A stretch of 64,000 nt of DNA from Afifellaceae bacterium (GCA_028281235.1 JANQKG010000011.1:62001-126000), one strand, 5' to 3'; positions 1-64,000 are shown, counted from the first letter of the stretch. Notes: generated by a model not told the origin, from the letters alone. Numbers and translations are program-made.

Positions 1-2
1 TG

Positions 3-557
3 CAGCCGGCGACGGAGGAGAGCTACGCCGCAGCCGCCGCGCCGCTTTTTGCCTGGCTTGATGCCGCACACCCGAATCTCTGGCGCCAGGGCCGCGCGTT
101 CCCGCGCGATTATGGCGGCATGCGCCGCCTCCTGGCCGACGGCGAGATCGACATCGCCTTCGCCTTCAATCCCGCCGATGCCTCCAGCGCCATCGCCAAT
201 GGCGAACTGCCCGACAGTGTGCGCAGCTTCGTGTTTGAAGACGGCACGCTCGGCAACACGCATTTCGTGGCCATTCCCTTCAACGCCAACGCCGCCGCTG
301 GTGCCATGGTGTTCGCTGATTTTCTGATGTCGCCTGAGGCGCAGGCCAAGAAGCAAGACCCGCATGTCTGGGGTGACCCGACGGTGCTCGCAATTGACGG
401 GCTGTCGGCGGAAGACCGCGCGCGCTTCGATGCGCTTGACCTTGGGATCGCCACGCTTGCGCCTGAAGAGCTCGGCCCGACCTTGCCGGAGCCGCATCCC
501 TCATGGGTCTCGCGCATCGAGCACGAATGGGCGCGCCGCTACGGCGTGGTGCAGTAG
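3..557 (+). CDS. ABC transporter substrate-binding protein, YnjB-like (C-terminal part)
   Basis: The reading frame is open from the left edge of the window, so the N-terminus and signal peptide lie outside it; 184 residues are visible. The text resembles the C-terminal lobe of periplasmic iron/thiamine/spermidine-type binding proteins of the YnjB family, including a stretch near the end where late-lobe helices normally carry MSPEAQ-type motifs (present here). It is followed by a double permease and an ATPase in the same order as ynjBCD, which supports the family call. The substrate is unknown for this family. Partial only because of the window edge. Confidence 0.8.
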   Translation, partial: QPATEESYAAAAAPLFAWLDAAHPNLWRQGRAFPRDYGGMRRLLADGEIDIAFAFNPADASSAIANGELPDSVRSFVFEDGTLGNTHFVAIPFNANAAAGAMVFADFLMSPEAQAKKQDPHVWGDPTVLAIDGLSAEDRARFDALDLGIATLAPEELGPTLPEPHPSWVSRIEHEWARRYGVVQ

Positions 558-582
558 GCTTGATCCGTGTGAGCAAAGAGAT

Positions 583-621
583 AGCCTTCTCCGTTCCGAT
601 TCAATCAGAATGGAAAAGGCT
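583..621. repeat. Dispersed palindrome (39 bp) at the permease start
   Basis: Imperfect inverted repeat with arms AGCCTT and AAGGCT and a central GATTCAATC. The core matches the palindromes at 10738-10777 and 56404-56440, so it is one copy of a dispersed element. It fills the gap between the YnjB-like gene and the permease and ends 11 bases before the permease start codon, so it will form a hairpin in the operon mRNA. Confidence 0.75.
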
Positions 622-632
622 TTAGTCAGGCT

Positions 633-2315
633 TTGCTGCGGCTTTTCCCGATCGCCGCGTTCTTCGTCCTCATCGCTCCGGTGGCAGCCGGTTTGGCCGG
701 CGTCTTCCTGCCCGCCTTCGGCTATCTGCCGGTGCTGGGGCGAAGTGCTGTGTCGCTGGACGCATTCGCCGATGTCATGGCTATGCCAGGCCTCGGGCGC
801 TCCATTCTTCTCAGTCTCGGCAGCGGCCTCGCCGCCACAGCAATCTCGCTGCTTGTCGTGACGTTGTTCGTTGCGGGCTGGCGCGGCACACGCGTCTTTG
901 CCGCGCTGGAGCGGCTGGTCTCGCCGCTCCTCAGCGTGCCGCATGCCGCTGCCGCCTTCGGTCTGGCGTTCCTCATTGCCCCGTCCGGCTTTTTGTTTCG
1001 CCTAGGCGCTGAGGCGACGGGCTTGCTGGAACGCCCGCCGGATCTTCTGATCGTCAACGACCGCCTCGGCATCGCCATGACGCTTGGGCTGATCGTCAAG
1101 GAGATCCCGTTTCTGCTTCTGATGACGCTCGCCGCGTTGCCGCAGACGCGTGCCGGCGAGATGGAACGCATGACGGCATCTCTGGGCTACGGACGCATTG
1201 TCGGCTTCGTTCATGGAATCCTGCCGGCGCTCTATGGGCAGATCAGGCTCGCCGTCCTGGCGGTGCTCGTCTTCTCCACGTCGGTTGTCGACGTTGCGCT
1301 TATCCTTGGGCCGACGACACCGGCGCCGCTTGCCGTGCGCATTCTCACCTGGCAGCAAGACGCCGATCTGGCGATGCACTTCACCGCCGCGGCCGCCGCG
1401 GTTCTGCAAATCGGCGTCACGGTGCTGGCGTTGGTTATCTGGCTTATCGGCGAGCGCGTGTTCGGGTTCGTCTGCCGCGTGGTGGCCCTTTCCGGCTGGC
1501 GCGCCCGCGGCGATTTGGCGATGCGCCGGCTCGCCGCCTTTGTCATGGCGCTTTCCGCGGCGATCGTGCTGGCGGGGCTTGCCTTGCTCGCTTTATGGTC
1601 GGTCGCCGGACCGTGGCGTTTTCCTGACCCGCTGCCGGCCGGCTTCTCGCTTTCGACTTGGATGCGCATGCCCGGCAGCATTGCCGCGGCCTTCGGCCAT
1701 TCGCTTATGCTCGCCGGTGCGTCTGCCATCCTGGCAGTCGTGCTGGCGCTCGGCTCGCTGGAATACCGGGTTCGCAGCGCCCGCCCCGGACCGGGGAGGG
1801 CGCTCGGCGTGCTCTATGTGCCGCTACTCGTTCCCCAGATCGCCTTTCTCTTCGGCCTCCAGATTCTGTTTTCCTATCTCGGCTTCGACGGGGCGTTTCT
1901 CGCGGTCCTGCTCGTACATCTGGTCTTCGTCTTCCCGTATGTTCTGTTGTCGCTGAGCGATCCCTGGTGGGCGTGGGACCCGCGTTATGGCCACGCCGTT
2001 CGCGCGCTCGGCCGCTCGCCCGACATCGTCTTCTGGCGTGTGCGCCTGCCCATGCTTGCGCGCCCGGTGCTGACGGCCGCCGCACTCGGTTTTGCGGTCT
2101 CGATTGCGCTTTATCTGCCAACGCTGGTGATCGGCGCCGGCCGCTGGCCGACCGTGACGACCGAGGCGGTAGCACTGGCATCCGGCGGCGACCCGCGCCT
2201 CATCGGCGCGACGGCCCTTCTGCAGGCATTGCTGCCGTTCCTGGGCTTTGCCATCGCCGCGCTTGTTGCTGCTTTTCTATCGCGCAACCGTCGCCTGATG
2301 CGGGCCGGCGCATGA
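633..2315 (+). CDS. ABC transporter permease, YnjC-like fused double permease
   Basis: 560-residue inner-membrane protein with many hydrophobic segments and two binding-protein-dependent transport domains in one chain, as in YnjC/ThiP-type permeases. It forms the membrane channel for the importer whose binding protein ends at 557 and whose ATPase starts at 2312. The only in-frame start before the first membrane segment is TTG at 633, because stops at 561, 570 and 582 close the frame upstream. The ribosome-binding site is weak, and a dispersed palindrome lies directly in front, which may lower translation relative to the binding protein. Its stop overlaps the ATPase ATG (ATGA), indicating coupling. 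Confidence 0.88.
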   Translation: MLRLFPIAAFFVLIAPVAAGLAGVFLPAFGYLPVLGRSAVSLDAFADVMAMPGLGRSILLSLGSGLAATAISLLVVTLFVAGWRGTRVFAALERLVSPLLSVPHAAAAFGLAFLIAPSGFLFRLGAEATGLLERPPDLLIVNDRLGIAMTLGLIVKEIPFLLLMTLAALPQTRAGEMERMTASLGYGRIVGFVHGILPALYGQIRLAVLAVLVFSTSVVDVALILGPTTPAPLAVRILTWQQDADLAMHFTAAAAAVLQIGVTVLALVIWLIGERVFGFVCRVVALSGWRARGDLAMRRLAAFVMALSAAIVLAGLALLALWSVAGPWRFPDPLPAGFSLSTWMRMPGSIAAAFGHSLMLAGASAILAVVLALGSLEYRVRSARPGPGRALGVLYVPLLVPQIAFLFGLQILFSYLGFDGAFLAVLLVHLVFVFPYVLLSLSDPWWAWDPRYGHAVRALGRSPDIVFWRVRLPMLARPVLTAAALGFAVSIALYLPTLVIGAGRWPTVTTEAVALASGGDPRLIGATALLQALLPFLGFAIAALVAAFLSRNRRLMRAGA

Positions 2316-2965
2316 GCACGACCGACAGCGCAGAACGCGGCCTGATCTTGCACAACGTGACGATCTGGTTGAACGGCCGCACGCTTCTGTCGCTTGATGC
2401 CACGGTGCGCCCCGGCGAGGTGCTGACGGTGATGGGGCCGTCCGGTATCGGCAAATCGACACTGTTGGCCTTTGTCGGCGGGTTCCTCGGTCACGACTTC
2501 CGCGCCGAAGGCAGAATCCTACTCAATGGCCGCGATATCACTGCGCTTCCACCCGACCGGCGCAGCATCGGCTTGCTCTTTCAGGATGCGCTGCTGCTGC
2601 CGCATCTGTCCGTCGGCGGCAATCTCATGATCGGTCTCAGCCCCGACATCAAGAGCCGCGCGGCGCGCCGGCAGGCGGTGGCGGAGGCGCTCGCCGAAGT
2701 CGGCCTCGACGCGTTCGCCGATCGCGATCCGGCAACGCTGTCGGGCGGGCAGGGCGCGCGCGTGGCGCTGATGCGCACGCTTCTCGCGCGCCCCGAGGCA
2801 CTCATGCTCGACGAGCCGTTCTCACGCCTCGATGCAGCCTTGCGCCAGCAGGTGCGTCGGCTCGTCTTTGAGGAAGCACGTAAATACGGGCTGCCGGTGC
2901 TTCTCGTGACCCACGACCCCGCCGACGCCGAGGCGGCCGGCGGACGCATCGTGGAGCTGGGATAG
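2312..2965 (+). CDS. ABC transporter ATP-binding protein, YnjD-like
   Basis: 217-residue nucleotide-binding subunit that powers the YnjBC-like importer. Visible motifs are Walker A GPSGIGKST, Q-loop region GLLFQD, signature LSGGQ, Walker B ALMLDEP and the switch histidine in VTHDP. The ATG overlaps the permease stop codon. Length and motif order are normal for a single-domain importer ATPase. It is the last gene of the operon; a separate promoter for the toxin-antitoxin pair starts right after it. Confidence 0.93.
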   Translation: MSTTDSAERGLILHNVTIWLNGRTLLSLDATVRPGEVLTVMGPSGIGKSTLLAFVGGFLGHDFRAEGRILLNGRDITALPPDRRSIGLLFQDALLLPHLSVGGNLMIGLSPDIKSRAARRQAVAEALAEVGLDAFADRDPATLSGGQGARVALMRTLLARPEALMLDEPFSRLDAALRQQVRRLVFEEARKYGLPVLLVTHDPADAEAAGGRIVELG

Positions 2966-2970
2966 GTCGG

Positions 2971-2999
2971 TTGAACTGCAACACTTAGTGTTATATTAT
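2971..2999 (+). promoter_or_regulatory. Sigma-70-type promoter with internal palindrome for the toxin-antitoxin pair
   Basis: TTGAAC at 2971-2976 and TATTAT at 2994-2999 are separated by exactly 17 bases. The spacer carries the inverted repeat AACAC-TTA-GTGTT (2980-2992). The region is AT-rich against a GC-rich background. A palindrome between -35 and -10 is where an autorepressing antitoxin would be expected to bind. Promoter strength and repression are inferred. Confidence 0.7.
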
Positions 3000-3020
3000 C
3001 CGTGAGCGGAAAGCAGTGAT

Positions 3021-3407
3021 TTGAGGGCCTACAAGACGAAATGGTTCGTCCGGTTCGCACGCAAACAGCGCATAGACGACAAAACTCTTTGCGAAGCGGT
3101 AGAGCGGGCTGAGGACGGGCTGATCGACGCCGACCTCGGAGGAGGCGTGATCAAGCAGAGGCTTGCGCGCGAGAAGTCGGGTCGGTCGGGAGGCTTCCGA
3201 TCGATCATTCTCTTCCAGGCCGGAAAGCTTGCAATCTTTGTGTATGGCTTTCCCAAGAAAAGCCGCGCCAACCTTCGAAAGGACGAAGTGAGTGTCTTCA
3301 AGGAATTGGCATATGAGATGCTCCGCTATGACGACGCTGCGCTTGCAAGGGCCGTCGCAGGCGGTGCGCTGCAGCAGGTGAAGTGCATTGAGCGGGACGA
3401 TGAGTAG
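3021..3407 (+). CDS. Type II toxin, RelE/ParE-superfamily (COG4737-like)
   Basis: 128-residue basic protein resembling the RelE-like cytotoxic translational repressors that are encoded upstream of an HTH antitoxin. Recognisable parts are the FARKQ-type N-terminal helix, a central GxxKQRLAREKSGRSGGFR strand/loop rich in Lys and Arg, and the FVYGFPKKSRANL segment before a C-terminal helix. Such toxins usually act on ribosome-bound mRNA. The start is TTG at 3021; a GTG at 3003 is closed by an in-frame stop. It overlaps the antitoxin by 8 bases, toxin first, as in HigBA-like modules. Ribosome-dependent cleavage is assumed from family and not shown by the sequence. Confidence 0.85.
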   Translation: MRAYKTKWFVRFARKQRIDDKTLCEAVERAEDGLIDADLGGGVIKQRLAREKSGRSGGFRSIILFQAGKLAIFVYGFPKKSRANLRKDEVSVFKELAYEMLRYDDAALARAVAGGALQQVKCIERDDE

Positions 3408-3723
3408 AAGGAAGCCACATAGGAGCGAGGCTCTCGCTGCCATCCATGAAACGGCATCCGATCTCCACGATGCCGGTGTGATGGGCAAACGCACGATGCG
3501 CAAATTCGATGTGTTATGCCTGACCCCGGTACAGCCTTTGTCACCTGAGGAGATAAGGTCGCTGCGGGCGCGCGAGCGCGTCAGCCAGGCTGTGTTTGCG
3601 CGTCACCTGAACGTGACGACCGGGCTCGTGAGCCAATGGGAGCGAGGCGAGCGGACGCCGGTCGGACCGTCACTTAAGCTCCTGACGCTCGTGCGTGAGA
3701 AGGGATTGGAGGCGATCGCCTGA
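3400..3723 (+). CDS. HTH-type antitoxin, HigA/COG2944-like
   Basis: 107-residue protein with a C-terminal helix-turn-helix (residues about 55-85) of the Xre/Cro type: the segment from SQAVFARHLNV to QWERG is the classic recognition region, followed by the P-x-G-x-S-L-K-L ending typical of COG2944 proteins. It should neutralise the toxin at 3021 and repress the shared promoter at the palindrome 2980-2992. The ATG at 3400 overlaps the toxin stop; a TTG at 3388 is possible but has no better support. Confidence 0.87.
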   Translation: MSRRKPHRSEALAAIHETASDLHDAGVMGKRTMRKFDVLCLTPVQPLSPEEIRSLRARERVSQAVFARHLNVTTGLVSQWERGERTPVGPSLKLLTLVREKGLEAIA

Positions 3724-3780
3724 TATACGCCTGCCCCGTTGGCGGGCTGAGCCTCCCGCCGCTTGGGTGAACGCGGCCCC

Positions 3781-5607
3781 TCATTGCCTCTCGGCCGCCA
3801 CGTCCTCCGCCCTCTGCACAGCCGGACCGGCCGCGGAAATGAGGTTGTTCGCGGTATTGACCAGCCCGACATGCGAGAAGGCTTGCGGGAAGTTGCCGAG
3901 CTGGCGCTTGGCGCGCGGGTCGTATTCCTCCGCCAGAAGGCCGAGGTCGTTCCTCAGCGACAAGAGCCGCTCAAACAGCTCTTGCGCCTCGTCGTGACGG
4001 CCGACCATGCTGAGCGCGTCGGCGAGCCAGAAGCTGCACACCAGGAACGTCGCCTCGCCACCTGAGACACCATCTGTCGCTTCCTCCGGGCGGTAGCGCA
4101 GAAGCAGGCCGTCCTCCGTCAGGTCGCGGTTGATGGCGTCCACCGTTGAGGCAACGCGCGGATCATCGGCCGGCAGGAAGCCCATGGTCGGGATCAGAAG
4201 AAGCGAAGCGTCGAGCGCTTCGCCGCCATAATATTGCACGAAGCTCTGCCGCTTCTCGTTCCAGCCGAGCGACAGAATTTCGTCGCGGATCTTATCCCGC
4301 TCCGCCTTCCAATCCTCCACCGGCCCCCACAGACCAAAATCCTCCACCCCCTTCACCGCGCGATCATAGGCGACCCAGGCCATCAGCTTGGAGTGCGTGA
4401 AATGACGCGCGCTGGTGCGGATCTCCCATATGCCCTTGTCGGGTCGTGGCCATTTCCGCTTCAGGTTCTCCAGCAAGGCCTGCTGAAAGTTCCACGCCTC
4501 CTGCGAGGGCTCCAGCTGAAACTTGCGGCCGACATGCAGCGCATCCATCAGCTCGCCATAGACATCGATCTGCAACTGGTCGTAGGCGGCATTGCCGACG
4601 CGCACCGGCTTGGAGCTCTCATAGCCGGCTAGCCACGGCAGCTCTGATTCGTTCAGCCGCCGCTCGCCGGAAAGCCCGTACATAATCTGCAGCTGCGAGG
4701 GGTGGCCGGCAGCCGCGCGCAGCATCCAATGCCGCCAGGCACGCGCCTCCTCGCGATAGCCGGACGACAGAAGCGCATAAAGCGTCAGCGTCGCGTCGCG
4801 AATCCAGCAGAAGCGGTAATCCCAGTTGCGCTCCCCGCCGATCTCCTCCGGCAGCGACGTCGTCGCCGCAGCGAGAATGCCTCCGGTCGGGCGGTAGCTC
4901 AGCGCCTTCAGCGTGATCAGCGAGCGCACGACCGCCTCGCGCCAGGGATGCTGCTCGCGCTCCCCAAAGCGGCACGTCCCCGACCATTCCCGCCACCAAC
5001 GCTCCGCCTGCTCCAGCCGCGCCTCAGGGTCGATATTGGTTTCCCGAGCGCGATGCGAGGGGTGCCAGCAGAGCGCGAAAGGCACGGTGGCGCCTTCGCC
5101 GACGCTGAAATCGGCAATCGTGCGATAGTCCTTGCCCCTCAGATCGACGCGGGTGTGGAGCTCTACCGCGTCGGGTCCGGCCACGGCGCGCAGGCCGAAA
5201 TCCGTGCGCCTTACCCAGGGGACTGTCTCGCTGTAGCTGAAGCGCAGCGCCAGCTCCATGCGCATCACCACCCGGCCGCGATCGCCGCGCACGATGCGAA
5301 AGACGTCGACATGCTCCTCGTCGCTCGCCAGCGGCATGAAATCGATCAGCGTGACGGCGCCGTCTTCCGTCTCAAATGTCGTCTCAAGGATGGTGGTGCC
5401 GTCGCGGTAGCGCCGCGTGACCTTGTAGTCATCGGCGGCCGGTGCAATGCGCCAGTAGCCGTTGTCCTCCGTGCCCAGAAGAGCGGCGAAGCACGCGTCG
5501 GAATCGAAACGCGGCAGGCACAGCCAATCGATTGAGCCATCCTTGGCGACCAGCGCGCAGGACAGCATGTTGCCGATGAAGCCGTAATCCTCGATGGGCT
5601 TGCTCAT
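3781..5607 (-). CDS. Glycoside hydrolase family 15 protein (glucoamylase/trehalase-like)
   Basis: 608-residue cytoplasmic enzyme of the GH15 bacterial glucoamylase/trehalase group, which releases beta-glucose by inversion from alpha-glucosides or trehalose. The N-terminal beta-sandwich begins with the typical IEDYGFIGN and DGSIDWLCLPRFDS blocks. The (alpha/alpha)6 barrel contains ERNWDYRFCWIRDA (about 259-272). The two expected catalytic glutamates are visible: Glu395 in GIWEIR and Glu518 in GGEATF. It has no signal peptide. It lies 26 bases downstream of glucokinase, so released glucose can be phosphorylated at once. Trehalase versus dextrin specificity cannot be decided from sequence. Confidence 0.9.
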   Translation of the reverse strand: MSKPIEDYGFIGNMLSCALVAKDGSIDWLCLPRFDSDACFAALLGTEDNGYWRIAPAADDYKVTRRYRDGTTILETTFETEDGAVTLIDFMPLASDEEHVDVFRIVRGDRGRVVMRMELALRFSYSETVPWVRRTDFGLRAVAGPDAVELHTRVDLRGKDYRTIADFSVGEGATVPFALCWHPSHRARETNIDPEARLEQAERWWREWSGTCRFGEREQHPWREAVVRSLITLKALSYRPTGGILAAATTSLPEEIGGERNWDYRFCWIRDATLTLYALLSSGYREEARAWRHWMLRAAAGHPSQLQIMYGLSGERRLNESELPWLAGYESSKPVRVGNAAYDQLQIDVYGELMDALHVGRKFQLEPSQEAWNFQQALLENLKRKWPRPDKGIWEIRTSARHFTHSKLMAWVAYDRAVKGVEDFGLWGPVEDWKAERDKIRDEILSLGWNEKRQSFVQYYGGEALDASLLLIPTMGFLPADDPRVASTVDAINRDLTEDGLLLRYRPEEATDGVSGGEATFLVCSFWLADALSMVGRHDEAQELFERLLSLRNDLGLLAEEYDPRAKRQLGNFPQAFSHVGLVNTANNLISAAGPAVQRAEDVAAERQ

Positions 5608-5633
5608 GCCGCGCTCACCTGTTTGGCGACATG

Positions 5634-6677
5634 TTATTTCAGCCAGCGCCGCCCCGAAAGGTGCACGCCAAAGCGCTCCGGCGCGCGCGCCAGCGCCGCC
5701 AGGCCGTGCAGGGCCGGGTTCTCGCCGACGATGACCCAGCTCGGGATCTGCGCCATCAGCGCGTCATGCGGCGCTTTCGCCTCCATGGCGCTGCGGAATT
5801 CGCTTTGCCTGAGAATCGGCAGGATGCGCGGCGCAATGCCGCCCGCGATATAGACGCCGCCGTGCGCCATGAAGGTGACCGCCACATCGCCCGCCACACG
5901 TCCGAGCAGGCGGCAATAAAGCTCAAGTGTCCGCGTCGCGATTGGGTCGGCGCCGCCCAGCGCCGCCTCGGTGATCTCCGCCGGCTTGGAGAAGGTCTCG
6001 GTCGCGCCCTCTGTGCATGCCACCGCCTTGTAGAGGCGCACCAGCCCGCGTCCGGCGAGCAGCGCTTCCGCCGAAATACGCCCGTGCTCCGGCTCGATAT
6101 TCGCCCATAACGGAAATTCGTCCGGCTCCACCGGGCCAAGCGCCACATGCCCGCCTTCGCCCGGCACCGGCACCCATTGCGCGCCGGAATCCACCAGGGC
6201 GCCCACACCGAGCCCGGTGCCCGGGCCAAGCACCACCTTGGCGCCCTCACCGGCGCTCGCCGCGTCGCCGATCAGCGCGAGGTCCTTCTCCGCAAGCGCC
6301 GTCAGCGCCAGCGCCAGTGCCTCGAAGTCGTTGAGCAGGATGACGTCCTCCAGCCCAAGGCGGCGGATCATGTCGAGCGGGCGGATCACCCAATCCGCAT
6401 TGGTGAGATCAACGGCGTCTCCCACGACGGGGGCGGCGAGATCGACAAGAGCCGAGCGCGGACGCAGCGCGCCATGCGCGAAGACGCTTTCCTCCACCGC
6501 GCTTTCAATGTCGGGAAAGTCGCCGGTCGGCACCGGGTGAAATACCTCAAGCGGCGCGTCGTGGTCGGCAATGAGCGCAAAGCGCGCATTGGTCCCGCCG
6601 ATATCACCGACCAGGACGGGGAAGGGGACCTCCGCCCGCCGCGCCCATTCGCCACTCTTCGATCCAACTTTCACCAT
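5634..6677 (-). CDS. glk: Glucokinase
   Basis: 347-residue bacterial glucokinase (Glk family), which phosphorylates glucose to glucose 6-phosphate with ATP. The phosphate-1 motif GDIGGTNARFAL is at residues 24-35. The sugar-binding LNDFEA motif and a GPGTGLGVG loop follow, and the C-terminal adenosine region has an YIAGGIAPR motif. The start has a short extension (about 20 residues) before the first strand; an internal start is possible. It sits between the nucleoside importer (32 bases upstream) and the GH15 enzyme (26 bases downstream), suggesting one minus-strand transcript. Confidence 0.92.
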   Translation of the reverse strand: MVKVGSKSGEWARRAEVPFPVLVGDIGGTNARFALIADHDAPLEVFHPVPTGDFPDIESAVEESVFAHGALRPRSALVDLAAPVVGDAVDLTNADWVIRPLDMIRRLGLEDVILLNDFEALALALTALAEKDLALIGDAASAGEGAKVVLGPGTGLGVGALVDSGAQWVPVPGEGGHVALGPVEPDEFPLWANIEPEHGRISAEALLAGRGLVRLYKAVACTEGATETFSKPAEITEAALGGADPIATRTLELYCRLLGRVAGDVAVTFMAHGGVYIAGGIAPRILPILRQSEFRSAMEAKAPHDALMAQIPSWVIVGENPALHGLAALARAPERFGVHLSGRRWLK

Positions 6678-6709
6678 GACGCCCGCGTGCGTTGATCCGG
6701 CTCGGCCGG

Positions 6710-7981
6710 TCAGTCCTTGATGTAGGGCTTGCCGTCGGCAGCCGGTGGGCGTGCACGCCCGATCAGGCCGGCGACCAGGACGATCGTCGCAACATAAGGC
6801 GCCATGGCCAAGAACTCCGAGGGGATCGGCGTTTGCAGAATAGCAAGTTTTTGCTGCAGCGAATCGGCGAAACCGAAGACCAGCGCCGCCATCAGCGCAC
6901 CGACCGGATGCCAGCGCCCAAAGATCATCGCCGCAAGCCCGATGAAGCCGCGCCCCCCGGTCATGCCCTCATCGAAACGGCCGACCGTGCCGAGCGTGAA
7001 CCAAGCGCCGCCGAAGCCCGCCACCATGCCGGCCATGGTCACATTGACGTAGCGCGTCCAGTAGACGTCGATGCCGAGCGTGTCGGCAGCCTCTGGGTGC
7101 TCGCCAACGGAGCGCGCGCGCAGGCCGCTCTTCGTATGGAAGAGATAGTAGGTGGAAATCGCCACCAGGATCAGCGCGCCGTAGACGAAGATGTTCTGGC
7201 GAAAGAGCACTGGCCCGATCACCGGCAGATCGCTCAGGAACGGAATGTAGATGGCGCGAAACACCGGCGCGTTGTTGAGGAAGCGAAACTCGGTGAGTAC
7301 CTGGCTACTCACATAGGATGTCACGCCAAGGACAAAGAGATTGATCGCCACCCCCGCGACGATCTGGTCAACCCGGTACGTCACCACCAAGGCGGCGAGG
7401 ATGAAGCCGAAGAGCCCGCCGACGCAGATGGCGGCGACGATTCCGCCGACACCGCCAAGCAGTGAGCCGACGACCGCGCCGGTGAAGGCGCCGGCGAGCA
7501 GCATGCCTTCAATGCCGATATTGATGACAGCGACGCGCTCCGACAGCACGCCGGCAAGCCCGCCAAGCGCAATCGGCACGGCGCGCACGAAAGTGGCCTG
7601 CAGCATGCCGGTCAGCGAGAAGGATTTGCCCGCCGTCGCCCAGGCCAGGAACGCCGTCACGGCAAGCAGAAAGCCGAGACCGAGGAGGAGGCTCGACCAC
7701 CGCGCGCCGCCGCGCATGAACAGGCGAATGCCGAAGAAGGCGAGCACCGCCGCGATCACATAGGAATAAGTGGCCGCCGGCACGACGATGTTGGGCAGCG
7801 CGAACGGATCGTTCGGCCGTGTCAGGCGGAAAGCGGCGTCGCCTTCGCCGGCAGAGCCGAAGCCGAAGACGCTGGCCACAAAGACGGCCAGCACGAGCAG
7901 CAGCCCGCCGACAATGCGCGTCTGGCGCTGGCGGCTGATCTCTATATCCTTTGCGCCGATTGCGGCTTCGCTCACAGCCAT
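6710..7981 (-). CDS. ABC transporter permease, nucleoside (BMP-type) importer, NupQ-like
   Basis: 423-residue inner-membrane permease of the branched-chain/sugar-type superfamily. It has about ten hydrophobic segments and the INIGIEGMLLAGAF block that marks the YufQ/NupQ subunits. Together with the second permease (7986-9170), the ATPase (9167-10684) and the BMP binding protein (10875-11918) it makes a complete nucleoside importer. There are only 4 bases between it and the upstream permease. The hydrophilic N-terminal about 25 residues are cytoplasmic. Confidence 0.9.
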   Translation of the reverse strand: MAVSEAAIGAKDIEISRQRQTRIVGGLLLVLAVFVASVFGFGSAGEGDAAFRLTRPNDPFALPNIVVPAATYSYVIAAVLAFFGIRLFMRGGARWSSLLLGLGFLLAVTAFLAWATAGKSFSLTGMLQATFVRAVPIALGGLAGVLSERVAVINIGIEGMLLAGAFTGAVVGSLLGGVGGIVAAICVGGLFGFILAALVVTYRVDQIVAGVAINLFVLGVTSYVSSQVLTEFRFLNNAPVFRAIYIPFLSDLPVIGPVLFRQNIFVYGALILVAISTYYLFHTKSGLRARSVGEHPEAADTLGIDVYWTRYVNVTMAGMVAGFGGAWFTLGTVGRFDEGMTGGRGFIGLAAMIFGRWHPVGALMAALVFGFADSLQQKLAILQTPIPSEFLAMAPYVATIVLVAGLIGRARPPAADGKPYIKD

Positions 7982-7985
7982 TGGG

Positions 7986-9170
7986 TCACCCGCTTTCTTC
8001 CGATGCCGGCTGCGACGGCGGCGCTCTGCTGGCGCCCTTGTCTGCCGGGCGTTCCTTCTGGAACGCCCATGGGAACATGGTGCGCACCAGCATAGGTGCC
8101 GCGATGAACACGATGATCAGCGCCTGGATGATGGAAATGAGGTCGATCGAGACGCCGGCGGAGACCTGCATCTGCCGCCCGCCGGCCTCAAGCGCGCCGA
8201 ATAAAAGCCCGGCAAGCAGAACGCCGATCGGATGCCCGCGCCCCAGAAGCGCCACGGCAATCGCGTCAAAGCCGATGCCGGCGGAAAAGTTCGGCGAGGC
8301 GCGGCCGAGCACGCCGAGCACCTGGTTGGCGCCGGCAAGCCCCGCTAAGGCGCCGGCGATCGCCATGACCGCGACAATGAGGAAGCCGGAGCGCATGCCG
8401 GCGTAGCGCGCCGCGTCGGGATTGGCGCCGGCGGAGCGAAACTCAAAGCCGAGTTTGGTGCGGAAGAGCAGCCAATAGATCAGCGCAACAGCGGCCAGCA
8501 TGACAAAAATGCCGGCATGCAGTCGCAGATTGGTGTCGATCCACAGAAGCAGCCTGGGCAATTCCGCGCTCTCAAGCACCGATTGCGAGATGGGGTCGGC
8601 GCGGCCGGGCCGCTGAATCCAGGGGCTGCGCAGAAGATAGTCGACCAGCCGGAACGAAATGAGGTTCAGCATGATGGTGGTGATCACCTCATGCGCCCCT
8701 GTAGCAGCGCGGAGCCAGCCGGCGATCGACGCCCACAGCGCGCCGAAGAGCGCGCCGGCAAGAAGCGCCAGTGGCAGATGGATGATGAGCGGCAGCCCGG
8801 TCAGCGAGAAGCCGACAACGACGGCCGCCATGCCGCCGATGAGGAGCTGGCCTTCGGCGCCGATATTGAACAGGCCGGCGCGGAAGCCGAGCGCGATGCC
8901 GAGCCCGGCGAGCGTCAGGGGTGCGGCGGCGGTCAGCGTTTCCGACAGCGCCGAGATGGAGCCGAGCGAACCGGTGAACAGGGAGCCGAAGGCCGCCTGG
9001 ATCGTGCCCAGGCTGACACCGGTGGCGAGCATCGTGATGCCCCCAAGGATCAGCGCGACGATCACCGCGAAGATCGGGACAATGACGACCTCTTCCACGG
9101 TGAAGCGCGTGACCACCGCGCGCTTCAGAAGCTCGCGCGACAGCGTCTCGCGTTTGGGATCGTCGCTCAC
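7986..9170 (-). CDS. ABC transporter permease, nucleoside (BMP-type) importer, NupP-like
   Basis: 394-residue membrane protein; the second permease of the importer. It has a cytoplasmic N-terminal tail, about ten hydrophobic helices and the FNIGAEGQLLIGG block characteristic of YufP/NupP, followed by the EVITTIMLN coupling region. The start codon overlaps the ATPase stop by 4 bases, a sign of translational coupling. The C-terminal 25 residues are polar and low complexity. Substrate is inferred from the divergent nucleoside salvage genes and the BMP partner. Confidence 0.9.
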   Translation of the reverse strand: MSDDPKRETLSRELLKRAVVTRFTVEEVVIVPIFAVIVALILGGITMLATGVSLGTIQAAFGSLFTGSLGSISALSETLTAAAPLTLAGLGIALGFRAGLFNIGAEGQLLIGGMAAVVVGFSLTGLPLIIHLPLALLAGALFGALWASIAGWLRAATGAHEVITTIMLNLISFRLVDYLLRSPWIQRPGRADPISQSVLESAELPRLLLWIDTNLRLHAGIFVMLAAVALIYWLLFRTKLGFEFRSAGANPDAARYAGMRSGFLIVAVMAIAGALAGLAGANQVLGVLGRASPNFSAGIGFDAIAVALLGRGHPIGVLLAGLLFGALEAGGRQMQVSAGVSIDLISIIQALIIVFIAAPMLVRTMFPWAFQKERPADKGASRAPPSQPASEESG

Positions 9171-10684
9171 GCCGCCTGCTCCGCTGTCACGCCGGCCATC
9201 GCCAAGCCGACTTCGTTGACCGTCGCCTTGTCGCCGTCGAACTCCGCCACGATCCGACCGCGGAACATCACCAGGATGCGGTCGGAAAGCGACAGAATCT
9301 CATCGAGCTCCGTGGAGATGATCAGCACGCCCACACCGGAATCGCGCGCCTCCACGATGCGCTTGTGGATGTATTCAATGGAGCCGACATCGACGCCGCG
9401 CGTCGGCTGCGAGGCGACAAGCAGCTTGATGTCGCGCGACAATTCACGCGCAACGACCAGCTTCTGCTGATTGCCGCCGGAGAGATGATCGGCGTGATCG
9501 AAGATCGACGACGTGCGGACGTCGAACGCCGCAACATTGGCGGCCGTCTGCTGATAGACGTCAAGCCAGCGCAATGTCGGGCCGGACGAGAAGCGCTCGT
9601 CGTAATAGGAATTGAGCACCATGTTCTCGGCGATATTGAACTCGCCGATAATGCCGGAGCGCTGACGGTCCTCGGGGATATGCGCCATGCCGAGCTGATG
9701 CCGCCGGCGCGCGGAGGCCTGCGTCACGTCCTCGCCGAGGAACGACACGCGCCCGCGCAGCAGCGGCCTGAGCCCGGTCAGCGCCTCCACCAGCTCCGTC
9801 TGGCCGTTGCCCTGCACACCGGCAATGCCGACGATCTCGCCTGCGCGAACCTGGAGCGCGACGTCGTTGACGGCCATCTCCTCGCGCTCGTCGAGCACAT
9901 TGAGATCGCTGACGTCGAGAAGCACGTCGCCCGGCTGAACTGGTTCCTTCTCCACCTCAAAACGCACCTGCCGCCCCACCATCATCTCCGCCAGATCGGC
10001 ATCGGTCGCAGTCTTGGGGTCGCCTTCGCCAACGATCTGGCCGGCACGAAGAACGCTGATGCGGTCGGCGACCTCGCGCACTTCGTGCAGCTTGTGCGTG
10101 ATGAAGACCAGCGCCTTTCCCGCGTCGCGGAGCGAGCGCACGATGGCGAAGAACTCCGTCACCTCCTGCGGCGTCAACACCGCCGTCGGCTCGTCGAAGA
10201 TGAGCACGTAGGCGGAGCGGAAGAGCACCTTGATGATCTCCACCCGCTGCTGAATGCCGACGGGGATCTCCTCGATGATCGCGTCGGGGTCGACTTCAAG
10301 CCCGTATTCGGCGCTGATCTGGCGCACCTGCTCGCGCGCCTTCTCGATGTCCAGCCGGTCGAAGCGGCCGGTGGGCTCCACGCCGAGAACCACGTTCTCC
10401 GCCACGGTGAAGACGGGCACCAGCATGAAGTGCTGATGCACCATGCCAATGCCGGCGCGGATGGCGTCGCCGGCGCCGTCGAAGCGGGCCGGCGTCCCGT
10501 CGATCAGGATCTCGCCCTCATCGGCGCGGTAAAGGCCGCTCAAAATGTTCATCAAGGTGGTCTTGCCGGCGCCGTTTTCGCCAAGCAGCCCGAGAATCTC
10601 TCCGGCCCGGATCGTCAGATTGACGTTGGAATTGGCAACGACCTCGCCAAACCGCTTGGTGATGCCGCGTAGCTCGATGTCCAA
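9167..10684 (-). CDS. ABC transporter ATP-binding protein with two ATPase domains, NupO-like
   Basis: 505-residue tandem ATPase that energises the nucleoside importer. Domain 1 (about 1-235) has Walker A GENGAGKTT, a Q-loop VHQHF and Walker B VLIFDEPT; its signature region is the IPVGIQQRVEI form usual in this family. Domain 2 (about 250-500) has a degenerate Walker A (GVQGNGQTE) but a good signature LSGGNQQK, the expected asymmetry in sugar/nucleoside importers. Length is normal. It ends by overlapping the next permease start. Between it and the binding-protein gene upstream lies a 190-base gap filled by a mosaic palindrome. Confidence 0.93.
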   Translation of the reverse strand: MDIELRGITKRFGEVVANSNVNLTIRAGEILGLLGENGAGKTTLMNILSGLYRADEGEILIDGTPARFDGAGDAIRAGIGMVHQHFMLVPVFTVAENVVLGVEPTGRFDRLDIEKAREQVRQISAEYGLEVDPDAIIEEIPVGIQQRVEIIKVLFRSAYVLIFDEPTAVLTPQEVTEFFAIVRSLRDAGKALVFITHKLHEVREVADRISVLRAGQIVGEGDPKTATDADLAEMMVGRQVRFEVEKEPVQPGDVLLDVSDLNVLDEREEMAVNDVALQVRAGEIVGIAGVQGNGQTELVEALTGLRPLLRGRVSFLGEDVTQASARRRHQLGMAHIPEDRQRSGIIGEFNIAENMVLNSYYDERFSSGPTLRWLDVYQQTAANVAAFDVRTSSIFDHADHLSGGNQQKLVVARELSRDIKLLVASQPTRGVDVGSIEYIHKRIVEARDSGVGVLIISTELDEILSLSDRILVMFRGRIVAEFDGDKATVNEVGLAMAGVTAEQAA

Positions 10685-10724
10685 AGCCGGCCGCCCCGCC
10701 CTATTTGCCCCGCCTACTTGCTAT

Positions 10725-10851
10725 GAACGCCGCGCTGTAGAGCCTCCATTCTGATGGAATTCAGAATGGAGGCTCACTGTTTTTGATGAGCATGATCTTG
10801 TCCGAAAACCGGTTCCCACTTTTCGGGATCATGCTCTAGAGCGCGGCGTTC
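10725..10851. repeat. Mosaic palindromic element (127 bp): nested hairpins including a RIME-like unit
   Basis: Perfect 12-bp terminal inverted repeats (GAACGCCGCGCT at 10725-10736, its complement at 10840-10851) enclose two nested palindromes. The first (10738-10777) has the CCTCCATTCTGA core also seen at 56404 and 583. The second (10793-10838) is RIME-like with arms GAGCATGATC and GATCATGCTC around ACCGGTT. It lies between the binding-protein gene and the ATPase gene of one operon and will fold in the mRNA. Such elements can set differential expression of binding protein over the membrane parts; that role is inferred. Confidence 0.8.
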
Positions 10852-10874
10852 GCGTCTCGGTCTTTACGACTGGC

Positions 10875-11918
10875 TCAGCCCTTTACGGAGATTGAGCCGT
10901 CGATGATGCCCTTGCTGATGGCATCGAGTTCCGCCTTGAGCTCGGCGGAGACTTCCGAATCGAGATCGTGGAACGGCGCAAGGCCGACGCCGCCATTTTC
11001 CAGCGTTCCGACGATCACGCCGCCTTCCCAGGAATCGCCCATGGCCGACTCAATGGCCGCCACGACCGTGGCGTCCATCTTCTTCAACACCGACGTCAGA
11101 TAGACGTGCCGCCTCTCCGGATCGGTCCCAACCTGGTCGGCGTCGACACCGATGATCTTGAGCTGATCGGTGCCGAGTTCGTCGGCGAGTGCGGCGGAGC
11201 CGAGGCCGACCGGGCCGGCCACCGGCATGACGATATCGGCGCCCTCGTCATAGAGGTTCTGCGCAAAGGCGCGGCCGTCATCGAGTGAATCGAAATTGTT
11301 GGTGAAGAGGCCCTCGCGGGAATCCACGTCCCAGCCGAGCACCTGCACGCTCGCACCCTTCTGTGCGTTATAGTAATCAACACCGCGTACAAAACCGTCC
11401 ATGAAGATGGTCACCGGCGGGATGTTGATGCCGCCGAACGTACCGACGATGCCCGACTTGGAGACGCCGGCGGCAAGATAGCCGGCGAGGAAGGCGGCCT
11501 CGTCCGTCGCGAAGACCTGCCCGAGAATGTTGGGCGCGGGCGGGTCGTAGGCGAAGTCGACGATGGAGAACTTCTGGTCCGGATTGGCGTCGGCCGCCAC
11601 CTTCGTGGCGTCGCCTAGCAGGAAGCCGACCGTCAGGATCAGGTCGCAGCCTTCAGAGATGAAGGAATTGATGTTCGGCTCGTAATCGGTTTCCGCGCTC
11701 GATTCCAGAAGCTTCCCTTCAACGCCGAGCGAAGCCTGCGCGTCTTGCACGCCCTTCCAGGCCGTCTGGTTGAAGCCCTTGTCGTCGACACCGCCGGTGT
11801 CGGTCACTTGGCAAGCCGAAAATGCGGCGGCTTGCGAGGACATGACACCGAACATGATCGCTGTAGCGAGACCGGCAAGCGAGGCCGTGATAGCTCGTGG
11901 TTTCAAGTCTTCCTCCAT
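10875..11918 (-). CDS. BMP-family nucleoside ABC transporter substrate-binding protein
   Basis: 347-residue periplasmic binding protein of the basic-membrane-protein (BMP/PnrA) family, which binds purine or pyrimidine nucleosides. The signal peptide covers about residues 1-33 (hydrophobic LAGLATAIMFGVMSSQAAA). The mature N-terminus shows the family hallmark TGGVDDKGFNQTAW, and further on GCDLILTVGF and FLAGYLAAG match BMP blocks. There is no clear lipobox; the nearest Cys is preceded by FSA. The start at 11918 was chosen because it directly precedes the signal peptide with a GGAG-type site. It is the first gene of the importer operon and is divergent from the salvage genes. Confidence 0.92.
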   Translation of the reverse strand: MEEDLKPRAITASLAGLATAIMFGVMSSQAAAFSACQVTDTGGVDDKGFNQTAWKGVQDAQASLGVEGKLLESSAETDYEPNINSFISEGCDLILTVGFLLGDATKVAADANPDQKFSIVDFAYDPPAPNILGQVFATDEAAFLAGYLAAGVSKSGIVGTFGGINIPPVTIFMDGFVRGVDYYNAQKGASVQVLGWDVDSREGLFTNNFDSLDDGRAFAQNLYDEGADIVMPVAGPVGLGSAALADELGTDQLKIIGVDADQVGTDPERRHVYLTSVLKKMDATVVAAIESAMGDSWEGGVIVGTLENGGVGLAPFHDLDSEVSAELKAELDAISKGIIDGSISVKG

Positions 11919-12090
11919 TGGCAATGACACTGCCCCTTTGTGCGCGTGCCGCTGAAAAGGGCGGCGGCATGCTGGACAAAGGCTGGCGGCGAGCTTCGCA
12001 TTTTCGTAACAGATCGCCAAGGCTCTTTGGCCGGGCGGGCCGTCTGTGGCACGCCCGATTTCCCGCCAGATGGGCCGGACAGGAGGCCAA

Positions 12091-12669
12091 ATGCGACAAC
12101 GCGTTACGGGTTCGCCTCGCTGGTTGAATGGCGTGCTGCTGGCCGCCGCAGCCACGGCCCTCCTGGCGCTTGCCGCGTGCAGCACCACCGGCGGGGGCGC
12201 CCCGCCAAAGGAAGTGCGGAAGGTGACGCCGATCGCCGTCGATGCCGGCCGTGCCGCTCGGATGATCAGCGCTTACCGGGCTGAGCATGGCCTCAGCGCC
12301 GTGCGCGTCGACCCCCGGCTGATGAAGGTCGCCACCGACTATGCGCGCGTGATGGGCGAGCGCGACACGATCAAGCACGGCCTCGGCCGCTCGCTGCCAC
12401 GCCGCACGGAAGCCGCCGGCTATGATTGGGGCTACGTTTCGGAGAATCTCGCAGCAAGCTTCGATAGCGTTGAAGACGCGATGCGCGGCTGGAAGGCGTC
12501 AAAGCGGCACAATAAGAACCTGCTTAATCCCTATTCCACCGACATCGGCATTGCGGCCGTGTCGACCCCGCCGGGCTCCGCCCACCGCAATTACTGGGCG
12601 CTGGTCTTGGGTCTCGTCCAGCCTGAGAACCTCATCGCCCGTACAGCCGACGGGAGTGCGATACGATGA
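12091..12669 (+). CDS. CAP/SCP-domain lipoprotein
   Basis: 192-residue predicted lipoprotein. The N-terminus is hydrophobic and ends with LALAAC, a good lipobox, so it should be anchored in the membrane facing the periplasm. The rest is a CAP (SCP/PR1-like) domain, with the NAYRAEHGL-like helix (here ISAYRAEHGLSAV), AxDYARVM and the SENLAAS segment. The molecular role of bacterial CAP proteins is mostly unknown. The start is ATG at 12091 with AGGAGG at 12081-12086. Its stop overlaps the start of cytidine deaminase (ATGA), so an envelope lipoprotein is coupled to a cytoplasmic salvage enzyme. Confidence 0.87.
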   Translation: MRQRVTGSPRWLNGVLLAAAATALLALAACSTTGGGAPPKEVRKVTPIAVDAGRAARMISAYRAEHGLSAVRVDPRLMKVATDYARVMGERDTIKHGLGRSLPRRTEAAGYDWGYVSENLAASFDSVEDAMRGWKASKRHNKNLLNPYSTDIGIAAVSTPPGSAHRNYWALVLGLVQPENLIARTADGSAIR

Positions 12670-13064
12670 ATTCAAGCGAGCTCTTTGATGCAGCGAAGGA
12701 GGCGATGCGCCACGCCTATGCGCCTTATTCGCAGTTTCCCGTTGGCGCGGCACTTATCACCGACACCGGCAAGCTTTTCAGCGGATGCAACATCGAAAAC
12801 GCCAGCTACCCGGAGGGCTGGTGCGCGGAAACCACAGCGCTTGCGCACATGGTCATGGCCGGCGAAAGCAAAATCGCAGCCGTGGCCGTGGTCGCGGAGA
12901 AGATGGCGTTGATCACGCCCTGCGGCGGTTGCCGGCAGCGGCTGAAGGAGTTCGGCGCGCCCGACACATTAGTGCATCTCTGCGACGAAAACGGCGTGGT
13001 GGAGACCGTCACGCTCGGCGATCTGCTGCCGAAGGGTTTTGCATTTCCCGGTGACAAGGGATGA
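12666..13064 (+). CDS. cdd: Cytidine deaminase
   Basis: 132-residue tetrameric-type cytidine deaminase that converts cytidine and deoxycytidine to uridine and deoxyuridine. The zinc/catalytic motifs are CAETTA (Cys ligand and catalytic Glu) and PCGGCRQ (two Cys ligands); the three-Cys zinc site is that of the short tetrameric form. The substrate loop FSGCNIENASYPEG is intact. It overlaps the CAP lipoprotein gene upstream and the phosphorylase gene downstream by 4 bases each, inside the nucleoside salvage operon. Confidence 0.95.
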   Translation: MNSSELFDAAKEAMRHAYAPYSQFPVGAALITDTGKLFSGCNIENASYPEGWCAETTALAHMVMAGESKIAAVAVVAEKMALITPCGGCRQRLKEFGAPDTLVHLCDENGVVETVTLGDLLPKGFAFPGDKG

Positions 13065-13891
13065 GCGGAGGCGCTGCCACCCCAGCGGCGCAAGCGAACG
13101 CGGCGCTGATCCGCTCTCGCGCGGAGCTTTCGCCGCGGATCGGCCTCGTCCTCGGCTCCGGCCTTGGCAGCTTCATTGACGCGATTGGCGATGCGGTGAC
13201 GATCCCCTACGACGCGTTTGACGGCTTCCCCGCGCCATCGGTGTCCGGCCATGCCGGTTCGCTCGTCATCGGCCACATTGAGGGCGCCCCCATTGCCGTG
13301 ATGGCGGGCCGTGCGCATTACTACGAGCACGGACGCGCCGACGTGATGCGGCCGGCACTGGAGACGCTGCATGCCCTCGGCGTCGGCGACCTGATCGTGA
13401 CCAACGCGGCCGGCGGATTGCGCGATGATAATCCGCCCGGCTCCGTGATGCTGATCACCGACCACATCAATCTCGGCGTCCACAATCCGCTGATCGGCGA
13501 GGCAAGCGACGCGCGGTTCGTGGGCATGACTCAGGCTTACGATGCCGCGTTGCGGGAAGCGGCGCTGACGGCCGCCGATTCAGAAGGCATCGCGCTGCAC
13601 CAGGGCGTCTATATGTGGTTCTCCGGGCCAAGCTTCGAAACGCCGGCGGAGATCCGCGCCGCGCGTGTCCTCGGCGCCGACGCCGTCGGCATGTCCACCG
13701 TGCCGGAGGTTGTCCTGGCACGCTTTCTGGACCTCAGAGTGCTCGCCTTTTCCGTCATCACCAATTATGCCGCTGGCATGACTGGCGCAGAATTGTCGCA
13801 TCAGGAGACGAAGGACGTGGCGCCGCGCGGCGGCGAGAAGCTGATGCGGCTCTTGACGCGCATGCTGGCGGCCTGGCCGGAGCGTAAGTGA
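13061..13891 (+). CDS. Purine-nucleoside phosphorylase
   Basis: 276-residue trimeric-type purine nucleoside phosphorylase (PunA/XapA class), cleaving purine nucleosides with phosphate to base and ribose 1-phosphate. Visible are the phosphate-binding [17 protein letters not shown] (contains the active-site His), TNAAGG, and the purine-loop region [10 protein letters not shown] with VITNYAAGM. Coupled to cdd upstream by an ATGA overlap; its TGA stop shares a base with the deoA ATG. The ribose 1-phosphate it makes feeds the phosphopentomutase encoded downstream. Confidence 0.94.
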
Positions 13892-15231
13892 TGCAGGTTC
13901 TTCCCCAGGAGATCATCCGCAAGAAGCGCGACGGCGCTTCACTCACGCGCGAGGAGATCGCCTTCCTTATCAGCGGCCTGACGGAAGGCTCAGTCTCCGA
14001 AGGGCAAGTTGCGGCCTTCGCCATGGCGGTGTTCTTCCGTGGCATGGACATGGAGGAGCGCGTCGGCCTGACGCTGGCCATGCGCGATTCCGGCGACGTC
14101 CTCGATTGGCCTGACGCCACCGGCCCGGTGCTCGACAAGCACTCCACCGGCGGCGTCGGCGACAATGTCTCGCTCATGCTTGCCCCGATCATCGCCGCAT
14201 GCGGTGCAATCGTGCCGATGATCTCCGGCCGCGGGCTCGGACACGGCGGCGGCACGCTCGACAAGCTTGATTCCATTCCCGGCTATCAGAGCCAGCCCGG
14301 TGAAACGCTTCTGCGCGCGGCTATCGCCGAGGCGGGCTGCGCCATCATCGGCCAGACCGATGACCTGGCGCCTGCCGACAGGCGCCTCTACGCCATTCGC
14401 GATGTCACCGCGACGGTGGAATCGGTAGCGCTGATCACCGGGTCCATCCTCTCAAAGAAGCTCGCCGCCGGGCTGCAGGGCCTCGTGCTCGATGTGAAGA
14501 CCGGCACCGGCGCCTTTATGACGGAATATGAGGCGGCGAAGGAGCTTGCGGAGAGCCTGGTGGCTGTCGCCAATGGCGCCGGGCTGAAGACCAGCGCGCT
14601 GATCACCGACATGAACGAGCCGCTTGCCTCCGCCGCCGGCAACGCGGTGGAGGTCATGAACGCCGTCGCCTATCTCACCGGCGAGCATCGCGACCCGCGT
14701 CTCGACGGCGTCGTGCATGCGCTTGCCGCCGAGATGCTGCTGCTCGGCAATGTCGTGGACGGCGTCGACGAAGCGGATGCGCTGATTGAGCGTGTTCTCC
14801 ATGATGGCCGGGCCGCGGAGCATTTCCAGGCCATGGTCAGCGCGCTCGGCGGCCCGGCTGATTTCGTTGAGCATCCGAGCGCCTATCTGCCACATGCGCC
14901 GGTCACCGAAGCCGTGATGCCCGACGAAGCGGGCACGGTCGCGGCCATCGACACGCGCGCTCTCGGGCTGGCTGTGGTGGCGCTCGGCGGCGGCCGCACG
15001 CGGGCGGAGGACGCCATCGATCATTCCGTGGGGCTCACCCAGCTTGCCGGCATCGGCGACGCCGTGGGGCCTGAGCGTCCGCTGTGCCTTGTGCACGCCC
15101 GCGACCACGATGCCGCTTCGGCTGCCGCCGGCACAATACGCGCCGCCTACCGGCTTGGCGAGCCGCCGCCCGATCGCCGGTTCGTCTACGAGCGGGTGGG
15201 CGGGGAGCCCCCCGAAACGGCGCAAGACTGA
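13891..15231 (+). CDS. deoA: Thymidine phosphorylase
   Basis: 446-residue pyrimidine nucleoside phosphorylase that releases thymine/uracil and deoxyribose 1-phosphate. The N-terminal EIIRKKRDG, the phosphate-binding [10 protein letters not shown] and [14 protein letters not shown] blocks and KTGTGAF are all intact. ATG at 13891 is preferred over GTG at 13888 because it overlaps the upstream TGA by one base. The C-terminus ends in the first copy of a 16-base tandem duplication (15215-15246), leaving the protein unaffected. Confidence 0.95.
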
Positions 15232-15246
15232 AACGGCGCAAGACTG
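15215..15246 (+). repeat. 16-bp perfect tandem duplication at the deoA/deoB junction
   Basis: The unit AAACGGCGCAAGACTG occurs twice back to back. The first copy carries the last codons and stop of deoA; the second lies in the spacer before deoB. It looks like a recent slippage event. Either copy alone would keep the deoA stop, so the effect is limited to spacing between the two genes. Confidence 0.9.
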
Positions 15247-15248
15247 AC

Positions 15249-16469
15249 ATGGCGCGCGCGATACTTCTGGTCATGGATTCCGTCGGCATCGGCGGGGCGG
15301 CCGACGCGGCGGCGTTCGGCGATGAGGGCGCCGATACGCTCGGCCACATCGCCGCGTCCTGCGCCGCAGGCGCCGCCGACCAGGCGGGCCTCCGCACCGG
15401 CCCGCTCGCCATCCCCAACATGAACCGGCTCGGCATCGGCCGCGCCGCGGAGGCGTCGGTGGGAACGCATCCCGCCGGCATGGAGCGCGTCGAAAGCCCT
15501 GAGGCGATCTGGGCCTATGCCAGCGAGGTCTCCAAGGGCAAGGACACGCAATCCGGCCATTGGGAGATCGCCGGCTTGCCGGTGCCATTTCAATGGGGCT
15601 ACTTCCCCGAGACGATCCCGGCCTTCCCGGCCGAACTGACCGACGCGCTGATTGAAGAAGCCGAGCTGCCTGGCATCCTCGGCAACAAGCATGCTTCGGG
15701 CACGGACATCCTCGACGAGCTTGGCGAGGAGCACATCAGAACCGGTAAGCCGATCTGCTACACCTCGCAGGATTCCGTCTTCCAGATCTGCGCACACGAG
15801 GAGCGTTTCGGCCTGGAGCGGCTCTACGCGGTGTGCACGATCGCCCGCCGGCTCTGCGACCGCCTGAGGATCGGGCGCGTTATTGCGCGTCCCTTCATCG
15901 GCGAGGCGCGTGACACCTTTCAGCGCACCGGCAACCGCAAGGATTTTTCCGTTCCCCCACCCGGCGAGACGCTGCTCGATGCTGCCGTCGCGGCAAAGCG
16001 AGACGTCTGGGGCGTCGGCAAGATTTCCGACATCTTCACCGGACGCGGCGTGACCCAGGTCCTGAAGGCGCCCGATAACGAGACGCAGTTCAACGCCACG
16101 CTGGAAGCCATGCGGCGTGCCAAGGACGGTGATCTCGTCTTCACCAACTTCATCGATTTCGACCAGATCTTTGGGCACCGCCGCGACGTCGCCGGCTATG
16201 CCGATTGCCTGGAGAAATTCGACAGCCGCCTGCCGGAGCTGATCGCCGCGTTAAGGCCCGGCGATCTGGTTATTCTCACTGCCGACCACGGCAACGATCC
16301 GACCTTCAAGGGCACCGACCATACGCGCGAGAACGTGCCGGTGCTCGCCTTCGGCCCGAAGATTGAGGGTCGCAATGCCGGGCACCTCCTGACTTATGCC
16401 GATATCGCGCAGACCATCACCGGCCATCTGGCGTTGCCGCCCATGCGCATCGGCGCCAGCATGATGTGA
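15249..16469 (+). CDS. deoB: Phosphopentomutase
   Basis: 406-residue metal-dependent mutase of the alkaline-phosphatase superfamily, interconverting (deoxy)ribose 1-phosphate and 5-phosphate and thus linking nucleoside cleavage to central metabolism. Motifs: N-terminal VMDSVGIGG (first metal aspartate), DTLGHIA, SGKDT-like block [11 protein letters not shown] (contains the phosphorylated Thr), and C-terminal [18 protein letters not shown] with metal ligands. ATG at 15249 is chosen at the natural N-terminus; the longer frame runs inside deoA. Second-last gene of the salvage group. Confidence 0.95.
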
Positions 16470-16491
16470 GGGATGAAGCGGAGTGAGGCTG

Positions 16492-16632
16492 AAGCCCTCT
16501 CCCCTTGTGGGAGAGGGTGGCCCTTCGCGTTAGCGAAGGGTCGGGAGAGGGGGCATCAGTCCATCCGGGAAAACCCCTCATCCGCCCTTCGGCGGAGCCG
16601 AAGGGCACCTTCTCCCACAAGGGGAGAAGGCT
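16492..16632. repeat. Dispersed palindromic repeat, CCTCTCCCC family
   Basis: Imperfect inverted repeat of about 140 bp between deoB and upp. The outer arms are CTCTCCCCTTGTGGGAGA and TCTCCCACAAGGGGAGA; inside are further small hairpins (CCTTCGCG...CGAAGG and GCCCTTCGGC...GCCGAAGGGC). It is related in its arms to the element inside tlyA (18789-18937). It may reduce read-through from deoB into upp. Confidence 0.85.
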
Positions 16633-16699
16633 GGTGCCGTTCCTCGGCTCGTTGCCATTTCTCCGCGGCCATGTATGAACCTCCGCGAGGAGGGCGGCC

Positions 16700-17341
16700 A
16701 TGTCACAGAAATACGAAGGCGTCACCGTCGTCGACCACCCGCTGGTCGAGCACAAGCTGACGATCATGCGCAACAAGGAGACCTCGACGCGCGGTTTCCG
16801 CCAGCTGCTGCGCGAAATCGCCGGTCTCCTGACCTACGAGGCGACGCGCGACCTGCCGCTTGAAGAGCTTCAGATCGAGACACCGCTGACGGCGATGACC
16901 GGCCGCAAGATCGCCGGCAAGAAGCTCGTCTACGCCTCCATCCTGCGCGCCGGCAACGGCCTACTTGAGGGCATGCTCGATCTGGTGCCCTCAGCCCGCG
17001 TCGCCCATATCGGGCTCTATCGTGATCCGGAGACGCTGGAGCCGGTGGAATACTACTTCAAGGCGCCGGACGATCTGTCGGAGCGCACGGTGATCTGCGT
17101 CGACCCGATGCTCGCCACCGCCAATTCCGCCGTCGCCGCAGTGGAGAAGCTGAAGGGCCGCGGCGCCAAGGACATCCGCTTCGTCTGTCTGCTCGCCGCA
17201 CCGGAGGGGATTGAGCGCTTCCGCGCCGCCCACCCCGATGTGCCCGTCTTCACCGCCGCCATCGACAGCCACCTCAACGACCACGGCTACATCGTGCCGG
17301 GCCTCGGCGATGCCGGCGACCGGATGTACGGCACGAAGTAG
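16700..17341 (+). CDS. upp: Uracil phosphoribosyltransferase
   Basis: 213-residue enzyme that converts uracil and PRPP to UMP. The N-terminal [18 protein letters not shown] block is diagnostic; TPLTAMTGR and [13 protein letters not shown] follow; the PRPP loop is [11 protein letters not shown]; and the C-terminal uracil site has [24 protein letters not shown]. An AGGAGG-type site (GAGGAGGG) precedes the ATG. It closes the pathway begun by deaminase and phosphorylase, but a repeat separates it from deoB. Confidence 0.95.
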
Positions 17342-17380
17342 GGCGGCAGATGTAATCGCGAGGCCAAGAGCCATTCCACC

Positions 17381-17482
17381 GTCGTCATGCCCGGACTTGA
17401 TCCGGGCATCCATTCCTGAGCGGCTCTGTTAGGCGAAGCGCAAGCCGCATGGATTGCCGGGTCAAGCCCGGCAATGATGACA
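17381..17482. repeat. Dispersed palindromic repeat, GTCGTCATGCCCGG family
   Basis: Inverted repeat about 100 bp long: GTCATGCCCGGACTTGATCC with its GGATCAAGTCCGG-like internal fold, then a second half ATTGCCGGGTCAAGCCCGGC ending in ATGATGAC. A second copy is at 28584-28685. It sits between the convergent upp and methyltransferase genes, where it could act as a bidirectional terminator. Confidence 0.85.
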
Positions 17483-17494
17483 AGGTGGGTGGCG

Positions 17495-18568
17495 CTATCT
17501 CGTTCGCCTCAGCGTCAGCACCTTGGAGAAGAACGCGTTTGTGCGTCCTTCTATCGCGAAGCCGAACTCGGCGAACATCCCTTCAAGGTCGTCGGCGAGG
17601 TAGTCCTCGAAATAGGGCTCGTGGAACAGCGCGGGGAAGAGCTCCAGCAGTCCGTCATAGTCCGGCTCGTCGCCGGTCTGCAGCGAATCGACGAAGACGA
17701 GAAGCCCGCCCGGCTTGATGACGCGCGCCAGCTCCCGCGCCACGGCGCGGCGCACATCCGGCGGCAGTTCGTGAAAGAGATAGATGCACGTGGCGATGTC
17801 GAGGCCGTCATCGGCGAGCGGCAGAGCCTCCGCCTTGGCAACGAGCGGGCGCACGTTGGGGCGGCTGCCGAGCCGGTGCCGGGCCTCCGCCATATAGGCT
17901 TCCGAAAGGTCGACGGCGAGCGCCGGCAGGCGCGGAAAAGCCTGCCGCACTTGTCTCAGAAACGAGCCGGTTCCGCAGGCGATGTCGGCAAAGGTCATGC
18001 GCCGCTGGTCGCGACCTCTGAGCGCCTCCGCAATCGGCACCAGCGCTTGGCGTCGCATGGCGTTGGCGGACCCGGAAAACAGCACTTCCACCTGCATGTC
18101 GTAGAGGCGCGCGGAGTCCTCCGTCATCCAGCCGCCCGACTGGAAGTGAAAGTTCTGCATGTAATAGTCCGGCCGCTTCGCCGTTGCAGCATCGTCCGCC
18201 ACTTCGCGGCCAACCTTATGCTGCCGCCGGCGCACGACCTCCGGCACGTCGCGGAAGAAGGCGCGGCTTCGCGCAAGCACGCCCGGCAGCGCGCCGTCCT
18301 CGCGCTCCGGCATGGGGTAATAGCCGGCCTCGGCATTGGCGAGGTCGCGGCCGAGAAGCACAGCGACGTCGGCGAGAAGCCGCCGTGTGTTGGGGACGGG
18401 CCGCGAGGGCTTCTTGATGACCCGCTTCGGCGCGTCGGAACGCGCCTCAATCCGCCGCACCATGCGACGCATCAAGGCGCCATGCCCGACATACCACGCG
18501 ACGCGGCCGCCCTGGCGCACGGCAAAGCCGACGCGATTGCTCCAGCGTTCAAGCGATGTTTCAGGCAT
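17495..18568 (-). CDS. Class I SAM-dependent methyltransferase, UbiE-like domain
   Basis: 357-residue protein. The N-terminal about 150 residues are a family-specific segment (RxxADVAVLLGRDLANAEAGYYP and YYMQNFHFQSGGW). The C-terminal part is a class I methyltransferase domain with motif I FADIACGTGSF, motif II AVDLSEAYM, and CIYLFHELPPDVRR as post-I region. The substrate is unknown; a quinone or lipid target is only a guess. The ATG at 18568 starts the conserved text; the open frame upstream runs through the intergenic region. Gene lies downstream of tlyA in the same direction with a 100-base gap. Confidence 0.82.
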   Translation of the reverse strand: MPETSLERWSNRVGFAVRQGGRVAWYVGHGALMRRMVRRIEARSDAPKRVIKKPSRPVPNTRRLLADVAVLLGRDLANAEAGYYPMPEREDGALPGVLARSRAFFRDVPEVVRRRQHKVGREVADDAATAKRPDYYMQNFHFQSGGWMTEDSARLYDMQVEVLFSGSANAMRRQALVPIAEALRGRDQRRMTFADIACGTGSFLRQVRQAFPRLPALAVDLSEAYMAEARHRLGSRPNVRPLVAKAEALPLADDGLDIATCIYLFHELPPDVRRAVARELARVIKPGGLLVFVDSLQTGDEPDYDGLLELFPALFHEPYFEDYLADDLEGMFAEFGFAIEGRTNAFFSKVLTLRRTR

Positions 18569-18668
18569 ATGGTCGCGGCCTTCTGCCAATGAAGATTGTA
18601 GCGTCGCAACAGTGTCGGGATGCTGACAAGACTTCTCGTCGCGTTCAATGCCCCAATCGGCCACATGA

Positions 18669-19613
18669 TTAGCGGAGCCGTGCGCCCAGTAGGAACTCCT
18701 GGTTCCCCGAGCCGCCTGTGATGGGGGAGGGGATGAGACCCTCAACGCGCCAGCGGGGCGCCTCGGCTTTGGCCGCGGTCTCCGCGCTTAACCTCTCCCT
18801 TGAGGGGAGGTCGAAACTGGCGAGCGAAGCGAGATCGGTTTCGGGAGGGGGGCGCTGAGTCGAAACGGCATCCCCCCTCCCGAAGCCCGCTGCGGCTGCG
18901 CCTTGCGACCTTCGACCTCCCCTCAAGGGAGAGGTTAGGGGCCCGTCGAGGCGCCCACTCTCAAGCCAGGCCGCGACGTCCTCAGCCGCTTCGTGGGCAG
19001 CCTCACGGTCGCGCACGACGCCGCCTTTGCCAAGCGCGGCGCGCCCCACTTCGAATTGCGGCTTCACCAGAAAGAGCCCCCACGTGCCCGGCTGCACCAG
19101 TGCCAGCGCCGGCGGCAGCGCCTTTTTCAGCGAGATGAAACTGAGGTCAGCGGTGAGGGCGGTGATGCTGTGCGCGCCAATCTGAGCATGCGTCAGATCG
19201 CGCGCATTGACGCCTTCCAGGAGCGTCACGCGCCGATCGGCGGCAAGCGTCTCGTCCATCTCGCGATTGCCCACATCGACGGCCACGACATGCGCGGCGC
19301 CCCGCTCCAGAAGCACTTGCGTGAAGCCACCGGTCGAAGCACCGAGATCAAGCGCGACACGGCCGGTCGGATCGAAGCCGAACGCATCCAGACCGGCGAT
19401 CAGCTTCAGCGCAGCGCGCGACACGTAATGCGCGGCCGGATCGGCGGCAGTGACGGTCGCATCATCGCGCACCGGCCGAGCCGGCTTGGTCTCGATTTCG
19501 CCGTCCACGGCGACGGTGCCGCGCTTCACCATATCGCGCGCACGGGCACGGCTTGGCGCCAGGCCGCGCGCCACCAGCGCTTCATCCAGCCGTGTGCGGG
19601 GCTTGTCCGACAT
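18669..19613 (-). CDS. tlyA: TlyA family rRNA (cytidine-2'-O)-methyltransferase with a repeat-encoded insertion
   Basis: 314 residues, longer than the usual about 245-270. The N-terminal S4 RNA-binding domain (RLDEALVARGLAPSR at about 7-21) is followed by the FtsJ-like fold: ALDLGASTGGFTQVLLERGA (motif I), VDVGNREM, TADLSFISLKKALP and LFLVKPQFEVGR. The C-terminal RVEGLIPSPITGGSGNQEF block is also intact. Between AWLESGRLDG and RVEGL lies a stretch of about 50 residues translated from a dispersed palindrome (18789-18937), in frame and without stops. Family members methylate 16S/23S rRNA cytidines. Whether the insertion is tolerated in a surface loop is inferred from intact flanks. Confidence 0.9.
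   Translation of the reverse strand: MSDKPRTRLDEALVARGLAPSRARARDMVKRGTVAVDGEIETKPARPVRDDATVTAADPAAHYVSRAALKLIAGLDAFGFDPTGRVALDLGASTGGFTQVLLERGAAHVVAVDVGNREMDETLAADRRVTLLEGVNARDLTHAQIGAHSITALTADLSFISLKKALPPALALVQPGTWGLFLVKPQFEVGRAALGKGGVVRDREAAHEAAEDVAAWLESGRLDGPLTSPLRGGRRSQGAAAAGFGRGDAVSTQRPPPETDLASLASFDLPSRERLSAETAAKAEAPRWRVEGLIPSPITGGSGNQEFLLGARLR
18789..18937. repeat. Dispersed palindromic repeat located inside the tlyA coding sequence
   Basis: About 149 bp with outer arms TAACCTCTCCCTTGAGGGGA and TCCCCTCAAGGGAGAGGTTA. Inside are GGTCGAAACTGGCGAGCGAAG and the inner hairpin TCGGGAGGGGGG / CCCCCCTCCCGA. This is the form usually found between genes in this order of bacteria, but here it is read as protein on the minus strand. 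Confidence 0.9.
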
Positions 19614-19658
19614 GGCGCAAGTCTAACGCAGTGCCGCGGTTCGGCTCAGCCTCTCTTT

Positions 19659-19795
19659 GTCATTCCGCAAAGCGCGCGAGCGCTTGTGCGGAACCCATAA
19701 GCCCTGAAAACAGGCATGATGCTGTGCTTATCCACAGCGGCGGTGGTCATGGGGTTCTGGCCTCGGCCTTCGGCCGCGCCGGAATGACATACGAG
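19659..19795. repeat. Dispersed palindromic repeat, GTCATCCCGG family (diverged copy)
   Basis: Arms TGTCATTCCG and CGGAATGACA with internal GAACCCATAA and CATGGGGTTC and a GCCTTCGGCC hairpin. Other copies are at 31619, 35858, 36097 and 38577. It occupies the gap between the start of tlyA and the small membrane protein gene. Confidence 0.8.
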
Positions 19796-19819
19796 AGTTA
19801 GCGGGCGAGGGCCGAGGCC

Positions 19820-19972
19820 CTAAACCAGTCCGCAATAGGCAAGCCCGGCCATGATGGCGGTCAGGAAAATGTCAGTGCCCCAATAGGCCCAGCCGACACC
19901 GCCGAGAAAGAACAGCAGCGCAAAGGCCGCCAGCGCGGTCTTGACGATCGGGTCGAGGGGCTGGGCCTGCAT
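19820..19972 (-). CDS. Small membrane protein, function unknown
   Basis: 50-residue protein with two predicted membrane segments (ALAAFALLFFLGGVGWAYW and IFLTAIMAGLAYCGLV). It is encoded directly downstream of the Sco gene in the same direction. The start at 19972 is preferred; a start at 19996 (8 more residues) would fall inside the RIME-like repeat. No family name is recognised. It may be a small partner of the Sco/cytochrome oxidase assembly genes, by position only. Confidence 0.6.
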   Translation of the reverse strand: MQAQPLDPIVKTALAAFALLFFLGGVGWAYWGTDIFLTAIMAGLAYCGLV

Positions 19973-19991
19973 AGCGCGGGTTCTATCTCTA

Positions 19992-20079
19992 AGCATGATC
20001 TCATCCGACCTTGCGTCGCCCGCCGAAGCGGGCTTCGCGAAGGCGGGAAACCGGAATCCACTTTTCGGGATCATGCTCT
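19992..20079. repeat. RIME-like palindrome with an inner insertion
   Basis: Arms AGCATGATC (19992) and GATCATGCT (20070) with the CCGGAATCCACTTTTCGGG half. The centre is interrupted by a GCCCGCCGAAGCGGGC hairpin segment not present in the other RIME copies. It lies between the Sco gene and the small membrane protein gene. Confidence 0.75.
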
Positions 20080-20695
20080 ATCCTGCCACAAGCCGCCTCA
20101 GCTTGGCCAATGCCGCCTCGCGGGCCTCAGCGTGGGCGATGGTGCCGACGAAATTGCCGTCGGCGTCGTGCAGGATCATGGAGGCGGTGTGGTCCATGGT
20201 GTAGTCGCCGTCTTCGAGCGGCACTTTGCGGCTAAAGATCTTGTAATCCTTAGCCATAGCCATCACCGCGTCCGGCTCTCCAGTAATACCGATGATGCGC
20301 TCCGAAAAGGCGGTGACGTAGTCGCTGAGCACGTCAATTGTGTCGCGCTCCGGGTCGATCGTCACGAAGACGAAGCGAAGCTTATCGGCATCCGGCCCCA
20401 GTTCCGCCGCCCAGTCGGTCATCTGCATCAGCCCAGTGGGACAGATATCCGGGCAATGCGTGAAGCCGAACAGCGTCACCGATGGTTTGCCGCGAAAGAT
20501 TGCCTCGCTGACCGGCTCATTGTTGTGGTTCACCAGTTCGAAGGCGCCGCCCAGCGGCGCGCCCGGCGCCGTCGTCGAGGCGGTCTGGGTCGGTCCGCCA
20601 AACAACGAGAAGCCGCCGACGGTGAGTGCCCCGAGCACGAAGAGCGCCACGGCGACAGCTGCCCATAGCGCGAGGCGAATGGCTTTCATGGTCAA
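20078..20695 (-). CDS. SCO1/SenC family copper chaperone
   Basis: 205-residue membrane-anchored thioredoxin-fold protein that helps deliver copper to the CuA centre of cytochrome c oxidase. One N-terminal membrane anchor (ALWAAVAVALFVLGALTVGG) is followed by the Sco domain with the copper motif CPDIC (in FTHCPDICPTGLMQM) and the distal copper His in YTMDHTASM. It faces the periplasm. Its stop codon lies within the edge of a RIME-like repeat. A 45-residue membrane peptide gene is just upstream. Confidence 0.92.
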   Translation of the reverse strand: MTMKAIRLALWAAVAVALFVLGALTVGGFSLFGGPTQTASTTAPGAPLGGAFELVNHNNEPVSEAIFRGKPSVTLFGFTHCPDICPTGLMQMTDWAAELGPDADKLRFVFVTIDPERDTIDVLSDYVTAFSERIIGITGEPDAVMAMAKDYKIFSRKVPLEDGDYTMDHTASMILHDADGNFVGTIAHAEAREAALAKLRRLVAG

Positions 20696-20717
20696 TCTCC
20701 GGCGCTTGCAGCGCGCG

Positions 20718-20855
20718 CTATTGTCGCTGCGCCTTCACCGCGATCGGATCGCCCGCGCCTTCGCCCGCGCCCATATCAGCGCGCACAAAGGCCACGATCG
20801 CAACGACCGTGATTGCGACGGCCGCGATGGCGGGGAGCACGATCCGCATCTTCAT
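20718..20855 (-). CDS. Small single-pass membrane protein (45 aa)
   Basis: An open frame of 46 codons starting ATG-AAG-ATG-CGG and ending TAG, 22 bases upstream of the Sco gene. The product has a basic start (MKMR), a hydrophobic helix (IVLPAIAAVAITVVAIVAFV) and a short charged tail. This is the layout of a membrane-anchored small protein or an uncleaved signal anchor. No clear ribosome-binding site is visible, so it is less sure than its neighbours. Its position suggests co-transcription with the Sco gene. Confidence 0.5.
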   Translation of the reverse strand: MKMRIVLPAIAAVAITVVAIVAFVRADMGAGEGAGDPIAVKAQRQ

Positions 20856-20957
20856 GGCAGGTAACGTGGTGTTGTCGTCCGACAATGTGGATTGCGCCGA
20901 TGGACGCGGGGGCCGCGCCCAATCGTCACGTCGCGCCGAAGGCCTGCTACCGAAGCC

Positions 20958-22880
20958 TCACGCGTCCGAGGCGCGAAGGCCCGTCCGTGCGCCGCTCCGC
21001 TCCAGCACCTCGAAGACCCGGCGGACGATCGCCGCTGAGTCGAGGCCAGCCTCTTCGTACATCGCCTCCGGCTTGTCCTGGTCGATGAAGATGTCGCGCA
21101 TGACCATGGTGCGAACGGCCACGCCGTGATCAAGCAGGCCGTGCTGGGAGAGCGTGTAGAGGACATGGCTGCCGAAGCCGCCGATCGCCGCTTCCTCCAC
21201 GGTGATCATGACTTCGTGCTCGCGCGCCAGCCTCAGCACCAGATCCGTGTCAACCGGCTTGGCAAAGCGGGCGTCGGCAACGGTGGTCGACAGGCCGCGG
21301 CTTTCCAGTTCCTCAGCCGCCTTCAGCGCGTGCTGCAGCCGGCCGCCCAGCGACAGGAGTGCTACCTTGGTTCCCTCCTTGACGATGCGGCCGCGGCCGA
21401 TCTCCAGGAGTTCGCCGCGCTCCGGCATGTCCACGCCGATACCTTCACCACGCGGGTAGCGGAAGGCGATGGGCCCATCATCATAAGCAGCGGCCGTGCG
21501 CACCATGTGCATCAGCTCCGCCTCGTCGCCCGCCGCCATCACCACGAAGTTCGGCAGGCAGCCGAGATAGGCGAGATCGAAGCTGCCGGCATGCGTCGGC
21601 CCGTCGGCGCCGACCAGGCCTGCACGGTCCATGGCGAAGCGCACCGGCAGATTCTGGATCGCCACGTCGTGGACCACTTGGTCGTAGGCACGCTGCAGGA
21701 AGGTGGAGTAGATCGCCGCGAAGGGTTTCATGCCCTCTGTCGCCAGGCCGGCGGCAAAGGTCACCCCGTGCTGCTCGGCGATGCCCACATCGAATGTGCG
21801 CTCCGGAAACTCCTTGCCGAAGAGGTCAACGCCGGTGCCTGACGGCATCGCTGCAGTGATCGCCACAATGCGATCGTCCTGGCGCGCCTCTTGAATGAGG
21901 CCCTGCGCAAACACCTTGGTGTAGGACGGCGCGTTTGATGTCGCCTTGGCCTGCTCCCCGGTGATGACGTTGAACTTCGACACGCCGTGATATTTGTCCG
22001 CAGACGCCTCCGCCGGCGCGTAGCCTTTGCCCTTTTGCGTGCGCGCGTGGATGATGACGGGACCCGTCTCCGTGTCGCGCACGTTGGACAGGACCGGCAG
22101 CAGATGGTCGATATTGTGGCCGTCGATCGGCCCGACATAGTAGAAGCCGAGCTCCTCAAAAAGCGTGCCGCCAGTCACCATGCCGCGCGCAAATTCCTCA
22201 GCGCGAAGGGCGCCGATTTCCAGCGCCTTGGGTAGCTTCTGCGCCAAATTCTTGCCCGCTTCGCGTAGCGACTGGTAGGCACGCCCGGAGAAGAGCCGCG
22301 CCAGATAGGCCGCCATGGCGCCGACCGGCGGGGCGATCGACATGTCATTGTCGTTGAGGATGACGATCAGCCGCGAGTTCATGCCGCCGGCATTGTTCAT
22401 GGCCTCATAGGCCATGCCCGCCGACATGGCGCCGTCGCCGATCACGGCGATGACGTTGTTGTTGCCGCCGGAAAGGTCGCGACCCACCGCCATGCCGAGC
22501 CCGGCTGAGATGGAGGTGGAGGAATGCGCCGTGCCGAACGGGTCGTATTCGCTTTCCGCACGCTTGGTGAAGCCCGACAGGCCGCCACCCTGCCGGATCG
22601 TGCGAATGCGGTCGCGTCGTCCGGTGATGATCTTGTGCGGATAGGCCTGATGGCCGACGTCCCAAATCAGCCTGTCGTCGGGCGTATTGAAGACGTAGTG
22701 GATCGCGACGGTGAGTTCCACGACCCCAAGGCCGGCACCCAAATGACCGCCGGTCACGGAGACGGCGTCGATCATCTCAGCGCGAAGTTCGTCAGCGACC
22801 TGTCGCAGGTCTTTCTTGTCCAGACGCCGGAGATCGGCCGGCGTGCTGATACCGTCTAGCAATGGTGTTTTGACCGCCAT
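20958..22880 (-). CDS. dxs: 1-deoxy-D-xylulose-5-phosphate synthase
   Basis: 640-residue thiamine-diphosphate enzyme that condenses pyruvate and glyceraldehyde 3-phosphate, the first step of the MEP isoprenoid pathway. Motifs: [16 protein letters not shown], the substrate loop [11 protein letters not shown], the ThDP motif [18 protein letters not shown]...NDND, and in the second half the transketolase-type pyrimidine region [14 protein letters not shown]. Full length. It lies in the minus-strand group with tlyA, xseB and the HDAC-like gene, a conserved rhizobial neighbourhood. Isoprenoids made here feed the quinones handled by the Coq10-like and RquA proteins nearby. Confidence 0.97.
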
Positions 22881-23253
22881 AGCGGGAGTCCCCCAACACG
22901 GAATTCTTCAAGTTTATGGTGTGTTACAGTGAGCTAAGGGGAGTTACAGCATCTGCGGAACGGCCCGCAAAGTGCGGTTTCGCCACACCGTTGACGAATC
23001 ACGACACAGCGGTTCCGAAACGACGTGTGATGTCGCGGCTCGAGCGGTAAGTCGATACCGGGAATGTGGCGTCCCAGCCGTCGCCATAAGCCGCTACATC
23101 CGGGCCTAGAGAAAAACCACCTTAGAATCATTATGTTGTAGGCATAAGCTGCCAATCCGCTGTGGCCACGCCCGCGAAGTACGCCCCTCATACCGCGGGA
23201 CGGCAAGTTCGCCGCCACAACGGAAACGCGGATCAGCGCCCCGCGACCGTTGG
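22881..23253. other. Intergenic region of 373 bp with no recognised gene
   Basis: Between dxs and xseB (both minus strand). An open frame crosses it on the minus strand but has no family features and poor codon usage. There is an AT-richer patch at 23110-23145 that could hold a promoter for dxs, but no well-spaced -35/-10 pair was found. No repeat of the families described elsewhere is present. Confidence 0.5.
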
Positions 23254-23505
23254 TCACGTGTTGCTGTCAAAGGGTTCCGTGCCGACGGCCTTGCCTTCCG
23301 CGGAGCGGATGGCCTCCACGCGCTCCTCCGCTTGCGCCAAGAGCGCCTCACAGCGCTTCTTCAGCGCTTCTCCGCGCTCATAGATGGCGATGGATTCCTC
23401 CAGGGCCACGTCGCCACGCTCAAGTTTGGTGACGATTGCCTCAAGCTCCTTGAGCGCGGCTTCAAAGCTCAGAGCGTTCACGTCGGTTGGCGCTTTGTCT
23501 GCCAA
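23254..23505 (-). CDS. xseB: Exodeoxyribonuclease VII small subunit
   Basis: 83-residue, mostly helical protein that assembles with the XseA large subunit to degrade single-stranded DNA. The core [20 protein letters not shown] and [14 protein letters not shown] are the family pattern. Normal length. xseA is not in the window. The upstream neighbour is the HDAC-like gene, the usual order in this bacterial group. Confidence 0.95.
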
Positions 23506-23520
23506 TGAGGCTCTCCCTCA

Positions 23521-23620
23521 AGCACGATCCGAAAAGTGGGAACCGGTTCTCGGATAAATCTTGCGTCGTAACAAAAAGATAGAGCGTTGGAGCGATTCAA
23601 CGAAGCACGATAACGCTCTA
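23521..23620. repeat. Mosaic repeat: RIME-like half plus AGAGCGTT palindrome
   Basis: The first part (AGCACGATCCGAAAAGTGGG then ACCGGTT) matches the RIME-like units. The second part (23581-23619) is a palindrome AGAGCGTT...AACGCTCT around CGATTCAACG. The last bases supply the stop codon (TAG read on the minus strand) of the HDAC-like gene at 23618. Confidence 0.8.
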
Positions 23621-24598
23621 CCCCGCCATTAATTGGCGGATATGGGCAGCGCCGGATTCCGCCAGCCCTCTCAGATCATACCCGCCTTCCAGCATGGCCA
23701 CGACCCGCCCGGCGGCGCAATCGTCGGCAATCTCCATTAGCTCCGCGGTCGCCCAGACAAAGTCGGCCGCGTCCAGGTTGATCTCCGCCAGCGGGTCCCG
23801 GTGGTGTGCGTCGAAGCCGGCGGAGATGATGATGAGATCCGGCCGAAACACCCTGACCGCTGGCAGAATGCGCTCTTGGAACGCCGCGCGGAAGGCGGCC
23901 GAGCCGTCGCCGGGCGCCAGCGGAACGTTGACGATGTTCCCGGCACCGGTTTCCGACGCCGCGCCGGTGCCGGGAAAGAGCGGCATCTGGTGCGTGGAGG
24001 CGTAGAGCACGGACGGGTCGGACCAAAAAATCTCCTGCGTGCCGTTCCCGTGATGGACGTCCCAATCGATGATCGCGACGCGGTCCATGCCGTGCTTGCG
24101 TTGCGCGTGCCGCGCGGCGATTGCCACTGTGTCAAACAGGCAGAAGCCCATGGCGCGCTGGGTTTCGGCATGATGGCCCGGCGGACGCGCCGCGCAGAAT
24201 GCGTTTCGCGCCTCGCCAACCGCCACAGCATCGACGGCGTGGACCGCCGCGCCGATTGCGCGCATCGCCGCCTCCCAGGAGCCCGGCGAGACGGTCGTAT
24301 CCATGTCGATGCGCGCCAATCCCTCGCTTGGAACGGCGGATCGGATGGCTTCCACATAGCCCTCCGGATGGCACAGCAGGGCGGCTTCCGCGTCAGCCAA
24401 TGGCGCCTCGACCCGCGCCAGTGCCGCGAAGGCCTGGTTGTCGAGCGCTGCGTGCAGGGCCTTGAGCCGGTCCGGCCGCTCCGGATGCCCGACCGGCGTC
24501 ACATGGTCGAGGAAAGCCGCGTGGTGCAGAAGAAGCGTAGTCAAGGGCCGGTCCAGGTTCGCCACGATCATCTGGACGCGGGCCGTATGGCGCGTCAA
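23618..24598 (-). CDS. Histone deacetylase family protein
   Basis: 326-residue zinc-dependent deacetylase of the HDAC/acetoin-utilisation superfamily (class II-like bacterial type), probably acting on acetylated polyamines or lysines. The catalytic His pair is in RPPGHHAET, and the zinc site is in IDWDVHHGNGTQEIF plus a later Asp in SAGFDAHHRDPL. GGYDLRGLAESG at the end is the usual C-terminal block. The start at 24598 is the longest; ATG at 24571 is equally plausible. The stop codon falls in a mosaic repeat. Confidence 0.92.
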   Translation of the reverse strand: MTRHTARVQMIVANLDRPLTTLLLHHAAFLDHVTPVGHPERPDRLKALHAALDNQAFAALARVEAPLADAEAALLCHPEGYVEAIRSAVPSEGLARIDMDTTVSPGSWEAAMRAIGAAVHAVDAVAVGEARNAFCAARPPGHHAETQRAMGFCLFDTVAIAARHAQRKHGMDRVAIIDWDVHHGNGTQEIFWSDPSVLYASTHQMPLFPGTGAASETGAGNIVNVPLAPGDGSAAFRAAFQERILPAVRVFRPDLIIISAGFDAHHRDPLAEINLDAADFVWATAELMEIADDCAAGRVVAMLEGGYDLRGLAESGAAHIRQLMAG

Positions 24599-24657
24599 TC
24601 CCGCAGCCCGGCCGTCCCCAAGTGGGCTGAAGGCCGCGCGATCATCGGCGGGTCGTC

Positions 24658-25428
24658 CTAGAGGCGGTGCGCCACGACCTTCTGGTAGACGCCGCCGAAC
24701 ATCGTCTGCTTCTCCCAGCGGAAGGCGCAGGAATCATCGGCGAACGCCCACAATTCATGCCGCCAAAGGCTCCGCGCAAACGGCTCCAGGCGGTCGAACA
24801 GGCGCCGATAGAAGGCGCGCAGCGGCTGCCAGCGCGCCGGCTCGTGGTAGTCGACGAAGACGGCTTTGCCCCCGGGGGCCACACGGGCCAGCAGCGCGTT
24901 CATCACGGCGCGCTTGTGCTCATCGGGCAGTTCGTGGAGCAGGAAGAAGCAGTTCACGACGTCGTAGGTGCCGTCGCCGAGCTGCGACACATCGGCGACG
25001 CGCACGCGCGCCTGCGTGAAGCCCTTGAGCTTGCGGCGGCAGAGTGCCGCCTGCAACGGCGCCACATCGACAACGTCGAGACGGCCGCGCGGGCCGATAT
25101 GGTCGGCGAGCTCCGGAATGAGGCAACCGTAGACATGCGCCGCTTGCAGCACGCTGTCGCCGCTGGCCACCTCTGACAAGGCAGCGCGGCGGAGCCGGCC
25201 GTGATTGCCGAACAAGATGACGTTGACCACGGCGTCATTGTCGAGCAGCCGTGCGTTTCTGCGATTGAGGTAGGCCCAGCTATAGGTGGCGCTGAGATAG
25301 GTCGGGATGGCCGACCTCGCGCGTCGCCGCGGCGCAATGACAGGCGCCGTCGACCGGGATCGCATGGAACGGTCGATACGAAGACCTTCAACGTCTGATA
25401 GGGCCAACGCCACCCCCGCATACGGCAA
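24658..25428 (-). CDS. rquA: Probable rhodoquinone biosynthesis protein RquA
   Basis: 256-residue methyltransferase-fold protein. The block YSWAYLNRRNARLL...VVNVILFGNHGRLRRAAL is characteristic of RquA, as are VLQAAHVYGCLIPELA in place of a normal SAM motif I, CFFLLHELPDE and VFVDYHEPARW...LEPFARSLW. RquA replaces a methoxy group of ubiquinone by an amino group, giving rhodoquinone, the low-potential quinone used for fumarate reduction without oxygen. The gene is preceded by an FNR/FixK-type box and a Coq10-like gene. The start may instead be the ATG at 25368 (20 residues shorter). A generic methyltransferase is the alternative, but the degenerate motif I argues against it. Confidence 0.75.
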   Translation of the reverse strand: MPYAGVALALSDVEGLRIDRSMRSRSTAPVIAPRRRARSAIPTYLSATYSWAYLNRRNARLLDNDAVVNVILFGNHGRLRRAALSEVASGDSVLQAAHVYGCLIPELADHIGPRGRLDVVDVAPLQAALCRRKLKGFTQARVRVADVSQLGDGTYDVVNCFFLLHELPDEHKRAVMNALLARVAPGGKAVFVDYHEPARWQPLRAFYRRLFDRLEPFARSLWRHELWAFADDSCAFRWEKQTMFGGVYQKVVAHRL

Positions 25429-25481
25429 AGCTTGCCGGATAGTCCGGCGACCTAACTGCCGTCAAGCTTGGCTGACGGTCG

Positions 25482-25495
25482 TTGACCCACATCAA
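25482..25495 (-). promoter_or_regulatory. FNR/FixK-type binding site upstream of rquA
   Basis: On the minus strand the site reads TTGAT-GTGG-GTCAA, a match to the TTGAY-N4-RTCAA consensus of FNR/FixK regulators with both half-sites complete. Its centre is 60 bases before the rquA start at 25428. With a class II arrangement (-41.5) transcription would begin near 25447. The gene upstream (25564-25995) ends before it, so rquA is the only plausible target. Confidence 0.7.
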
Positions 25496-25563
25496 GACGG
25501 GTGGTGCTTCGCCTGCCACGCAAGTGCCGCGCCGCTTCGGCGGCGGGCTGCATAGCGTCCACG

Positions 25564-25995
25564 TTACCCCAACAGGCTCCGCGCGCGTGTCTCAAAGGCG
25601 GCCATGATACCGCTGGCTCCATCAGCCAAAGTGCGGCTCAGAAGCCGGCTGAGCAGCGGCGCACGAACCGTAACCTCACCGGAGAGCGAAACCGCGCATC
25701 GGCCATCGGGTTGAGGCGTGAACCGCCACGTCAGATCGAACGCGTCGAAGGCGGAATCGATCGATGTCACCGCAATCTCTTTCGGCCGCATGAGCGTAGT
25801 TTTCGTTGCGAAGCGCTGGCGGATGGGACCGATCCCGACAACCTGGTCGGTGTAGTACGTTTCGCCGTCGCGTCGGCGGATGGTTGCGGCGTGCCACCAT
25901 TGCAGGAACTCCGGATAGCGCTCCACGTCGGCGGCGACCTCAAAGAGCTGCTCGGCCGCATAGGGCAGAATGCGTGTGACCTCGAATTGGGCCAT
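25564..25995 (-). CDS. Coq10/RatA-type START-domain protein
   Basis: 143-residue protein of the polyketide-cyclase/START superfamily. The N-terminal PYAAEQLFEVAADVERYPEFLQWW and the central DQVVGIGPIRQRFATKTTL blocks are those of Coq10 and of the bacterial homologue RatA. Coq10-like proteins bind ubiquinone and support respiration; RatA of E. coli was described as a ribosome-association toxin. Its neighbour rquA modifies ubiquinone, which favours a quinone role here. Single domain, no signal peptide. Confidence 0.88.
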   Translation of the reverse strand: MAQFEVTRILPYAAEQLFEVAADVERYPEFLQWWHAATIRRRDGETYYTDQVVGIGPIRQRFATKTTLMRPKEIAVTSIDSAFDAFDLTWRFTPQPDGRCAVSLSGEVTVRAPLLSRLLSRTLADGASGIMAAFETRARSLLG

Positions 25996-26366
25996 GAATT
26001 GTCGTCGCGTCGCCTGCGCGTGGGTGGTGATCCGGTCTCAGTCGACCGGCTTGATGTCGCGAGTTTAACCCAGCGTAGAGATTGCGAAACCTCTAGGTGC
26101 GGCTGTATCGGGGCGCCTTTTTCAACCGGTATTCCGCGCACCGCAAACCCCCGCCAGCGTAATCGCGATCCGTGTTGGAGTGCGTCAACGCATTTTAAGT
26201 CAACCTGAACCATCGCGATTGCGGTTTCTTGTCAAATTGCGCGAATCTTCACCGCGCAAATTGCAAGTTCTTCAGCACCAGTTCGACTGGCCAAGCACGA
26301 CACAGAGGACGTAGCCCGGCGTGGCGGATCACGCCCGGAGGCACGGACGCGATCGGAGGCAGCCTC
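25996..26366. other. Divergent intergenic region (371 bp) before the diguanylate cyclase
   Basis: Between the Coq10-like gene (minus) and the diguanylate cyclase (plus). It holds a small hairpin, TTGCGCG / CGCGCAA at 26237-26259, and an AT-richer stretch around 26175-26270 likely to include promoters for both genes. A plus-strand frame is open from 26229 but the conserved protein begins at 26367. No known repeat or RNA gene was recognised. Confidence 0.5.
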
Positions 26367-27578
26367 ATGACGGGTCGCGACCCAAAAATGTCCGTAGAGG
26401 CCGCCGCGCCGCGCCATGCACGGCGAAGGTCTCGGTCGGCGGAAGGATGGCTGGGCTGGTTCGGCAGGTCCCGTTCGCGCCGCCGATCTGCGGCTGGCGA
26501 CGGGCTGGACAGGACGCTCGCCGACCTCAACTCTCGCCAGGAAGATTTGGCCTTTCTCAGCGACGTGGGCCAGCTGTTCCAGGCCTGCCGCACAATCGAG
26601 GAGGTGTGCAACGTCGCCAAGGACCGGCTGCAAAGTCTCTCGCCGCATCTGTCGGGCGCGCTGTTCCTCATGAGCGAGGGCCGCGACTATCTTGAGGGCG
26701 TCATGGCCTGGGGCGCGATCGAGGCTTCCGCCGCGTCGCTTGCGCCGAGCGATTGCTGGGCCTTGCGTTGCGGCAGGCCGCATCAGCTCAGCCGCGGCCA
26801 TGAGGGGATCGCCTGCGCTCACACCGACGCCGCCGGTGGTGACTGGCACCTTTGTGTGCCGCTGATGGCGCAGGGCGAAGCGCTGGGCGTTCTCTACTTC
26901 CGCGTCGATGCCGGGCATGATCCCAGCGGCGATCACGTTGAGCGCCGGCACTTCTACTTCAACGTCGCTGAAACGCTGTCGCTTGCCTTAGCGAATATCC
27001 GTCTGCGCGAGACCCTTCAGCATCAGGCTATCCGCGATCCGCTGACCGGTCTGTTCAACCGGCGCTACTTCCAGGAGACGCTCAGGCGCGAGCTGCATCG
27101 CGCATCGCGCGCCAAGCAGCCGCTCAGCGTCGTCTTGCTCGACATCGACCATTTCAAGCGCTTCAACGACACCTACGGCCACGACGCCGGCGACGTCGCG
27201 CTGAAGGTGGTCGGCGAAATCCTCCAGGGTCGGACGCGCGCCGGCGATGTCGCTTGTCGCCATGGCGGGGAAGAATTCGCGCTGGCCTTTCCTGGCCTCC
27301 CCGCGGAGATCGCGGCCGAACGGGTCGAGGCGATCCGCCGCGAGATCGAACTGCGCGACATCGTCTTCCTTGGCGAGAGGGTCGATCCGGTCACCATATC
27401 GGCCGGCATCGCAGTCTATCCGGCGCATGCCATGGAGATGGAGGCCCTCATGCGGGTTGCCGACCAGGCGCTCTATAAATCGAAGGAAGCCGGCCGCAAT
27501 CGCTTCACCATGGCCGGCGGGCAAAGACGCAAGACCGAAGAGCCGCCGGCGCTCAGCCTGGTGCAGGGCTCACCTTAG
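26367..27578 (+). CDS. Diguanylate cyclase with N-terminal GAF-like domain
   Basis: 403-residue soluble protein. A GAF-like sensor domain covers about residues 50-225 (DLAFLSDVGQLFQACRTIEEV to NVAETLSLALANIRLRE). The GGDEF domain (about 235-390) has DPLTGLFNRRYF, LLDIDHFKRFND and the active site GGEEF at 300-304. An RxxD inhibitory site (RAGD) lies five residues before it, so feedback inhibition by c-di-GMP is expected. It makes c-di-GMP from two GTP. ATG at 26367 has GGAGGC upstream; the longer frame to 26229 lacks a site. The ligand of the GAF domain is unknown. Confidence 0.92.
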   Translation: MTGRDPKMSVEAAAPRHARRRSRSAEGWLGWFGRSRSRRRSAAGDGLDRTLADLNSRQEDLAFLSDVGQLFQACRTIEEVCNVAKDRLQSLSPHLSGALFLMSEGRDYLEGVMAWGAIEASAASLAPSDCWALRCGRPHQLSRGHEGIACAHTDAAGGDWHLCVPLMAQGEALGVLYFRVDAGHDPSGDHVERRHFYFNVAETLSLALANIRLRETLQHQAIRDPLTGLFNRRYFQETLRRELHRASRAKQPLSVVLLDIDHFKRFNDTYGHDAGDVALKVVGEILQGRTRAGDVACRHGGEEFALAFPGLPAEIAAERVEAIRREIELRDIVFLGERVDPVTISAGIAVYPAHAMEMEALMRVADQALYKSKEAGRNRFTMAGGQRRKTEEPPALSLVQGSP

Positions 27579-28540
27579 CGCACAGCCGCGCGCTTCAGTC
27601 GGTCGTTGATCGCTTCGCCGAGCCCATCTGCGGGGATCGGCGCGACGGCGATGGCCTCAGCGCCGCTATCGTCCAACACAGCGAGATGCGCGAAGACATT
27701 CGCGGCGGCCTCGACCAGATCGCCGGACGCGCTGAGATTAAGCATCGCCGCGGCTTCGTCCGCGCCGGAGATAGCCGCGTCGCCAAATGTCAGCAGCGCT
27801 TCCTCCGGCGCAACGGAGGTGGCGTTCAGCCTGAGCGGCAGGCGCGGCGCGTAATGGCTGGCGAGCATGCCGGGCGCTGTCACGGCATCGCCCGCTTTGG
27901 CGCGCTCAAGCCGGGTGCCGAGCACGCGCTCAACGTCCTCCGCCGGCACGCCGCCCGGCCGCAACAGGCGCGGCTTGTCGCCGGTCAGCGACACGATGGT
28001 GGACTCAAGCCCCACCGCGCACGGTCCGGCGTCGAGCACGATTGCGATCGCGTCGCCGAGCTGATCGACGACGTGCGCCGCCCGTGTCGGGCTGACGCGG
28101 CCGGAGAGATTGGCGCTCGGCGCGGCAAGCGCTCCCCCAAGGGCGGCGATTACATCACGCGCCGGCCCACGCGGGACGCGGAGTGCCACGGATGGGAGGC
28201 CGGCCGTCACCAATGGATGGACCGGCGCGCCATCGGCCCGTGGTAAGACTAGCGACAGCGGCCCCGGCCAGAATTCTGCCGCCAGCCGTTCCGCGCGTGC
28301 GTCGAACAATCCATAGTGCCGCGCCATGGCGGGGTCTGCGACATGCGAGATCAGCGGGTTGAAGCGCGGCCGTCCCTTGGCCTCGAAGATGCGCGCAACT
28401 GCTTCGCCATTCGCCGCGTCGGCGGCCAGGCCGTAGACGGTCTCCGTCGGCAGGGCGACGAGCGCCCCGTCGCGGAGCGCGGCAACCGCTTCTGCGATAG
28501 CGTCGGCAAGGGTCTCTTCGGTGAGAGTGATATGGCGCAA
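27575..28540 (-). CDS. L-threonylcarbamoyladenylate synthase, Sua5 type
   Basis: 321-residue enzyme that makes threonylcarbamoyl-AMP for t6A modification of tRNAs reading ANN codons. The N-terminal YrdC/TsaC domain (about 1-200) has PTETVYGLAADA, KGRPRFNPLISH and PSANLSGRVSPT; the C-terminal Sua5 domain has PGMLASHYAPRLPL. The only start at the conserved N-terminus is TTG at 28540 (LRHITLTEETLADA); no ATG is nearby. Its 3' end overlaps the diguanylate cyclase stop by 4 bases, convergent. Confidence 0.92.
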   Translation of the reverse strand: MRHITLTEETLADAIAEAVAALRDGALVALPTETVYGLAADAANGEAVARIFEAKGRPRFNPLISHVADPAMARHYGLFDARAERLAAEFWPGPLSLVLPRADGAPVHPLVTAGLPSVALRVPRGPARDVIAALGGALAAPSANLSGRVSPTRAAHVVDQLGDAIAIVLDAGPCAVGLESTIVSLTGDKPRLLRPGGVPAEDVERVLGTRLERAKAGDAVTAPGMLASHYAPRLPLRLNATSVAPEEALLTFGDAAISGADEAAAMLNLSASGDLVEAAANVFAHLAVLDDSGAEAIAVAPIPADGLGEAINDRLKRAAVR

Positions 28541-28583
28541 TGTTCGGCTTCCGTGTGATTTGATGGGCAGGCCAGTCTTAAAT

Positions 28584-28685
28584 GTCGTCATGCCCGGACT
28601 TGATCCGGGCATCCAGACCGCACCGATGAGTTGGGTGAGGTTTTTGCGGAATAGTTTGCCGGTCAAGCCCGGCAAAGACGACAAA
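28584..28685. repeat. Dispersed palindromic repeat, GTCGTCATGCCCGG family (copy 2)
   Basis: Same arms as 17381-17482: GTCGTCATGCCCGGACTTG at the left, GCCGGTCAAGCCCGGCAAAG and GACGAC at the right. It fills the divergent gap between the Sua5 gene and the acyl-CoA dehydrogenase gene. Confidence 0.85.
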
Positions 28686-28739
28686 CGAGGCGGCAGCGCC
28701 TTGCCCCAAGCTGCGCTATAAGGACGCCGAGGAGCCACC

Positions 28740-30521
28740 ATGTATCGCGCGCCGTTGTCCGACATTGCGTTCACGCTGAAGCACGTGGCCGGTCTTGGCG
28801 ATGCGCTCGCCGGCGGCGCGTTGCCCGATCTTGCCGAAGACGTCGTCGATGCGGTGCTCGCCGAGGCGGGCCGCTTCGCTGCTGAGGAAGTGGCGCCGCT
28901 CAACACCGTCGGCGATCGCGTCGGCGCGTGCCTTGAAGATGGCGACGTGACGACGCCTGACGGATGGCGCGAGACCTATGCGGCTTGGCGCGCCGGCGGC
29001 TGGAACGGCATCGCCGTGGCGGAGGAGGTGGGCGGACAGGGCCTGCCGATGGCGCTTTCGGTGGCGACCGCGGAGATGTGGAACAGCGCCTGCATGGCCT
29101 TCGCGCTTTGCCCGTTGCTCAATATGGGTGCGATGGAGGCGCTTCAGCGCCACGGCTCCAAAGAGCTGCAGGCGCTCTATCTGCCGCGTCTCGTCTCCGG
29201 CGCGTGGACGGCGACGATGAACCTGACGGAGCCGCATGCTGGTTCCGATGTCGGCGCGCTGAGGACGCGGGCGGAGCCCTGCGGCGACGGCACCTACCGG
29301 CTCTTCGGGCAAAAGACCTTCATCACCTATGGCGAGCACGACCTGGCCGACAACATCATCCATCTGGTGCTTGCGCGCTTACCGGACGCACCGGCCGGCA
29401 CGAAGGGCATTTCGCTGTTCCTCGTGCCGAAGTTCGTCGTCGGGAGCGACGGCAGCATCGGCGCGCGCAACGACGTGATCTGCACCGGGCTTGAGCGCAA
29501 GCTCGGCATCCATGCTTCACCCACCTGCACCATGATCTATGGCGACGGCTGCCACGGCGCCACGCCCGGCGCACTCGGCTGGCTGATCGGCGAGGAAGAT
29601 CGCGGGCTCGCCTGCATGTTCACCATGATGAACAATGCACGCCTCATGGTCGGCGTCCAGGGCGTGGCGCAGGCGGAGCGCGCGTTGCAACAGGCGACAG
29701 CCTTCGCGCTGGAGCGGCGGCAAGGGCGCGCGCCGGGCGATGGTGGTGAAGCGATGAGCCTTATCGCCGATCATCCCGACATCCGCCGCACCTTGATGGA
29801 GATGCGTTCGCTCACCGCCGCGGCGCGTGCGATATGCTATGCCTGCGCTCTTGCCGGCGACATGGCGGCGCAATCCGGCGATGCTGATCGTCAGGCGCGC
29901 GTCGATCTGCTGACCCCGATTGCCAAGGCCTTTTCCACCGACATCGGTGTTCACGTCGCCTCGCTCGGCATCCAGGTGCATGGCGGCATGGGCTACATTG
30001 AGGAGACCGGCGCAGTGCAGATCCTGCGCGACGCGCGCATCGCTCCGATCTATGAGGGGACGAACGGCATCCAGGCGATCGATCTGGTGACGCGCAAGCT
30101 GCCGCGCGGCGATTGCGTTGGGGCTTTCATCAGCGAGATGGAGGAGATCGCCGAGAAGGCGCGCGCCGTGAACCGGCCGGAATTCGGCGCGATGGGCAAT
30201 CGTCTTGGCGACGCGCTGAATGATCTGTCGGCCGCCAGCGACCACCTCCTCGCGGCTCTCCGCAGCGGCAATGAGGCTGAGGCGCTCGCCGGCGCGACGC
30301 CCTATCTCAGGCTCTTCGGGCTGGCGGCCGGCGGAGGCTATCTCGCCAAGGGCGCGCTTGGTGCGCTGAACCAATCCGCCGAAGGCGACGCGCGGCACAT
30401 CGCAATTGCGCGTTTCTTCGCCGAGCAGATGCTGCCGGAGACGGCAGCGCTCCGTGCTCAAGTCATGACAGGCGCCGATGCCATCCTCTCCGCCGATCCG
30501 GCGCTTTGGGCGGAGCAATGA
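28740..30521 (+). CDS. Acyl-CoA dehydrogenase with C-terminal extension (DmdC-like group)
   Basis: 593-residue flavoenzyme of the long acyl-CoA dehydrogenase group with an extra N-terminal segment and a C-terminal domain. The FAD/substrate motifs are MNLTEPHAGSDVGALRT, the CTGLERKLGIHASPTC loop, and MGYIEETGAVQILRDARIAPIYEGTNGIQAIDL, where the catalytic glutamate lies in YEGTN. This architecture includes 3-methylmercaptopropionyl-CoA dehydrogenase DmdC, but most members oxidise unknown acyl-CoAs. GAGG precedes the ATG. The SDR gene follows after a repeat. Confidence 0.9.
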   Translation: MYRAPLSDIAFTLKHVAGLGDALAGGALPDLAEDVVDAVLAEAGRFAAEEVAPLNTVGDRVGACLEDGDVTTPDGWRETYAAWRAGGWNGIAVAEEVGGQGLPMALSVATAEMWNSACMAFALCPLLNMGAMEALQRHGSKELQALYLPRLVSGAWTATMNLTEPHAGSDVGALRTRAEPCGDGTYRLFGQKTFITYGEHDLADNIIHLVLARLPDAPAGTKGISLFLVPKFVVGSDGSIGARNDVICTGLERKLGIHASPTCTMIYGDGCHGATPGALGWLIGEEDRGLACMFTMMNNARLMVGVQGVAQAERALQQATAFALERRQGRAPGDGGEAMSLIADHPDIRRTLMEMRSLTAAARAICYACALAGDMAAQSGDADRQARVDLLTPIAKAFSTDIGVHVASLGIQVHGGMGYIEETGAVQILRDARIAPIYEGTNGIQAIDLVTRKLPRGDCVGAFISEMEEIAEKARAVNRPEFGAMGNRLGDALNDLSAASDHLLAALRSGNEAEALAGATPYLRLFGLAAGGGYLAKGALGALNQSAEGDARHIAIARFFAEQMLPETAALRAQVMTGADAILSADPALWAEQ

Positions 30522-30534
30522 GTCCAGTTCATGC

Positions 30535-30650
30535 GTGCTTCGAGGCATCCTGAGCGATCCACGGATCGCCTCATCCTGAGGTGCGGGCCCGAACGGGCGA
30601 GCCTCGAAGGGCGTCCGTGGGCTGCTCAGGATGCACCTCAGCATGAGGGA
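30535..30650. repeat. Dispersed palindromic repeat, CATCCTGAG family
   Basis: Inverted repeat of about 115 bp with CTTCGAGGC / GCCTCGAAG, CATCCTGAG / CTCAGGATG and CATCCTGAGGTGC / GCACCTCAGCATG parts. It separates the acyl-CoA dehydrogenase gene from the SDR gene. Only one copy is in the window, but it has the structure of the other dispersed intergenic repeats. Confidence 0.75.
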
Positions 30651-30664
30651 GAAGGGGAGGCGCA

Positions 30665-31531
30665 ATGGTGAGCCTCAAAGGCAAGACGCTCTTCATCACC
30701 GGCGCGTCGCGCGGTATCGGGCTGGCGATCGCCCTTCGCGCCGCGAAAGACGGCGCCAATATCGCCGTCGCCGCCAAGACGACCAAGCCACATCCTAAGC
30801 TGGAAGGCACAATCTTCACTGCGGCTGAGGCGATTGAAGGCGCCGGCGGCCAGGCGCTGCCGCTCGCCGTCGACATCCGTGACAAGGAGGCCGTGCTCGA
30901 CGCCGTGAACAAGACGGCGGAGACCTTTGGCGGCATCGATATCGTCGTGAACAACGCGTCTGCGATCAGCCTCACCAAGACGCCTGACACCGCAATGAAG
31001 CGCTTCGACCTGATGCATGAGATCAACGCGCGCGGCACCTATCTCGTGACCAAGGCCGCACTGCCGCATCTGGAGAAGGCCGCCAATCCGCATGTGCTGA
31101 TGCTCGCGCCGCCGCTCGATATGCACGAGCGTTGGTTTGCACCGCATCTTGCCTATTCGCTGGCGAAATTCGGCATGAGCCTCTGCGTGCTCGGCTTCGC
31201 CGGTGAGTTTCGCGCCCGCGGGATCGCCGTCAACGCGCTGTGGCCGCGCACGACGATCGCGACCGCGGCGATCAAGAACCTGCTCGGTGGTGACGCAATG
31301 ATGCGTGCCTCGCGCACGCCTGAGATTCTCGCCGACGCCGCGTATCGCGTTTTTCAGAAGCCGGCGCGGCATTTCACGGGGCACTTTTTGATCGACGACA
31401 CGTTCCTCGTCTCCGAAGGCGTGAGCGACCTCGACAAATATCGTGTCGATCCGAGCGTCGCGCTGCAGCCGGACTTCTTCGTGCCGGCCGACTCGGAGCC
31501 GCCGGCTTCGCTCGGGCCGGTGAAGCGATGA
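30665..31531 (+). CDS. Short-chain dehydrogenase/reductase, HSDL2-like
   Basis: 288-residue NAD(P)-dependent oxidoreductase. The Rossmann nucleotide site is TGASRGIGLAIAL; NNAS is at 96-99; the YSLAK catalytic pair is Tyr164 and Lys168. The usual catalytic serine, found in HSDL2 proteins as an NxSPPL motif, is Ala148 here (LMLAPPLDM). The proline pair and following residues match that subfamily, so the Ser-to-Ala change is real text rather than misalignment. Function may be altered. GGGAGG lies before the ATG. Adjacent acyl-CoA dehydrogenase suggests fatty-acyl metabolism, by position only. Confidence 0.85.
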   Translation: MVSLKGKTLFITGASRGIGLAIALRAAKDGANIAVAAKTTKPHPKLEGTIFTAAEAIEGAGGQALPLAVDIRDKEAVLDAVNKTAETFGGIDIVVNNASAISLTKTPDTAMKRFDLMHEINARGTYLVTKAALPHLEKAANPHVLMLAPPLDMHERWFAPHLAYSLAKFGMSLCVLGFAGEFRARGIAVNALWPRTTIATAAIKNLLGGDAMMRASRTPEILADAAYRVFQKPARHFTGHFLIDDTFLVSEGVSDLDKYRVDPSVALQPDFFVPADSEPPASLGPVKR

Positions 31532-31552
31532 CCGGCGCGGTCAACTTCGGGA

Positions 31553-31600
31553 CGTAGCCCGGATGAAGCGCCGGAGGCGCGCAATCCGGGGACGCCCCGA
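31553..31600. repeat. Short palindromic repeat, GTAGCCCGGATGAAGCG family
   Basis: GTAGCCCGGATGAAGCG, a short loop with CCGGAGG, then GCGCAATCCGGGG. Similar units lie at 36029-36066 and 50041-50124, and related CCCGCAT...ATGCGGG units lie at 31749, 35987 and 36234. Confidence 0.75.
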
Positions 31601-31618
31601 TACACGATCAACTCCTCG

Positions 31619-31735
31619 GCCTGTCATCCCGGTTCGGCCGCAAGGCCGAGACCGGGACCCATGAACACCCACGCCGACCTGGTGGTTATGGGTCCCGGCC
31701 CTCGCTACGCTCGGCCGAGATGACAAAGGAGAGGG
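31619..31735. repeat. Dispersed palindromic repeat, GTCATCCCGG family
   Basis: Left arm CTGTCATCCCGGTTCGGCCG, right arm CGGCCGAGATGACA; internal GGGACCCATGAACACCCACG and TTATGGGTCCCGG give an inner fold. A 36-base CCCGCATTCCGC...GCGGGCTACG unit is attached at 31749-31784 and reaches the 3' end of the AroE-like gene. Confidence 0.88.
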
Positions 31736-31777
31736 GTGCACAAATGGCCCCCGCATTCCGCTTACGCTTCATGCGGG

Positions 31778-32671
31778 CTACGACGTTGCGACCGTGCGCA
31801 GTCTCGCCCGCAAAGCTGAAAGGTCGGGCGGCTCCTGCCCCGTGAACAGCCGAAACGCCTGAACGCCCTGATGAAAGAACAGCTCGTATCCGCTCAGGAA
31901 CGTGGCGCCGGCTGCCTCCGCATGCGCTCTGAATGGCGTGTGGCTTGGCGTGTAGACCGCATCGAAGGCCCAGCGAAGCCCGTTGAAGCAAGCCGCCGCG
32001 ACCGGCGATCCGGGATGGCCGGCCATGCCGATCGGCGTGCAATTGATCACGGCCTCTGCACCGTTAAGGGCCACCGCAGCATCTTCACTCACGACGATCT
32101 CCGTGTTGCGCGGTGATATGGCGCAGAGCGTCTCGGCCAGAGCCTCAGCGCGCGATACGTCGATGTCGCAAAGGCGCAGCGCCGTCGCTCCAAGTTCTAC
32201 CAGCGCGAACGCAATGGCGCAGCCTACACCGCCGGCGCCGACCTGCGCGACGACGCCCGGCGGCTGAGCGCCGAACGCATCGTGATACGCCGCAACGAAG
32301 CCCGTATAGTCGGTGTTGTGTCCCGTCGCGCGGCCGGCCTCGAACAGAACGGTGTTGATCACACCCATGCGCCGGACAATCGGGTCGTCGATCTCCACAC
32401 GCGACGCCGCGCTTTGCTTGTAGGGATAGGTGATATTCAGACCGCGAAATCCGCCGTCGCGGCAGGCCTCGAAGATTCCGTCAAAGTCCTTGCCGATCTC
32501 ATCCGGCACCAGCAGGTCGTAGGAGACATTGAGCCGGCATAGCTCACCGGCGATGCGATGCAAATGGGGCGCACGCGATTGCGCGATGTTGTCTCCGATC
32601 AGGCCAAGCTGGATCGGCGACGCGTTGGCCCGGGCGCCGGACTCCGCGTCGTCGCGCCCCGCAGCCATCAT
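31778..32671 (-). CDS. Shikimate dehydrogenase family protein (AroE-like)
   Basis: 297-residue NAD(P)-dependent dehydrogenase of the shikimate/quinate family. The catalytic pair is Lys85 (in NITYPYKQSA) and Asp121 (in HNTDYTGF). The cofactor loop is VGAGGVGCAIAFAL, and INCTPIGMAGHPGSP follows. The substrate-binding serine motif is QSRAPHLHR instead of the common SxSPxxHN, so a role other than the aromatic pathway (for example quinate or hydroxylated analogues) is possible. It is 20 bases downstream of the Pat-like gene in the same direction. Confidence 0.87.
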   Translation of the reverse strand: MMAAGRDDAESGARANASPIQLGLIGDNIAQSRAPHLHRIAGELCRLNVSYDLLVPDEIGKDFDGIFEACRDGGFRGLNITYPYKQSAASRVEIDDPIVRRMGVINTVLFEAGRATGHNTDYTGFVAAYHDAFGAQPPGVVAQVGAGGVGCAIAFALVELGATALRLCDIDVSRAEALAETLCAISPRNTEIVVSEDAAVALNGAEAVINCTPIGMAGHPGSPVAAACFNGLRWAFDAVYTPSHTPFRAHAEAAGATFLSGYELFFHQGVQAFRLFTGQEPPDLSALRARLRTVATS

Positions 32672-32691
32672 GACGATTGCACCCGCCCGCT

Positions 32692-35376
32692 CTAAAGCCA
32701 GCGCTCTACCGCGCGAAGGCTCTCGTCATCCGCTGCATGCTTGACGGAAAAGCCGAGCGATTTCATCAGCGCCAGCATATCGCGATTATCCGCCAGCACC
32801 GCTCCCTCAATGGTCTTCAGCCCGTGATAGCGCGCCGATTCCATTAGCCCCTTCATGAGCAGCGATCCGATGCCTTGCTTGCGGTGCTGGTCGCTGACCA
32901 CGATGGCGAACTCGCACGATTCGCCATCGGGATTGATGACGTAGCGCGCAACCCCGATCTGCTCGTCCTTCCCGCCCTCGTTGACGACGGCAATCAGCGC
33001 CATCTCGCGGCTGTAGTCGATCTGCGTGAAGCGCACGAGCATCTCCGGCGTCAGCTCTTCGATGGAGTGCATGAAACGGAAGTAGCGCGCCTGCGGTGAG
33101 AGCCCACGCACGAATGCCTGCTCAATCTCCGCATCCTCCGGCCGGATCGGCCGGATAGTGAGCTGCGTGCCGTCCGGCAGAACGCTCGTTTCGGCGAGAT
33201 GCGCCGGGTAGGGGTGGATGGCCATATGCGCATAAGGCACCAGCGTCACCGGTGGACGGTGCACCTTGATGCGGGCGTCGACGGCGATGATCTCACTCTC
33301 GCTGGCGAAGAGCGGATTGATATCGAGCTCCTCAACATGCGGCAGCTCGCAGGTGAGGTCCGACAGGCGCAGGAGCAGATCCTCCATTGCCGTGCGGTCG
33401 ATGGCGCGAAGGTTGCGGAACGGGCCCAACAGGCGCGCGACCCGTGTGCGTCCGATGAGGCGGCTTGCAAGCACGCGGTTCAGCGGCGGGATAGCCACGT
33501 CGTAATCGCGCAGCACCTCCGCCATCGTGCCACCGGCGCCGAACGAGATGGCCGGTCCGAACACCGGATCGGATTTCACGCCGGCCATCAGTTCACGCGT
33601 GTCGTGACCCGACGCCATGCGCTCAATCGTGACGCCGCGGATCTCCGCATCGGGCCGCGCCTTCTTCGCATCCGCCACCATGCCTTCAAAGGCGACGCGC
33701 ACGTCGGCGCCGCTCGCCAGATTGGTCCGCACACCGCCGACATCGGATTTATGCGTGATCTGCGGCGAGCTGATCTTCATGGCCACGGGAAAACCGAGCG
33801 TCTGCGCTGCGATAAGCGCCTCCGCCGCCGTCTCCGCTTCGATGGTCTGGCTGCAATGGATGCCGAACGCGCTGAGCACGGCTTTCGATTCAATGTCGGA
33901 AAGCTGCGTGCGGCCATCAGCCAGCGCCGCTTCGATGATCATGCGCGCGCCTTCAACGTCGGGCGGTTTGCGGTCGTCGGAGAAGGGTCCCGGCGTCTGA
34001 AGGAGAAGCTCCTGGTTGAGGCGATGCCGCGCCAGATACGAGAACGCCTCCACCGCACGTTCCGGCGTGGTGAAATCGGCGATGCCGTTCTCGGAAAGAT
34101 AAGCGCGCGCGCCCGCCACGCTCGACTCGCCCATGAAGCAGGCAAGTATCGGCTTCGATGTGTTGGTCTTCGCCGCCTCCACGATGGCACGTGCCGCATC
34201 GTCCGGCCCGGTCATCGCCTGCGGCGTAAGCATGACGATCAGCCCGTCGACGTTTTTGTCGTCCAGACAGGCCGCAACGGCGGCGCTATAGGTCTCAGCA
34301 CTGGCGTCGCCCAGAATGTCGACGGGATTGCCGTGCGACCAATAAGGCGGAAGCAGCGCGTCAAGCGTGGCGATGGTTTTTGGCTCAAGCTCGGTGAGCG
34401 CGATGCCGAGGTCCTCCGCGCGATCGGTGGCAAGCACCCCGACCCCGCCGCCATTGGTGACGATCGCCAGCCGGCGACCTCTTGCACGCTTGCCGGTGGA
34501 GAGCATCTCCGCGGCGGCAAAAAGCTGGCCGAACGTCATGGCGCGCACCACGCCGGCGCGCTCAAGTGCCGCGTCGAACACCTCGTCCGACCCCACAAGC
34601 GCGCCGGTGTGCGTGCTCGCGGCCTTGGAGCCGCGCTCGTGACGCCCGGCCTTCAGCACGATCACCGGCTTGGCGCGCGCCGCCACGCGCAGCCCGCTGG
34701 TGAAGGCGCGCGCGTCGTTGATCCCCTCCACGTAGAGCAGGATAGCGTCGGATTTGGGGTCGCCGGCAAGGTAGTCGAGCAGATCGCCGAAGCCGACATT
34801 GGTGGCGTTGCCGAGCGACACGATGGTGGAGAAGCCGAGATGATGCTCGCTCGCCCAGTCGGTGATGGCCGCGCAGAGCGCGCCCGATTGCGAGACCAGC
34901 GCCAGCTTGCCCGCCGGCGCAGCCGCGCCGAGAAACGTGGCGTTCAGCCCATGCACCGGGCGCATGATGCCGAGGCAGTTCGGCCCCACGAAGCGGATGC
35001 CGGCATGACGCGCAGCATCGGTGATCTCCGCTTCCAGCCGCGCGCCCGCTTCGCCCGTCTCGCCGAAACCGGCGGAGAGCACGAGCACGGAGCCGATGCC
35101 CTTGTCGCCGCATTGGCGGATGATCTCCGGCACCGTGCGCGCCGGCGTGGCGATCACGGCGAGGTCAGGGTCGCCATCGACATCGAGGATGGACTTGAAG
35201 CACGTCCGGTCGCGCACACGCTCATGGCGCGGGTTCACCGGAATGACCGGGCCGGCAAAGCCGTGCTCGATGAGATTGTGGAATACCCGCCCGCCGACGC
35301 TTGTCAGGTCCTCGTTGGCGCCGAGCACCGCGACGCTCTCAGGGTTGAACATTTTTTCCAGACGATGCGGCTTCAT
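32692..35376 (-). CDS. Pat-like protein: acyl-CoA synthetase (NDP-forming) domains fused to GNAT acetyltransferase
   Basis: 894-residue protein. Order: CoA-binding domain (about 10-130, SVAVLGANEDLTSVGG), succinyl-CoA ligase-like domain (about 150-300, VSQSGALCAAITDWA), a middle region, ATP-grasp domain (about 475-690, PVAMKISSPQITHKSDVGGV), and a C-terminal GNAT domain (about 725-885) with VVSDQHRKQGIGSLLMKGL as the acetyl-CoA site. This is the layout of Salmonella Pat and related lysine acetyltransferases that inactivate acetyl-CoA synthetase. The NDP-forming synthetase part is often catalytically dead and may sense metabolites; this cannot be judged here. Confidence 0.9.
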   Translation of the reverse strand: MKPHRLEKMFNPESVAVLGANEDLTSVGGRVFHNLIEHGFAGPVIPVNPRHERVRDRTCFKSILDVDGDPDLAVIATPARTVPEIIRQCGDKGIGSVLVLSAGFGETGEAGARLEAEITDAARHAGIRFVGPNCLGIMRPVHGLNATFLGAAAPAGKLALVSQSGALCAAITDWASEHHLGFSTIVSLGNATNVGFGDLLDYLAGDPKSDAILLYVEGINDARAFTSGLRVAARAKPVIVLKAGRHERGSKAASTHTGALVGSDEVFDAALERAGVVRAMTFGQLFAAAEMLSTGKRARGRRLAIVTNGGGVGVLATDRAEDLGIALTELEPKTIATLDALLPPYWSHGNPVDILGDASAETYSAAVAACLDDKNVDGLIVMLTPQAMTGPDDAARAIVEAAKTNTSKPILACFMGESSVAGARAYLSENGIADFTTPERAVEAFSYLARHRLNQELLLQTPGPFSDDRKPPDVEGARMIIEAALADGRTQLSDIESKAVLSAFGIHCSQTIEAETAAEALIAAQTLGFPVAMKISSPQITHKSDVGGVRTNLASGADVRVAFEGMVADAKKARPDAEIRGVTIERMASGHDTRELMAGVKSDPVFGPAISFGAGGTMAEVLRDYDVAIPPLNRVLASRLIGRTRVARLLGPFRNLRAIDRTAMEDLLLRLSDLTCELPHVEELDINPLFASESEIIAVDARIKVHRPPVTLVPYAHMAIHPYPAHLAETSVLPDGTQLTIRPIRPEDAEIEQAFVRGLSPQARYFRFMHSIEELTPEMLVRFTQIDYSREMALIAVVNEGGKDEQIGVARYVINPDGESCEFAIVVSDQHRKQGIGSLLMKGLMESARYHGLKTIEGAVLADNRDMLALMKSLGFSVKHAADDESLRAVERWL

Positions 35377-35504
35377 GGCTTGCTCCGAGTGAACCGCAAG
35401 GCTCCGCCGCGCCCGGACTACACCCGGCGGGCGCTGGGCGTGTTGATGCAGATCAGCGTCGTGCCTTCGTGAGTCAACCGGGCTTCGGGCAGATCAGCCA
35501 TGCG

Positions 35505-35798
35505 CTAAGCGGTGGATCGGGCGGCGGCGACAAACATCATCACGGTGATTGCAACCAGGCCCATGAGAGGCGGCGCAAAGCGCTTCAGGAACCTTCGATA
35601 CTCTGCCTGGAACTCGCCGGAGCCCTTAGAGGCTTTGACCAAGACGAAAGGCGGTGGGAACAACGGCTGAGCCGCACGGCCGACCTCACCCATTCTCCTG
35701 CATAGGCGCAAGACACGCCATTGTCCGAACACGACATAGGTGAAAGTCACCGCCACCCAAGTCAGCGGGAAGAGTAGGATCGCCTCTATCGTCTGCAT
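35505..35798 (-). CDS. Hypothetical membrane protein
   Basis: 97-residue protein with two hydrophobic segments, at about 5-25 (AILLFPLTWVAVTFTYVVFG) and about 75-92 (PPLMGLVAITVMMFVAAA). The loop between them is basic. No family is recognised. Codon use is like the neighbours. It stands alone between the Pat-like gene and a repeat-rich gap. Confidence 0.6.
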   Translation of the reverse strand: MQTIEAILLFPLTWVAVTFTYVVFGQWRVLRLCRRMGEVGRAAQPLFPPPFVLVKASKGSGEFQAEYRRFLKRFAPPLMGLVAITVMMFVAAARSTA

Positions 35799-35857
35799 GT
35801 TTGAGTCACGGGTAGCTGCGTTTCAATCTCGCGTCTTGTCACCCAACCTCTCGTTTG

Positions 35858-35962
35858 TCATCCCGGTTCGGCCGTCAGGCCGAGACCGGGACCCATGAAC
35901 ACCCACGGCGCGGCTGATACTTATGGGTCCCGGCCCTCGCTACGCTCCGCCGGGATGACAAA
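35858..35962. repeat. Dispersed palindromic repeat, GTCATCCCGG family
   Basis: Left arm TGTCATCCCGGTTCGGCCG, right arm CGGGATGACA, with GGGACCCATGAACACCCACG and TTATGGGTCCCGG inside. It is followed at 35987-36019 by the short unit CCCGCATTTCGCTTACGC...GCGGGCTACG and at 36029-36066 by GTAGCCCGGATGAAGCG. Confidence 0.88.
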
Positions 35963-36096
35963 GGCGAGGGTGTGCGAGAGAGCTCCCGCATTTCGCTTAC
36001 GCTCCATGCGGGCTACGAATGATCGCCGGGCCGCGTAGCCCGGATGAAGCGAAGCGCAATCCGGGGCAGCCTCGCTAACGCTATTAACATCTCGGT

Positions 36097-36219
36097 CTGT
36101 CATCCCGGTTCGGCCGTAGGCCGAGACCGGGACCCATGAACACCCACCGCGCGGCTGATATTTATGGGTCCCGGCCTTCCCCCGGATCAAGTCCGGGGTC
36201 GGCCGGGATGACAGACGAG
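36097..36219. repeat. Dispersed palindromic repeat, GTCATCCCGG family
   Basis: Second copy in the same gap: CTGTCATCCCGGTTCGGCCG at the left and GGCCGGGATGACAGACG at the right. Its internal part carries CCCCGGATCAAGTCCGGGG, a piece resembling the GTCGTCATGCCCGG family, so the element is a mosaic. The unit CCCGCATTTCGC...GCGGGCTCCG follows at 36234. Confidence 0.88.
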
Positions 36220-36284
36220 ACAAGTGGGAGAGAACTCCCCGCATTTCGCCTGCGCTTCATGCGGGCTCCGATTGCGGCACGGCC

Positions 36285-37316
36285 TTACTCAAACGCCTTG
36301 CTGCGCGGGCTCGGCCGCTTGGCCTCGCGCCAGCGGCGCATGAGGTCGTCGAGTTCCTTGTCGGCGCCCTCCGGCAGCACGATGCGCGGCGTGACCAGGA
36401 GATCACCGTGGCCGCCGGTCTTCGGCAGACCCTTGCCCTTGAGACGCAGCACGCGGCCGCTGCTGGAATGCGGCTTGATGGTGACGTGCACCTTTCCCGA
36501 CAAGGTCGGCACGGGAATCTTGGCGCCGAGCACGGCCTCGTCGAGGCTGACCGGCAGGTCGAGACGCAAATCCGCACCCTCCACTTTGAAGAGCGGGTGC
36601 GGCACGAAGCGCACGCGAATGAGCGCGTCGCCTGCTGCGCCGCCCGATGCCGGCGTCTGGCCCTGGCCCTTCAGGCGGATCACCTGGCCGTCGGCGACGC
36701 CCTTGGGAAGCGTGACCTGCACGGTTTTGCCGTTCGGCAGCGTTACCTTGGGCTTGCGCTCCGCGGCGATGTCCTCCAGCCGCACGCCGACATCGGCACG
36801 GAGATCAGCGCCTTTGGCAGCGCTTCGTCCGGCCGTTGCGGTGCCCTGGCCGCCGCCCGGCATGGCGCCGCCGAAGATGGAGCGCAGGATATCCTCCTCC
36901 GCCCCGCCGCCGGCCTGCTGCGTCCCCCCGCCGGGCGTCCGGGTGAAGCGAAAGGTGCGCGTGCCGCCATGTTGTGCCCCACTGGGGCCGCCAGCCCCGC
37001 GAAAGGCAGAGAAGATGTCGGCGAAGGTGCTGGCGTCGACGTTCTCAAAGCCGCCGCCCGGGCCGCCAAAACCCTCAAAGCCCTGAAAGCGCTGCTTGCC
37101 GTCCGCGTCGATCTCGCCGCGGTCGAATTGCCGGCGCTTATCCTTGTCGCCCAGAATCTCGTGCGCGGCGTTGATCTCGGCGAACTTCGCCTGCGCGCGC
37201 TTGTCGCCCGCGTGGCGGTCGGGATGGTAGTCCTTGGCGAGCTTGCGATAGGCGCGCTTGATCTCCGCTGCATTGGCAGAGCGATCAACACCCAGCACCT
37301 CATAAGGATCGCGCAT
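36285..37316 (-). CDS. DnaJ-like co-chaperone without zinc finger (CbpA/DnaJ class B)
   Basis: 343-residue type II J-protein. The J domain is at 1-67 (DPYEVLGVDRSANAAEIKRAY, HPD at about 31-33), then a Gly/Phe-rich linker (FQGFEGFGGPGGGF), then two beta-sandwich substrate domains, with the first near VTLPNGKTVQVTLPKGV and the second near LPVSLDEAVLGAKI. The Cys-rich zinc region of DnaJ is absent. It should stimulate DnaK ATPase and hand over clients. Neighbouring RT0821-type lipoprotein and pdxH genes give the order common in Rhizobiales. Confidence 0.92.
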   Translation of the reverse strand: MRDPYEVLGVDRSANAAEIKRAYRKLAKDYHPDRHAGDKRAQAKFAEINAAHEILGDKDKRRQFDRGEIDADGKQRFQGFEGFGGPGGGFENVDASTFADIFSAFRGAGGPSGAQHGGTRTFRFTRTPGGGTQQAGGGAEEDILRSIFGGAMPGGGQGTATAGRSAAKGADLRADVGVRLEDIAAERKPKVTLPNGKTVQVTLPKGVADGQVIRLKGQGQTPASGGAAGDALIRVRFVPHPLFKVEGADLRLDLPVSLDEAVLGAKIPVPTLSGKVHVTIKPHSSSGRVLRLKGKGLPKTGGHGDLLVTPRIVLPEGADKELDDLMRRWREAKRPSPRSKAFE

Positions 37317-37410
37317 ATCGCCTCATACCCGAATTGGAGCCTGTGGCGCCCATGAAGGGCGCCTTCAACCACATCCGAATATGGTGAAAACCGGCGGAAA
37401 TGCCAGTCCG

Positions 37411-37863
37411 TCAGCTCTCTTGAACGTCCGGTTCGGCGATCTTCAAGACGCTGCGGGTTTGGTCACGGCAGAGCGTCCCGGCATATTTGTGGACACCGGA
37501 GAGGCTCGTGACGGTGGTGGAGAAGGGCCGGCATTCGCTCGACGCTTGGCCTCGGTGTGACGCCTCCAACGTTCCCGACGATCCGGTCCGCGCGTTGACC
37601 CACTCGTCGGGCGCGCTGCCGTCGGTCTGCCAGAGTGCCGCGCGGGCCGCCTGGCCGATCTTGGCGGCGTCGGAATAGGCCAGCGCCTCCGGCAGCGGCC
37701 GCTGGACCTCGACCGGCTCGGCCACGGAGCCCGTCGTCTCAGGCGCGTTCAATGCTCCAATTGACGGAAGGGAGCAACCGGCGATTAAGAGAGGCGCGGC
37801 AAGTGGCATGACCCACCGCCTAGCCGCGCTCAGCCTTGGGCGGGTATAGTTGGTACGCAACAC
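37411..37863 (-). CDS. RT0821/Lpp0805-type surface lipoprotein
   Basis: 150-residue protein. A basic segment followed by [11 protein letters not shown] forms a short signal peptide with lipobox LIAGC, so membrane attachment is expected. The rest ([20 protein letters not shown], then [25 protein letters not shown]) is the conserved core of a small alphaproteobacterial surface-protein family of unknown function; two Cys in that core may pair. The start is GTG at 37863, giving a normal signal; ATG at 37809 would leave a very short one. Divergent from pdxH with 17 bases between starts. Confidence 0.75.
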
Positions 37864-37880
37864 GGGAATCTCAGAACCTG

Positions 37881-38531
37881 ATGACCGACGGCTACGAGAC
37901 CGCCTTGGCGGAGGATGACGGGGCAAAGTTAACAAGCGGTGACCTGGCGGAGGCCAGGGAGCCGATTGCGTTGTTTTCCAAGTGGCTTGCCGAGGCAATC
38001 GAGAGCGAGCCGAACGACCCGACCGCCATGGCGCTGGCCACAATCGACGAGGCCGGCCTGCCCGACGCCCGCATGGTTTTGCTGAAGGCGCACGATGCCG
38101 AGGGCTTCGTCTTCTATACGAACCTCGGCAGCGAGAAGGGCCGCCAACTCGCCGCGCAGCCGAAAGCCGCGCTTCTGTTTCATTGGAAGTCGCTCCGGCG
38201 GCAGGTGCGGGTCCGCGGAAACGTCGAAGCCGTCACCGAGGACGAGGCCGACGCTTATTTCGCCTCGCGGCCGCGTCTGGCGCGGCTTGGTGCGTGGGCG
38301 AGCCGTCAGTCGGAGCCGCTGGAAAGCCGCTTCGCGCTGGAGCAGAGGGTCGCCCGCTACGCCGCGCGATATCCCGCCGGCACCATCCCGCGTCCGCCCT
38401 TCTGGTCAGGCTACAGATTGGTCCCGGCGGAGATGGAGTTCTGGCGCGACGGCGCCTTCCGCCTGCACGACCGCATGCGCTTCACACGTGGCGACGACGG
38501 TGGCTGGACGAAGGTGCGGCTTTATCCGTGA
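37881..38531 (+). CDS. pdxH: Pyridoxamine 5'-phosphate oxidase
   Basis: 216-residue FMN enzyme that oxidises pyridoxamine/pyridoxine 5'-phosphate to pyridoxal 5'-phosphate. Motifs: [41 protein letters not shown] with [17 protein letters not shown], and the C-terminal [18 protein letters not shown] and [11 protein letters not shown] at 37881 starts the conserved N-terminus; the frame upstream overlaps the lipoprotein start region and is not needed. Length is normal. Confidence 0.96.
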
Positions 38532-38576
38532 CGGCGGTGGCTGAGTGCATGAGCTCGCTCGCACCGTCCTCTCGTT

Positions 38577-38712
38577 TGTCATCCCGGAAAGCGCGTCAGC
38601 GCTTGTCCGGGACCCATACTCATCGGAGCAAACAAGCGGAGCACGCGTCGGCCGACCCCGCAGTGTTCATGGGTCCCGGTCTCGGCCTTGCGGCCGAACC
38701 GGGATGACAGCG
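38577..38712. repeat. Dispersed palindromic repeat, GTCATCCCGG family
   Basis: Left arm TGTCATCCCGGAAAGCGCG, internal GGGACCCATACTCATCGG and TTCATGGGTCCCGG, right arm AACCGGGATGACAGCGG. It lies in the convergent gap between pdxH and the Gfo/Idh/MocA gene. Confidence 0.87.
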
Positions 38713-38740
38713 GAGAGGGTGTGCCGGAGAAGCGGAAGTC

Positions 38741-39910
38741 CTAAAGCTTCACCCACGCGGCGTTGCGGCCGCTTGATTTCAGGCAGGCCTCGATGAACGC
38801 CACGCCTTTCACACCGTCCTCAACCGTCGGAAAATGCACGGCCGCATCCGGCTTGCCGCCGCTTCGCGCCGCGATGATCGCCTCCGCCGCTTCGGAATAG
38901 ACATTTGCGAAGCCCTCCAGATAGCCTTCCGGGTGGCCGGGCGGCACGCGCGTCACGCGACCCGCCGCGTCGTTGGAGCCTGCGCCGCTCCGCGTAATCA
39001 GCCGCTTCGGCTCGCCGAACGGCGCGAACCATAAATAGTTCGGATCCTCCTGCGCCCATTCCAGGCCGCCTTTGTCGCCATAGACCTTGAGCGTCAGATT
39101 GTTCTCGTTGCCGGGCGCCACCTGGCTTGCCCAGATCATGCCGCGCCCGCCACCGGGATAACGCAGCATCACATGCACATTGTCGTCGAGCCGCCGGCCG
39201 GGAACGAAAGTCGTGAGGTCGGCCGACAGGCTTTCCGCGTCGAGCCCTGACACGAAGCAGGCGAGGTTATAGGCATGCGTGCCGATGTCGCCGATGGCGC
39301 CGCCAGCACCGGAGCGCGCCGGGTCGGTGCGCCATTCCGCCTGCTTCAGGCCGGTATCCTCCATCTTGGTGGTCAGCCAGTCCTGCACGTAATTGGCGTG
39401 CACTAGGCGGATGGTGCCGAGCTCGCCACCGGCCACCATCGCCCGTGCCTGGCGGATCATCGGATAGCCGGTGTAATTGTGCGTGAGGGCAAAGACCTTG
39501 CCGCTCTTCTGCACGAGTGCAGCGAGCTTTTTGGCGTCACGCAGCGTCGTCGTCATCGGCTTGTCGCAGATGACATGGATGCCGCGACTGAGGAACGCCT
39601 TGGCGACGGGAAAGTGCATGTGGTTGGGCGTGACGATGGCGACCGCCTCAATCCCGTCCTTGATGCGCCCCTCGCGCTTCGCCATCTCTTCGAACGATCC
39701 GTAGGAGCGGTCCTCTTTGAGCCCAAGCTCAGCAGCGGACGCCTTGGCGCGCGCCGGGTCTGAGGACAGCGCCCCGGCCACGAATTCGTAGCGATCATCG
39801 AGCCGCGCCGCGATGCGGTGCACGGCGCCGATGAAGGCGCCCTGGCCGCCGCCGACCATGCCGAGGCGGATGCGCCCCGAAAACCGCTCGCTGCGTCCCT
39901 CAATGGCCAT
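38741..39910 (-). CDS. Gfo/Idh/MocA family oxidoreductase
   Basis: 389-residue NAD(P)-dependent sugar or inositol-type dehydrogenase. The Rossmann domain starts with [14 protein letters not shown]; the DKP motif ([13 protein letters not shown]) replaces the common EKP, and [17 protein letters not shown] holds the catalytic His region. It is co-directional with the TIM-barrel isomerase whose gene ends 30 bases upstream. The pair is typical of catabolism of keto-sugars or cyclitols; the true substrate is unknown. Confidence 0.88.
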
Positions 39911-39932
39911 GTCGTCCTCCCCGTGCCGTCTG

Positions 39933-39944
39933 ATAAGCGCTTAT
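39933..39944. promoter_or_regulatory. Perfect 12-bp palindrome, LacI-family-operator-like
   Basis: ATAAGCGCTTAT, with a second AAGCGCTT eight bases on. The AAGCGCTT core is like operators of LacI-family sugar regulators. It overlaps the stop codon of the isomerase gene, 23 bases before the Gfo/Idh/MocA start. No regulator gene is in the window. Confidence 0.35.
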
Positions 39945-40993
39945 ATCCCAAGCGCTTTTTTGTTTGCCTTCACGTCCATCGTGCCGCCGGCGAAGTCGTC
40001 GAACGCATGCTCGGTGACACGGATGATGTGGGCAGCGATGAACGGTGCGCCCTCAGCCGCGCCTTGCTCCGGATGCTTGAGCGCGCACTCCCACTCCAGC
40101 ACCGCCCAGGAATCGTAATCGTATTCGGCAAGCTTGGAGAACACGGCGCCGAAATCGACCTGCCCGTCGCCGAGCGAGCGGAAACGCCCGGCGCGCTTCA
40201 CCCAGGATTGGAATCCGGAATAGACACCCTGCTTGCCGGTCGGATTGAACTCCGCGTCCTTCACGTGAAAAGCGCAGATGCGCTCGTGGTAGAAGTCGAT
40301 GAATTCGACGTAATCGAGCTGCTGCAGCACGAAATGCGACGGGTCGTAATTGATCTGGCAGCGCGGATGGTTGTCGAGCCGCTCCAGAAACATCTCGAAC
40401 GTCACGCCGTCCATCACGTCCTCGCCCGGATGCAGCTCGTACCCGACATCCACACCGACTTTGTCGTAAGCGTCGAGGATCGGCTTCCAGCGCTTCGCGA
40501 GCTCATCGAAGGCGGTTTCAATCAGTCCCGGCGAGCGCGGCGGCCACGGATAGAGGAAAGGCCAGGCAAGCGCGCCGGTGAACGAGACGCTGGCATCCAG
40601 ACCGAGATTGCGCGACGCCTTGGCCGCCTTCTTCATCTGATCGACGGCCCATTTCTGGCGCGCCTTAGGATTGCCGTGCAACTTCTTTGGCGCAAAGGCA
40701 TCGAAGGCGGCGTCAAAGGCGGGATGAACGGCGATGAGCTGGCCCTGGAGATGCGTCGAAAGTTCGGTGATCTCAACGCCCGCATCGTGGCAGATGCCGG
40801 CCACCTCGCTGCAATAGGTCTTTGAGGAGGCGGCCTTTTCAAGGTCGAAGAGCCGCCCGTCCCAGGAGGGAATTTGAACACCCTTGTAGCCGAGCGACGC
40901 GGCCCATTCGGCCATCGCTTTCAGTGAGTTGAACGGCGCTTTGTCACCGGCGAACTGCGCGAGGAAAATCGCGGGCCCCTTCATCGTCTTCAT
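39941..40993 (-). CDS. Sugar phosphate isomerase/epimerase, TIM barrel (AP_endonuc_2 type)
   Basis: 350-residue xylose-isomerase-like TIM barrel. Likely metal ligands occur in YELHPGEDV (Glu), NYDPSHF (Asp, His), FHVKDAEF (His) and VLEWECALK (Glu). The N-terminus FLAQFAGDKAPFNSLKAMAEWA and GYKGVQIPSWD is common in sugar epimerases of the IolE/IolI superfamily. The start at 40993 has a GGGAGGG site upstream. Probably an operon with the Gfo/Idh/MocA gene; it could be an IolE-like dehydratase, but this cannot be decided here. Confidence 0.87.
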   Translation of the reverse strand: MKTMKGPAIFLAQFAGDKAPFNSLKAMAEWAASLGYKGVQIPSWDGRLFDLEKAASSKTYCSEVAGICHDAGVEITELSTHLQGQLIAVHPAFDAAFDAFAPKKLHGNPKARQKWAVDQMKKAAKASRNLGLDASVSFTGALAWPFLYPWPPRSPGLIETAFDELAKRWKPILDAYDKVGVDVGYELHPGEDVMDGVTFEMFLERLDNHPRCQINYDPSHFVLQQLDYVEFIDFYHERICAFHVKDAEFNPTGKQGVYSGFQSWVKRAGRFRSLGDGQVDFGAVFSKLAEYDYDSWAVLEWECALKHPEQGAAEGAPFIAAHIIRVTEHAFDDFAGGTMDVKANKKALGI

Positions 40994-41397
40994 GGTCGTG
41001 CATTCCCTCCCTGGCCCGTCTAGGCCGCTCGCGGTCCGCAAATAAGGTGAGACAGCGCCGGAGGCGCCGCCCGTATGGACGGTTCCGGCATTTGTGGACC
41101 CCCTTGGAACGAAATCGGACGCTATCTTTGGCCAGCCTGGACCGTCAAGAGCGATCACGGCGCCGATTTCAAGCGACAGGTCGCGTCTCAAATCGGGCCA
41201 TTTGCCGTGCGCGACGGCGAAAACTTAATCGATTGTTAACGATATTCGAAGGGAGTTGCGTTTGACGCGCTGGATACGCTCGCCGGTGGCAAAGGAAACG
41301 GAAAGCTAAAATTTGTGAGCGAGGTTCCCTTTGACGGTTCGCTGCGTCGTGTCCGGCCCCGTGTGGCCAAGACATGGCGTGAACCCCGGGAGGTCGA
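40994..41397. other. Intergenic region (404 bp) with the promoter of the DSF-sensing operon
   Basis: Divergent region between the isomerase gene and the REC-PAS-GGDEF-EAL gene. It is GC-rich except near 41220-41255, where a CtrA box lies. No repeat was seen. A GGGAGG site (41388-41393) precedes the ATG at 41398. Confidence 0.6.
41225..41240 (+). promoter_or_regulatory. CtrA box upstream of the DSF-sensing operon
   Basis: TTAA-TCGATTG-TTAAC is an exact match to the CtrA consensus TTAA-N7-TTAAC. It is 157 bases before the start codon at 41398. CtrA is the alphaproteobacterial cell-cycle response regulator. The exact 16-base fit in an otherwise GC-rich region makes chance less likely. No mapped transcript start exists, so activation versus repression is not known. 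Confidence 0.7.
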
Positions 41398-43542
41398 ATG
41401 CCGCTGGTCGTAATACTCGATGACCGCGAGACGAACCGGCACATCTATTCTCGATTGGCGGAGGCCATCGAGCCGGGTGTGACGGTGAAGGCGTTCGCCG
41501 ACCCGCTGACGGCGCTCAGCTGGCTTACCGACAACACACCCGACATCGTCATCACCGACTACAAGATGCCGCATCTCAACGGCTCGGAGTTCACCCAGCG
41601 CTTCCGTGAGCTGCCCAGCTGCGCCGACGTGCCGGTCGTCGTCATCACTGTCTATGACGAGCGCAGTTTCAGAATGGGCGCGCTGGAGGCTGGCGCCACC
41701 GATTTCCTGCACAGCCCCGTCGACCACAGCGAGTTCGTCACCCGCGCCCGCAACCTTCTGAAGCTGCGCAAGCAACAACAGCTCCTGCGGGTTCGCGCGC
41801 AGCGGCTTGAGCGTAAACTGCAGAAGAGTGAGCAGGCGCGCGAGGCGGCCTTGCGCGACAGTCACGAACGGCTGGCGCAAATCATTGACACCGTGCCGGC
41901 GATGGTCAGCGCCGCCGACCGCGACGGCCGCTGCGTCTTTTACAACGCCAGCCACGCCCAGGCGTATGGCATGAATTGCTCCGAAGGCTCCGGCGATGAA
42001 GCCAGGAACGCGGCTGTCGATCGCAGCCGCAAGCTCGATCAGCTCGTGCTGGAAACCAAGAAGGCGCTGCCGAGCTTTGAGGAGGAGTTCGCCGGTCCTG
42101 AAGGCGAGAAGCGCGTGCTCCTCACGACGAAGTCGCCGCTTCGCGATCTCGACGGCGAAATCGTGAGCGTGCTGACCACGTCGCTGGACATCACCGATCG
42201 CAAGCGCGCCGAGCGCCACCTTCTGCATTTGGCGCATCACGATTCGCTGACGGATCTCCCCAATCGCATGCTGCTTGCGCAGAAGCTCGGCATGGAGATG
42301 GAGTTCGCCCGCGCCGTCGAAGGGTGCTTTGCGCTGCACTTCATCGATCTCGATGACTTCAAGGGCATCAACGATGTGCTCGGCCACTCCGTCGGCGATC
42401 GTCTCTTGAGCGTGCTCGGCCAGGAGCTTCAGTCGGTGGTGCGCGAAACCGACATCGTGGCGCGCCTGGGCGGCGACGAATTCGCCATCCTGCAGACGCG
42501 TATCAGCGGCGCCAGCGACGCCGCCGATCTTGCCCAGCGGATCGTTGAGGTCACGTCACGGCCCATCGATATCGACGGCAAGGAGATCCAGGCGACCGCG
42601 AGCATCGGCATCACGCTGTTTCCCGCCGATGCCGACAGCGCCGACGAGCTTCTGAAGAATGCCGACCTGGCGATGTACGAAGCCAAGGCGGATGGTGGGC
42701 GGAACTTCCGGTTCTACTCAAAAGAGATGCGCATCCACGCGCAGGATATCGGGCAGCTCGACGCCGACCTCCGGCGCGCCGTGGAGCACGACCAATTCCT
42801 CGTTCATTATCAGCCGCAGGTCGATACCCAGACCGGGCGTATCATCGGCGCAGAGGCGCTCGTCCGATGGCGGCGCGACGGCGCCGTCGTGCTGCCAAGC
42901 AGCTTCTTGGCGCGCGCCGAAGCGAACGGCTTGATCATCCCCATCAACGAATGGGTGTTGCGCCGCGCCTGCAGCGACGCCCAGCGGTGGCGGCGCCTCG
43001 GCCTGCCGCCGGTGCGTATCGCGGTGAACATGTCGCCCGTGCAGTTCCGTCGACAGAATGTCGGCAAACTGGTCACCGACACATTGCAGGAAACGGGCCT
43101 GGAGCCGAAGCGCCTGGAGCTTGAGATTACCGAGAGCATCGTCATGGAGCATACCCATGCGCTCATCGGCGAGATGCGCTGGCTCCGCCGACAAGGCGTC
43201 CAATTCTCCATCGACGATTTCGGCACCGGCTATTCCTCCTTCCGCTACATCAAGGCGTTTCCCATCTCCCGCCTGAAGATCGATCAATCCTTCATCGCCA
43301 ACATGCATCGCGACATGAGCGATGTGGCCATCGTTCAGTCGATCATCGGCCTGGCCAAGAATTTGAGCCTCGGCGTTCTTGCTGAAGGCGTGGAGACGGA
43401 GGAGCAAAGAGCCTGGCTGGCCGATGAAGGATGCCACGAAGCGCAAGGCTACCTCTTCAGCCAGCCGGTCACGTCAGACGAATTCGTTGAGCTTCTGCGG
43501 GCGCAGGAACAAGTTCAAGACCAAATGGCGCGATCGGCATGA
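41398..43542 (+). CDS. Response regulator with REC-PAS-GGDEF-EAL domains (c-di-GMP turnover)
   Basis: 714-residue protein in place of the HD-GYP RpfG expected beside RpfC. REC domain 1-120: phosphoacceptor Asp54 (VITDYKMP) and acidic pair D8/D9 (VILDDR), but the usual conserved Lys is missing (FLHSPVDH). A coiled coil at about 122-160 leads to a PAS-like domain (about 160-275). The GGDEF domain has GGDEF at 358-362 with RxxD I-site RETD five residues before. The EAL domain has EAL at 486-488 and DDFGTGYSS. Both catalytic motifs are intact, so it could make and degrade c-di-GMP. The ATG has GGGAGG upstream; its stop overlaps the kinase start (ATGA). Confidence 0.92.
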   Translation: MPLVVILDDRETNRHIYSRLAEAIEPGVTVKAFADPLTALSWLTDNTPDIVITDYKMPHLNGSEFTQRFRELPSCADVPVVVITVYDERSFRMGALEAGATDFLHSPVDHSEFVTRARNLLKLRKQQQLLRVRAQRLERKLQKSEQAREAALRDSHERLAQIIDTVPAMVSAADRDGRCVFYNASHAQAYGMNCSEGSGDEARNAAVDRSRKLDQLVLETKKALPSFEEEFAGPEGEKRVLLTTKSPLRDLDGEIVSVLTTSLDITDRKRAERHLLHLAHHDSLTDLPNRMLLAQKLGMEMEFARAVEGCFALHFIDLDDFKGINDVLGHSVGDRLLSVLGQELQSVVRETDIVARLGGDEFAILQTRISGASDAADLAQRIVEVTSRPIDIDGKEIQATASIGITLFPADADSADELLKNADLAMYEAKADGGRNFRFYSKEMRIHAQDIGQLDADLRRAVEHDQFLVHYQPQVDTQTGRIIGAEALVRWRRDGAVVLPSSFLARAEANGLIIPINEWVLRRACSDAQRWRRLGLPPVRIAVNMSPVQFRRQNVGKLVTDTLQETGLEPKRLELEITESIVMEHTHALIGEMRWLRRQGVQFSIDDFGTGYSSFRYIKAFPISRLKIDQSFIANMHRDMSDVAIVQSIIGLAKNLSLGVLAEGVETEEQRAWLADEGCHEAQGYLFSQPVTSDEFVELLRAQEQVQDQMARSA

Positions 43543-46202
43543 GCGACACAGCGACAACCGGCAGCACGCATGCAACGTGGAGCCTGCGCGGGGCCATGCG
43601 CTTCGTCGCAAGCCGCTTCCGCGACCGCCCGGACACCGAACACCAGATGGTGATCAACCGGCTGGCGATCAGCACGCTGTTGATGATCTACCTGGCCATC
43701 TCCGGTCTCCTGCACACGATGGATGTGCGCGAGGCCGTCATCGCCAATTCCGTCTATGGCTGCATCTCGCTCGGCTTCTTCTTCCACCTCCTCGCCGTGC
43801 CCGGCACCTGCCACCCGCGCCGCATCGTCGGCATGTTTGTCGATATCGGTGCGTTGACCTACTGCCTCTCGGTAGGTGGCAGTACGACGGCGGTTCTGTT
43901 TCCGATCTATCTGTGGATCATCTTCGGCAACGGATTCCGGTTCGGCCTCAAATACATCTTCGCAGCCATGGGGCTGTCGCTTGTCGGCTTCGGCGCGCTT
44001 CTGATCGGTTCCGATTATTGGCGCAGCACCGGCCATCTCGGGGTCGGGCTTCTGGTCGGCCTCCTGGTGCTGCCGGCTTATGCCTCCACGCTGATCCGCA
44101 GCCTCAACATGGCGCGCCGGCAGGCTGAAGAAGCCAGCAAAGCCAAGACGCAGTTCTTGGCCAGCGTCAGCCATGAGCTGCGCACGCCGTTGAACGCGGT
44201 GATCGGCATGAGCGACCTGCTTCAGGATTCCAAGCTCAATGCGGAGCAGGGCGACATGGTGGGGACGATATCCGGCTCCGCGCGGTCGCTCTTGTCGCTG
44301 ATTGAAGGCATCTTGGACTTCTCGCGCATCGAGGCCGGGCGTATGCCGATCGAGACGATCGACTTCGACCTGCATCAGACGCTGACAGCGGTGCGCAACA
44401 TGGTAGCGCCGCAGGCGCGCGCCAAGGACCTGCGCCTGGGCCTCCACGTGTCTCCACGCACGCCCTATCTTCTGCGCGGCGACGGCCGGCACCTGCAGGA
44501 GATTCTCATCAACCTCGTCAGCAACGCGGTGAAGTTCACCAGTAATGGCCAGGTGGTCATCAGCGCCGATCTGGTCTCCGCCGAGGAGGGCGAAGCGCGC
44601 ATCCGCTTTGAGGTGAGCGACACGGGCATCGGCATTTCTCCGGAGGCGACCAGCCGCATCTTTGAGCGCTTCACGCAGGCCGACGAGACCATCCTCAATA
44701 GGTTCGGCGGGACGGGTCTTGGCCTGGCGATCTGCCGGCAGCTCGCCGAGGCGCTCGGCGGCTCCATCGGTGTCGACAGCGTGGAAGGCGAGGGCAGCAC
44801 ATTCTGGCTGGAGCTGGGCTTTGAGCCGCGCGCCGATGATGCCCCCCCGCGTCTCGACGACTTGTCCGTCGTTCTTCTGACCAAGAATCCTTCGACCATC
44901 GCGGCTGCCGGCAGAGCTTTTGCCGACAGCGGCGCGCTGGTTGCCGTTGCCGCCGATACGAACGATGCGGCCGAGCGCGCAAAGCACCATGCCTCCCACC
45001 GTGTGCTGCTTATGGCGGATGAAGCCATTGAGGGCGTGGACGCCCTTGCCGGCGAGCTGACGCGCGAGACAGGCAGCAAGGTGTCGGCGGCACTCATCTC
45101 AGCCGGAGACCAAAACGCCTTGTCCAAGGATCGCGCGGCCATCTACTGCTCCGCGCTGCCGCATGATTTTGCGCAGGCCGCTGCGCTGGCGACCGCCAAC
45201 CTCGCCCTGGGCCGCGCGCTTGGCGCGGGAACCTTGGGCAGCGCCGTCGAAGCGAGCCGCGGCCGGGCTCTGTCGATCCTTGTGGCGGAAGACAACGGAG
45301 TCAATCAGAAGGTCATTACCAAGATTCTGGAGCGCGCCGGCCACGATGTGACAATCGTGGAGGATGGCGAAAAGGCCGTCGATCTGATGCTGGCTGAGCC
45401 GTTCGACATTGTGCTGATGGACATCAACATGCCGGTGATGAACGGCATTGAGGCGACCAAGCTCTATCGCTTCGCTGCACTTGGCCGAGAGCATATGCCT
45501 ATCGTGGCGTTGACGGCTGACGCCACGCAGGAAGGGCGTGACCGCTGCATCGCTGCCGGCATGGATGGATGCGCCACTAAGCCGATCGACGCCGCGGAGC
45601 TTTTCGGCATCATTGACAGCCTGGTGGATCGTACGGTCGAGGAGGGCGAAGGGGCGGCGGTCGTCGCCATACCCGACGGCGACGAAATTGTTGCCGACAT
45701 CGCCTCCCATCCGCGCTTCAAGTCGGAGGCGCGCGCCATCGACTCCACAACGATCGAGCAATTGCGCAGCTTGGGCGGCGACGATTTCGTTGCCGATCTC
45801 GCAGAGGTCTTTGTGAAGGAAGGCGAGCGCATCTTGGAGGAACTCAGAGCCAGCGTGAGCGACGGCGACCACGAGCTCTTCCGCGATCGGCTGCATGCGC
45901 TGAGGAGCGGCGCCGCCAATATCGGGGCGCTTCCGCTCTACCAGATGTGCCTGGCGCTTCGCGGCATAACGGCCGACGCATTCGCTGCGGAGGGTCGCCA
46001 GAAAGCCGAGGAGATCGGCTTGGAGTTCGCGCGCTCGCGCCGTGAGCTCGACGAAGGCATCGCCTCGCGATCGGCTTCACGTGCAGATGATTCGGATGAT
46101 GCGTCCGCCGAAAGCAGCCGTGCCGCCGCCGGGGACGCTGTCTCTACACCGCCTCTGCGAGCCGCCGCCGGCCGTTCCAGCGCCGATTCTGCGCGATCGT
46201 AA
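43539..46202 (+). CDS. rpfC: RpfC-like hybrid sensor histidine kinase (putative DSF receptor)
   Basis: 887 residues. The N-terminus (RFRDRPDTEHQMVINR) and five to six membrane helices (about 42-185, with LWIIFGNGFRFGLKYIF) match the RpfC sensor. Kinase: SHELRTPLNAVIGM with His212, then N (NLVSNAVKF), G1 (DTGIGI) and G2 (GGTGLGLAI) boxes. A degenerate receiver (about 445-560) precedes the true receiver at about 585-705 (VAEDNGVNQKV, LMDINMPVMNG, KP). The Hpt domain has HALRSGAANIGA. The C-terminal 45 residues are Ser/Ala-rich and arise partly where the gene overlaps rpfF. In Xanthomonas RpfC senses DSF and signals to RpfG; here the coupled partner is the GGDEF-EAL protein. Confidence 0.88.
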   Translation: MSDTATTGSTHATWSLRGAMRFVASRFRDRPDTEHQMVINRLAISTLLMIYLAISGLLHTMDVREAVIANSVYGCISLGFFFHLLAVPGTCHPRRIVGMFVDIGALTYCLSVGGSTTAVLFPIYLWIIFGNGFRFGLKYIFAAMGLSLVGFGALLIGSDYWRSTGHLGVGLLVGLLVLPAYASTLIRSLNMARRQAEEASKAKTQFLASVSHELRTPLNAVIGMSDLLQDSKLNAEQGDMVGTISGSARSLLSLIEGILDFSRIEAGRMPIETIDFDLHQTLTAVRNMVAPQARAKDLRLGLHVSPRTPYLLRGDGRHLQEILINLVSNAVKFTSNGQVVISADLVSAEEGEARIRFEVSDTGIGISPEATSRIFERFTQADETILNRFGGTGLGLAICRQLAEALGGSIGVDSVEGEGSTFWLELGFEPRADDAPPRLDDLSVVLLTKNPSTIAAAGRAFADSGALVAVAADTNDAAERAKHHASHRVLLMADEAIEGVDALAGELTRETGSKVSAALISAGDQNALSKDRAAIYCSALPHDFAQAAALATANLALGRALGAGTLGSAVEASRGRALSILVAEDNGVNQKVITKILERAGHDVTIVEDGEKAVDLMLAEPFDIVLMDINMPVMNGIEATKLYRFAALGREHMPIVALTADATQEGRDRCIAAGMDGCATKPIDAAELFGIIDSLVDRTVEEGEGAAVVAIPDGDEIVADIASHPRFKSEARAIDSTTIEQLRSLGGDDFVADLAEVFVKEGERILEELRASVSDGDHELFRDRLHALRSGAANIGALPLYQMCLALRGITADAFAAEGRQKAEEIGLEFARSRRELDEGIASRSASRADDSDDASAESSRAAAGDAVSTPPLRAAAGRSSADSARS

Positions 46203-47085
46203 GCCGCTCCATTCTGCGCAGATCGCTTTCTGTGAGCGCCAGCGCCGCCTCGACCCAAATCTGCGAGATTTCGCGCAACTCGTCATAGGAGACCGGCGCG
46301 ACGCAGCGCCCGGCGCGAAAGATGCCGGCTTGTGCGTTGTGGCGCTTGCCGTTCTTCTCGATGAATTCACGCACCGCCTGCTCGCCCATATTCGGCTCTG
46401 CGAGCATATGCACGATGCCGAGCTCGTGGAGTTCCTCGGCGGTGTAGATACGGCCGCTCAGGACCATCTTCTCCGCCTGTGCGGCGCCAAGCCGGCGCGC
46501 CAGAAAGCTGTAGGCGCCCATGCCCGGGAAGAGGTTGAACAGCACCTCCGGCAGGCCGAAGCGGGCGCCGCGCTCCGCGACGATCATGTCGCATGACAGC
46601 GCCGCCTCGAAGCCACCGCCGAGCGCGTCGCCCTGCACGAGCGCGATTGTGACGACAGGAAGGTTGAAGCTGACGGCGTTGTTGTAGAGCACGTCGATGC
46701 AGCTGCGCGCGTAGCGTGTCAGAGCCGCGCCGTCGCGGTCGCGTATCCTGTCGGCAAAGACGGTCAGGTCGCCGCCGAGGCTGAAGATGCCCGGGAGCTC
46801 CGACCCCAGCACATAATAGCGAAGCGGCGTGTCGCTGTTGGCCGCCACGCGGACGAGGCCGCGCTGCATGTCAGCCAGATCCGCGAGCAGGCCCGGCGTG
46901 AAGCTTGGTCGCTCATGCGGCCGCATGCGGCACCAATAGACGCCATGCCGCGCCTCATATGCCACGTTGAGATTTTCAAAGGAGGGGGTGTCCGCCTCCG
47001 GCCACCGAACCGCCGCCCCGCGTGCTGATCCGAACAAGGGGGTGGCGAAGTCCACAGGGTGGACCGCCTTCGCAACGCTACTCAT
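46144..47085 (-). CDS. rpfF: RpfF-like DSF synthase (crotonase superfamily)
   Basis: 313-residue enoyl-CoA hydratase-fold enzyme. The RpfF hallmark is GLPEVLFNLFPGMGAYSFLARR; two catalytic glutamates, Glu160 (in GDALGGGFEAALSCD) and Glu180 (in GLPEVLF), are spaced by 20 as in RpfF of Xanthomonas (141 and 161). The C-terminal EISQIWVEAALALTESDLRRMERL block also fits. RpfF makes cis-2-unsaturated fatty acid signals from acyl-ACP by dehydratase and thioesterase steps. The N-terminus is about 24 residues longer than that of the Xanthomonas protein. It is convergent with rpfC and overlaps it by 59 bp. The acyl chain of the product is not predictable. Confidence 0.87.
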   Translation of the reverse strand: MSSVAKAVHPVDFATPLFGSARGAAVRWPEADTPSFENLNVAYEARHGVYWCRMRPHERPSFTPGLLADLADMQRGLVRVAANSDTPLRYYVLGSELPGIFSLGGDLTVFADRIRDRDGAALTRYARSCIDVLYNNAVSFNLPVVTIALVQGDALGGGFEAALSCDMIVAERGARFGLPEVLFNLFPGMGAYSFLARRLGAAQAEKMVLSGRIYTAEELHELGIVHMLAEPNMGEQAVREFIEKNGKRHNAQAGIFRAGRCVAPVSYDELREISQIWVEAALALTESDLRRMERLTIAQNRRWNGRRRLAEAV

Positions 47086-47441
47086 TGCGCTTACTCCGCC
47101 GCTTTAGGCTTGGCTGCCTCTGCCATGCCTCCGGTGCGATTAAGGAATCATTTACCACGTCTCGTCACCACAATTTGACCAGCTTGGTTAACGCCGCACC
47201 GACCGGTCGAGCCTCAAGAAAGACCTGTCGACCACGTCGGCGGCGAAACCAGAGCTGCAAACGGACAGCGTTCTGACGGGCGCACGGCGTCTTCCTCATA
47301 CTTGAGATGCTGTATCGCGAAACGGCGATACGCAATCCTAAATTTCAGGTGATACAACCGAGAGTAGTATAACGCGGGCCGCTATCAGAGGGTCCGCTGA
47401 TACGATGATCGGCAACAAGGGTGAGGGACTCCGTCGCCGGC
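47086..47441. other. Intergenic region (356 bp) upstream of rpfF
   Basis: Between the end of the gamma-glutamyltransferase gene and the start of rpfF (both minus strand). It contains the CtrA-like motif at 47140-47156 and a hairpin GTATCGC / GCGATAC at 47312-47331 that could end transcription of the upstream gene, although no T-run follows. It is AT-richer than average, consistent with promoters. No coding frame was recognised. Confidence 0.5.
47140..47156 (-). promoter_or_regulatory. CtrA-like box upstream of rpfF (one mismatch)
   Basis: On the plus strand TTAA-GGAATCA-TTTACC; relative to TTAA-N7-TTAAC one base differs in the second half-site. It ends 55 bases from the rpfF start codon at 47085, where a regulator would touch the promoter. 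It pairs with the perfect site at 41225 in front of the sensor operon. Weaker evidence than that site. Confidence 0.45.
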
Positions 47442-49010
47442 TCAATATCCAACCGCGCAGCCGTCTCTGCGGCTTTCGCTCGCCGCGACGTAGCCGTCGC
47501 CTTGCCTAAGGATGGTCTGTGCAGCGCCTACATCAAGTGGCGAAATTGTCGCCAGCCTGTGACCTCGTGCCGCGAGCCCGTCGCGCGCCGCCTCCGCCAT
47601 GGAAGCTTCCACATGCACATCGCCGTAATCATAGCGCCAGCGCGGCGCATCGATCGCCGCTTGCGGGTTCTGGTCTGAGATCAGCATGCGGCTTGCGACC
47701 TGAAGATGCCCCTGCGGCTGCATCGATCCGCCCATCACGCCGAAGGCGGCGACCGGCGCTTCGTTCTTGGTGATAAACCCTGGAATGATGGTGTTGAAAG
47801 GGCGCTTCCTCGGACCCACGCAATTGGGATGGCCGGGCGTGGTGACGAAGCCTGCGCCGCGATTGTTAAGGGCGATGCCGGTGCCGGGCACCACAACGCC
47901 ACAGCCGAACCCGCCATAGTTTGATTGGATGAACGACACCATCATGCCGTTCGCGTCGGCCGCTGCGAGATAGACAGTTGAGCTGGTGGCAAGCGGCTCC
48001 CGCGGCGGCGTGCTGGCACGGTCGCAGCGAATGGACCGCGCGAGATCGTCAAGCCGCGCCGGGTCGAGGAGGTCGTCGGGCGTGACCTCCATGTAGTCCG
48101 GATCGGCGACATGCCTCTCCGCGTCGCGTGCACCGAGCTTGAGCGCCTCAATCTGCATGTGCAGCATCTCGGGACTGTCGGGCGGCAGCCCGGCAATGTC
48201 GCAGCGCTCCAGAACGCCAAGCGCAATCAGCGCCGCGATGCCCTGGCCGTTGGGCGGCGTCTCGTGAATGCGGTGGCCGGCAAAATCGACATGGATCGGC
48301 GTCACCCAATCGGCCCGATGCGCCGCCAGGTCCTCCGCTGTCAGCAGTCCGCCATCTGCTGCCGACGCTTTTGCCAAGGTTTCGCCCAGCGCGCCGCGGT
48401 AAAGGCTCTCGCCGCGCGTCTCGGCGATCTCCGTGAGCGTCTTGGCCTGATGCGGCGGACGAAAAAGTTCGCCTGCGGCTGGCGCCCACCCGCGCGGCAG
48501 GAACGTCTCGGCAAAACCGGGCTGCCGCCCAAGCCGCGTCACCTGCTTCTCCCAAATCTGCGCGATGACCGGTGAGACGAGGAAGCCGTCGCTGGCGTAG
48601 CGGATCGCTGGCTCAAACAACGCATCGAAGGGGAGCGCACCAAAGCGTTCGCTGAGCGTCACCCACGCAGAGACGGCGCCGGGGATTGTCGCAGCGTTCC
48701 AGCCTTCCTTCGGCATGTCGGGACCAATGAAGCGATCCGGCGTCCATCCTGCAGGCGAGCGCCCTGAAGCGTTCAGAGCCGTAAGTGCCTCGCCGTCCCA
48801 GATGATGGCGAAGGCGTCGCTGCCAAGGCCGTTATTGACCGGCTCGACAATTGTAAGCGCAATCGCCGTTGCCAGTGCTGCGTCGACGGCATTGCCGCCG
48901 CGATGAAGCATGGCGAGCCCGGCTTGCGCAGCCAGGGGCTGCGTCGTGGCCACGCAATTGCGCGCCAGAACCGGCATACGAAACGACGGGTAGGGGAACG
49001 CCCAGTCCAT
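47442..49010 (-). CDS. Gamma-glutamyltransferase family protein
   Basis: 522-residue Ntn-hydrolase of the GGT/cephalosporin acylase family, which cleaves gamma-glutamyl bonds (as in glutathione) after autoproteolytic maturation at a Thr. The large subunit starts ATTQPLAAQAGLAMLHRGGNAVDAALATA; the probable nucleophile is the Thr in SSTVYLAAAD, with GIALNNRGAGF and GVMGGSMQPQGHLQ in the small subunit. There is no signal peptide, so it may be cytoplasmic. The ATG at 49010 has GAGGAGAAG upstream; the frame beyond is antisense to the kinase gene. YwrD-like acylases are the closest general alternative. Confidence 0.87.
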   Translation of the reverse strand: MDWAFPYPSFRMPVLARNCVATTQPLAAQAGLAMLHRGGNAVDAALATAIALTIVEPVNNGLGSDAFAIIWDGEALTALNASGRSPAGWTPDRFIGPDMPKEGWNAATIPGAVSAWVTLSERFGALPFDALFEPAIRYASDGFLVSPVIAQIWEKQVTRLGRQPGFAETFLPRGWAPAAGELFRPPHQAKTLTEIAETRGESLYRGALGETLAKASAADGGLLTAEDLAAHRADWVTPIHVDFAGHRIHETPPNGQGIAALIALGVLERCDIAGLPPDSPEMLHMQIEALKLGARDAERHVADPDYMEVTPDDLLDPARLDDLARSIRCDRASTPPREPLATSSTVYLAAADANGMMVSFIQSNYGGFGCGVVVPGTGIALNNRGAGFVTTPGHPNCVGPRKRPFNTIIPGFITKNEAPVAAFGVMGGSMQPQGHLQVASRMLISDQNPQAAIDAPRWRYDYGDVHVEASMAEAARDGLAARGHRLATISPLDVGAAQTILRQGDGYVAASESRRDGCAVGY

Positions 49011-49153
49011 TCTTCTCCTCGGGGTCAGCTGCGAACCCGCCCATCTCATTAGGGCAAAGTCTCTGCTGGGCCAACGTCGCGCCATTGGCCGCAGCTGCCC
49101 GCCCCTGATAAGAGACCGCCGATTAGTCTGCGGCGCGGGTGAAATCCAGGACG

Positions 49154-50026
49154 ATGTCGGAGCCTTTTTTGATCGGCGTGGATGGCGGTGGCACGGAATG
49201 CCGCGCGCGCCTTTGCGATCGCGCCGGCAACGTGCTCGGCGATGGCCTCGGCGGTCCGGCGAATGCGCGTCTCGGCTCAGCTTTTGCGATGGACTCCATC
49301 CTGACGGCCAGCCGAAAGGCCGCCGCGGCCGCGGGGCTCGCGGAAGCCGATCTGACACGCGCGCATGCAGGCTTCGGGCTCGCCGGCGCCAATCTGCCGA
49401 GCGCCTGTGCCGCGCTTCTGGCCGAGCCGCATCCCTTCGCCTCCGTCCATATCGAGACCGATGCCTACGTAGCCTGGCTCGGCGCGTTTGAAGGCGAGGA
49501 TGGCGCCATCCTCATCATGGGAACTGGGTCTTGCGGCCTCGCCGTTGTCGGCGGCCGGAAATTCGATGTCGGCGGGTGGGGCGCTGAAGTCTCCGACGAG
49601 GCAAGCGGCCAGTGGATCGGTCGCGAGGCCGTCCGCCGCTCGCTGTGGGCCTATGACGGGCGGGCCGCGTCCTCACCGCTATCCGATGCGGTGCTGGCGC
49701 GCCTCGGCGGCAGCGGCGAGACGGTGGTCGCTTTCGCCACCACGGCACGACCGGCCGACTTTGCCGCGTTGGTGCCGCTTGTGATGGAGCACGCCGAAGC
49801 GGGCGAACCGCTGGCTGTGGCGCTGATGAACCAGGCGGCGGCCGATGCGGTGCGGTTCATCGAGCGGCTTCTGGAAGTCGGGGCGCCCGCCGTGGCTCTG
49901 ATCGGCGGCTTGTCGGGACCGCTATCGGCGTGGCTGCCGCAGCGAATTCGCCCGCATCTCGTCAGCCCGCGACATGATTCCGTCCATGGCGGCGTTCTTC
50001 TGGCCCGGCGAGGGCTGGCGGACTGA
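49154..50026 (+). CDS. BadF/BadG/BcrA/BcrD-type ATPase, N-acetylglucosamine kinase-like
   Basis: 290-residue ASKHA-fold kinase. The phosphate-1 motif is IGVDGGGTECRARL; ILIMGTGSCGLAV, GWGAEVSDEASGQWIGREA and ALIGGLSGPL are the later nucleotide and hinge parts. This group includes GlcNAc and glucosamine kinases that act on amino sugars released from murein. ATG at 49154 begins the conserved text; an ATG 15 bases upstream is possible. Divergent from the gamma-glutamyltransferase gene. Confidence 0.86.
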   Translation: MSEPFLIGVDGGGTECRARLCDRAGNVLGDGLGGPANARLGSAFAMDSILTASRKAAAAAGLAEADLTRAHAGFGLAGANLPSACAALLAEPHPFASVHIETDAYVAWLGAFEGEDGAILIMGTGSCGLAVVGGRKFDVGGWGAEVSDEASGQWIGREAVRRSLWAYDGRAASSPLSDAVLARLGGSGETVVAFATTARPADFAALVPLVMEHAEAGEPLAVALMNQAAADAVRFIERLLEVGAPAVALIGGLSGPLSAWLPQRIRPHLVSPRHDSVHGGVLLARRGLAD

Positions 50027-50040
50027 TCGGTGCGAGGACC

Positions 50041-50124
50041 GTAGCCCGCATGAAGCGTGAGCGAAATGCGGGTGCCGCCGGTGAAGTCCCGGATTACGCT
50101 TTGCTCCATCCGGGCTACGAGGCC
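50041..50124. repeat. Short palindromic repeats, GTAGCCCG family (two units)
   Basis: The first unit GTAGCCCGCATGAAGCG...CGAAATGCGGG (50041-50072) is followed by GTCCCGGATTACGC...ATCCGGGCTACG. It fills the convergent gap between the kinase and AMP nucleosidase genes and could stop transcription from both sides. Confidence 0.75.
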
Positions 50125-50180
50125 GACCGGCACGAAGGACCGTAGCGGGGGGCAGCCTGCGAGAGGATGGCGATACAACG

Positions 50181-51668
50181 CTAGCGAAAGGCCGGTTCGT
50201 CGAAGCCGCGCAGCTTGCGCGAATGCAGCCGGTCGACGCCCTCTTCACGCAGGAGCCGCATTGTCTCCAGCCCGACCTTAAGATGCTGGCTGATTCGCTC
50301 GCGGTAGAACGCATTGGCCATGCCGGAGAGTTTGAGCTCGCCATGCAGCGGCTTGTCGGAAACGCAGAGCAGCGTGCCGTAAGGCACGCGGAAGCGCAGG
50401 CCGTTCGCCGCCACGGTTGCCGATTCCATATCCACCGCAATGGCGCGCGACTGGTTGAGCCGATTGAAGAGCTCGTCGAAGCGGAGCTCCCAATTGCGGT
50501 TGTCGGTCGTGGCGACCGTGCCGGTGCGAAGCCGCGTCTTCAATTCGTGGCCGCGCAATCCGGTAACCTTGGCGGTTGCTTCCTGTAGCGCTACCTGCAA
50601 TTCGGCGATCGGCGGCACCGGCACCCACATCGGTAGGTCCTGGTCAAGCACGTGGTCGTCGCGCACATAGCCGTGCGCCAATACGTAATCGCCGAGAAGC
50701 TGGCTGCGCCGGAGCCCCGCACAATGGCCGAGCATCAGCCAGCAATGCGGCCGCGTCACGGCCAGATGGTCGGTGATCGTTTTGGCGTTGGCCGGGCCGA
50801 CGCCGATATTGACCAGCGTGATGCCGTCGAGGTCGTCGCGCGTCAGATGGTAGGCCGGCATCTGCGGCAGGTAGCGCGGTGATTCCGGCTCCGGCGCGCC
50901 CGCCGAATGCGGCTCGGAGGGGAAGACGAGATTCCCCGGCGCGACGAAGCTCGTATAGCCGTCCTTGCCGACCTGTTCGCGGCCGAACGCGATGAACTCG
51001 TCGACATAGCGCTGATAGTTGGTGAGGAGCACGAAGCTTTGGAAATGCTCCGCTGACGTGCCGGTGTAATGCTGCAGCCGGGCAAGCGAGTAATCGACGC
51101 GCTCCGCCGTGAAGAGCGCCAGCGGCCGTGGCTGGCCCGGCGCGCCGACGAACGATCCGTTGGCAATGCCGTCATCCGTGGCGCTGAGGTCGGGCAGCGC
51201 GAAATAGCTTTGCAGCGCGCGCACATCCTCTTCCGTGATGTCGGTGACGCTTTCCTCGACGACGAAGGGCAGGGGAATCTGCCGATCGCTGACACCGACA
51301 TGGACGGGCACTTCATGGTGGCCGAGCACGAAGGCGATCTGCTCCCGATAATAGCGGTCGAAAAGGTCCGGCCGGGTGAGCGTCGTGCCGTAGACGCCGG
51401 GCTCCAGAAGCACGCCGTAGGACAGCCGCGCATCGACATGCAGGTCGGCGCGGCGCACCGGCACGGCGACATAGGGATAGGCCGCGTCGATGCGTTCAAG
51501 CTTCTTGCCCTTGGCGCCGGCCGCGAAGGCATCGCGGATTTTGGCCGCGTTGCCGTCATAGATCTCAGTGATCCGCGCCACCGCTTTGTGAGGGTCGTCG
51601 AAGGGCTGAAGGTCGCGCGCAAAAGGTCCCGCGAGGGACTTGGACGTCGTGGCGCGCTTGCTGGTCAT
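50181..51668 (-). CDS. amn: AMP nucleosidase
   Basis: 495-residue enzyme hydrolysing AMP to adenine and ribose 5-phosphate. The N-terminal about 180-residue regulatory domain carries RADLHVDARLSYGVLLEPGVY; the C-terminal phosphorylase-like domain has GVGPANAKTITDHLAVTRP, GHCAGLRRSQLLGDYVLAHGY and DMESATVAANGLRFRVPYGTLLCVSDKPLHGELKLSGM. Full length. It is a purine salvage and energy-charge enzyme, fitting the nucleoside genes at 12-17 kb though far from them. Confidence 0.94.
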   Translation of the reverse strand: MTSKRATTSKSLAGPFARDLQPFDDPHKAVARITEIYDGNAAKIRDAFAAGAKGKKLERIDAAYPYVAVPVRRADLHVDARLSYGVLLEPGVYGTTLTRPDLFDRYYREQIAFVLGHHEVPVHVGVSDRQIPLPFVVEESVTDITEEDVRALQSYFALPDLSATDDGIANGSFVGAPGQPRPLALFTAERVDYSLARLQHYTGTSAEHFQSFVLLTNYQRYVDEFIAFGREQVGKDGYTSFVAPGNLVFPSEPHSAGAPEPESPRYLPQMPAYHLTRDDLDGITLVNIGVGPANAKTITDHLAVTRPHCWLMLGHCAGLRRSQLLGDYVLAHGYVRDDHVLDQDLPMWVPVPPIAELQVALQEATAKVTGLRGHELKTRLRTGTVATTDNRNWELRFDELFNRLNQSRAIAVDMESATVAANGLRFRVPYGTLLCVSDKPLHGELKLSGMANAFYRERISQHLKVGLETMRLLREEGVDRLHSRKLRGFDEPAFR

Positions 51669-51750
51669 GCTGGCTGTTTATGCCACCTCGTGCGTGGAGT
51701 GCGAGGTTGCACAAATCCGCCGCGGAGGAAAGTCGCGGCGGATGATCCGG

Positions 51751-52749
51751 TTAGTCGCTACTGACCGCCACCGGCCGGCCGGTCTTGCGCGACTGGGTCG
51801 CCGCATCAGCGAGGCGCTGCGCCTGCAATCCGTCACGGCCGCTCGGCGATGGCGCCTTGCCGCTCGATACGGCGTCCACGAACGCCGCCAGCTCGCGCCG
51901 ATAAGCGAGCGCGTAACGCTCCAGGAAGAAGTGCTGCGCCGGGTCTTTTTGAAAGCCACTCGCTCCGGCAACTTCCACCGTCGATTCCAGCACATTGTCG
52001 GCCCGCAGCATGCCGCCTGACCCATGCACCTCGATGCGCTGGTCGTAGCCATATGTCGCGCGCCGCGAATTGGATATCTGCACGAGCTTGCCCGATGCCG
52101 TGCGCATCATCACAAGCGCGGTGTCGACATCGCCGGCCTCACCCACCGCCGGGTCGACGAGCGCGGAGCCATAGGCGGTGACCTCCACCGGCTCCTCGCC
52201 GCAGAGGAGGAAACGCGCCAGATCGAAATCGTGGATCATCATGTCGCGATAGAGCCCACCGGAACGCTCCACGTAGGAGAGCGGCGGCGGCTCCGGATCG
52301 CGCGAGATGATGGTCACGATCTCCACCGCTCCGATCGCCCCGTCCGCGATCCGCTGCTGAAGCGTCGCGAAGTTGGGATCGAAGCGGCGGTTGAAGCCGA
52401 TCATCAGCGGCGTCCCGGCCGCCTTCACGACCTTGAGGCAACTCGCCACGCGCGCCGCGTCGAGGTCCACGGGCTTCTCGCAAAGCACCGCCTTGCCGGC
52501 GCGCGCACCGCTTTCGATCAGATCGGCATGCATGTCGGTCGGCGTGCCGATCAAGATAGCGTCGATATCACCCGCCTCGATGATGGCCTGCAGATCGCGG
52601 ACCTCCGCCCCGGTCGACTCCGCTAACCGGGCCGCCGACGCCTGATCGACATCGGCCACAGCGACCAGTTTGGCCTCCTTGGAGGCTGCGATATTGCTGC
52701 CGTGAATCTGGCCGATACGGCCGGCACCCAGAACGCCGAAACGAAGCAT
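51751..52749 (-). CDS. iolG: Inositol 2-dehydrogenase-like Gfo/Idh/MocA oxidoreductase
   Basis: 332-residue NAD-dependent dehydrogenase, likely oxidising myo-inositol to scyllo-inosose. The Rossmann start is LGAGRIGQIHG; the catalytic EKP is in LCEKPVDLD, and DMMIHDFDLARFLL has the catalytic His/Asp pair. ATG at 52749 is preceded by GGAGG (of GGAGGTCAAAG); the longer frame to 52773 is unnecessary. It is divergent from iolC-iolB with a 77-base shared promoter region, which supports the inositol assignment. Confidence 0.87.
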   Translation of the reverse strand: MLRFGVLGAGRIGQIHGSNIAASKEAKLVAVADVDQASAARLAESTGAEVRDLQAIIEAGDIDAILIGTPTDMHADLIESGARAGKAVLCEKPVDLDAARVASCLKVVKAAGTPLMIGFNRRFDPNFATLQQRIADGAIGAVEIVTIISRDPEPPPLSYVERSGGLYRDMMIHDFDLARFLLCGEEPVEVTAYGSALVDPAVGEAGDVDTALVMMRTASGKLVQISNSRRATYGYDQRIEVHGSGGMLRADNVLESTVEVAGASGFQKDPAQHFFLERYALAYRRELAAFVDAVSSGKAPSPSGRDGLQAQRLADAATQSRKTGRPVAVSSD

Positions 52750-52826
52750 CTTTGACCTCCTCCCCACATTCATTTGGCCACGCGCGCGACTGGACCCGAC
52801 GGGGCGCGGCGTGACATGAATGGCCC

Positions 52827-54767
52827 ATGCCTATAGCCACATCCTCCGGGCCAGCGCCAGAGCTTGACGTGATCACCATCGGCCGTTCGTCGGTTGATCT
52901 TTACGGGCAACAGATCGGTTCGCGGCTGGAGGATGTCGCAAGTTTCGCCAAATCGGTCGGCGGCTCGCCTACCAATATCGCCATCGGTGCGGCGCGCCTC
53001 GGTCTGAAAAGCGCTGTCATCACCGGCGTCGGCGATGAGCAGTTCGGGCGCTTCATCCGCGAGCAGCTTGAGCGCGAGGGCGTTGCTCTCACCGGCGTGA
53101 AGGTCGACCCGGAGCGCCTGACCGCGCTTGCCATCCTGTCGGTGGAGGACGACCGCACCTTTCCGCTGCTCTTCTATCGCGAGAATTGCGCCGACATGGC
53201 GCTCAGCGAAGCCGACATCGATCCCGATTTCATTCGCTCCGCAAGCGCCGTGGTCGTCACCGGCACGCATTTCTCCAAGCCCGGCCCCGAAGCAGCGCAG
53301 AAGAAGGCGATCCGCATTGCCCGTGACGCCGGTCGCCGCGTCGCCTTCGATGTCGACTATCGCCCCAATTTGTGGGGTCTCGCCGGTCACGCCGCCGGCG
53401 AGGAACGCTATATCGCGTCAGACCGTGTGTCGGAGCACCTTCAGGCCGTGCTTCCCGATTGCGATTTGATCGTCGGCACGCAGGAAGAACTCCACATCGC
53501 CTCCGGTGAAGAGGACGACCTTGCCGCGCTGAAGCGCATTCGCGCGCTGAGCGCGGCAACCATCGTGCTGAAGCGCGGGCCCATGGGCTGCGTTGTCTTT
53601 CCCGGCGACATCCCCGACAGCGTGGACGAGGGGATCGTCGGCCAGGGCTTTCCGATCGAGGTGTTCAATGTGCTGGGCGCCGGCGATGCCTTCATGGGCG
53701 GTTTCCTGCGCGGCTGGCTTCGGGACGAGCCGCACGCCACCTCTGCGACTTGGGCCAATGCGTGCGGCGCTTTCGCGGTGTCGCGGCTCTTATGCTCACC
53801 GGAATACCCAACCTGGACGGAGCTGCAGGCCTTTCTGGAGAAGGGCGTGACGCATCACGCGCTCCGCCGTGACACGGAGCTCAACCACATCCACTGGGCG
53901 ACGACGCGCCGCCGCCAGCCCGATTCGCTTTGCGCGCTGGCCATCGATCATCGCGCACAGCTTGTAGAAATGGCCGACGCTGCGGGCGCGCCGCATGAAC
54001 GGATCGGCGCGTTCAAGCAATTGGCGGTGAAGGCCGCGGCGCGCGTCGCCGCCGATAACCGGCCGGGCTTCGGCCTGCTCCTCGACGAAACCTATGGCCG
54101 CGAGGCGCTTTTCGATGCGGCGGAGCATCCGTTCTGGATCGGCCGTCCGGTCGAGCAACCTGGCTCGCGGCCGTTGCGCTTTGAGGACGGGGCCGATGTC
54201 GGCTCGCGATTGGTCGAGTGGCCGACGCACCACACGGTCAAGTGCCTCGCCTTCTATCACCCCGACGACGCGCCGGCGCTGAAGGATGAGCAGACGCGGA
54301 CGCTCTCAGGCCTATACGACGCGACGCGGCGGCTCGGCCTTGAGCTGTTGATTGAGATCATAGCCGGCCGCGACGGTCCGGTTTCGGACGATACGGTCGC
54401 CCGCGCGCTTGGCGAGCTTTACGCCGTCGGCATCCGGCCCGATTGGTGGAAGCTGGAGCCGCAGGCAACTGCCGCGGCCTGGGAGGCGATCGGCAGCGTA
54501 ATTGCCGAGAACGATCCCTGGTGCCGCGGTGTGGTGATGCTGGGGCTGGACGCGCCGGAGGAAGAGCTGGCCTGCGCGTTCCGGACGGCCGCCAAGGCGT
54601 CGACCGTGCGCGGCTTCGCAATCGGCCGCACCATCTTCGCGTCCGCGGCGACGGACTGGCTCGCCGGCAGAATCGACGACGCGGCGGCGATCGAGGATAT
54701 GGCTTCGCGTTACGCCCGGCTTATCGGGCTGTGGGAAAACGCCAGGAACAATTCTGCGGAGGGATAG
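52827..54767 (+). CDS. iolC: Bifunctional 5-dehydro-2-deoxygluconokinase / DUF2090 aldolase-like protein
   Basis: 646 residues, fused. N-terminal PfkB kinase (about 1-325): SVDLYGQQIGSRL, GGSPTNIAIGAARLGLKSA, and the catalytic GAGDAFMGGFLRG. This is IolC, which phosphorylates 2-deoxy-5-keto-gluconic acid. The C-terminal DUF2090 domain (about 350-640; LAIDHRAQLVEMADAAG, GLLLDETYGR, EIIAGRDG, IRPDWWKLEPQ) is a TIM-barrel class I aldolase-like domain thought to act on the phosphorylated product, the IolJ step. Fusion is common in alphaproteobacteria. iolB follows directly. Confidence 0.93.
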   Translation: MPIATSSGPAPELDVITIGRSSVDLYGQQIGSRLEDVASFAKSVGGSPTNIAIGAARLGLKSAVITGVGDEQFGRFIREQLEREGVALTGVKVDPERLTALAILSVEDDRTFPLLFYRENCADMALSEADIDPDFIRSASAVVVTGTHFSKPGPEAAQKKAIRIARDAGRRVAFDVDYRPNLWGLAGHAAGEERYIASDRVSEHLQAVLPDCDLIVGTQEELHIASGEEDDLAALKRIRALSAATIVLKRGPMGCVVFPGDIPDSVDEGIVGQGFPIEVFNVLGAGDAFMGGFLRGWLRDEPHATSATWANACGAFAVSRLLCSPEYPTWTELQAFLEKGVTHHALRRDTELNHIHWATTRRRQPDSLCALAIDHRAQLVEMADAAGAPHERIGAFKQLAVKAAARVAADNRPGFGLLLDETYGREALFDAAEHPFWIGRPVEQPGSRPLRFEDGADVGSRLVEWPTHHTVKCLAFYHPDDAPALKDEQTRTLSGLYDATRRLGLELLIEIIAGRDGPVSDDTVARALGELYAVGIRPDWWKLEPQATAAAWEAIGSVIAENDPWCRGVVMLGLDAPEEELACAFRTAAKASTVRGFAIGRTIFASAATDWLAGRIDDAAAIEDMASRYARLIGLWENARNNSAEG

Positions 54768-55571
54768 GTGTCGAGCTTGAAGATCAGACCAGCCGCGCCG
54801 AACGGCGGCAGCCGCGCGATCCACGTGACGCCTGAGAGTGCGGGTTGGACTTATGTCGGCTTCGACCTCCATCGCCTGGCGGCGGGCGAAACCGTCCGCG
54901 CCGAGACCGGCGACCGCGAAATCTGCCTTGTGCTGGTCACTGGGATTGCTGAGATCAAAGGCGGCGGTCGGGATTTCGGCAAGGTCGGCGAACGCATGAG
55001 CCCGTTTGAGGGCAAGCCATGGTCCGTCTACGTGCCGGCCGGCGCCGGTTGGGCCGTGACGGCGGAGACGGACACAGAGCTAGCGGTCTGCTCCGCGCCC
55101 GGCGTTGCCGGGCACCACGAGGCGCGGCTGATCGGTCCCGACGCGCTGCACCAGGAGACGCGCGGCACCGGCTCCAACACGCGCTACGTCACCAACATCC
55201 TGCCGGAATGGGAGCCGGCTGAGAGCCTGCTCGTGGTGGAGGTGATCACGCCGGGCGGCAACACCTCATCCTACCCGCCGCATAAGCACGACACCGACAA
55301 TCTGCCGGAGGAATCGGTGCTGGAGGAGGTCTATTATCACCGGCTTAACCCGCCGCAGGGCTACGCCTTCCAGCGCATCTACACCGACGATCGCACGCTC
55401 GACGAGGCGGTGAGTGTTGAGGATGGCGACGTGACGCTGGTGCCGCGCGGCTATCACCCCTGCGCGGCAATCCACGGCTACGACCTTTATTACCTCAACG
55501 TGATGGCCGGCCCCAAGCGCACCTGGAAGTTCCGCAACGAACCAGCGCATGAATGGCTTGTGACGGCGTAG
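54768..55571 (+). CDS. iolB: 5-deoxy-glucuronate isomerase
   Basis: 267-residue cupin enzyme, isomerising 5-deoxy-glucuronate to 5-keto-2-deoxy-gluconate, the step before IolC. The second cupin region has SYPPHKHDTDNLPEESVLEEVYYHRLNPPQGYAFQ-type text with metal-binding His and Glu, and DVTLVPRGYHPC and GYDLYYLNVMAGP follow. The start is GTG at 54768, one base after the iolC stop, with GGAGGG inside the end of iolC. Complete length. iolD and iolE, usually between them, are not present here. Confidence 0.94.
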   Translation: MSSLKIRPAAPNGGSRAIHVTPESAGWTYVGFDLHRLAAGETVRAETGDREICLVLVTGIAEIKGGGRDFGKVGERMSPFEGKPWSVYVPAGAGWAVTAETDTELAVCSAPGVAGHHEARLIGPDALHQETRGTGSNTRYVTNILPEWEPAESLLVVEVITPGGNTSSYPPHKHDTDNLPEESVLEEVYYHRLNPPQGYAFQRIYTDDRTLDEAVSVEDGDVTLVPRGYHPCAAIHGYDLYYLNVMAGPKRTWKFRNEPAHEWLVTA

Positions 55572-55575
55572 TGCT

Positions 55576-55758
55576 ATGTCGAGAAAGAAGACGACGAGAT
55601 CGGCTGAGATCGATCAGGACAATCCGGAATGGACCGAGGCGGATTTCGCGCGGGCTAAGCGGCCCGAAGACGCGCTCCCGCCCGCGGTGCAATCGGTCTT
55701 TAAGCGCACACGGGCCGCGCGGGGCGCGCCGACGAAAGCTCCGAGCAGCAACCGCTAA
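55576..55758 (+). CDS. BrnA-like antitoxin remnant (truncated)
   Basis: 60-residue protein whose N-terminal half (DQDNPEWTEADFARAKRPEDALP) matches the start of BrnA antitoxins of the BrnTA toxin-antitoxin type. The ribbon-helix-helix DNA-binding C-terminus that should follow is missing; the frame ends with RGAPTKAPSSNR. No BrnT toxin gene is nearby. It starts 4 bases after iolB stop, so it is read with the inositol genes. Either a decayed antitoxin or a short family variant. Confidence 0.65.
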   Translation: MSRKKTTRSAEIDQDNPEWTEADFARAKRPEDALPPAVQSVFKRTRAARGAPTKAPSSNR

Positions 55759-55779
55759 GCTGACGCAGCAAGGGCCAGC

Positions 55780-56262
55780 CTACTCCGCCGCTTGCTGCGT
55801 ATCCGTGTAGCCGTCGAGCGTGCCGTCGATCGTGTAGCGCAGGATCGCCACCACCTGCTCCGGCGTTTCCGCCACCGCCAGCGCGGCGGCATCAACCTCC
55901 TTCAGCGCATGCTGATGCTCGGCGGAATGCACCACGATGATTGGCTTGCCGAGGGCCGCGGCATATCCTGCGTCGAAGGCGGCGTTCCACTGCTTGTATT
56001 TCTCGCCGAAGCGCACCACGACGATATCGGCCCGCTGAATGAGCGTGCGCGTGCGGATCGCGTTGACCTTGGCACCCTTGTGGTCGTGCCAGAATTTGTC
56101 CGCCTCCGCGCCGAGGATCGCCACGCCGCAATCGTCCGACGCTTCGTGATGCGTCACCGGCGCGGTGAAGGTGACGTTAAGACCGGCTGAAGCCGCGCCG
56201 GCCGCAATCCGCTCGCGCCAGTCAGTATGAATCTCGCCGGAGAGATAGACGCTCCAGGCCAT
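55780..56262 (-). CDS. YtoQ family protein
   Basis: 160-residue protein of the YtoQ family, with the nucleoside 2-deoxyribosyltransferase-like fold. The N-terminal MAWSVYLSGEIHTDWRERI, the central THHEASDDCG and the ADIVVVRFGEKYKQWNAAFDAGYAAALGKPIIVVH block are conserved features. Function is not established for the family; the fold suggests a nucleotide or nucleoside ligand. Single gene, convergent with the short BrnA-like frame. Confidence 0.87.
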   Translation of the reverse strand: MAWSVYLSGEIHTDWRERIAAGAASAGLNVTFTAPVTHHEASDDCGVAILGAEADKFWHDHKGAKVNAIRTRTLIQRADIVVVRFGEKYKQWNAAFDAGYAAALGKPIIVVHSAEHQHALKEVDAAALAVAETPEQVVAILRYTIDGTLDGYTDTQQAAE

Positions 56263-56342
56263 GTCATGCTCCCTCTATGATGTCCCGTGCGCTCGCCGCC
56301 GGTCTCGTGCGGACCGGGTTGAAACCGCTCCGTGGCTTGCTA

Positions 56343-56440
56343 GAGCATGATCCCGAAAAGTGGAAACCGGTTTTCGGATAAGATCATGCTCCAACAAAGA
56401 GATAGAGCCTCCATTCTGATTCAATCAGAATGGAGGCTCT
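56343..56440. repeat. Mosaic repeat: RIME-like unit plus CCTCCATTCTGA palindrome
   Basis: RIME-like part 56343-56391: GAGCATGATCCCGAAAAGTGG, ACCGGTTTTCGG and GATCATGCTC. Palindrome 56404-56440 with AGAGCCTCCATTCTGATT and its complement around a CAA centre. The pair is the same as at 10725-10851 in opposite order, so the units travel together. It lies in the divergent gap between the YtoQ and SDR genes. Confidence 0.85.
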
Positions 56441-56498
56441 AAGCGAGTGTAAGGCGCAACATGGCTCAGAGCCAGCAGGTCAGCATGAGGGAGGTATG

Positions 56499-57317
56499 AT
56501 GAGCGACCAATTCAAAGGCAAGGTCGGGATCGTCACGGGCGGAACCCAGGGGCTGGGCGAAGCCATCGCGCGGCTCTTCGCCGAGCGCGGCGCCGCGGGC
56601 CTGGTTATCGTCGGACGCAACGAAGAGCGCGGCAAGGCCGTCGCCGACGACATCTCAAAGAGCGGCTGCCCGACGCATCTCGTTGCCGCCGATTTGGCGG
56701 ACCTCGCTGCCTGCCGCAAAATCGTCCCGGCGGCGGAAGAGGCCTTCGGCCGCGTCGATGTCTTGGTCAACGCCGCCGCCATCACCGATCGCGGGACCAT
56801 ACTCGACACCAGTCCGGAGCTGTTCGACGCTTTGTTCAACGTCAATGTGCGCGCGCCGTTCTTCCTCATGCAGGACGCCGCCAAGGCGATGATCAAGCGC
56901 GGCATTCCCGGGACGATCGTCAACATCCTCTCCGTCGCCGCCCATGGCGGCATGCCCTCAATCATCGCCTATAGCGGGACGAAGGGCGCGCTTGCGATCC
57001 TGACGAAGAGCGCCGCCTTCTCGTTGATGCGCAACAACATCCGCATCAACGGCCTCAACATCGGCTGGATGGACACGCCGGGCGAAGATCGCATCCAGCG
57101 CCTCTATCATGATGGCGGCGATGATTGGCTCGCCAAGGCGGAAGCCGAGGCGCCCTTCAAGCGGATATTGAAGCCGCAGGAGGTCGCGCGCGCGGTCGCG
57201 TTCGCGGCAAGTGATGAGTCCGGCATGATGACCGGGTCGCTCATCGACTTTGAGCAGCAGATTCAGGGCTGCGCGGAAGGAGCCGTCTGGCCGAGCGCCG
57301 CAATGACGCTCGACTGA
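56499..57317 (+). CDS. Short-chain dehydrogenase/reductase
   Basis: 272-residue NAD(P)-dependent SDR. Nucleotide site TGGTQGLGEAIARL; NAAA; catalytic Ser in NILSVAAHGG, with Tyr and Lys in YSGTKGA. The dimer C-terminus SLIDFEQQIQGC is complete. ATG at 56499 lies four bases behind GGAGG; ATG at 56496 is too close to that site. Placement beside inositol genes suggests a polyol or sugar substrate, but this is not shown. Confidence 0.87.
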   Translation: MSDQFKGKVGIVTGGTQGLGEAIARLFAERGAAGLVIVGRNEERGKAVADDISKSGCPTHLVAADLADLAACRKIVPAAEEAFGRVDVLVNAAAITDRGTILDTSPELFDALFNVNVRAPFFLMQDAAKAMIKRGIPGTIVNILSVAAHGGMPSIIAYSGTKGALAILTKSAAFSLMRNNIRINGLNIGWMDTPGEDRIQRLYHDGGDDWLAKAEAEAPFKRILKPQEVARAVAFAASDESGMMTGSLIDFEQQIQGCAEGAVWPSAAMTLD

Positions 57318-57331
57318 TTGGATTGGCCGCC

Positions 57332-57859
57332 TTAAAGCTTGGCGAGCGCTAGCCGCGTCACTTGAGCGGTCGGGCCGCCCGGTCGCACCTTGTCGGTGAC
57401 CGTGATGGCAAGCTGGCCGTTGCCCGCATTGCGGATCGTCATGGTCGCCTTGGTGTCGCCGTTGACCGGTTGTGGCCAAGTGATGGTCAAGACGACGGAA
57501 TCGCCGCGCCGCCGTCCCGACAGGCTGGCCGGCCCGATGGACGAACCGACATAGACGCCGCTATAGCGGCCCGATGCCGGATCGAAGCTGATATTGGCGC
57601 GAATCTGCCTGGAAAAAACGAAGGCGCCGCATTTGCCGCTCATGGTGACGGCGTTGGCCGAGGGCTGGCCGGTCAACGTGCAGCGCACGCGATTGGGTCG
57701 TTCGCTGGCGTTGCGCAGGACCTCGCCAGAGCCGGAGAACGACCCGGAAAATCTTTCAAAGAAACGCGCCTCTGACGCGTTTGCTGTTCCGATAAAAAGC
57801 CCCCCAACAAGCGCCATGCCGGCAAGCGCGGCGCTGATGGTACGAAAGTTCATCTCCAA
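57332..57859 (-). CDS. Exported protein of unknown function
   Basis: 175-residue protein with a signal peptide (about residues 1-28, LAGMALVGGLFIGTANA). The mature part is basic, beta-rich by appearance, with GSFSGSGEVLRN, RCTLTGQP and GKCGAFVFSRQIRA, two Cys that may form a disulfide, and no recognised domain. It resembles small periplasmic proteins common in Rhizobiales. The start may be the second Met (57853). Confidence 0.72.
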   Translation of the reverse strand: MEMNFRTISAALAGMALVGGLFIGTANASEARFFERFSGSFSGSGEVLRNASERPNRVRCTLTGQPSANAVTMSGKCGAFVFSRQIRANISFDPASGRYSGVYVGSSIGPASLSGRRRGDSVVLTITWPQPVNGDTKATMTIRNAGNGQLAITVTDKVRPGGPTAQVTRLALAKL

Positions 57860-57999
57860 TGCCTCCGAAATGATGTGCCCGCCTCTTAACGCAACCGCAG
57901 GCCAAAGGCCGTTCTGATCGCCAATTAGGCTAAATGCGTAAGGAAGGGAGCGCCGCCGTTAACCCGCGCCAAAGCGGCGGCAATGCGGTCGCGATGCGG

Positions 58000-59325
58000 C
58001 TATTGTGAGCCGAGCGCCGCGCGGATCGCTTGGTTGCCGCGCGCCACGGCATTGGCGAGCGCTTGGCGCGCGTTCTGCTGACCGGCGAGCATCGCCTCAA
58101 ACTCGTCATTCTGGATATTGCGCAGTTCCGGAAGGTTAATGGCACGGATGCCGCGCGAATTCTGCGTCGGCTCTTTGCCGATCATCTGCAGAATCGGCTG
58201 CTCACGCCCCGGGCCGGCATCGTAATAGCCCGCCGCCTTGGTGGCCTCATAGGCTGCCATGGTGACCGGAAGATAGCCGGAGGCCTGATGCAATTCCGAC
58301 TGCACGTCCGGCTGCGACAGATAATCGAAGAAGGCGGCGACGCCGGCATAGTCGGTCTTTGCATGTCCGGCGAAGACCCACAAACTGGCCCCGCCGGGCA
58401 CGGTGTTCTGCGGCGCGCCTTCGGCAGCCGGTTCATAGGGCAGCGGGCCGGTTCCAAAGTCGACGCCCGACGCCGCAATATCGCCGAGCCCGCCTGAGGA
58501 TTCCGTCAAGAGGCCGCATTCGCCCGACATGAAGAGGTTCTTGGCTTCCGATGTGCGGCCGCCATAGCGAAACACGCCATCACGCGCCAGATTGGCGATC
58601 TCCTGCAGGTGTTTCACGTAGAGCGGCTGATCGATCATCAGCTCAATGTCCAAGCCGGCGAGGCCGTTCTCCTTGGTCGCGTAGGGCAGGTTGTTCCACG
58701 CAGCATAGTTCTCCAGGTGGATCCAAGTGAACCAGGTAGAGGTGTAGCCGCACGACGCAGCGCGCGAGCCGACGATGCGACGCGCATGACGCCACACCTC
58801 CGGCCAGGTCTGAGGCGGCATGTCGGGGTCGAGCCCGGCGCGCGCATAGACCGCCTTGTTGTAGTAAAGGATCGGCGAGGAGCTGTTGTAGGGAAAGGAC
58901 AGCATCTGCCCGTCGGGTCTCGAATAATAAGCGACAATGCCGGGCAGGTACTGGTTCTTGTCGAAGGCGCCGCCGCCCATCTCAAGAACCTCCGAGACCG
59001 GGACGATGGCGTGGTCGGCGTTCATCATCACGCCGGTTCCAACATCGAAGACCTGGATGATGTGTGGCGCGTCACCCACCTCATAAGCGGCAAGGCCGGC
59101 CTCAAGCACTTCCGAATAGGTTCCCTTGAAGACCGGAACCACGCGGTAGTCGGATTGTGAGCGGTTGAAATCGTCGGCGAGATCGCTCAGCACCTGATTG
59201 CGCGCGCCGGTCATGGCGTGCCACCACTCAATCTCAGTATCTGCCAAAGCGACGCCCGCGACATTCGCTGCGAGCGCGGCAGCGGCAAACGAAATGAGCA
59301 AACGGTTCCGCTGAAGACCTTGCAT
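58000..59325 (-). CDS. Extracellular solute-binding protein, UgpB-like (orphan)
   Basis: 441-residue periplasmic binding protein of cluster 1 type. The signal peptide spans about residues 1-28 (LLISFAAAALAANVAGVALA). The mature part begins TEIEWWHAMTGARNQVL, typical of UgpB, which binds sn-glycerol 3-phosphate or glycerophosphodiesters. Other marks are GDAPHIIQVFDVGTG, FPYNSSSPILYYN and TSTWFTWIHLENYAA. No ugpA, ugpE or ugpC is adjacent, so partner subunits must be elsewhere. It is divergent from the ribokinase gene. Confidence 0.87.
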   Translation of the reverse strand: MQGLQRNRLLISFAAAALAANVAGVALADTEIEWWHAMTGARNQVLSDLADDFNRSQSDYRVVPVFKGTYSEVLEAGLAAYEVGDAPHIIQVFDVGTGVMMNADHAIVPVSEVLEMGGGAFDKNQYLPGIVAYYSRPDGQMLSFPYNSSSPILYYNKAVYARAGLDPDMPPQTWPEVWRHARRIVGSRAASCGYTSTWFTWIHLENYAAWNNLPYATKENGLAGLDIELMIDQPLYVKHLQEIANLARDGVFRYGGRTSEAKNLFMSGECGLLTESSGGLGDIAASGVDFGTGPLPYEPAAEGAPQNTVPGGASLWVFAGHAKTDYAGVAAFFDYLSQPDVQSELHQASGYLPVTMAAYEATKAAGYYDAGPGREQPILQMIGKEPTQNSRGIRAINLPELRNIQNDEFEAMLAGQQNARQALANAVARGNQAIRAALGSQ

Positions 59326-59460
59326 CAGCTAAGCATACGCCCCCCGCGCCGACGGTCCATGACGGGTTTGTGACGATCTTATGTCGTTTCGAATGCTAGC
59401 GATAGGTTGCATTGGGCGGCCGAAACACAATCGCGGGCGATCGCCGGGAAGGGAACACAA

Positions 59461-60360
59461 GTGATCACGGTCTTCGGTTCCATAAACCTCGATCTGATCG
59501 GACGCGTGGAACGCCTGCCACAGCCAGGCGAAACCGTGCCGGGCGACGACTTTTCCACTGCGCCGGGCGGCAAAGGGGCCAACCAGGCGCTGGCTGCCGT
59601 GCGCGCCGGCGCGGCGGTGCAGATGGTCGGCGCCGTCGGCGGCGACGCCTTTGCAGATGAGGCGCTGGCGCTGCTGCGCACCGATGGCGTCGATCTTGAA
59701 CGCGTGCGCGTGGCCGGCGGTGCCACCGGCGTGGCGCTCATCCTTGTTGATCAGGCGGGCGAAAACGTCATCGCGGTCATTCCCGGCGCTAACGGCACGC
59801 TCACCCCCGATGACGCGGCAGGACTCACTTTTGCCGCCGCGGACGTCCTGCTGCTTCAGCTTGAGGTGCCCGTGGCCGCGATCGAGATGGCGGCGAAGCG
59901 CGCCCGCGATGGCGGAGCGGCGGTGCTTCTCAACCTGGCGCCGTTTCGCACCGACGCACTCCATCTGGTGCAACACGCCACGCATCTCATCGTCAACGAA
60001 ACCGAATGCGCGGCCGCCGCGGATGCGCTGGGGGTCGCTGAGGGCACATTGGAAGATCGCGCCAAAGCGCTTGCCGCCGGTCAGGCCGTCAGCGTGATCG
60101 TCACGCTGGGAAAGGACGGCGTGATGGCGATTGCCGACGGCGTGGTGGAGCGCGTTGCAGCGCCTCAGGTCGACGCCATCGACACGGTCGGAGCAGGCGA
60201 CACGTTCTGCGGTTATTTCGCCGCCGGGCTTTTGGGGGGGCTGCCGCAGGCCGACGCTCTGAAGCTTGCGGCGACGGCGGGTAGCCTCGCCTGCACCAAG
60301 GCCGGCGCACAACCCTCCATCCCGTTTCGTCGCGAGGTCGCATCGGCGCTCGGCACATAG
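59461..60360 (+). CDS. rbsK: Ribokinase
   Basis: 299-residue PfkB-type sugar kinase, phosphorylating ribose to ribose 5-phosphate. Motifs are VFGSINLDLIGRVERLPQPGET, GGKGANQALAAVRAGA, the N-TEC region (LIVNETECAAAADAL) and the catalytic DTVGAGDTFCGYFAAG. The start is GTG at 59461 with GGGAAGGGAA upstream. Substrate could be another pentose, but the N-terminal GSINLD and NETE blocks favour ribose. It would use ribose from salvage. Confidence 0.9.
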   Translation: MITVFGSINLDLIGRVERLPQPGETVPGDDFSTAPGGKGANQALAAVRAGAAVQMVGAVGGDAFADEALALLRTDGVDLERVRVAGGATGVALILVDQAGENVIAVIPGANGTLTPDDAAGLTFAAADVLLLQLEVPVAAIEMAAKRARDGGAAVLLNLAPFRTDALHLVQHATHLIVNETECAAAADALGVAEGTLEDRAKALAAGQAVSVIVTLGKDGVMAIADGVVERVAAPQVDAIDTVGAGDTFCGYFAAGLLGGLPQADALKLAATAGSLACTKAGAQPSIPFRREVASALGT

Positions 60361-60469
60361 CTGCCGCCGCATGCTGGCTTTTGACGCAGGTTAACGCGCG
60401 GCGCGGCGCAAATGTCGACGCGTTCAAATGACCGGCACGAGAACCGGGGCGCGCTGACGCTCAATCACG

Positions 60470-61636
60470 ATGTCCGCTGAGAGTTCCGCACCACGACTGC
60501 ACGATCTGGACCACCTACGCGCCGCACTGGTCATCCTTGTGGTGCTGCATCACATCGCGCTCATCTACGGGGCCGCCGCGCCGTTCTATTATCAGGAGCC
60601 ACCCTTCGACGACCCTGTCGCATTCATGGTTCTGGCGGTCTTTGTGCTTCTGAATCAGTCCTGGTTCATGGGCGCGCTTTTCCTGTTGGCGGGCTATTTC
60701 ACGCCTGCATCGTTCGACCGCAAGGGGCCGGCGCAGTTTCTCAAGGGCCGTCTCGTCCGCCTCGGTATACCGATTCTGGTGGGTATCTTTTTTCTGGAGC
60801 CGATCGCGCGGCTCGGCATCTTCCTCATGCCGGCGCGCCTGACCGGGATAACGGGGCCGCCCGATTGGTCGACCTATCCGCAATTGCTGGGCCTTGGTCC
60901 GCTGTGGTTCGTCGCGATGCTGTTGGCTTTCGATTTCGGCTACGCCGCTTGGCGGGCTGCGACGAAGGCACCATCGCGGGCCGCGCGCGACAGCACGCGT
61001 TCCAGCCTCATCTCGGTCTGCGCCTTTGTTCTGGCGCTGGCAGCGGCGAGCTATCTCCTGCGGATCGCGGTTCCGTTGGGAGAGGAGGTGCGCCTGATCG
61101 TGCCGTTCCTGAACTTCCCGACGATCGCCTACCTCCCGCAATATCTGAGCTTCTTCGTTCTCGGCATCGCAGCCTATCGGTTCAATTGGCTCCACGACCT
61201 GTCCCCGGCGGTTGGACTGGCGGGCCTCGCGGCCGCCTTGGCCGCAGCGGTGCTTTTGCTTCCGCTCGCGCTGAGCGGTGAGTTCCTGAATCTGGCGTTC
61301 GCCGAGAATGGAGGCTTCACCGGCCGCGGGCATTGGCAGTCGGCAATCTATGCGTTTTGGGATTCAACAACGGCCGTCGGCCTGTCGCTTGGCGCAATCG
61401 TGCTCTTCCGGCGCTTCTTCGATCAAGGCGGGCGGCTCGGCGCGTTCCTGTCGCAGCATAGCTACGCGGTCTACGTCATCCACGCGCCGATCCTGGTGTT
61501 CGGCGCTTATGCCATGCGCTCCGTCGAGCTGCCGGCGCTGGCAAAATTCGTCCTTGCGGCAATCGTGCTGACGCCGCTCTGCTTTGCGGCCGCGTTCGTT
61601 GTCCGGAAGCTGCCCTTCGCAAAGCGCGTTCTTTGA
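60470..61636 (+). CDS. Membrane acyltransferase, acyltransferase-3 family (OpgC-like)
   Basis: 388-residue integral membrane protein with about ten hydrophobic segments. The N-terminal RLHDLDHLRAALVILVVLHHIALIYG contains the conserved His pair of acyltransferase-3 proteins. A FLAGYFTP-like block (LLAGYFTPASF) and RLGIPILVG follow. Such enzymes transfer acetyl or succinyl groups to surface glycans. The substrate is unknown. GAGCGC-type ribosome site is weak. Convergent with the transporter gene. Confidence 0.87.
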   Translation: MSAESSAPRLHDLDHLRAALVILVVLHHIALIYGAAAPFYYQEPPFDDPVAFMVLAVFVLLNQSWFMGALFLLAGYFTPASFDRKGPAQFLKGRLVRLGIPILVGIFFLEPIARLGIFLMPARLTGITGPPDWSTYPQLLGLGPLWFVAMLLAFDFGYAAWRAATKAPSRAARDSTRSSLISVCAFVLALAAASYLLRIAVPLGEEVRLIVPFLNFPTIAYLPQYLSFFVLGIAAYRFNWLHDLSPAVGLAGLAAALAAAVLLLPLALSGEFLNLAFAENGGFTGRGHWQSAIYAFWDSTTAVGLSLGAIVLFRRFFDQGGRLGAFLSQHSYAVYVIHAPILVFGAYAMRSVELPALAKFVLAAIVLTPLCFAAAFVVRKLPFAKRVL

Positions 61637-61643
61637 CGGCCTC

Positions 61644-63449
61644 TCAGCCCGTGAACGGGAAGATCAGCGCAATCAGCGGCGTTCCGATCACCACGACGAG
61701 GATGGAGAGTGGCAGGCCGAGCCGCCAATAATCGCTGAACCGATAGCCGCCGGGGCCCATCACCAGCGTATTCGATTGATGGCCGATGGGCGTGAGGAAA
61801 TCCGACGCCGCACCGAGCGCCACGGCCATCAGGAACGGGTCGGGATTGTAGCCGAGGCCATTGGCGAATTGCGCGGCGATCGGCGCCATGACGAGCACCG
61901 TCGCCGCATTGTTGAGGAAGGGCGTGACCGCCATGCCGGCAATCAGGATGAGCGCCAGCGCGCCGTGCGGCGGCAGTGCGGAGCCAGCGGCGGAGAGCCA
62001 CATGGCGATCAGATCCGTGGCGCCGGTCGATTGCATGGCGGCGCTGATCGGGATGAGCGAGCCGATCAGGATGAGAAGCGGCCAGTCCATCACGTCATAG
62101 GCTTGGCGCAGGCTGATCGACTTCAAGACCACCAGAAGCACGGCCGCGCCGAAGAACCCGAAGGCCACCGGCACGATCTGCGTCGCGACCAGACCCATCG
62201 CCGCCGCCAGCACCAGGATCGGCAGATAGCGCCGGCGGTCCTGGCCGAGCCGGATGTCGCGCTCCGCCAGCGGCAGGCACCGCAACTCGCCGAGCGCTTC
62301 CGGCATCTGCTTGAGATTGCCCTGCAGCACGATCACGTCGCCGGCCTGGAAGCGGATGGTGCGCAGGCGTCGCGTCAGGCGCTGGCCGCTGCGGCTGACG
62401 GCGAGCACGCCAACTTGGTAGCGCTCCGCAAGCTGCGCCTGTCCGGGCGTGCGCTCCACCAGCGGCGAGCCGGCCATGACCACCGCCTCCATGACGCCGA
62501 AATCGTCGCCGGCGCCGGCGGCTGCCGCTCCGGGCTCCGGCTCCGTCGCGTCATCACTGTCGCTGCCGGCGAGCTTCAGCTTGGCCTGCGCCACGATCTG
62601 CTCCAAAGCAGAGGACTCGCCTTCAAGAAGCAGCGTGTCGCCCGCCTCCAACGTCCAGCTCGGCGACGGTGTCACGCGGCGAAAACGCTCGCGAATGATG
62701 GTGACGACCTGCACCTCGCCCTCGCCGATCTCTTCCAGATCGGCCACGCTCTTTCCGACATAGGGCGAATCGTCCGTCAAAAGCGCCTCGGTCGTGTAGG
62801 AGTGGATGCTGAAGGCCGCATCGACGGAGGCCGCACCTTTGCGATCGCCCGGCAGCAAACGGTAGCCGAAGGTGAGAAACACAACGCCGGCAGCGGCTAT
62901 GCAGAAGCCGACAGGCGTGAAATCGAACATGCGGAACGGCGCGCCGAGCAAGTCCTCGCGCATCTGCGAGACAATGACGTTGGGCGACGTGCCGACGAGC
63001 GTCATCGTGCCGCCCATCAGCGAGCCGAAGGCCATCGGCATGAGCAGAAAAGAGGGAGACGTGTTGGTGCGCCGCGCGAGCTGAAACGCGACCGGCATCA
63101 ACATGGCGAGTGCGCCGATATTCTTGACGAAGGCCGCCATCAGCGTCACCGCGGTGACGAGCACAAAGATCACCGCGCGCGGCGAGGTGAGGTAGGGGCC
63201 GAGCTGGCGCAGCACCTGCTCCACGATGCCGGAACGCGCCACCGCCGAGCTGACCAGAAGCGCCGACGCGACGATGATGACGATGTCGTCGCTGTAGCCG
63301 AAGAAGGCCTCTTTGGCGGGGACGATCCCGACCACGACCGACACGGCGAGCGCGCAGAGCGCCACCAAATCGTAGCGATATCGACCCCACACGAAGAAGC
63401 CCATCATGCCGAGGATGACGGCAAAGGCGAGACCTTGCTGCGGCGTCAT
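61644..63449 (-). CDS. SLC13/DASS-family transporter with two TrkA-C (RCK) domains
   Basis: 601-residue inner-membrane protein. Membrane segments in the N-terminal third (with TLVGTSPNVIVSQ) and C-terminal third (with PFLNNAATVLVMAPIA, and GHQSNTLVMGPGGY) are the two repeats of a DASS carrier, including serine-asparagine-threonine cation motifs. Between them, at about 210-390, are two TrkA-C domains (VGKSVADLEEIGEGEVQVVTII and QLAERYQVGVLAVSR). Anion substrates such as sulfate or dicarboxylates are usual. Only 18 bases separate it from the CBS protein gene upstream. Confidence 0.9.
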   Translation of the reverse strand: MTPQQGLAFAVILGMMGFFVWGRYRYDLVALCALAVSVVVGIVPAKEAFFGYSDDIVIIVASALLVSSAVARSGIVEQVLRQLGPYLTSPRAVIFVLVTAVTLMAAFVKNIGALAMLMPVAFQLARRTNTSPSFLLMPMAFGSLMGGTMTLVGTSPNVIVSQMREDLLGAPFRMFDFTPVGFCIAAAGVVFLTFGYRLLPGDRKGAASVDAAFSIHSYTTEALLTDDSPYVGKSVADLEEIGEGEVQVVTIIRERFRRVTPSPSWTLEAGDTLLLEGESSALEQIVAQAKLKLAGSDSDDATEPEPGAAAAGAGDDFGVMEAVVMAGSPLVERTPGQAQLAERYQVGVLAVSRSGQRLTRRLRTIRFQAGDVIVLQGNLKQMPEALGELRCLPLAERDIRLGQDRRRYLPILVLAAAMGLVATQIVPVAFGFFGAAVLLVVLKSISLRQAYDVMDWPLLILIGSLIPISAAMQSTGATDLIAMWLSAAGSALPPHGALALILIAGMAVTPFLNNAATVLVMAPIAAQFANGLGYNPDPFLMAVALGAASDFLTPIGHQSNTLVMGPGGYRFSDYWRLGLPLSILVVVIGTPLIALIFPFTG

Positions 63450-63467
63450 GGGAATGGTCCGCCGAGA

Positions 63468-63986
63468 TCAGCCGCGCTTGTCGGCGGCATCGGCAGTCTT
63501 TCCTTCACTCTTTGAGTCGGTCGCGGCCGGATCGCGTGCGTCGTCCTTGTCGGGCGCTTCACGGCTGCGATGCGGCTCCGACAGCGTGCGGATTGCTTCT
63601 TGCAGCTGCTCCGGTCCGGTGATGCCCTTTGCCAGATCGCTCAAGGTCACGATGCCGACGACCTTGCCGGCCCCGTCGAGCACCGGCATGCGGCGGATCT
63701 GATGCTCGCGCATCTGAGCCACAACCGCCTCGATCGCATCGTCATCGCGGCAAGTGTAAAGCGCCTTCGACATGACATCTTGAACGATCGTCTCAGCCGG
63801 ATGACGGCCTTCGACCACGACGCGCAAAATGACGTCGCGGTCGGTGAGCACGCCGACCAGCGCACGCTCGTCGCCCACCAACACGGCGCCGACGTCGAAC
63901 TCCGCCATCTGCGTCGCGGCTTCCTGCACCGTCGCCGTAGGAGCGACCGCATCAACGCCGCGCGTCATCACCTCAGCCACTCTCAT
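63468..63986 (-). CDS. CBS-domain protein
   Basis: 172-residue soluble protein with two CBS domains (about 1-55, MTRGVDAVAPTATVQEAATQM; about 70-125, DVMSKALYTCRDDDAIEAVV with RRMPVLDGAGKVVGIVTL), a pair that binds adenosyl ligands. The C-terminal 40 residues are polar and low complexity. Its gene precedes the DASS transporter gene, so it may sense energy state for that transporter or act broadly. The right window edge lies 14 bases upstream of its start. Confidence 0.9.
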   Translation of the reverse strand: MRVAEVMTRGVDAVAPTATVQEAATQMAEFDVGAVLVGDERALVGVLTDRDVILRVVVEGRHPAETIVQDVMSKALYTCRDDDAIEAVVAQMREHQIRRMPVLDGAGKVVGIVTLSDLAKGITGPEQLQEAIRTLSEPHRSREAPDKDDARDPAATDSKSEGKTADAADKRG

Positions 63987-64000
63987 TGGATTTCCGCACC

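Follow-up and report, generated by a model that had tools for sequence, protein, structure and literature searches.

A probable DSF quorum-sensing locus of an Afifellaceae bacterium with PAS-GGDEF-EAL in the place of the HD-GYP output of RpfG

A locus of an Afifellaceae bacterium probably constitutes a DSF quorum-sensing system built on RpfF and RpfC, with PAS-GGDEF-EAL substituted for the HD-GYP output of RpfG, and would act as a phosphorelay from DSF to c-di-GMP. The locus lies in a stretch of 64,000 nucleotides (GCA_028281235.1 JANQKG010000011.1:62001-126000), referred to here as the window, which belongs to a genome of 4.4 Mb rated as 100% complete. The identity of the genes, the operon, the residues, the conservation and the lack of an RpfG in the genome are read directly from the sequence.

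Gene layout and the RpfF-type synthase

The three genes that an earlier note on this DNA had placed at 41225-47156 are all present there (Table 1), and their positions, strands and Pfam domains agree with its description of an RpfF-like synthase convergent with an RpfC-like hybrid kinase. The last 4 bases of the regulator gene (ATGA, 43539-43542) are also the first 4 of the kinase gene, which would fit translational coupling within an operon, and the tails of the convergent kinase and rpfF genes overlap by 59 bp. The Pfam domains of the gene coupled to the kinase, Response_reg, PAS_4, GGDEF and EAL, together with the 4-base overlap, bear out the REC-PAS-GGDEF-EAL protein that had been described in this position.

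Table 1. Features of the locus, with positions counted from the first letter of the window
Feature	Position	Strand	Size and basis
REC-PAS-GGDEF-EAL response regulator	41398-43542	+	714 aa, rpfG position; Pfam, motifs, receiver match
RpfC-like hybrid histidine kinase	43539-46202	+	887 aa; Pfam, N-terminus homology, phosphorelay residues, model
RpfF-type DSF synthase	46144-47085	-	313 aa; NCBIfam, PDB matches, tree, catalytic columns
Receiver-like domain in kinase (residues 442-561)	44862-45221	+	Strand-helix order of the model, PDB match ShkA 6qrj

The synthase carries the Pfam domain ECH_1, that is, an enoyl-CoA hydratase fold, and is matched by the NCBIfam crotonase subfamily PRK08788 with 368.7 bits, passing the cut-off of 177, as against 85 bits or less for the models of ordinary hydratases; the RpfF equivalog NF053515 is the second-best model with 221.9 bits, which is below its cut-off of 550. 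Among solved structures it is matched best by four, 7zq7, 5fus, 6dgn and 3m6m; the last three are RpfF proteins, and 7zq7 groups with the Xanthomonas-type RpfF in the tree. This tree, in which 13 crotonases, one of them from the window's own genome, were set against 24 RpfF-type proteins, splits the two kinds with a support of 100/100 and has the window protein on the RpfF side, so that a clustering with ordinary enoyl-CoA hydratases, which the earlier note had named as contrary evidence, was seen neither in the tree nor in the model scores. The Xanthomonas, Burkholderia and Psychromonas proteins belong to a supported set (100/97) that does not include the alphaproteobacterial RpfFs, and the RpfF of one other genome of the window's genus is 96% identical to that of the window. 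The Xcc RpfF residues G86, G138, E141 and E161, the roles of which have been described (PMC9040811), are all conserved in the alignment; E141 and E161 correspond to E160 and E180 of the window protein, exactly the paired glutamates noted before, and the column of G86 is occupied by alanine in 12 of the 13 crotonases.

The sensor kinase and the regulator in the rpfG slot

The kinase contains HisKA, HATPase_c, Response_reg and Hpt domains after a membrane N-terminus with helices up to about residue 189, and this N-terminus matches RpfCs from loci arranged canonically, as in Xanthomonas, with 86-108 bits; both results agree with the sensor, kinase, receiver and Hpt order given previously. Its 195-residue N-terminus occurs only once in the window genome. 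The phosphorelay residues, H212 of HisKA, D628 of the receiver and H786 of Hpt, are invariant in 22 homologues. DSF sensing by Xcc RpfC has been mapped to R15, D17, S18, E19 and Q22, where Q22 is essential and the substitution S18T is functional (PMC5391125). In the window kinase, the N-terminal DSF-binding motif of which is RPDTEHQM, the five positions are occupied by R, D, T, E and M, so that four are kept, with T as the tolerated form of S18, and E19 is invariant among all RpfCs that can be aligned at this site. Among the aligned kinases, M, L or I stands in the place of Q22 in 12 of the 13 partnered with GGDEF-EAL regulators, in one of 16 partnered with histidine kinases and in none of eight partnered with HD-GYP regulators, counts that mark a lineage and not a set of independent events, because the kinases are related. 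As the residue essential in Xcc RpfC is methionine here, the kinase may bind another ligand or dock it in another way.

A receiver-like domain that has no Pfam match and was missing from the earlier description separates the kinase core from the true receiver. Its best PDB match is Caulobacter ShkA (6qrj), in which the kinase core is likewise followed by a receiver-like first domain, in the same place, and a true second receiver. The domain is absent from Xanthomonas-type kinases (L148 and L150) and present in those of Psychromonas and others. The structure model of the kinase is of moderate confidence (pLDDT 75.7, pTM 0.45) and was used for domain boundaries only. ShkA differs from the window kinase in that its chain lacks an RpfC-type membrane sensor. 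A DDR stretch in the receiver linker of ShkA has a role in c-di-GMP binding; it is missing from the window kinase, and for this reason a ShkA-like c-di-GMP feedback through the receiver-like domain was dropped as a candidate.

In the regulator, the phospho-acceptor D54 (ITDY, 52-55), the I-site RETD (349-352), the GGDEF motif (358-362) and the EAL motif (486-488) were located. Its gene precedes that of the kinase, and rpfF converges on the pair, so that it has the position of rpfG in the rpfGC operon. When a Psychromonas RpfG (REC-HD_5 by Pfam) was searched against the whole window genome, the top match was the receiver of this regulator, with 118.9 bits and 46% identity, followed by the next receiver with 44.9 bits, a lead of 74 bits, and all matches were confined to the receiver part of the query. 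No HD-GYP domain (PF13487, HD_5) was found in the window genome by a search that was positive in 11 of 20 genomes, and a true RpfG encoded elsewhere, which the earlier note had considered as evidence against its proposal, was accordingly not encountered by either search. The regulator itself has no HD-GYP output domain and carries PAS-GGDEF-EAL instead. Because of the slot, the best receiver match and the lack of HD-GYP in the genome, the regulator is regarded as an RpfG-type receiver with another output; by these sequence matches, its receiver is orthologous to that of RpfG and the HD-GYP output is replaced. In the receiver tree, which was used at most for this separation since most deep forks are unsupported and one outgroup row is misplaced, the HD-GYP receivers stand apart from the alphaproteobacterial ones with modest support (87/96).

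Conservation of the trio and exchange of outputs

RpfF was searched in relatives and in samples of the order, class and phylum; every open frame in the surrounding DNA was then compared with the domains of the window, with Pfam checks on representative loci. RpfF is present in 52 of 397 sampled genomes of the window's order, and 29 of these 52 loci, including one with a broken regulator frame (L174), contain REC-PAS-GGDEF-EAL, RpfC and convergent rpfF in identical order. In 15 loci rpfF adjoins a GGDEF-EAL protein that has no receiver, and RpfC is lacking; two loci contain REC-histidine kinase and RpfC, and six loci are lone, displaced or truncated by a contig end. The adjacency of the REC-PAS-GGDEF-EAL gene to rpfF and rpfC, the constancy of which had been proposed as a check, is nearly constant in this order (29 of the 31 RpfF-RpfC loci with a regulator). 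The same trio was found in two further families in the class and phylum samples (L101 and L139), bringing it to about ten families, eight of them in the window's order, and since the same order of genes recurs over these families, the trio is not a product of chance.

The occupant of the slot differs between groups: HD-GYP in the loci outside the Alphaproteobacteria, PAS-GGDEF-EAL in the order of the window, and often PAS-histidine kinase elsewhere in the Alphaproteobacteria. Of the RpfF-RpfC loci with a regulator, 48 are alphaproteobacterial, and none of these has HD-GYP; in 17 of them (15 from the class sample and two from the window's order) the slot is taken by REC-(PAS)-histidine kinase. 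HD-GYP occurs, in contrast, in all eight loci outside the Alphaproteobacteria with a regulator beside RpfC (L033, L140, L145, L146 and L148-L151). Six more loci from outside the Alphaproteobacteria, among them one that ends at a contig edge (L034), contain RpfC and no recognised adjoining regulator. One or two HD-GYP proteins are encoded elsewhere in six of 13 trio genomes, so that in some of these the regulator may not be the only output of DSF sensing. The alphaproteobacterial kinases are separate from the others in the RpfC tree (97/92), within which a histidine-kinase-partnered kinase (L082) pairs with a GGDEF-EAL-partnered kinase (L048), also with 97/92. This pairing points to an exchange of outputs within a lineage and suggests one recent exchange; the deep forks inside the Alphaproteobacteria are unsupported, and the tree gives no count of exchanges. 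Tentatively, there may be a DSF core of RpfF, RpfC and an RpfG-type receiver with an exchangeable effector, in which the effector of the window's branch would set c-di-GMP in either direction and the change at Q22 would go with a different fatty-acid signal.

Proposed signalling route and its alternatives

In the proposed route, RpfF would convert a 3-hydroxyacyl-ACP to a cis-2-unsaturated fatty acid, which would be bound at the membrane by the RpfC-like kinase, and phosphate would then be transferred from H212 to D628, further to H786 and finally to D54 of the regulator, the phosphorylation of which would most likely increase the breakdown of c-di-GMP by the EAL domain. From the gene and protein sequences we infer this cis-2 signal, the transfer of phosphate and the direction in which c-di-GMP changes. 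Each of the 13 aligned regulators has complete EAL catalytic motifs, and 12 have an intact GGDEF; phosphorylation is therefore expected to control c-di-GMP breakdown. With EAL intact throughout, and with GGDEF lost in L101 and the I-site missing in several regulators, the breakdown half appears to be under the stronger constraint, and the output of the regulator is probably mainly that of a phosphodiesterase. The GGDEF half may be a GTP-sensing or allosteric module, or may provide the opposite activity in the other state of the protein; the coupling of DSF sensing to both synthesis and breakdown of c-di-GMP, as supposed in the earlier note, is thus no more than a possibility.

The window regulator itself keeps both the GGDEF motif and the RxxD inhibitory site, which favours the alternative that phosphorylation activates GGDEF and the signal raises c-di-GMP, with a sign opposite to that in Xanthomonas; in view of the constraint on EAL and the losses in GGDEF and the I-site just described, such a net synthesis is unlikely. 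It is less likely still that the regulator senses the signal itself through PAS, with the kinase only tuning it. RpfR, also a PAS-GGDEF-EAL protein, binds BDSF through its PAS domain (PMC6361424), but the columns of its BDSF-contact residues R187 and N202 are not conserved in the regulator (that of N202 is lysine in the type A regulators), the N-terminal FI domain of RpfR is absent with a receiver standing there instead, and the REC-PAS-GGDEF-EAL regulator is almost always accompanied by an RpfC kinase. A PAS domain without these contacts speaks for sensing through the kinase. No membrane RpfR-like protein was found elsewhere in the window genome, in a search that had no positive control.

The possibility that the fatty acid made, or the thioester hydrolysed, by RpfF serves some other end and that its product is no signal appears similarly remote: the catalytic and thioesterase residues are kept and at nearly every locus rpfF is coupled to an RpfC sensor or else to a different c-di-GMP protein, against which stand the position of the alphaproteobacterial RpfFs outside the set containing the Xanthomonas and Burkholderia proteins and the changed Q22 of the sensor. 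Hybrid kinases are common, and the kinase and regulator are linked to rpfF by gene order and homology only, but to take them for an unrelated two-component pair that merely adjoins rpfF seems highly improbable, given an RpfC-type sensor that is unique in the genome and has DSF-binding residues, a convergent trio conserved over about ten families and a regulator receiver orthologous to that of RpfG.

The phosphorelay from DSF to c-di-GMP, which remains the preferred reading, resembles RpfF/RpfC/RpfG of Xanthomonas campestris, with which the locus shares an RpfF-type synthase, a membrane hybrid kinase with receiver and Hpt, homologous receivers and a gene order in which the regulator precedes the kinase and rpfF is convergent, this order being rpfG-rpfH-rpfC in Xcc (PMC3749722). 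However, the output of RpfG is HD-GYP whereas that of the window regulator is PAS-GGDEF-EAL, there is no rpfH between the two genes, and the window kinase has the extra receiver-like domain and methionine at Q22. In RpfF/RpfR of Burkholderia and Cronobacter, RpfF is also coupled to a PAS-GGDEF-EAL protein, but RpfR carries an FI domain and is itself the receptor of the signal, no kinase being involved, whereas the window has a receiver for FI, a PAS domain without the BDSF contacts and an RpfC kinase. The rpfFCG genes of Leptospirillum likewise form a DSF cluster outside the classic groups, although they all point in one direction and their regulator is an RpfG with HD-GYP (PMC8357829).

Two core pathways have been described for DSF, RpfC-RpfG and RpfR (PMC4504480; 2026 review PMC13220807), and a search of open-access journal papers gave no mention of an RpfC that is partnered with REC-PAS-GGDEF-EAL. 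The earlier note had spoken of a distinct wiring; GGDEF-EAL downstream of a DSF-family signal was already known from RpfR (PMC4504480), and what differs from this precedent is the place of the GGDEF-EAL regulator as partner in an RpfC phosphorelay. RpfC-RpfG pairs have been reported in Alphaproteobacteria by an orthology-group survey (PMC8895600), and the output domains of these assignments should be rechecked, since the alphaproteobacterial RpfF-RpfC loci found here have other outputs.

In conclusion, the locus would represent a third DSF wiring beside RpfC-RpfG and RpfR, kept across about ten families, with receiver homology indicating an RpfG slot that carries another output. One kind of sensor and receiver with three kinds of effector would provide a natural series in which the effect of an output swap on c-di-GMP and on behavior is directly testable.

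Receiver-like domain of the window kinase

The RpfC-like hybrid kinase of the window carries a receiver-like domain (see the table), the best structural neighbour of which is ShkA, the Caulobacter hybrid kinase (PDB entry 6qrj). Such a domain is found in alphaproteobacterial and some gammaproteobacterial RpfCs, whereas Xanthomonas-type RpfCs lack it.

Coordinates of the kinase features
Feature	Extent	Position	Remark
Receiver-like domain, window kinase	residues 442-561	window 44862-45221	no Pfam match
Additional RpfC-like kinase	782 aa	L098:10642-12990	adjoins the rpfF-rpfC locus

RpfC-rpfF loci in other genomes

At the RpfF loci L057, L082, L085-L098 and L195, RpfC and rpfF are adjoined by a REC-PAS-HisKA-HATPase regulator, the output of which is itself a histidine kinase; this locus type is the most frequent in the class sample. 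In small-genome non-alphaproteobacterial relatives (family code f231; L141-L144 and L156), rpfF and RpfC are convergent, and no recognised regulator was found next to them.

A predicted membrane GGDEF-EAL protein beside rpfF

At L043, L044, L046, L047, L049-L052, L054, L056, L137, L155, L193 and L194, RpfC is absent and rpfF is adjoined by the gene for a GGDEF-EAL protein without a receiver. Four or five membrane helices are predicted in these proteins, and both of those run against Pfam contain PAS_7. The protein is a candidate further alphaproteobacterial DSF output and, unlike RpfR, the known PAS-GGDEF-EAL protein that binds BDSF itself, is predicted to be membrane-bound.
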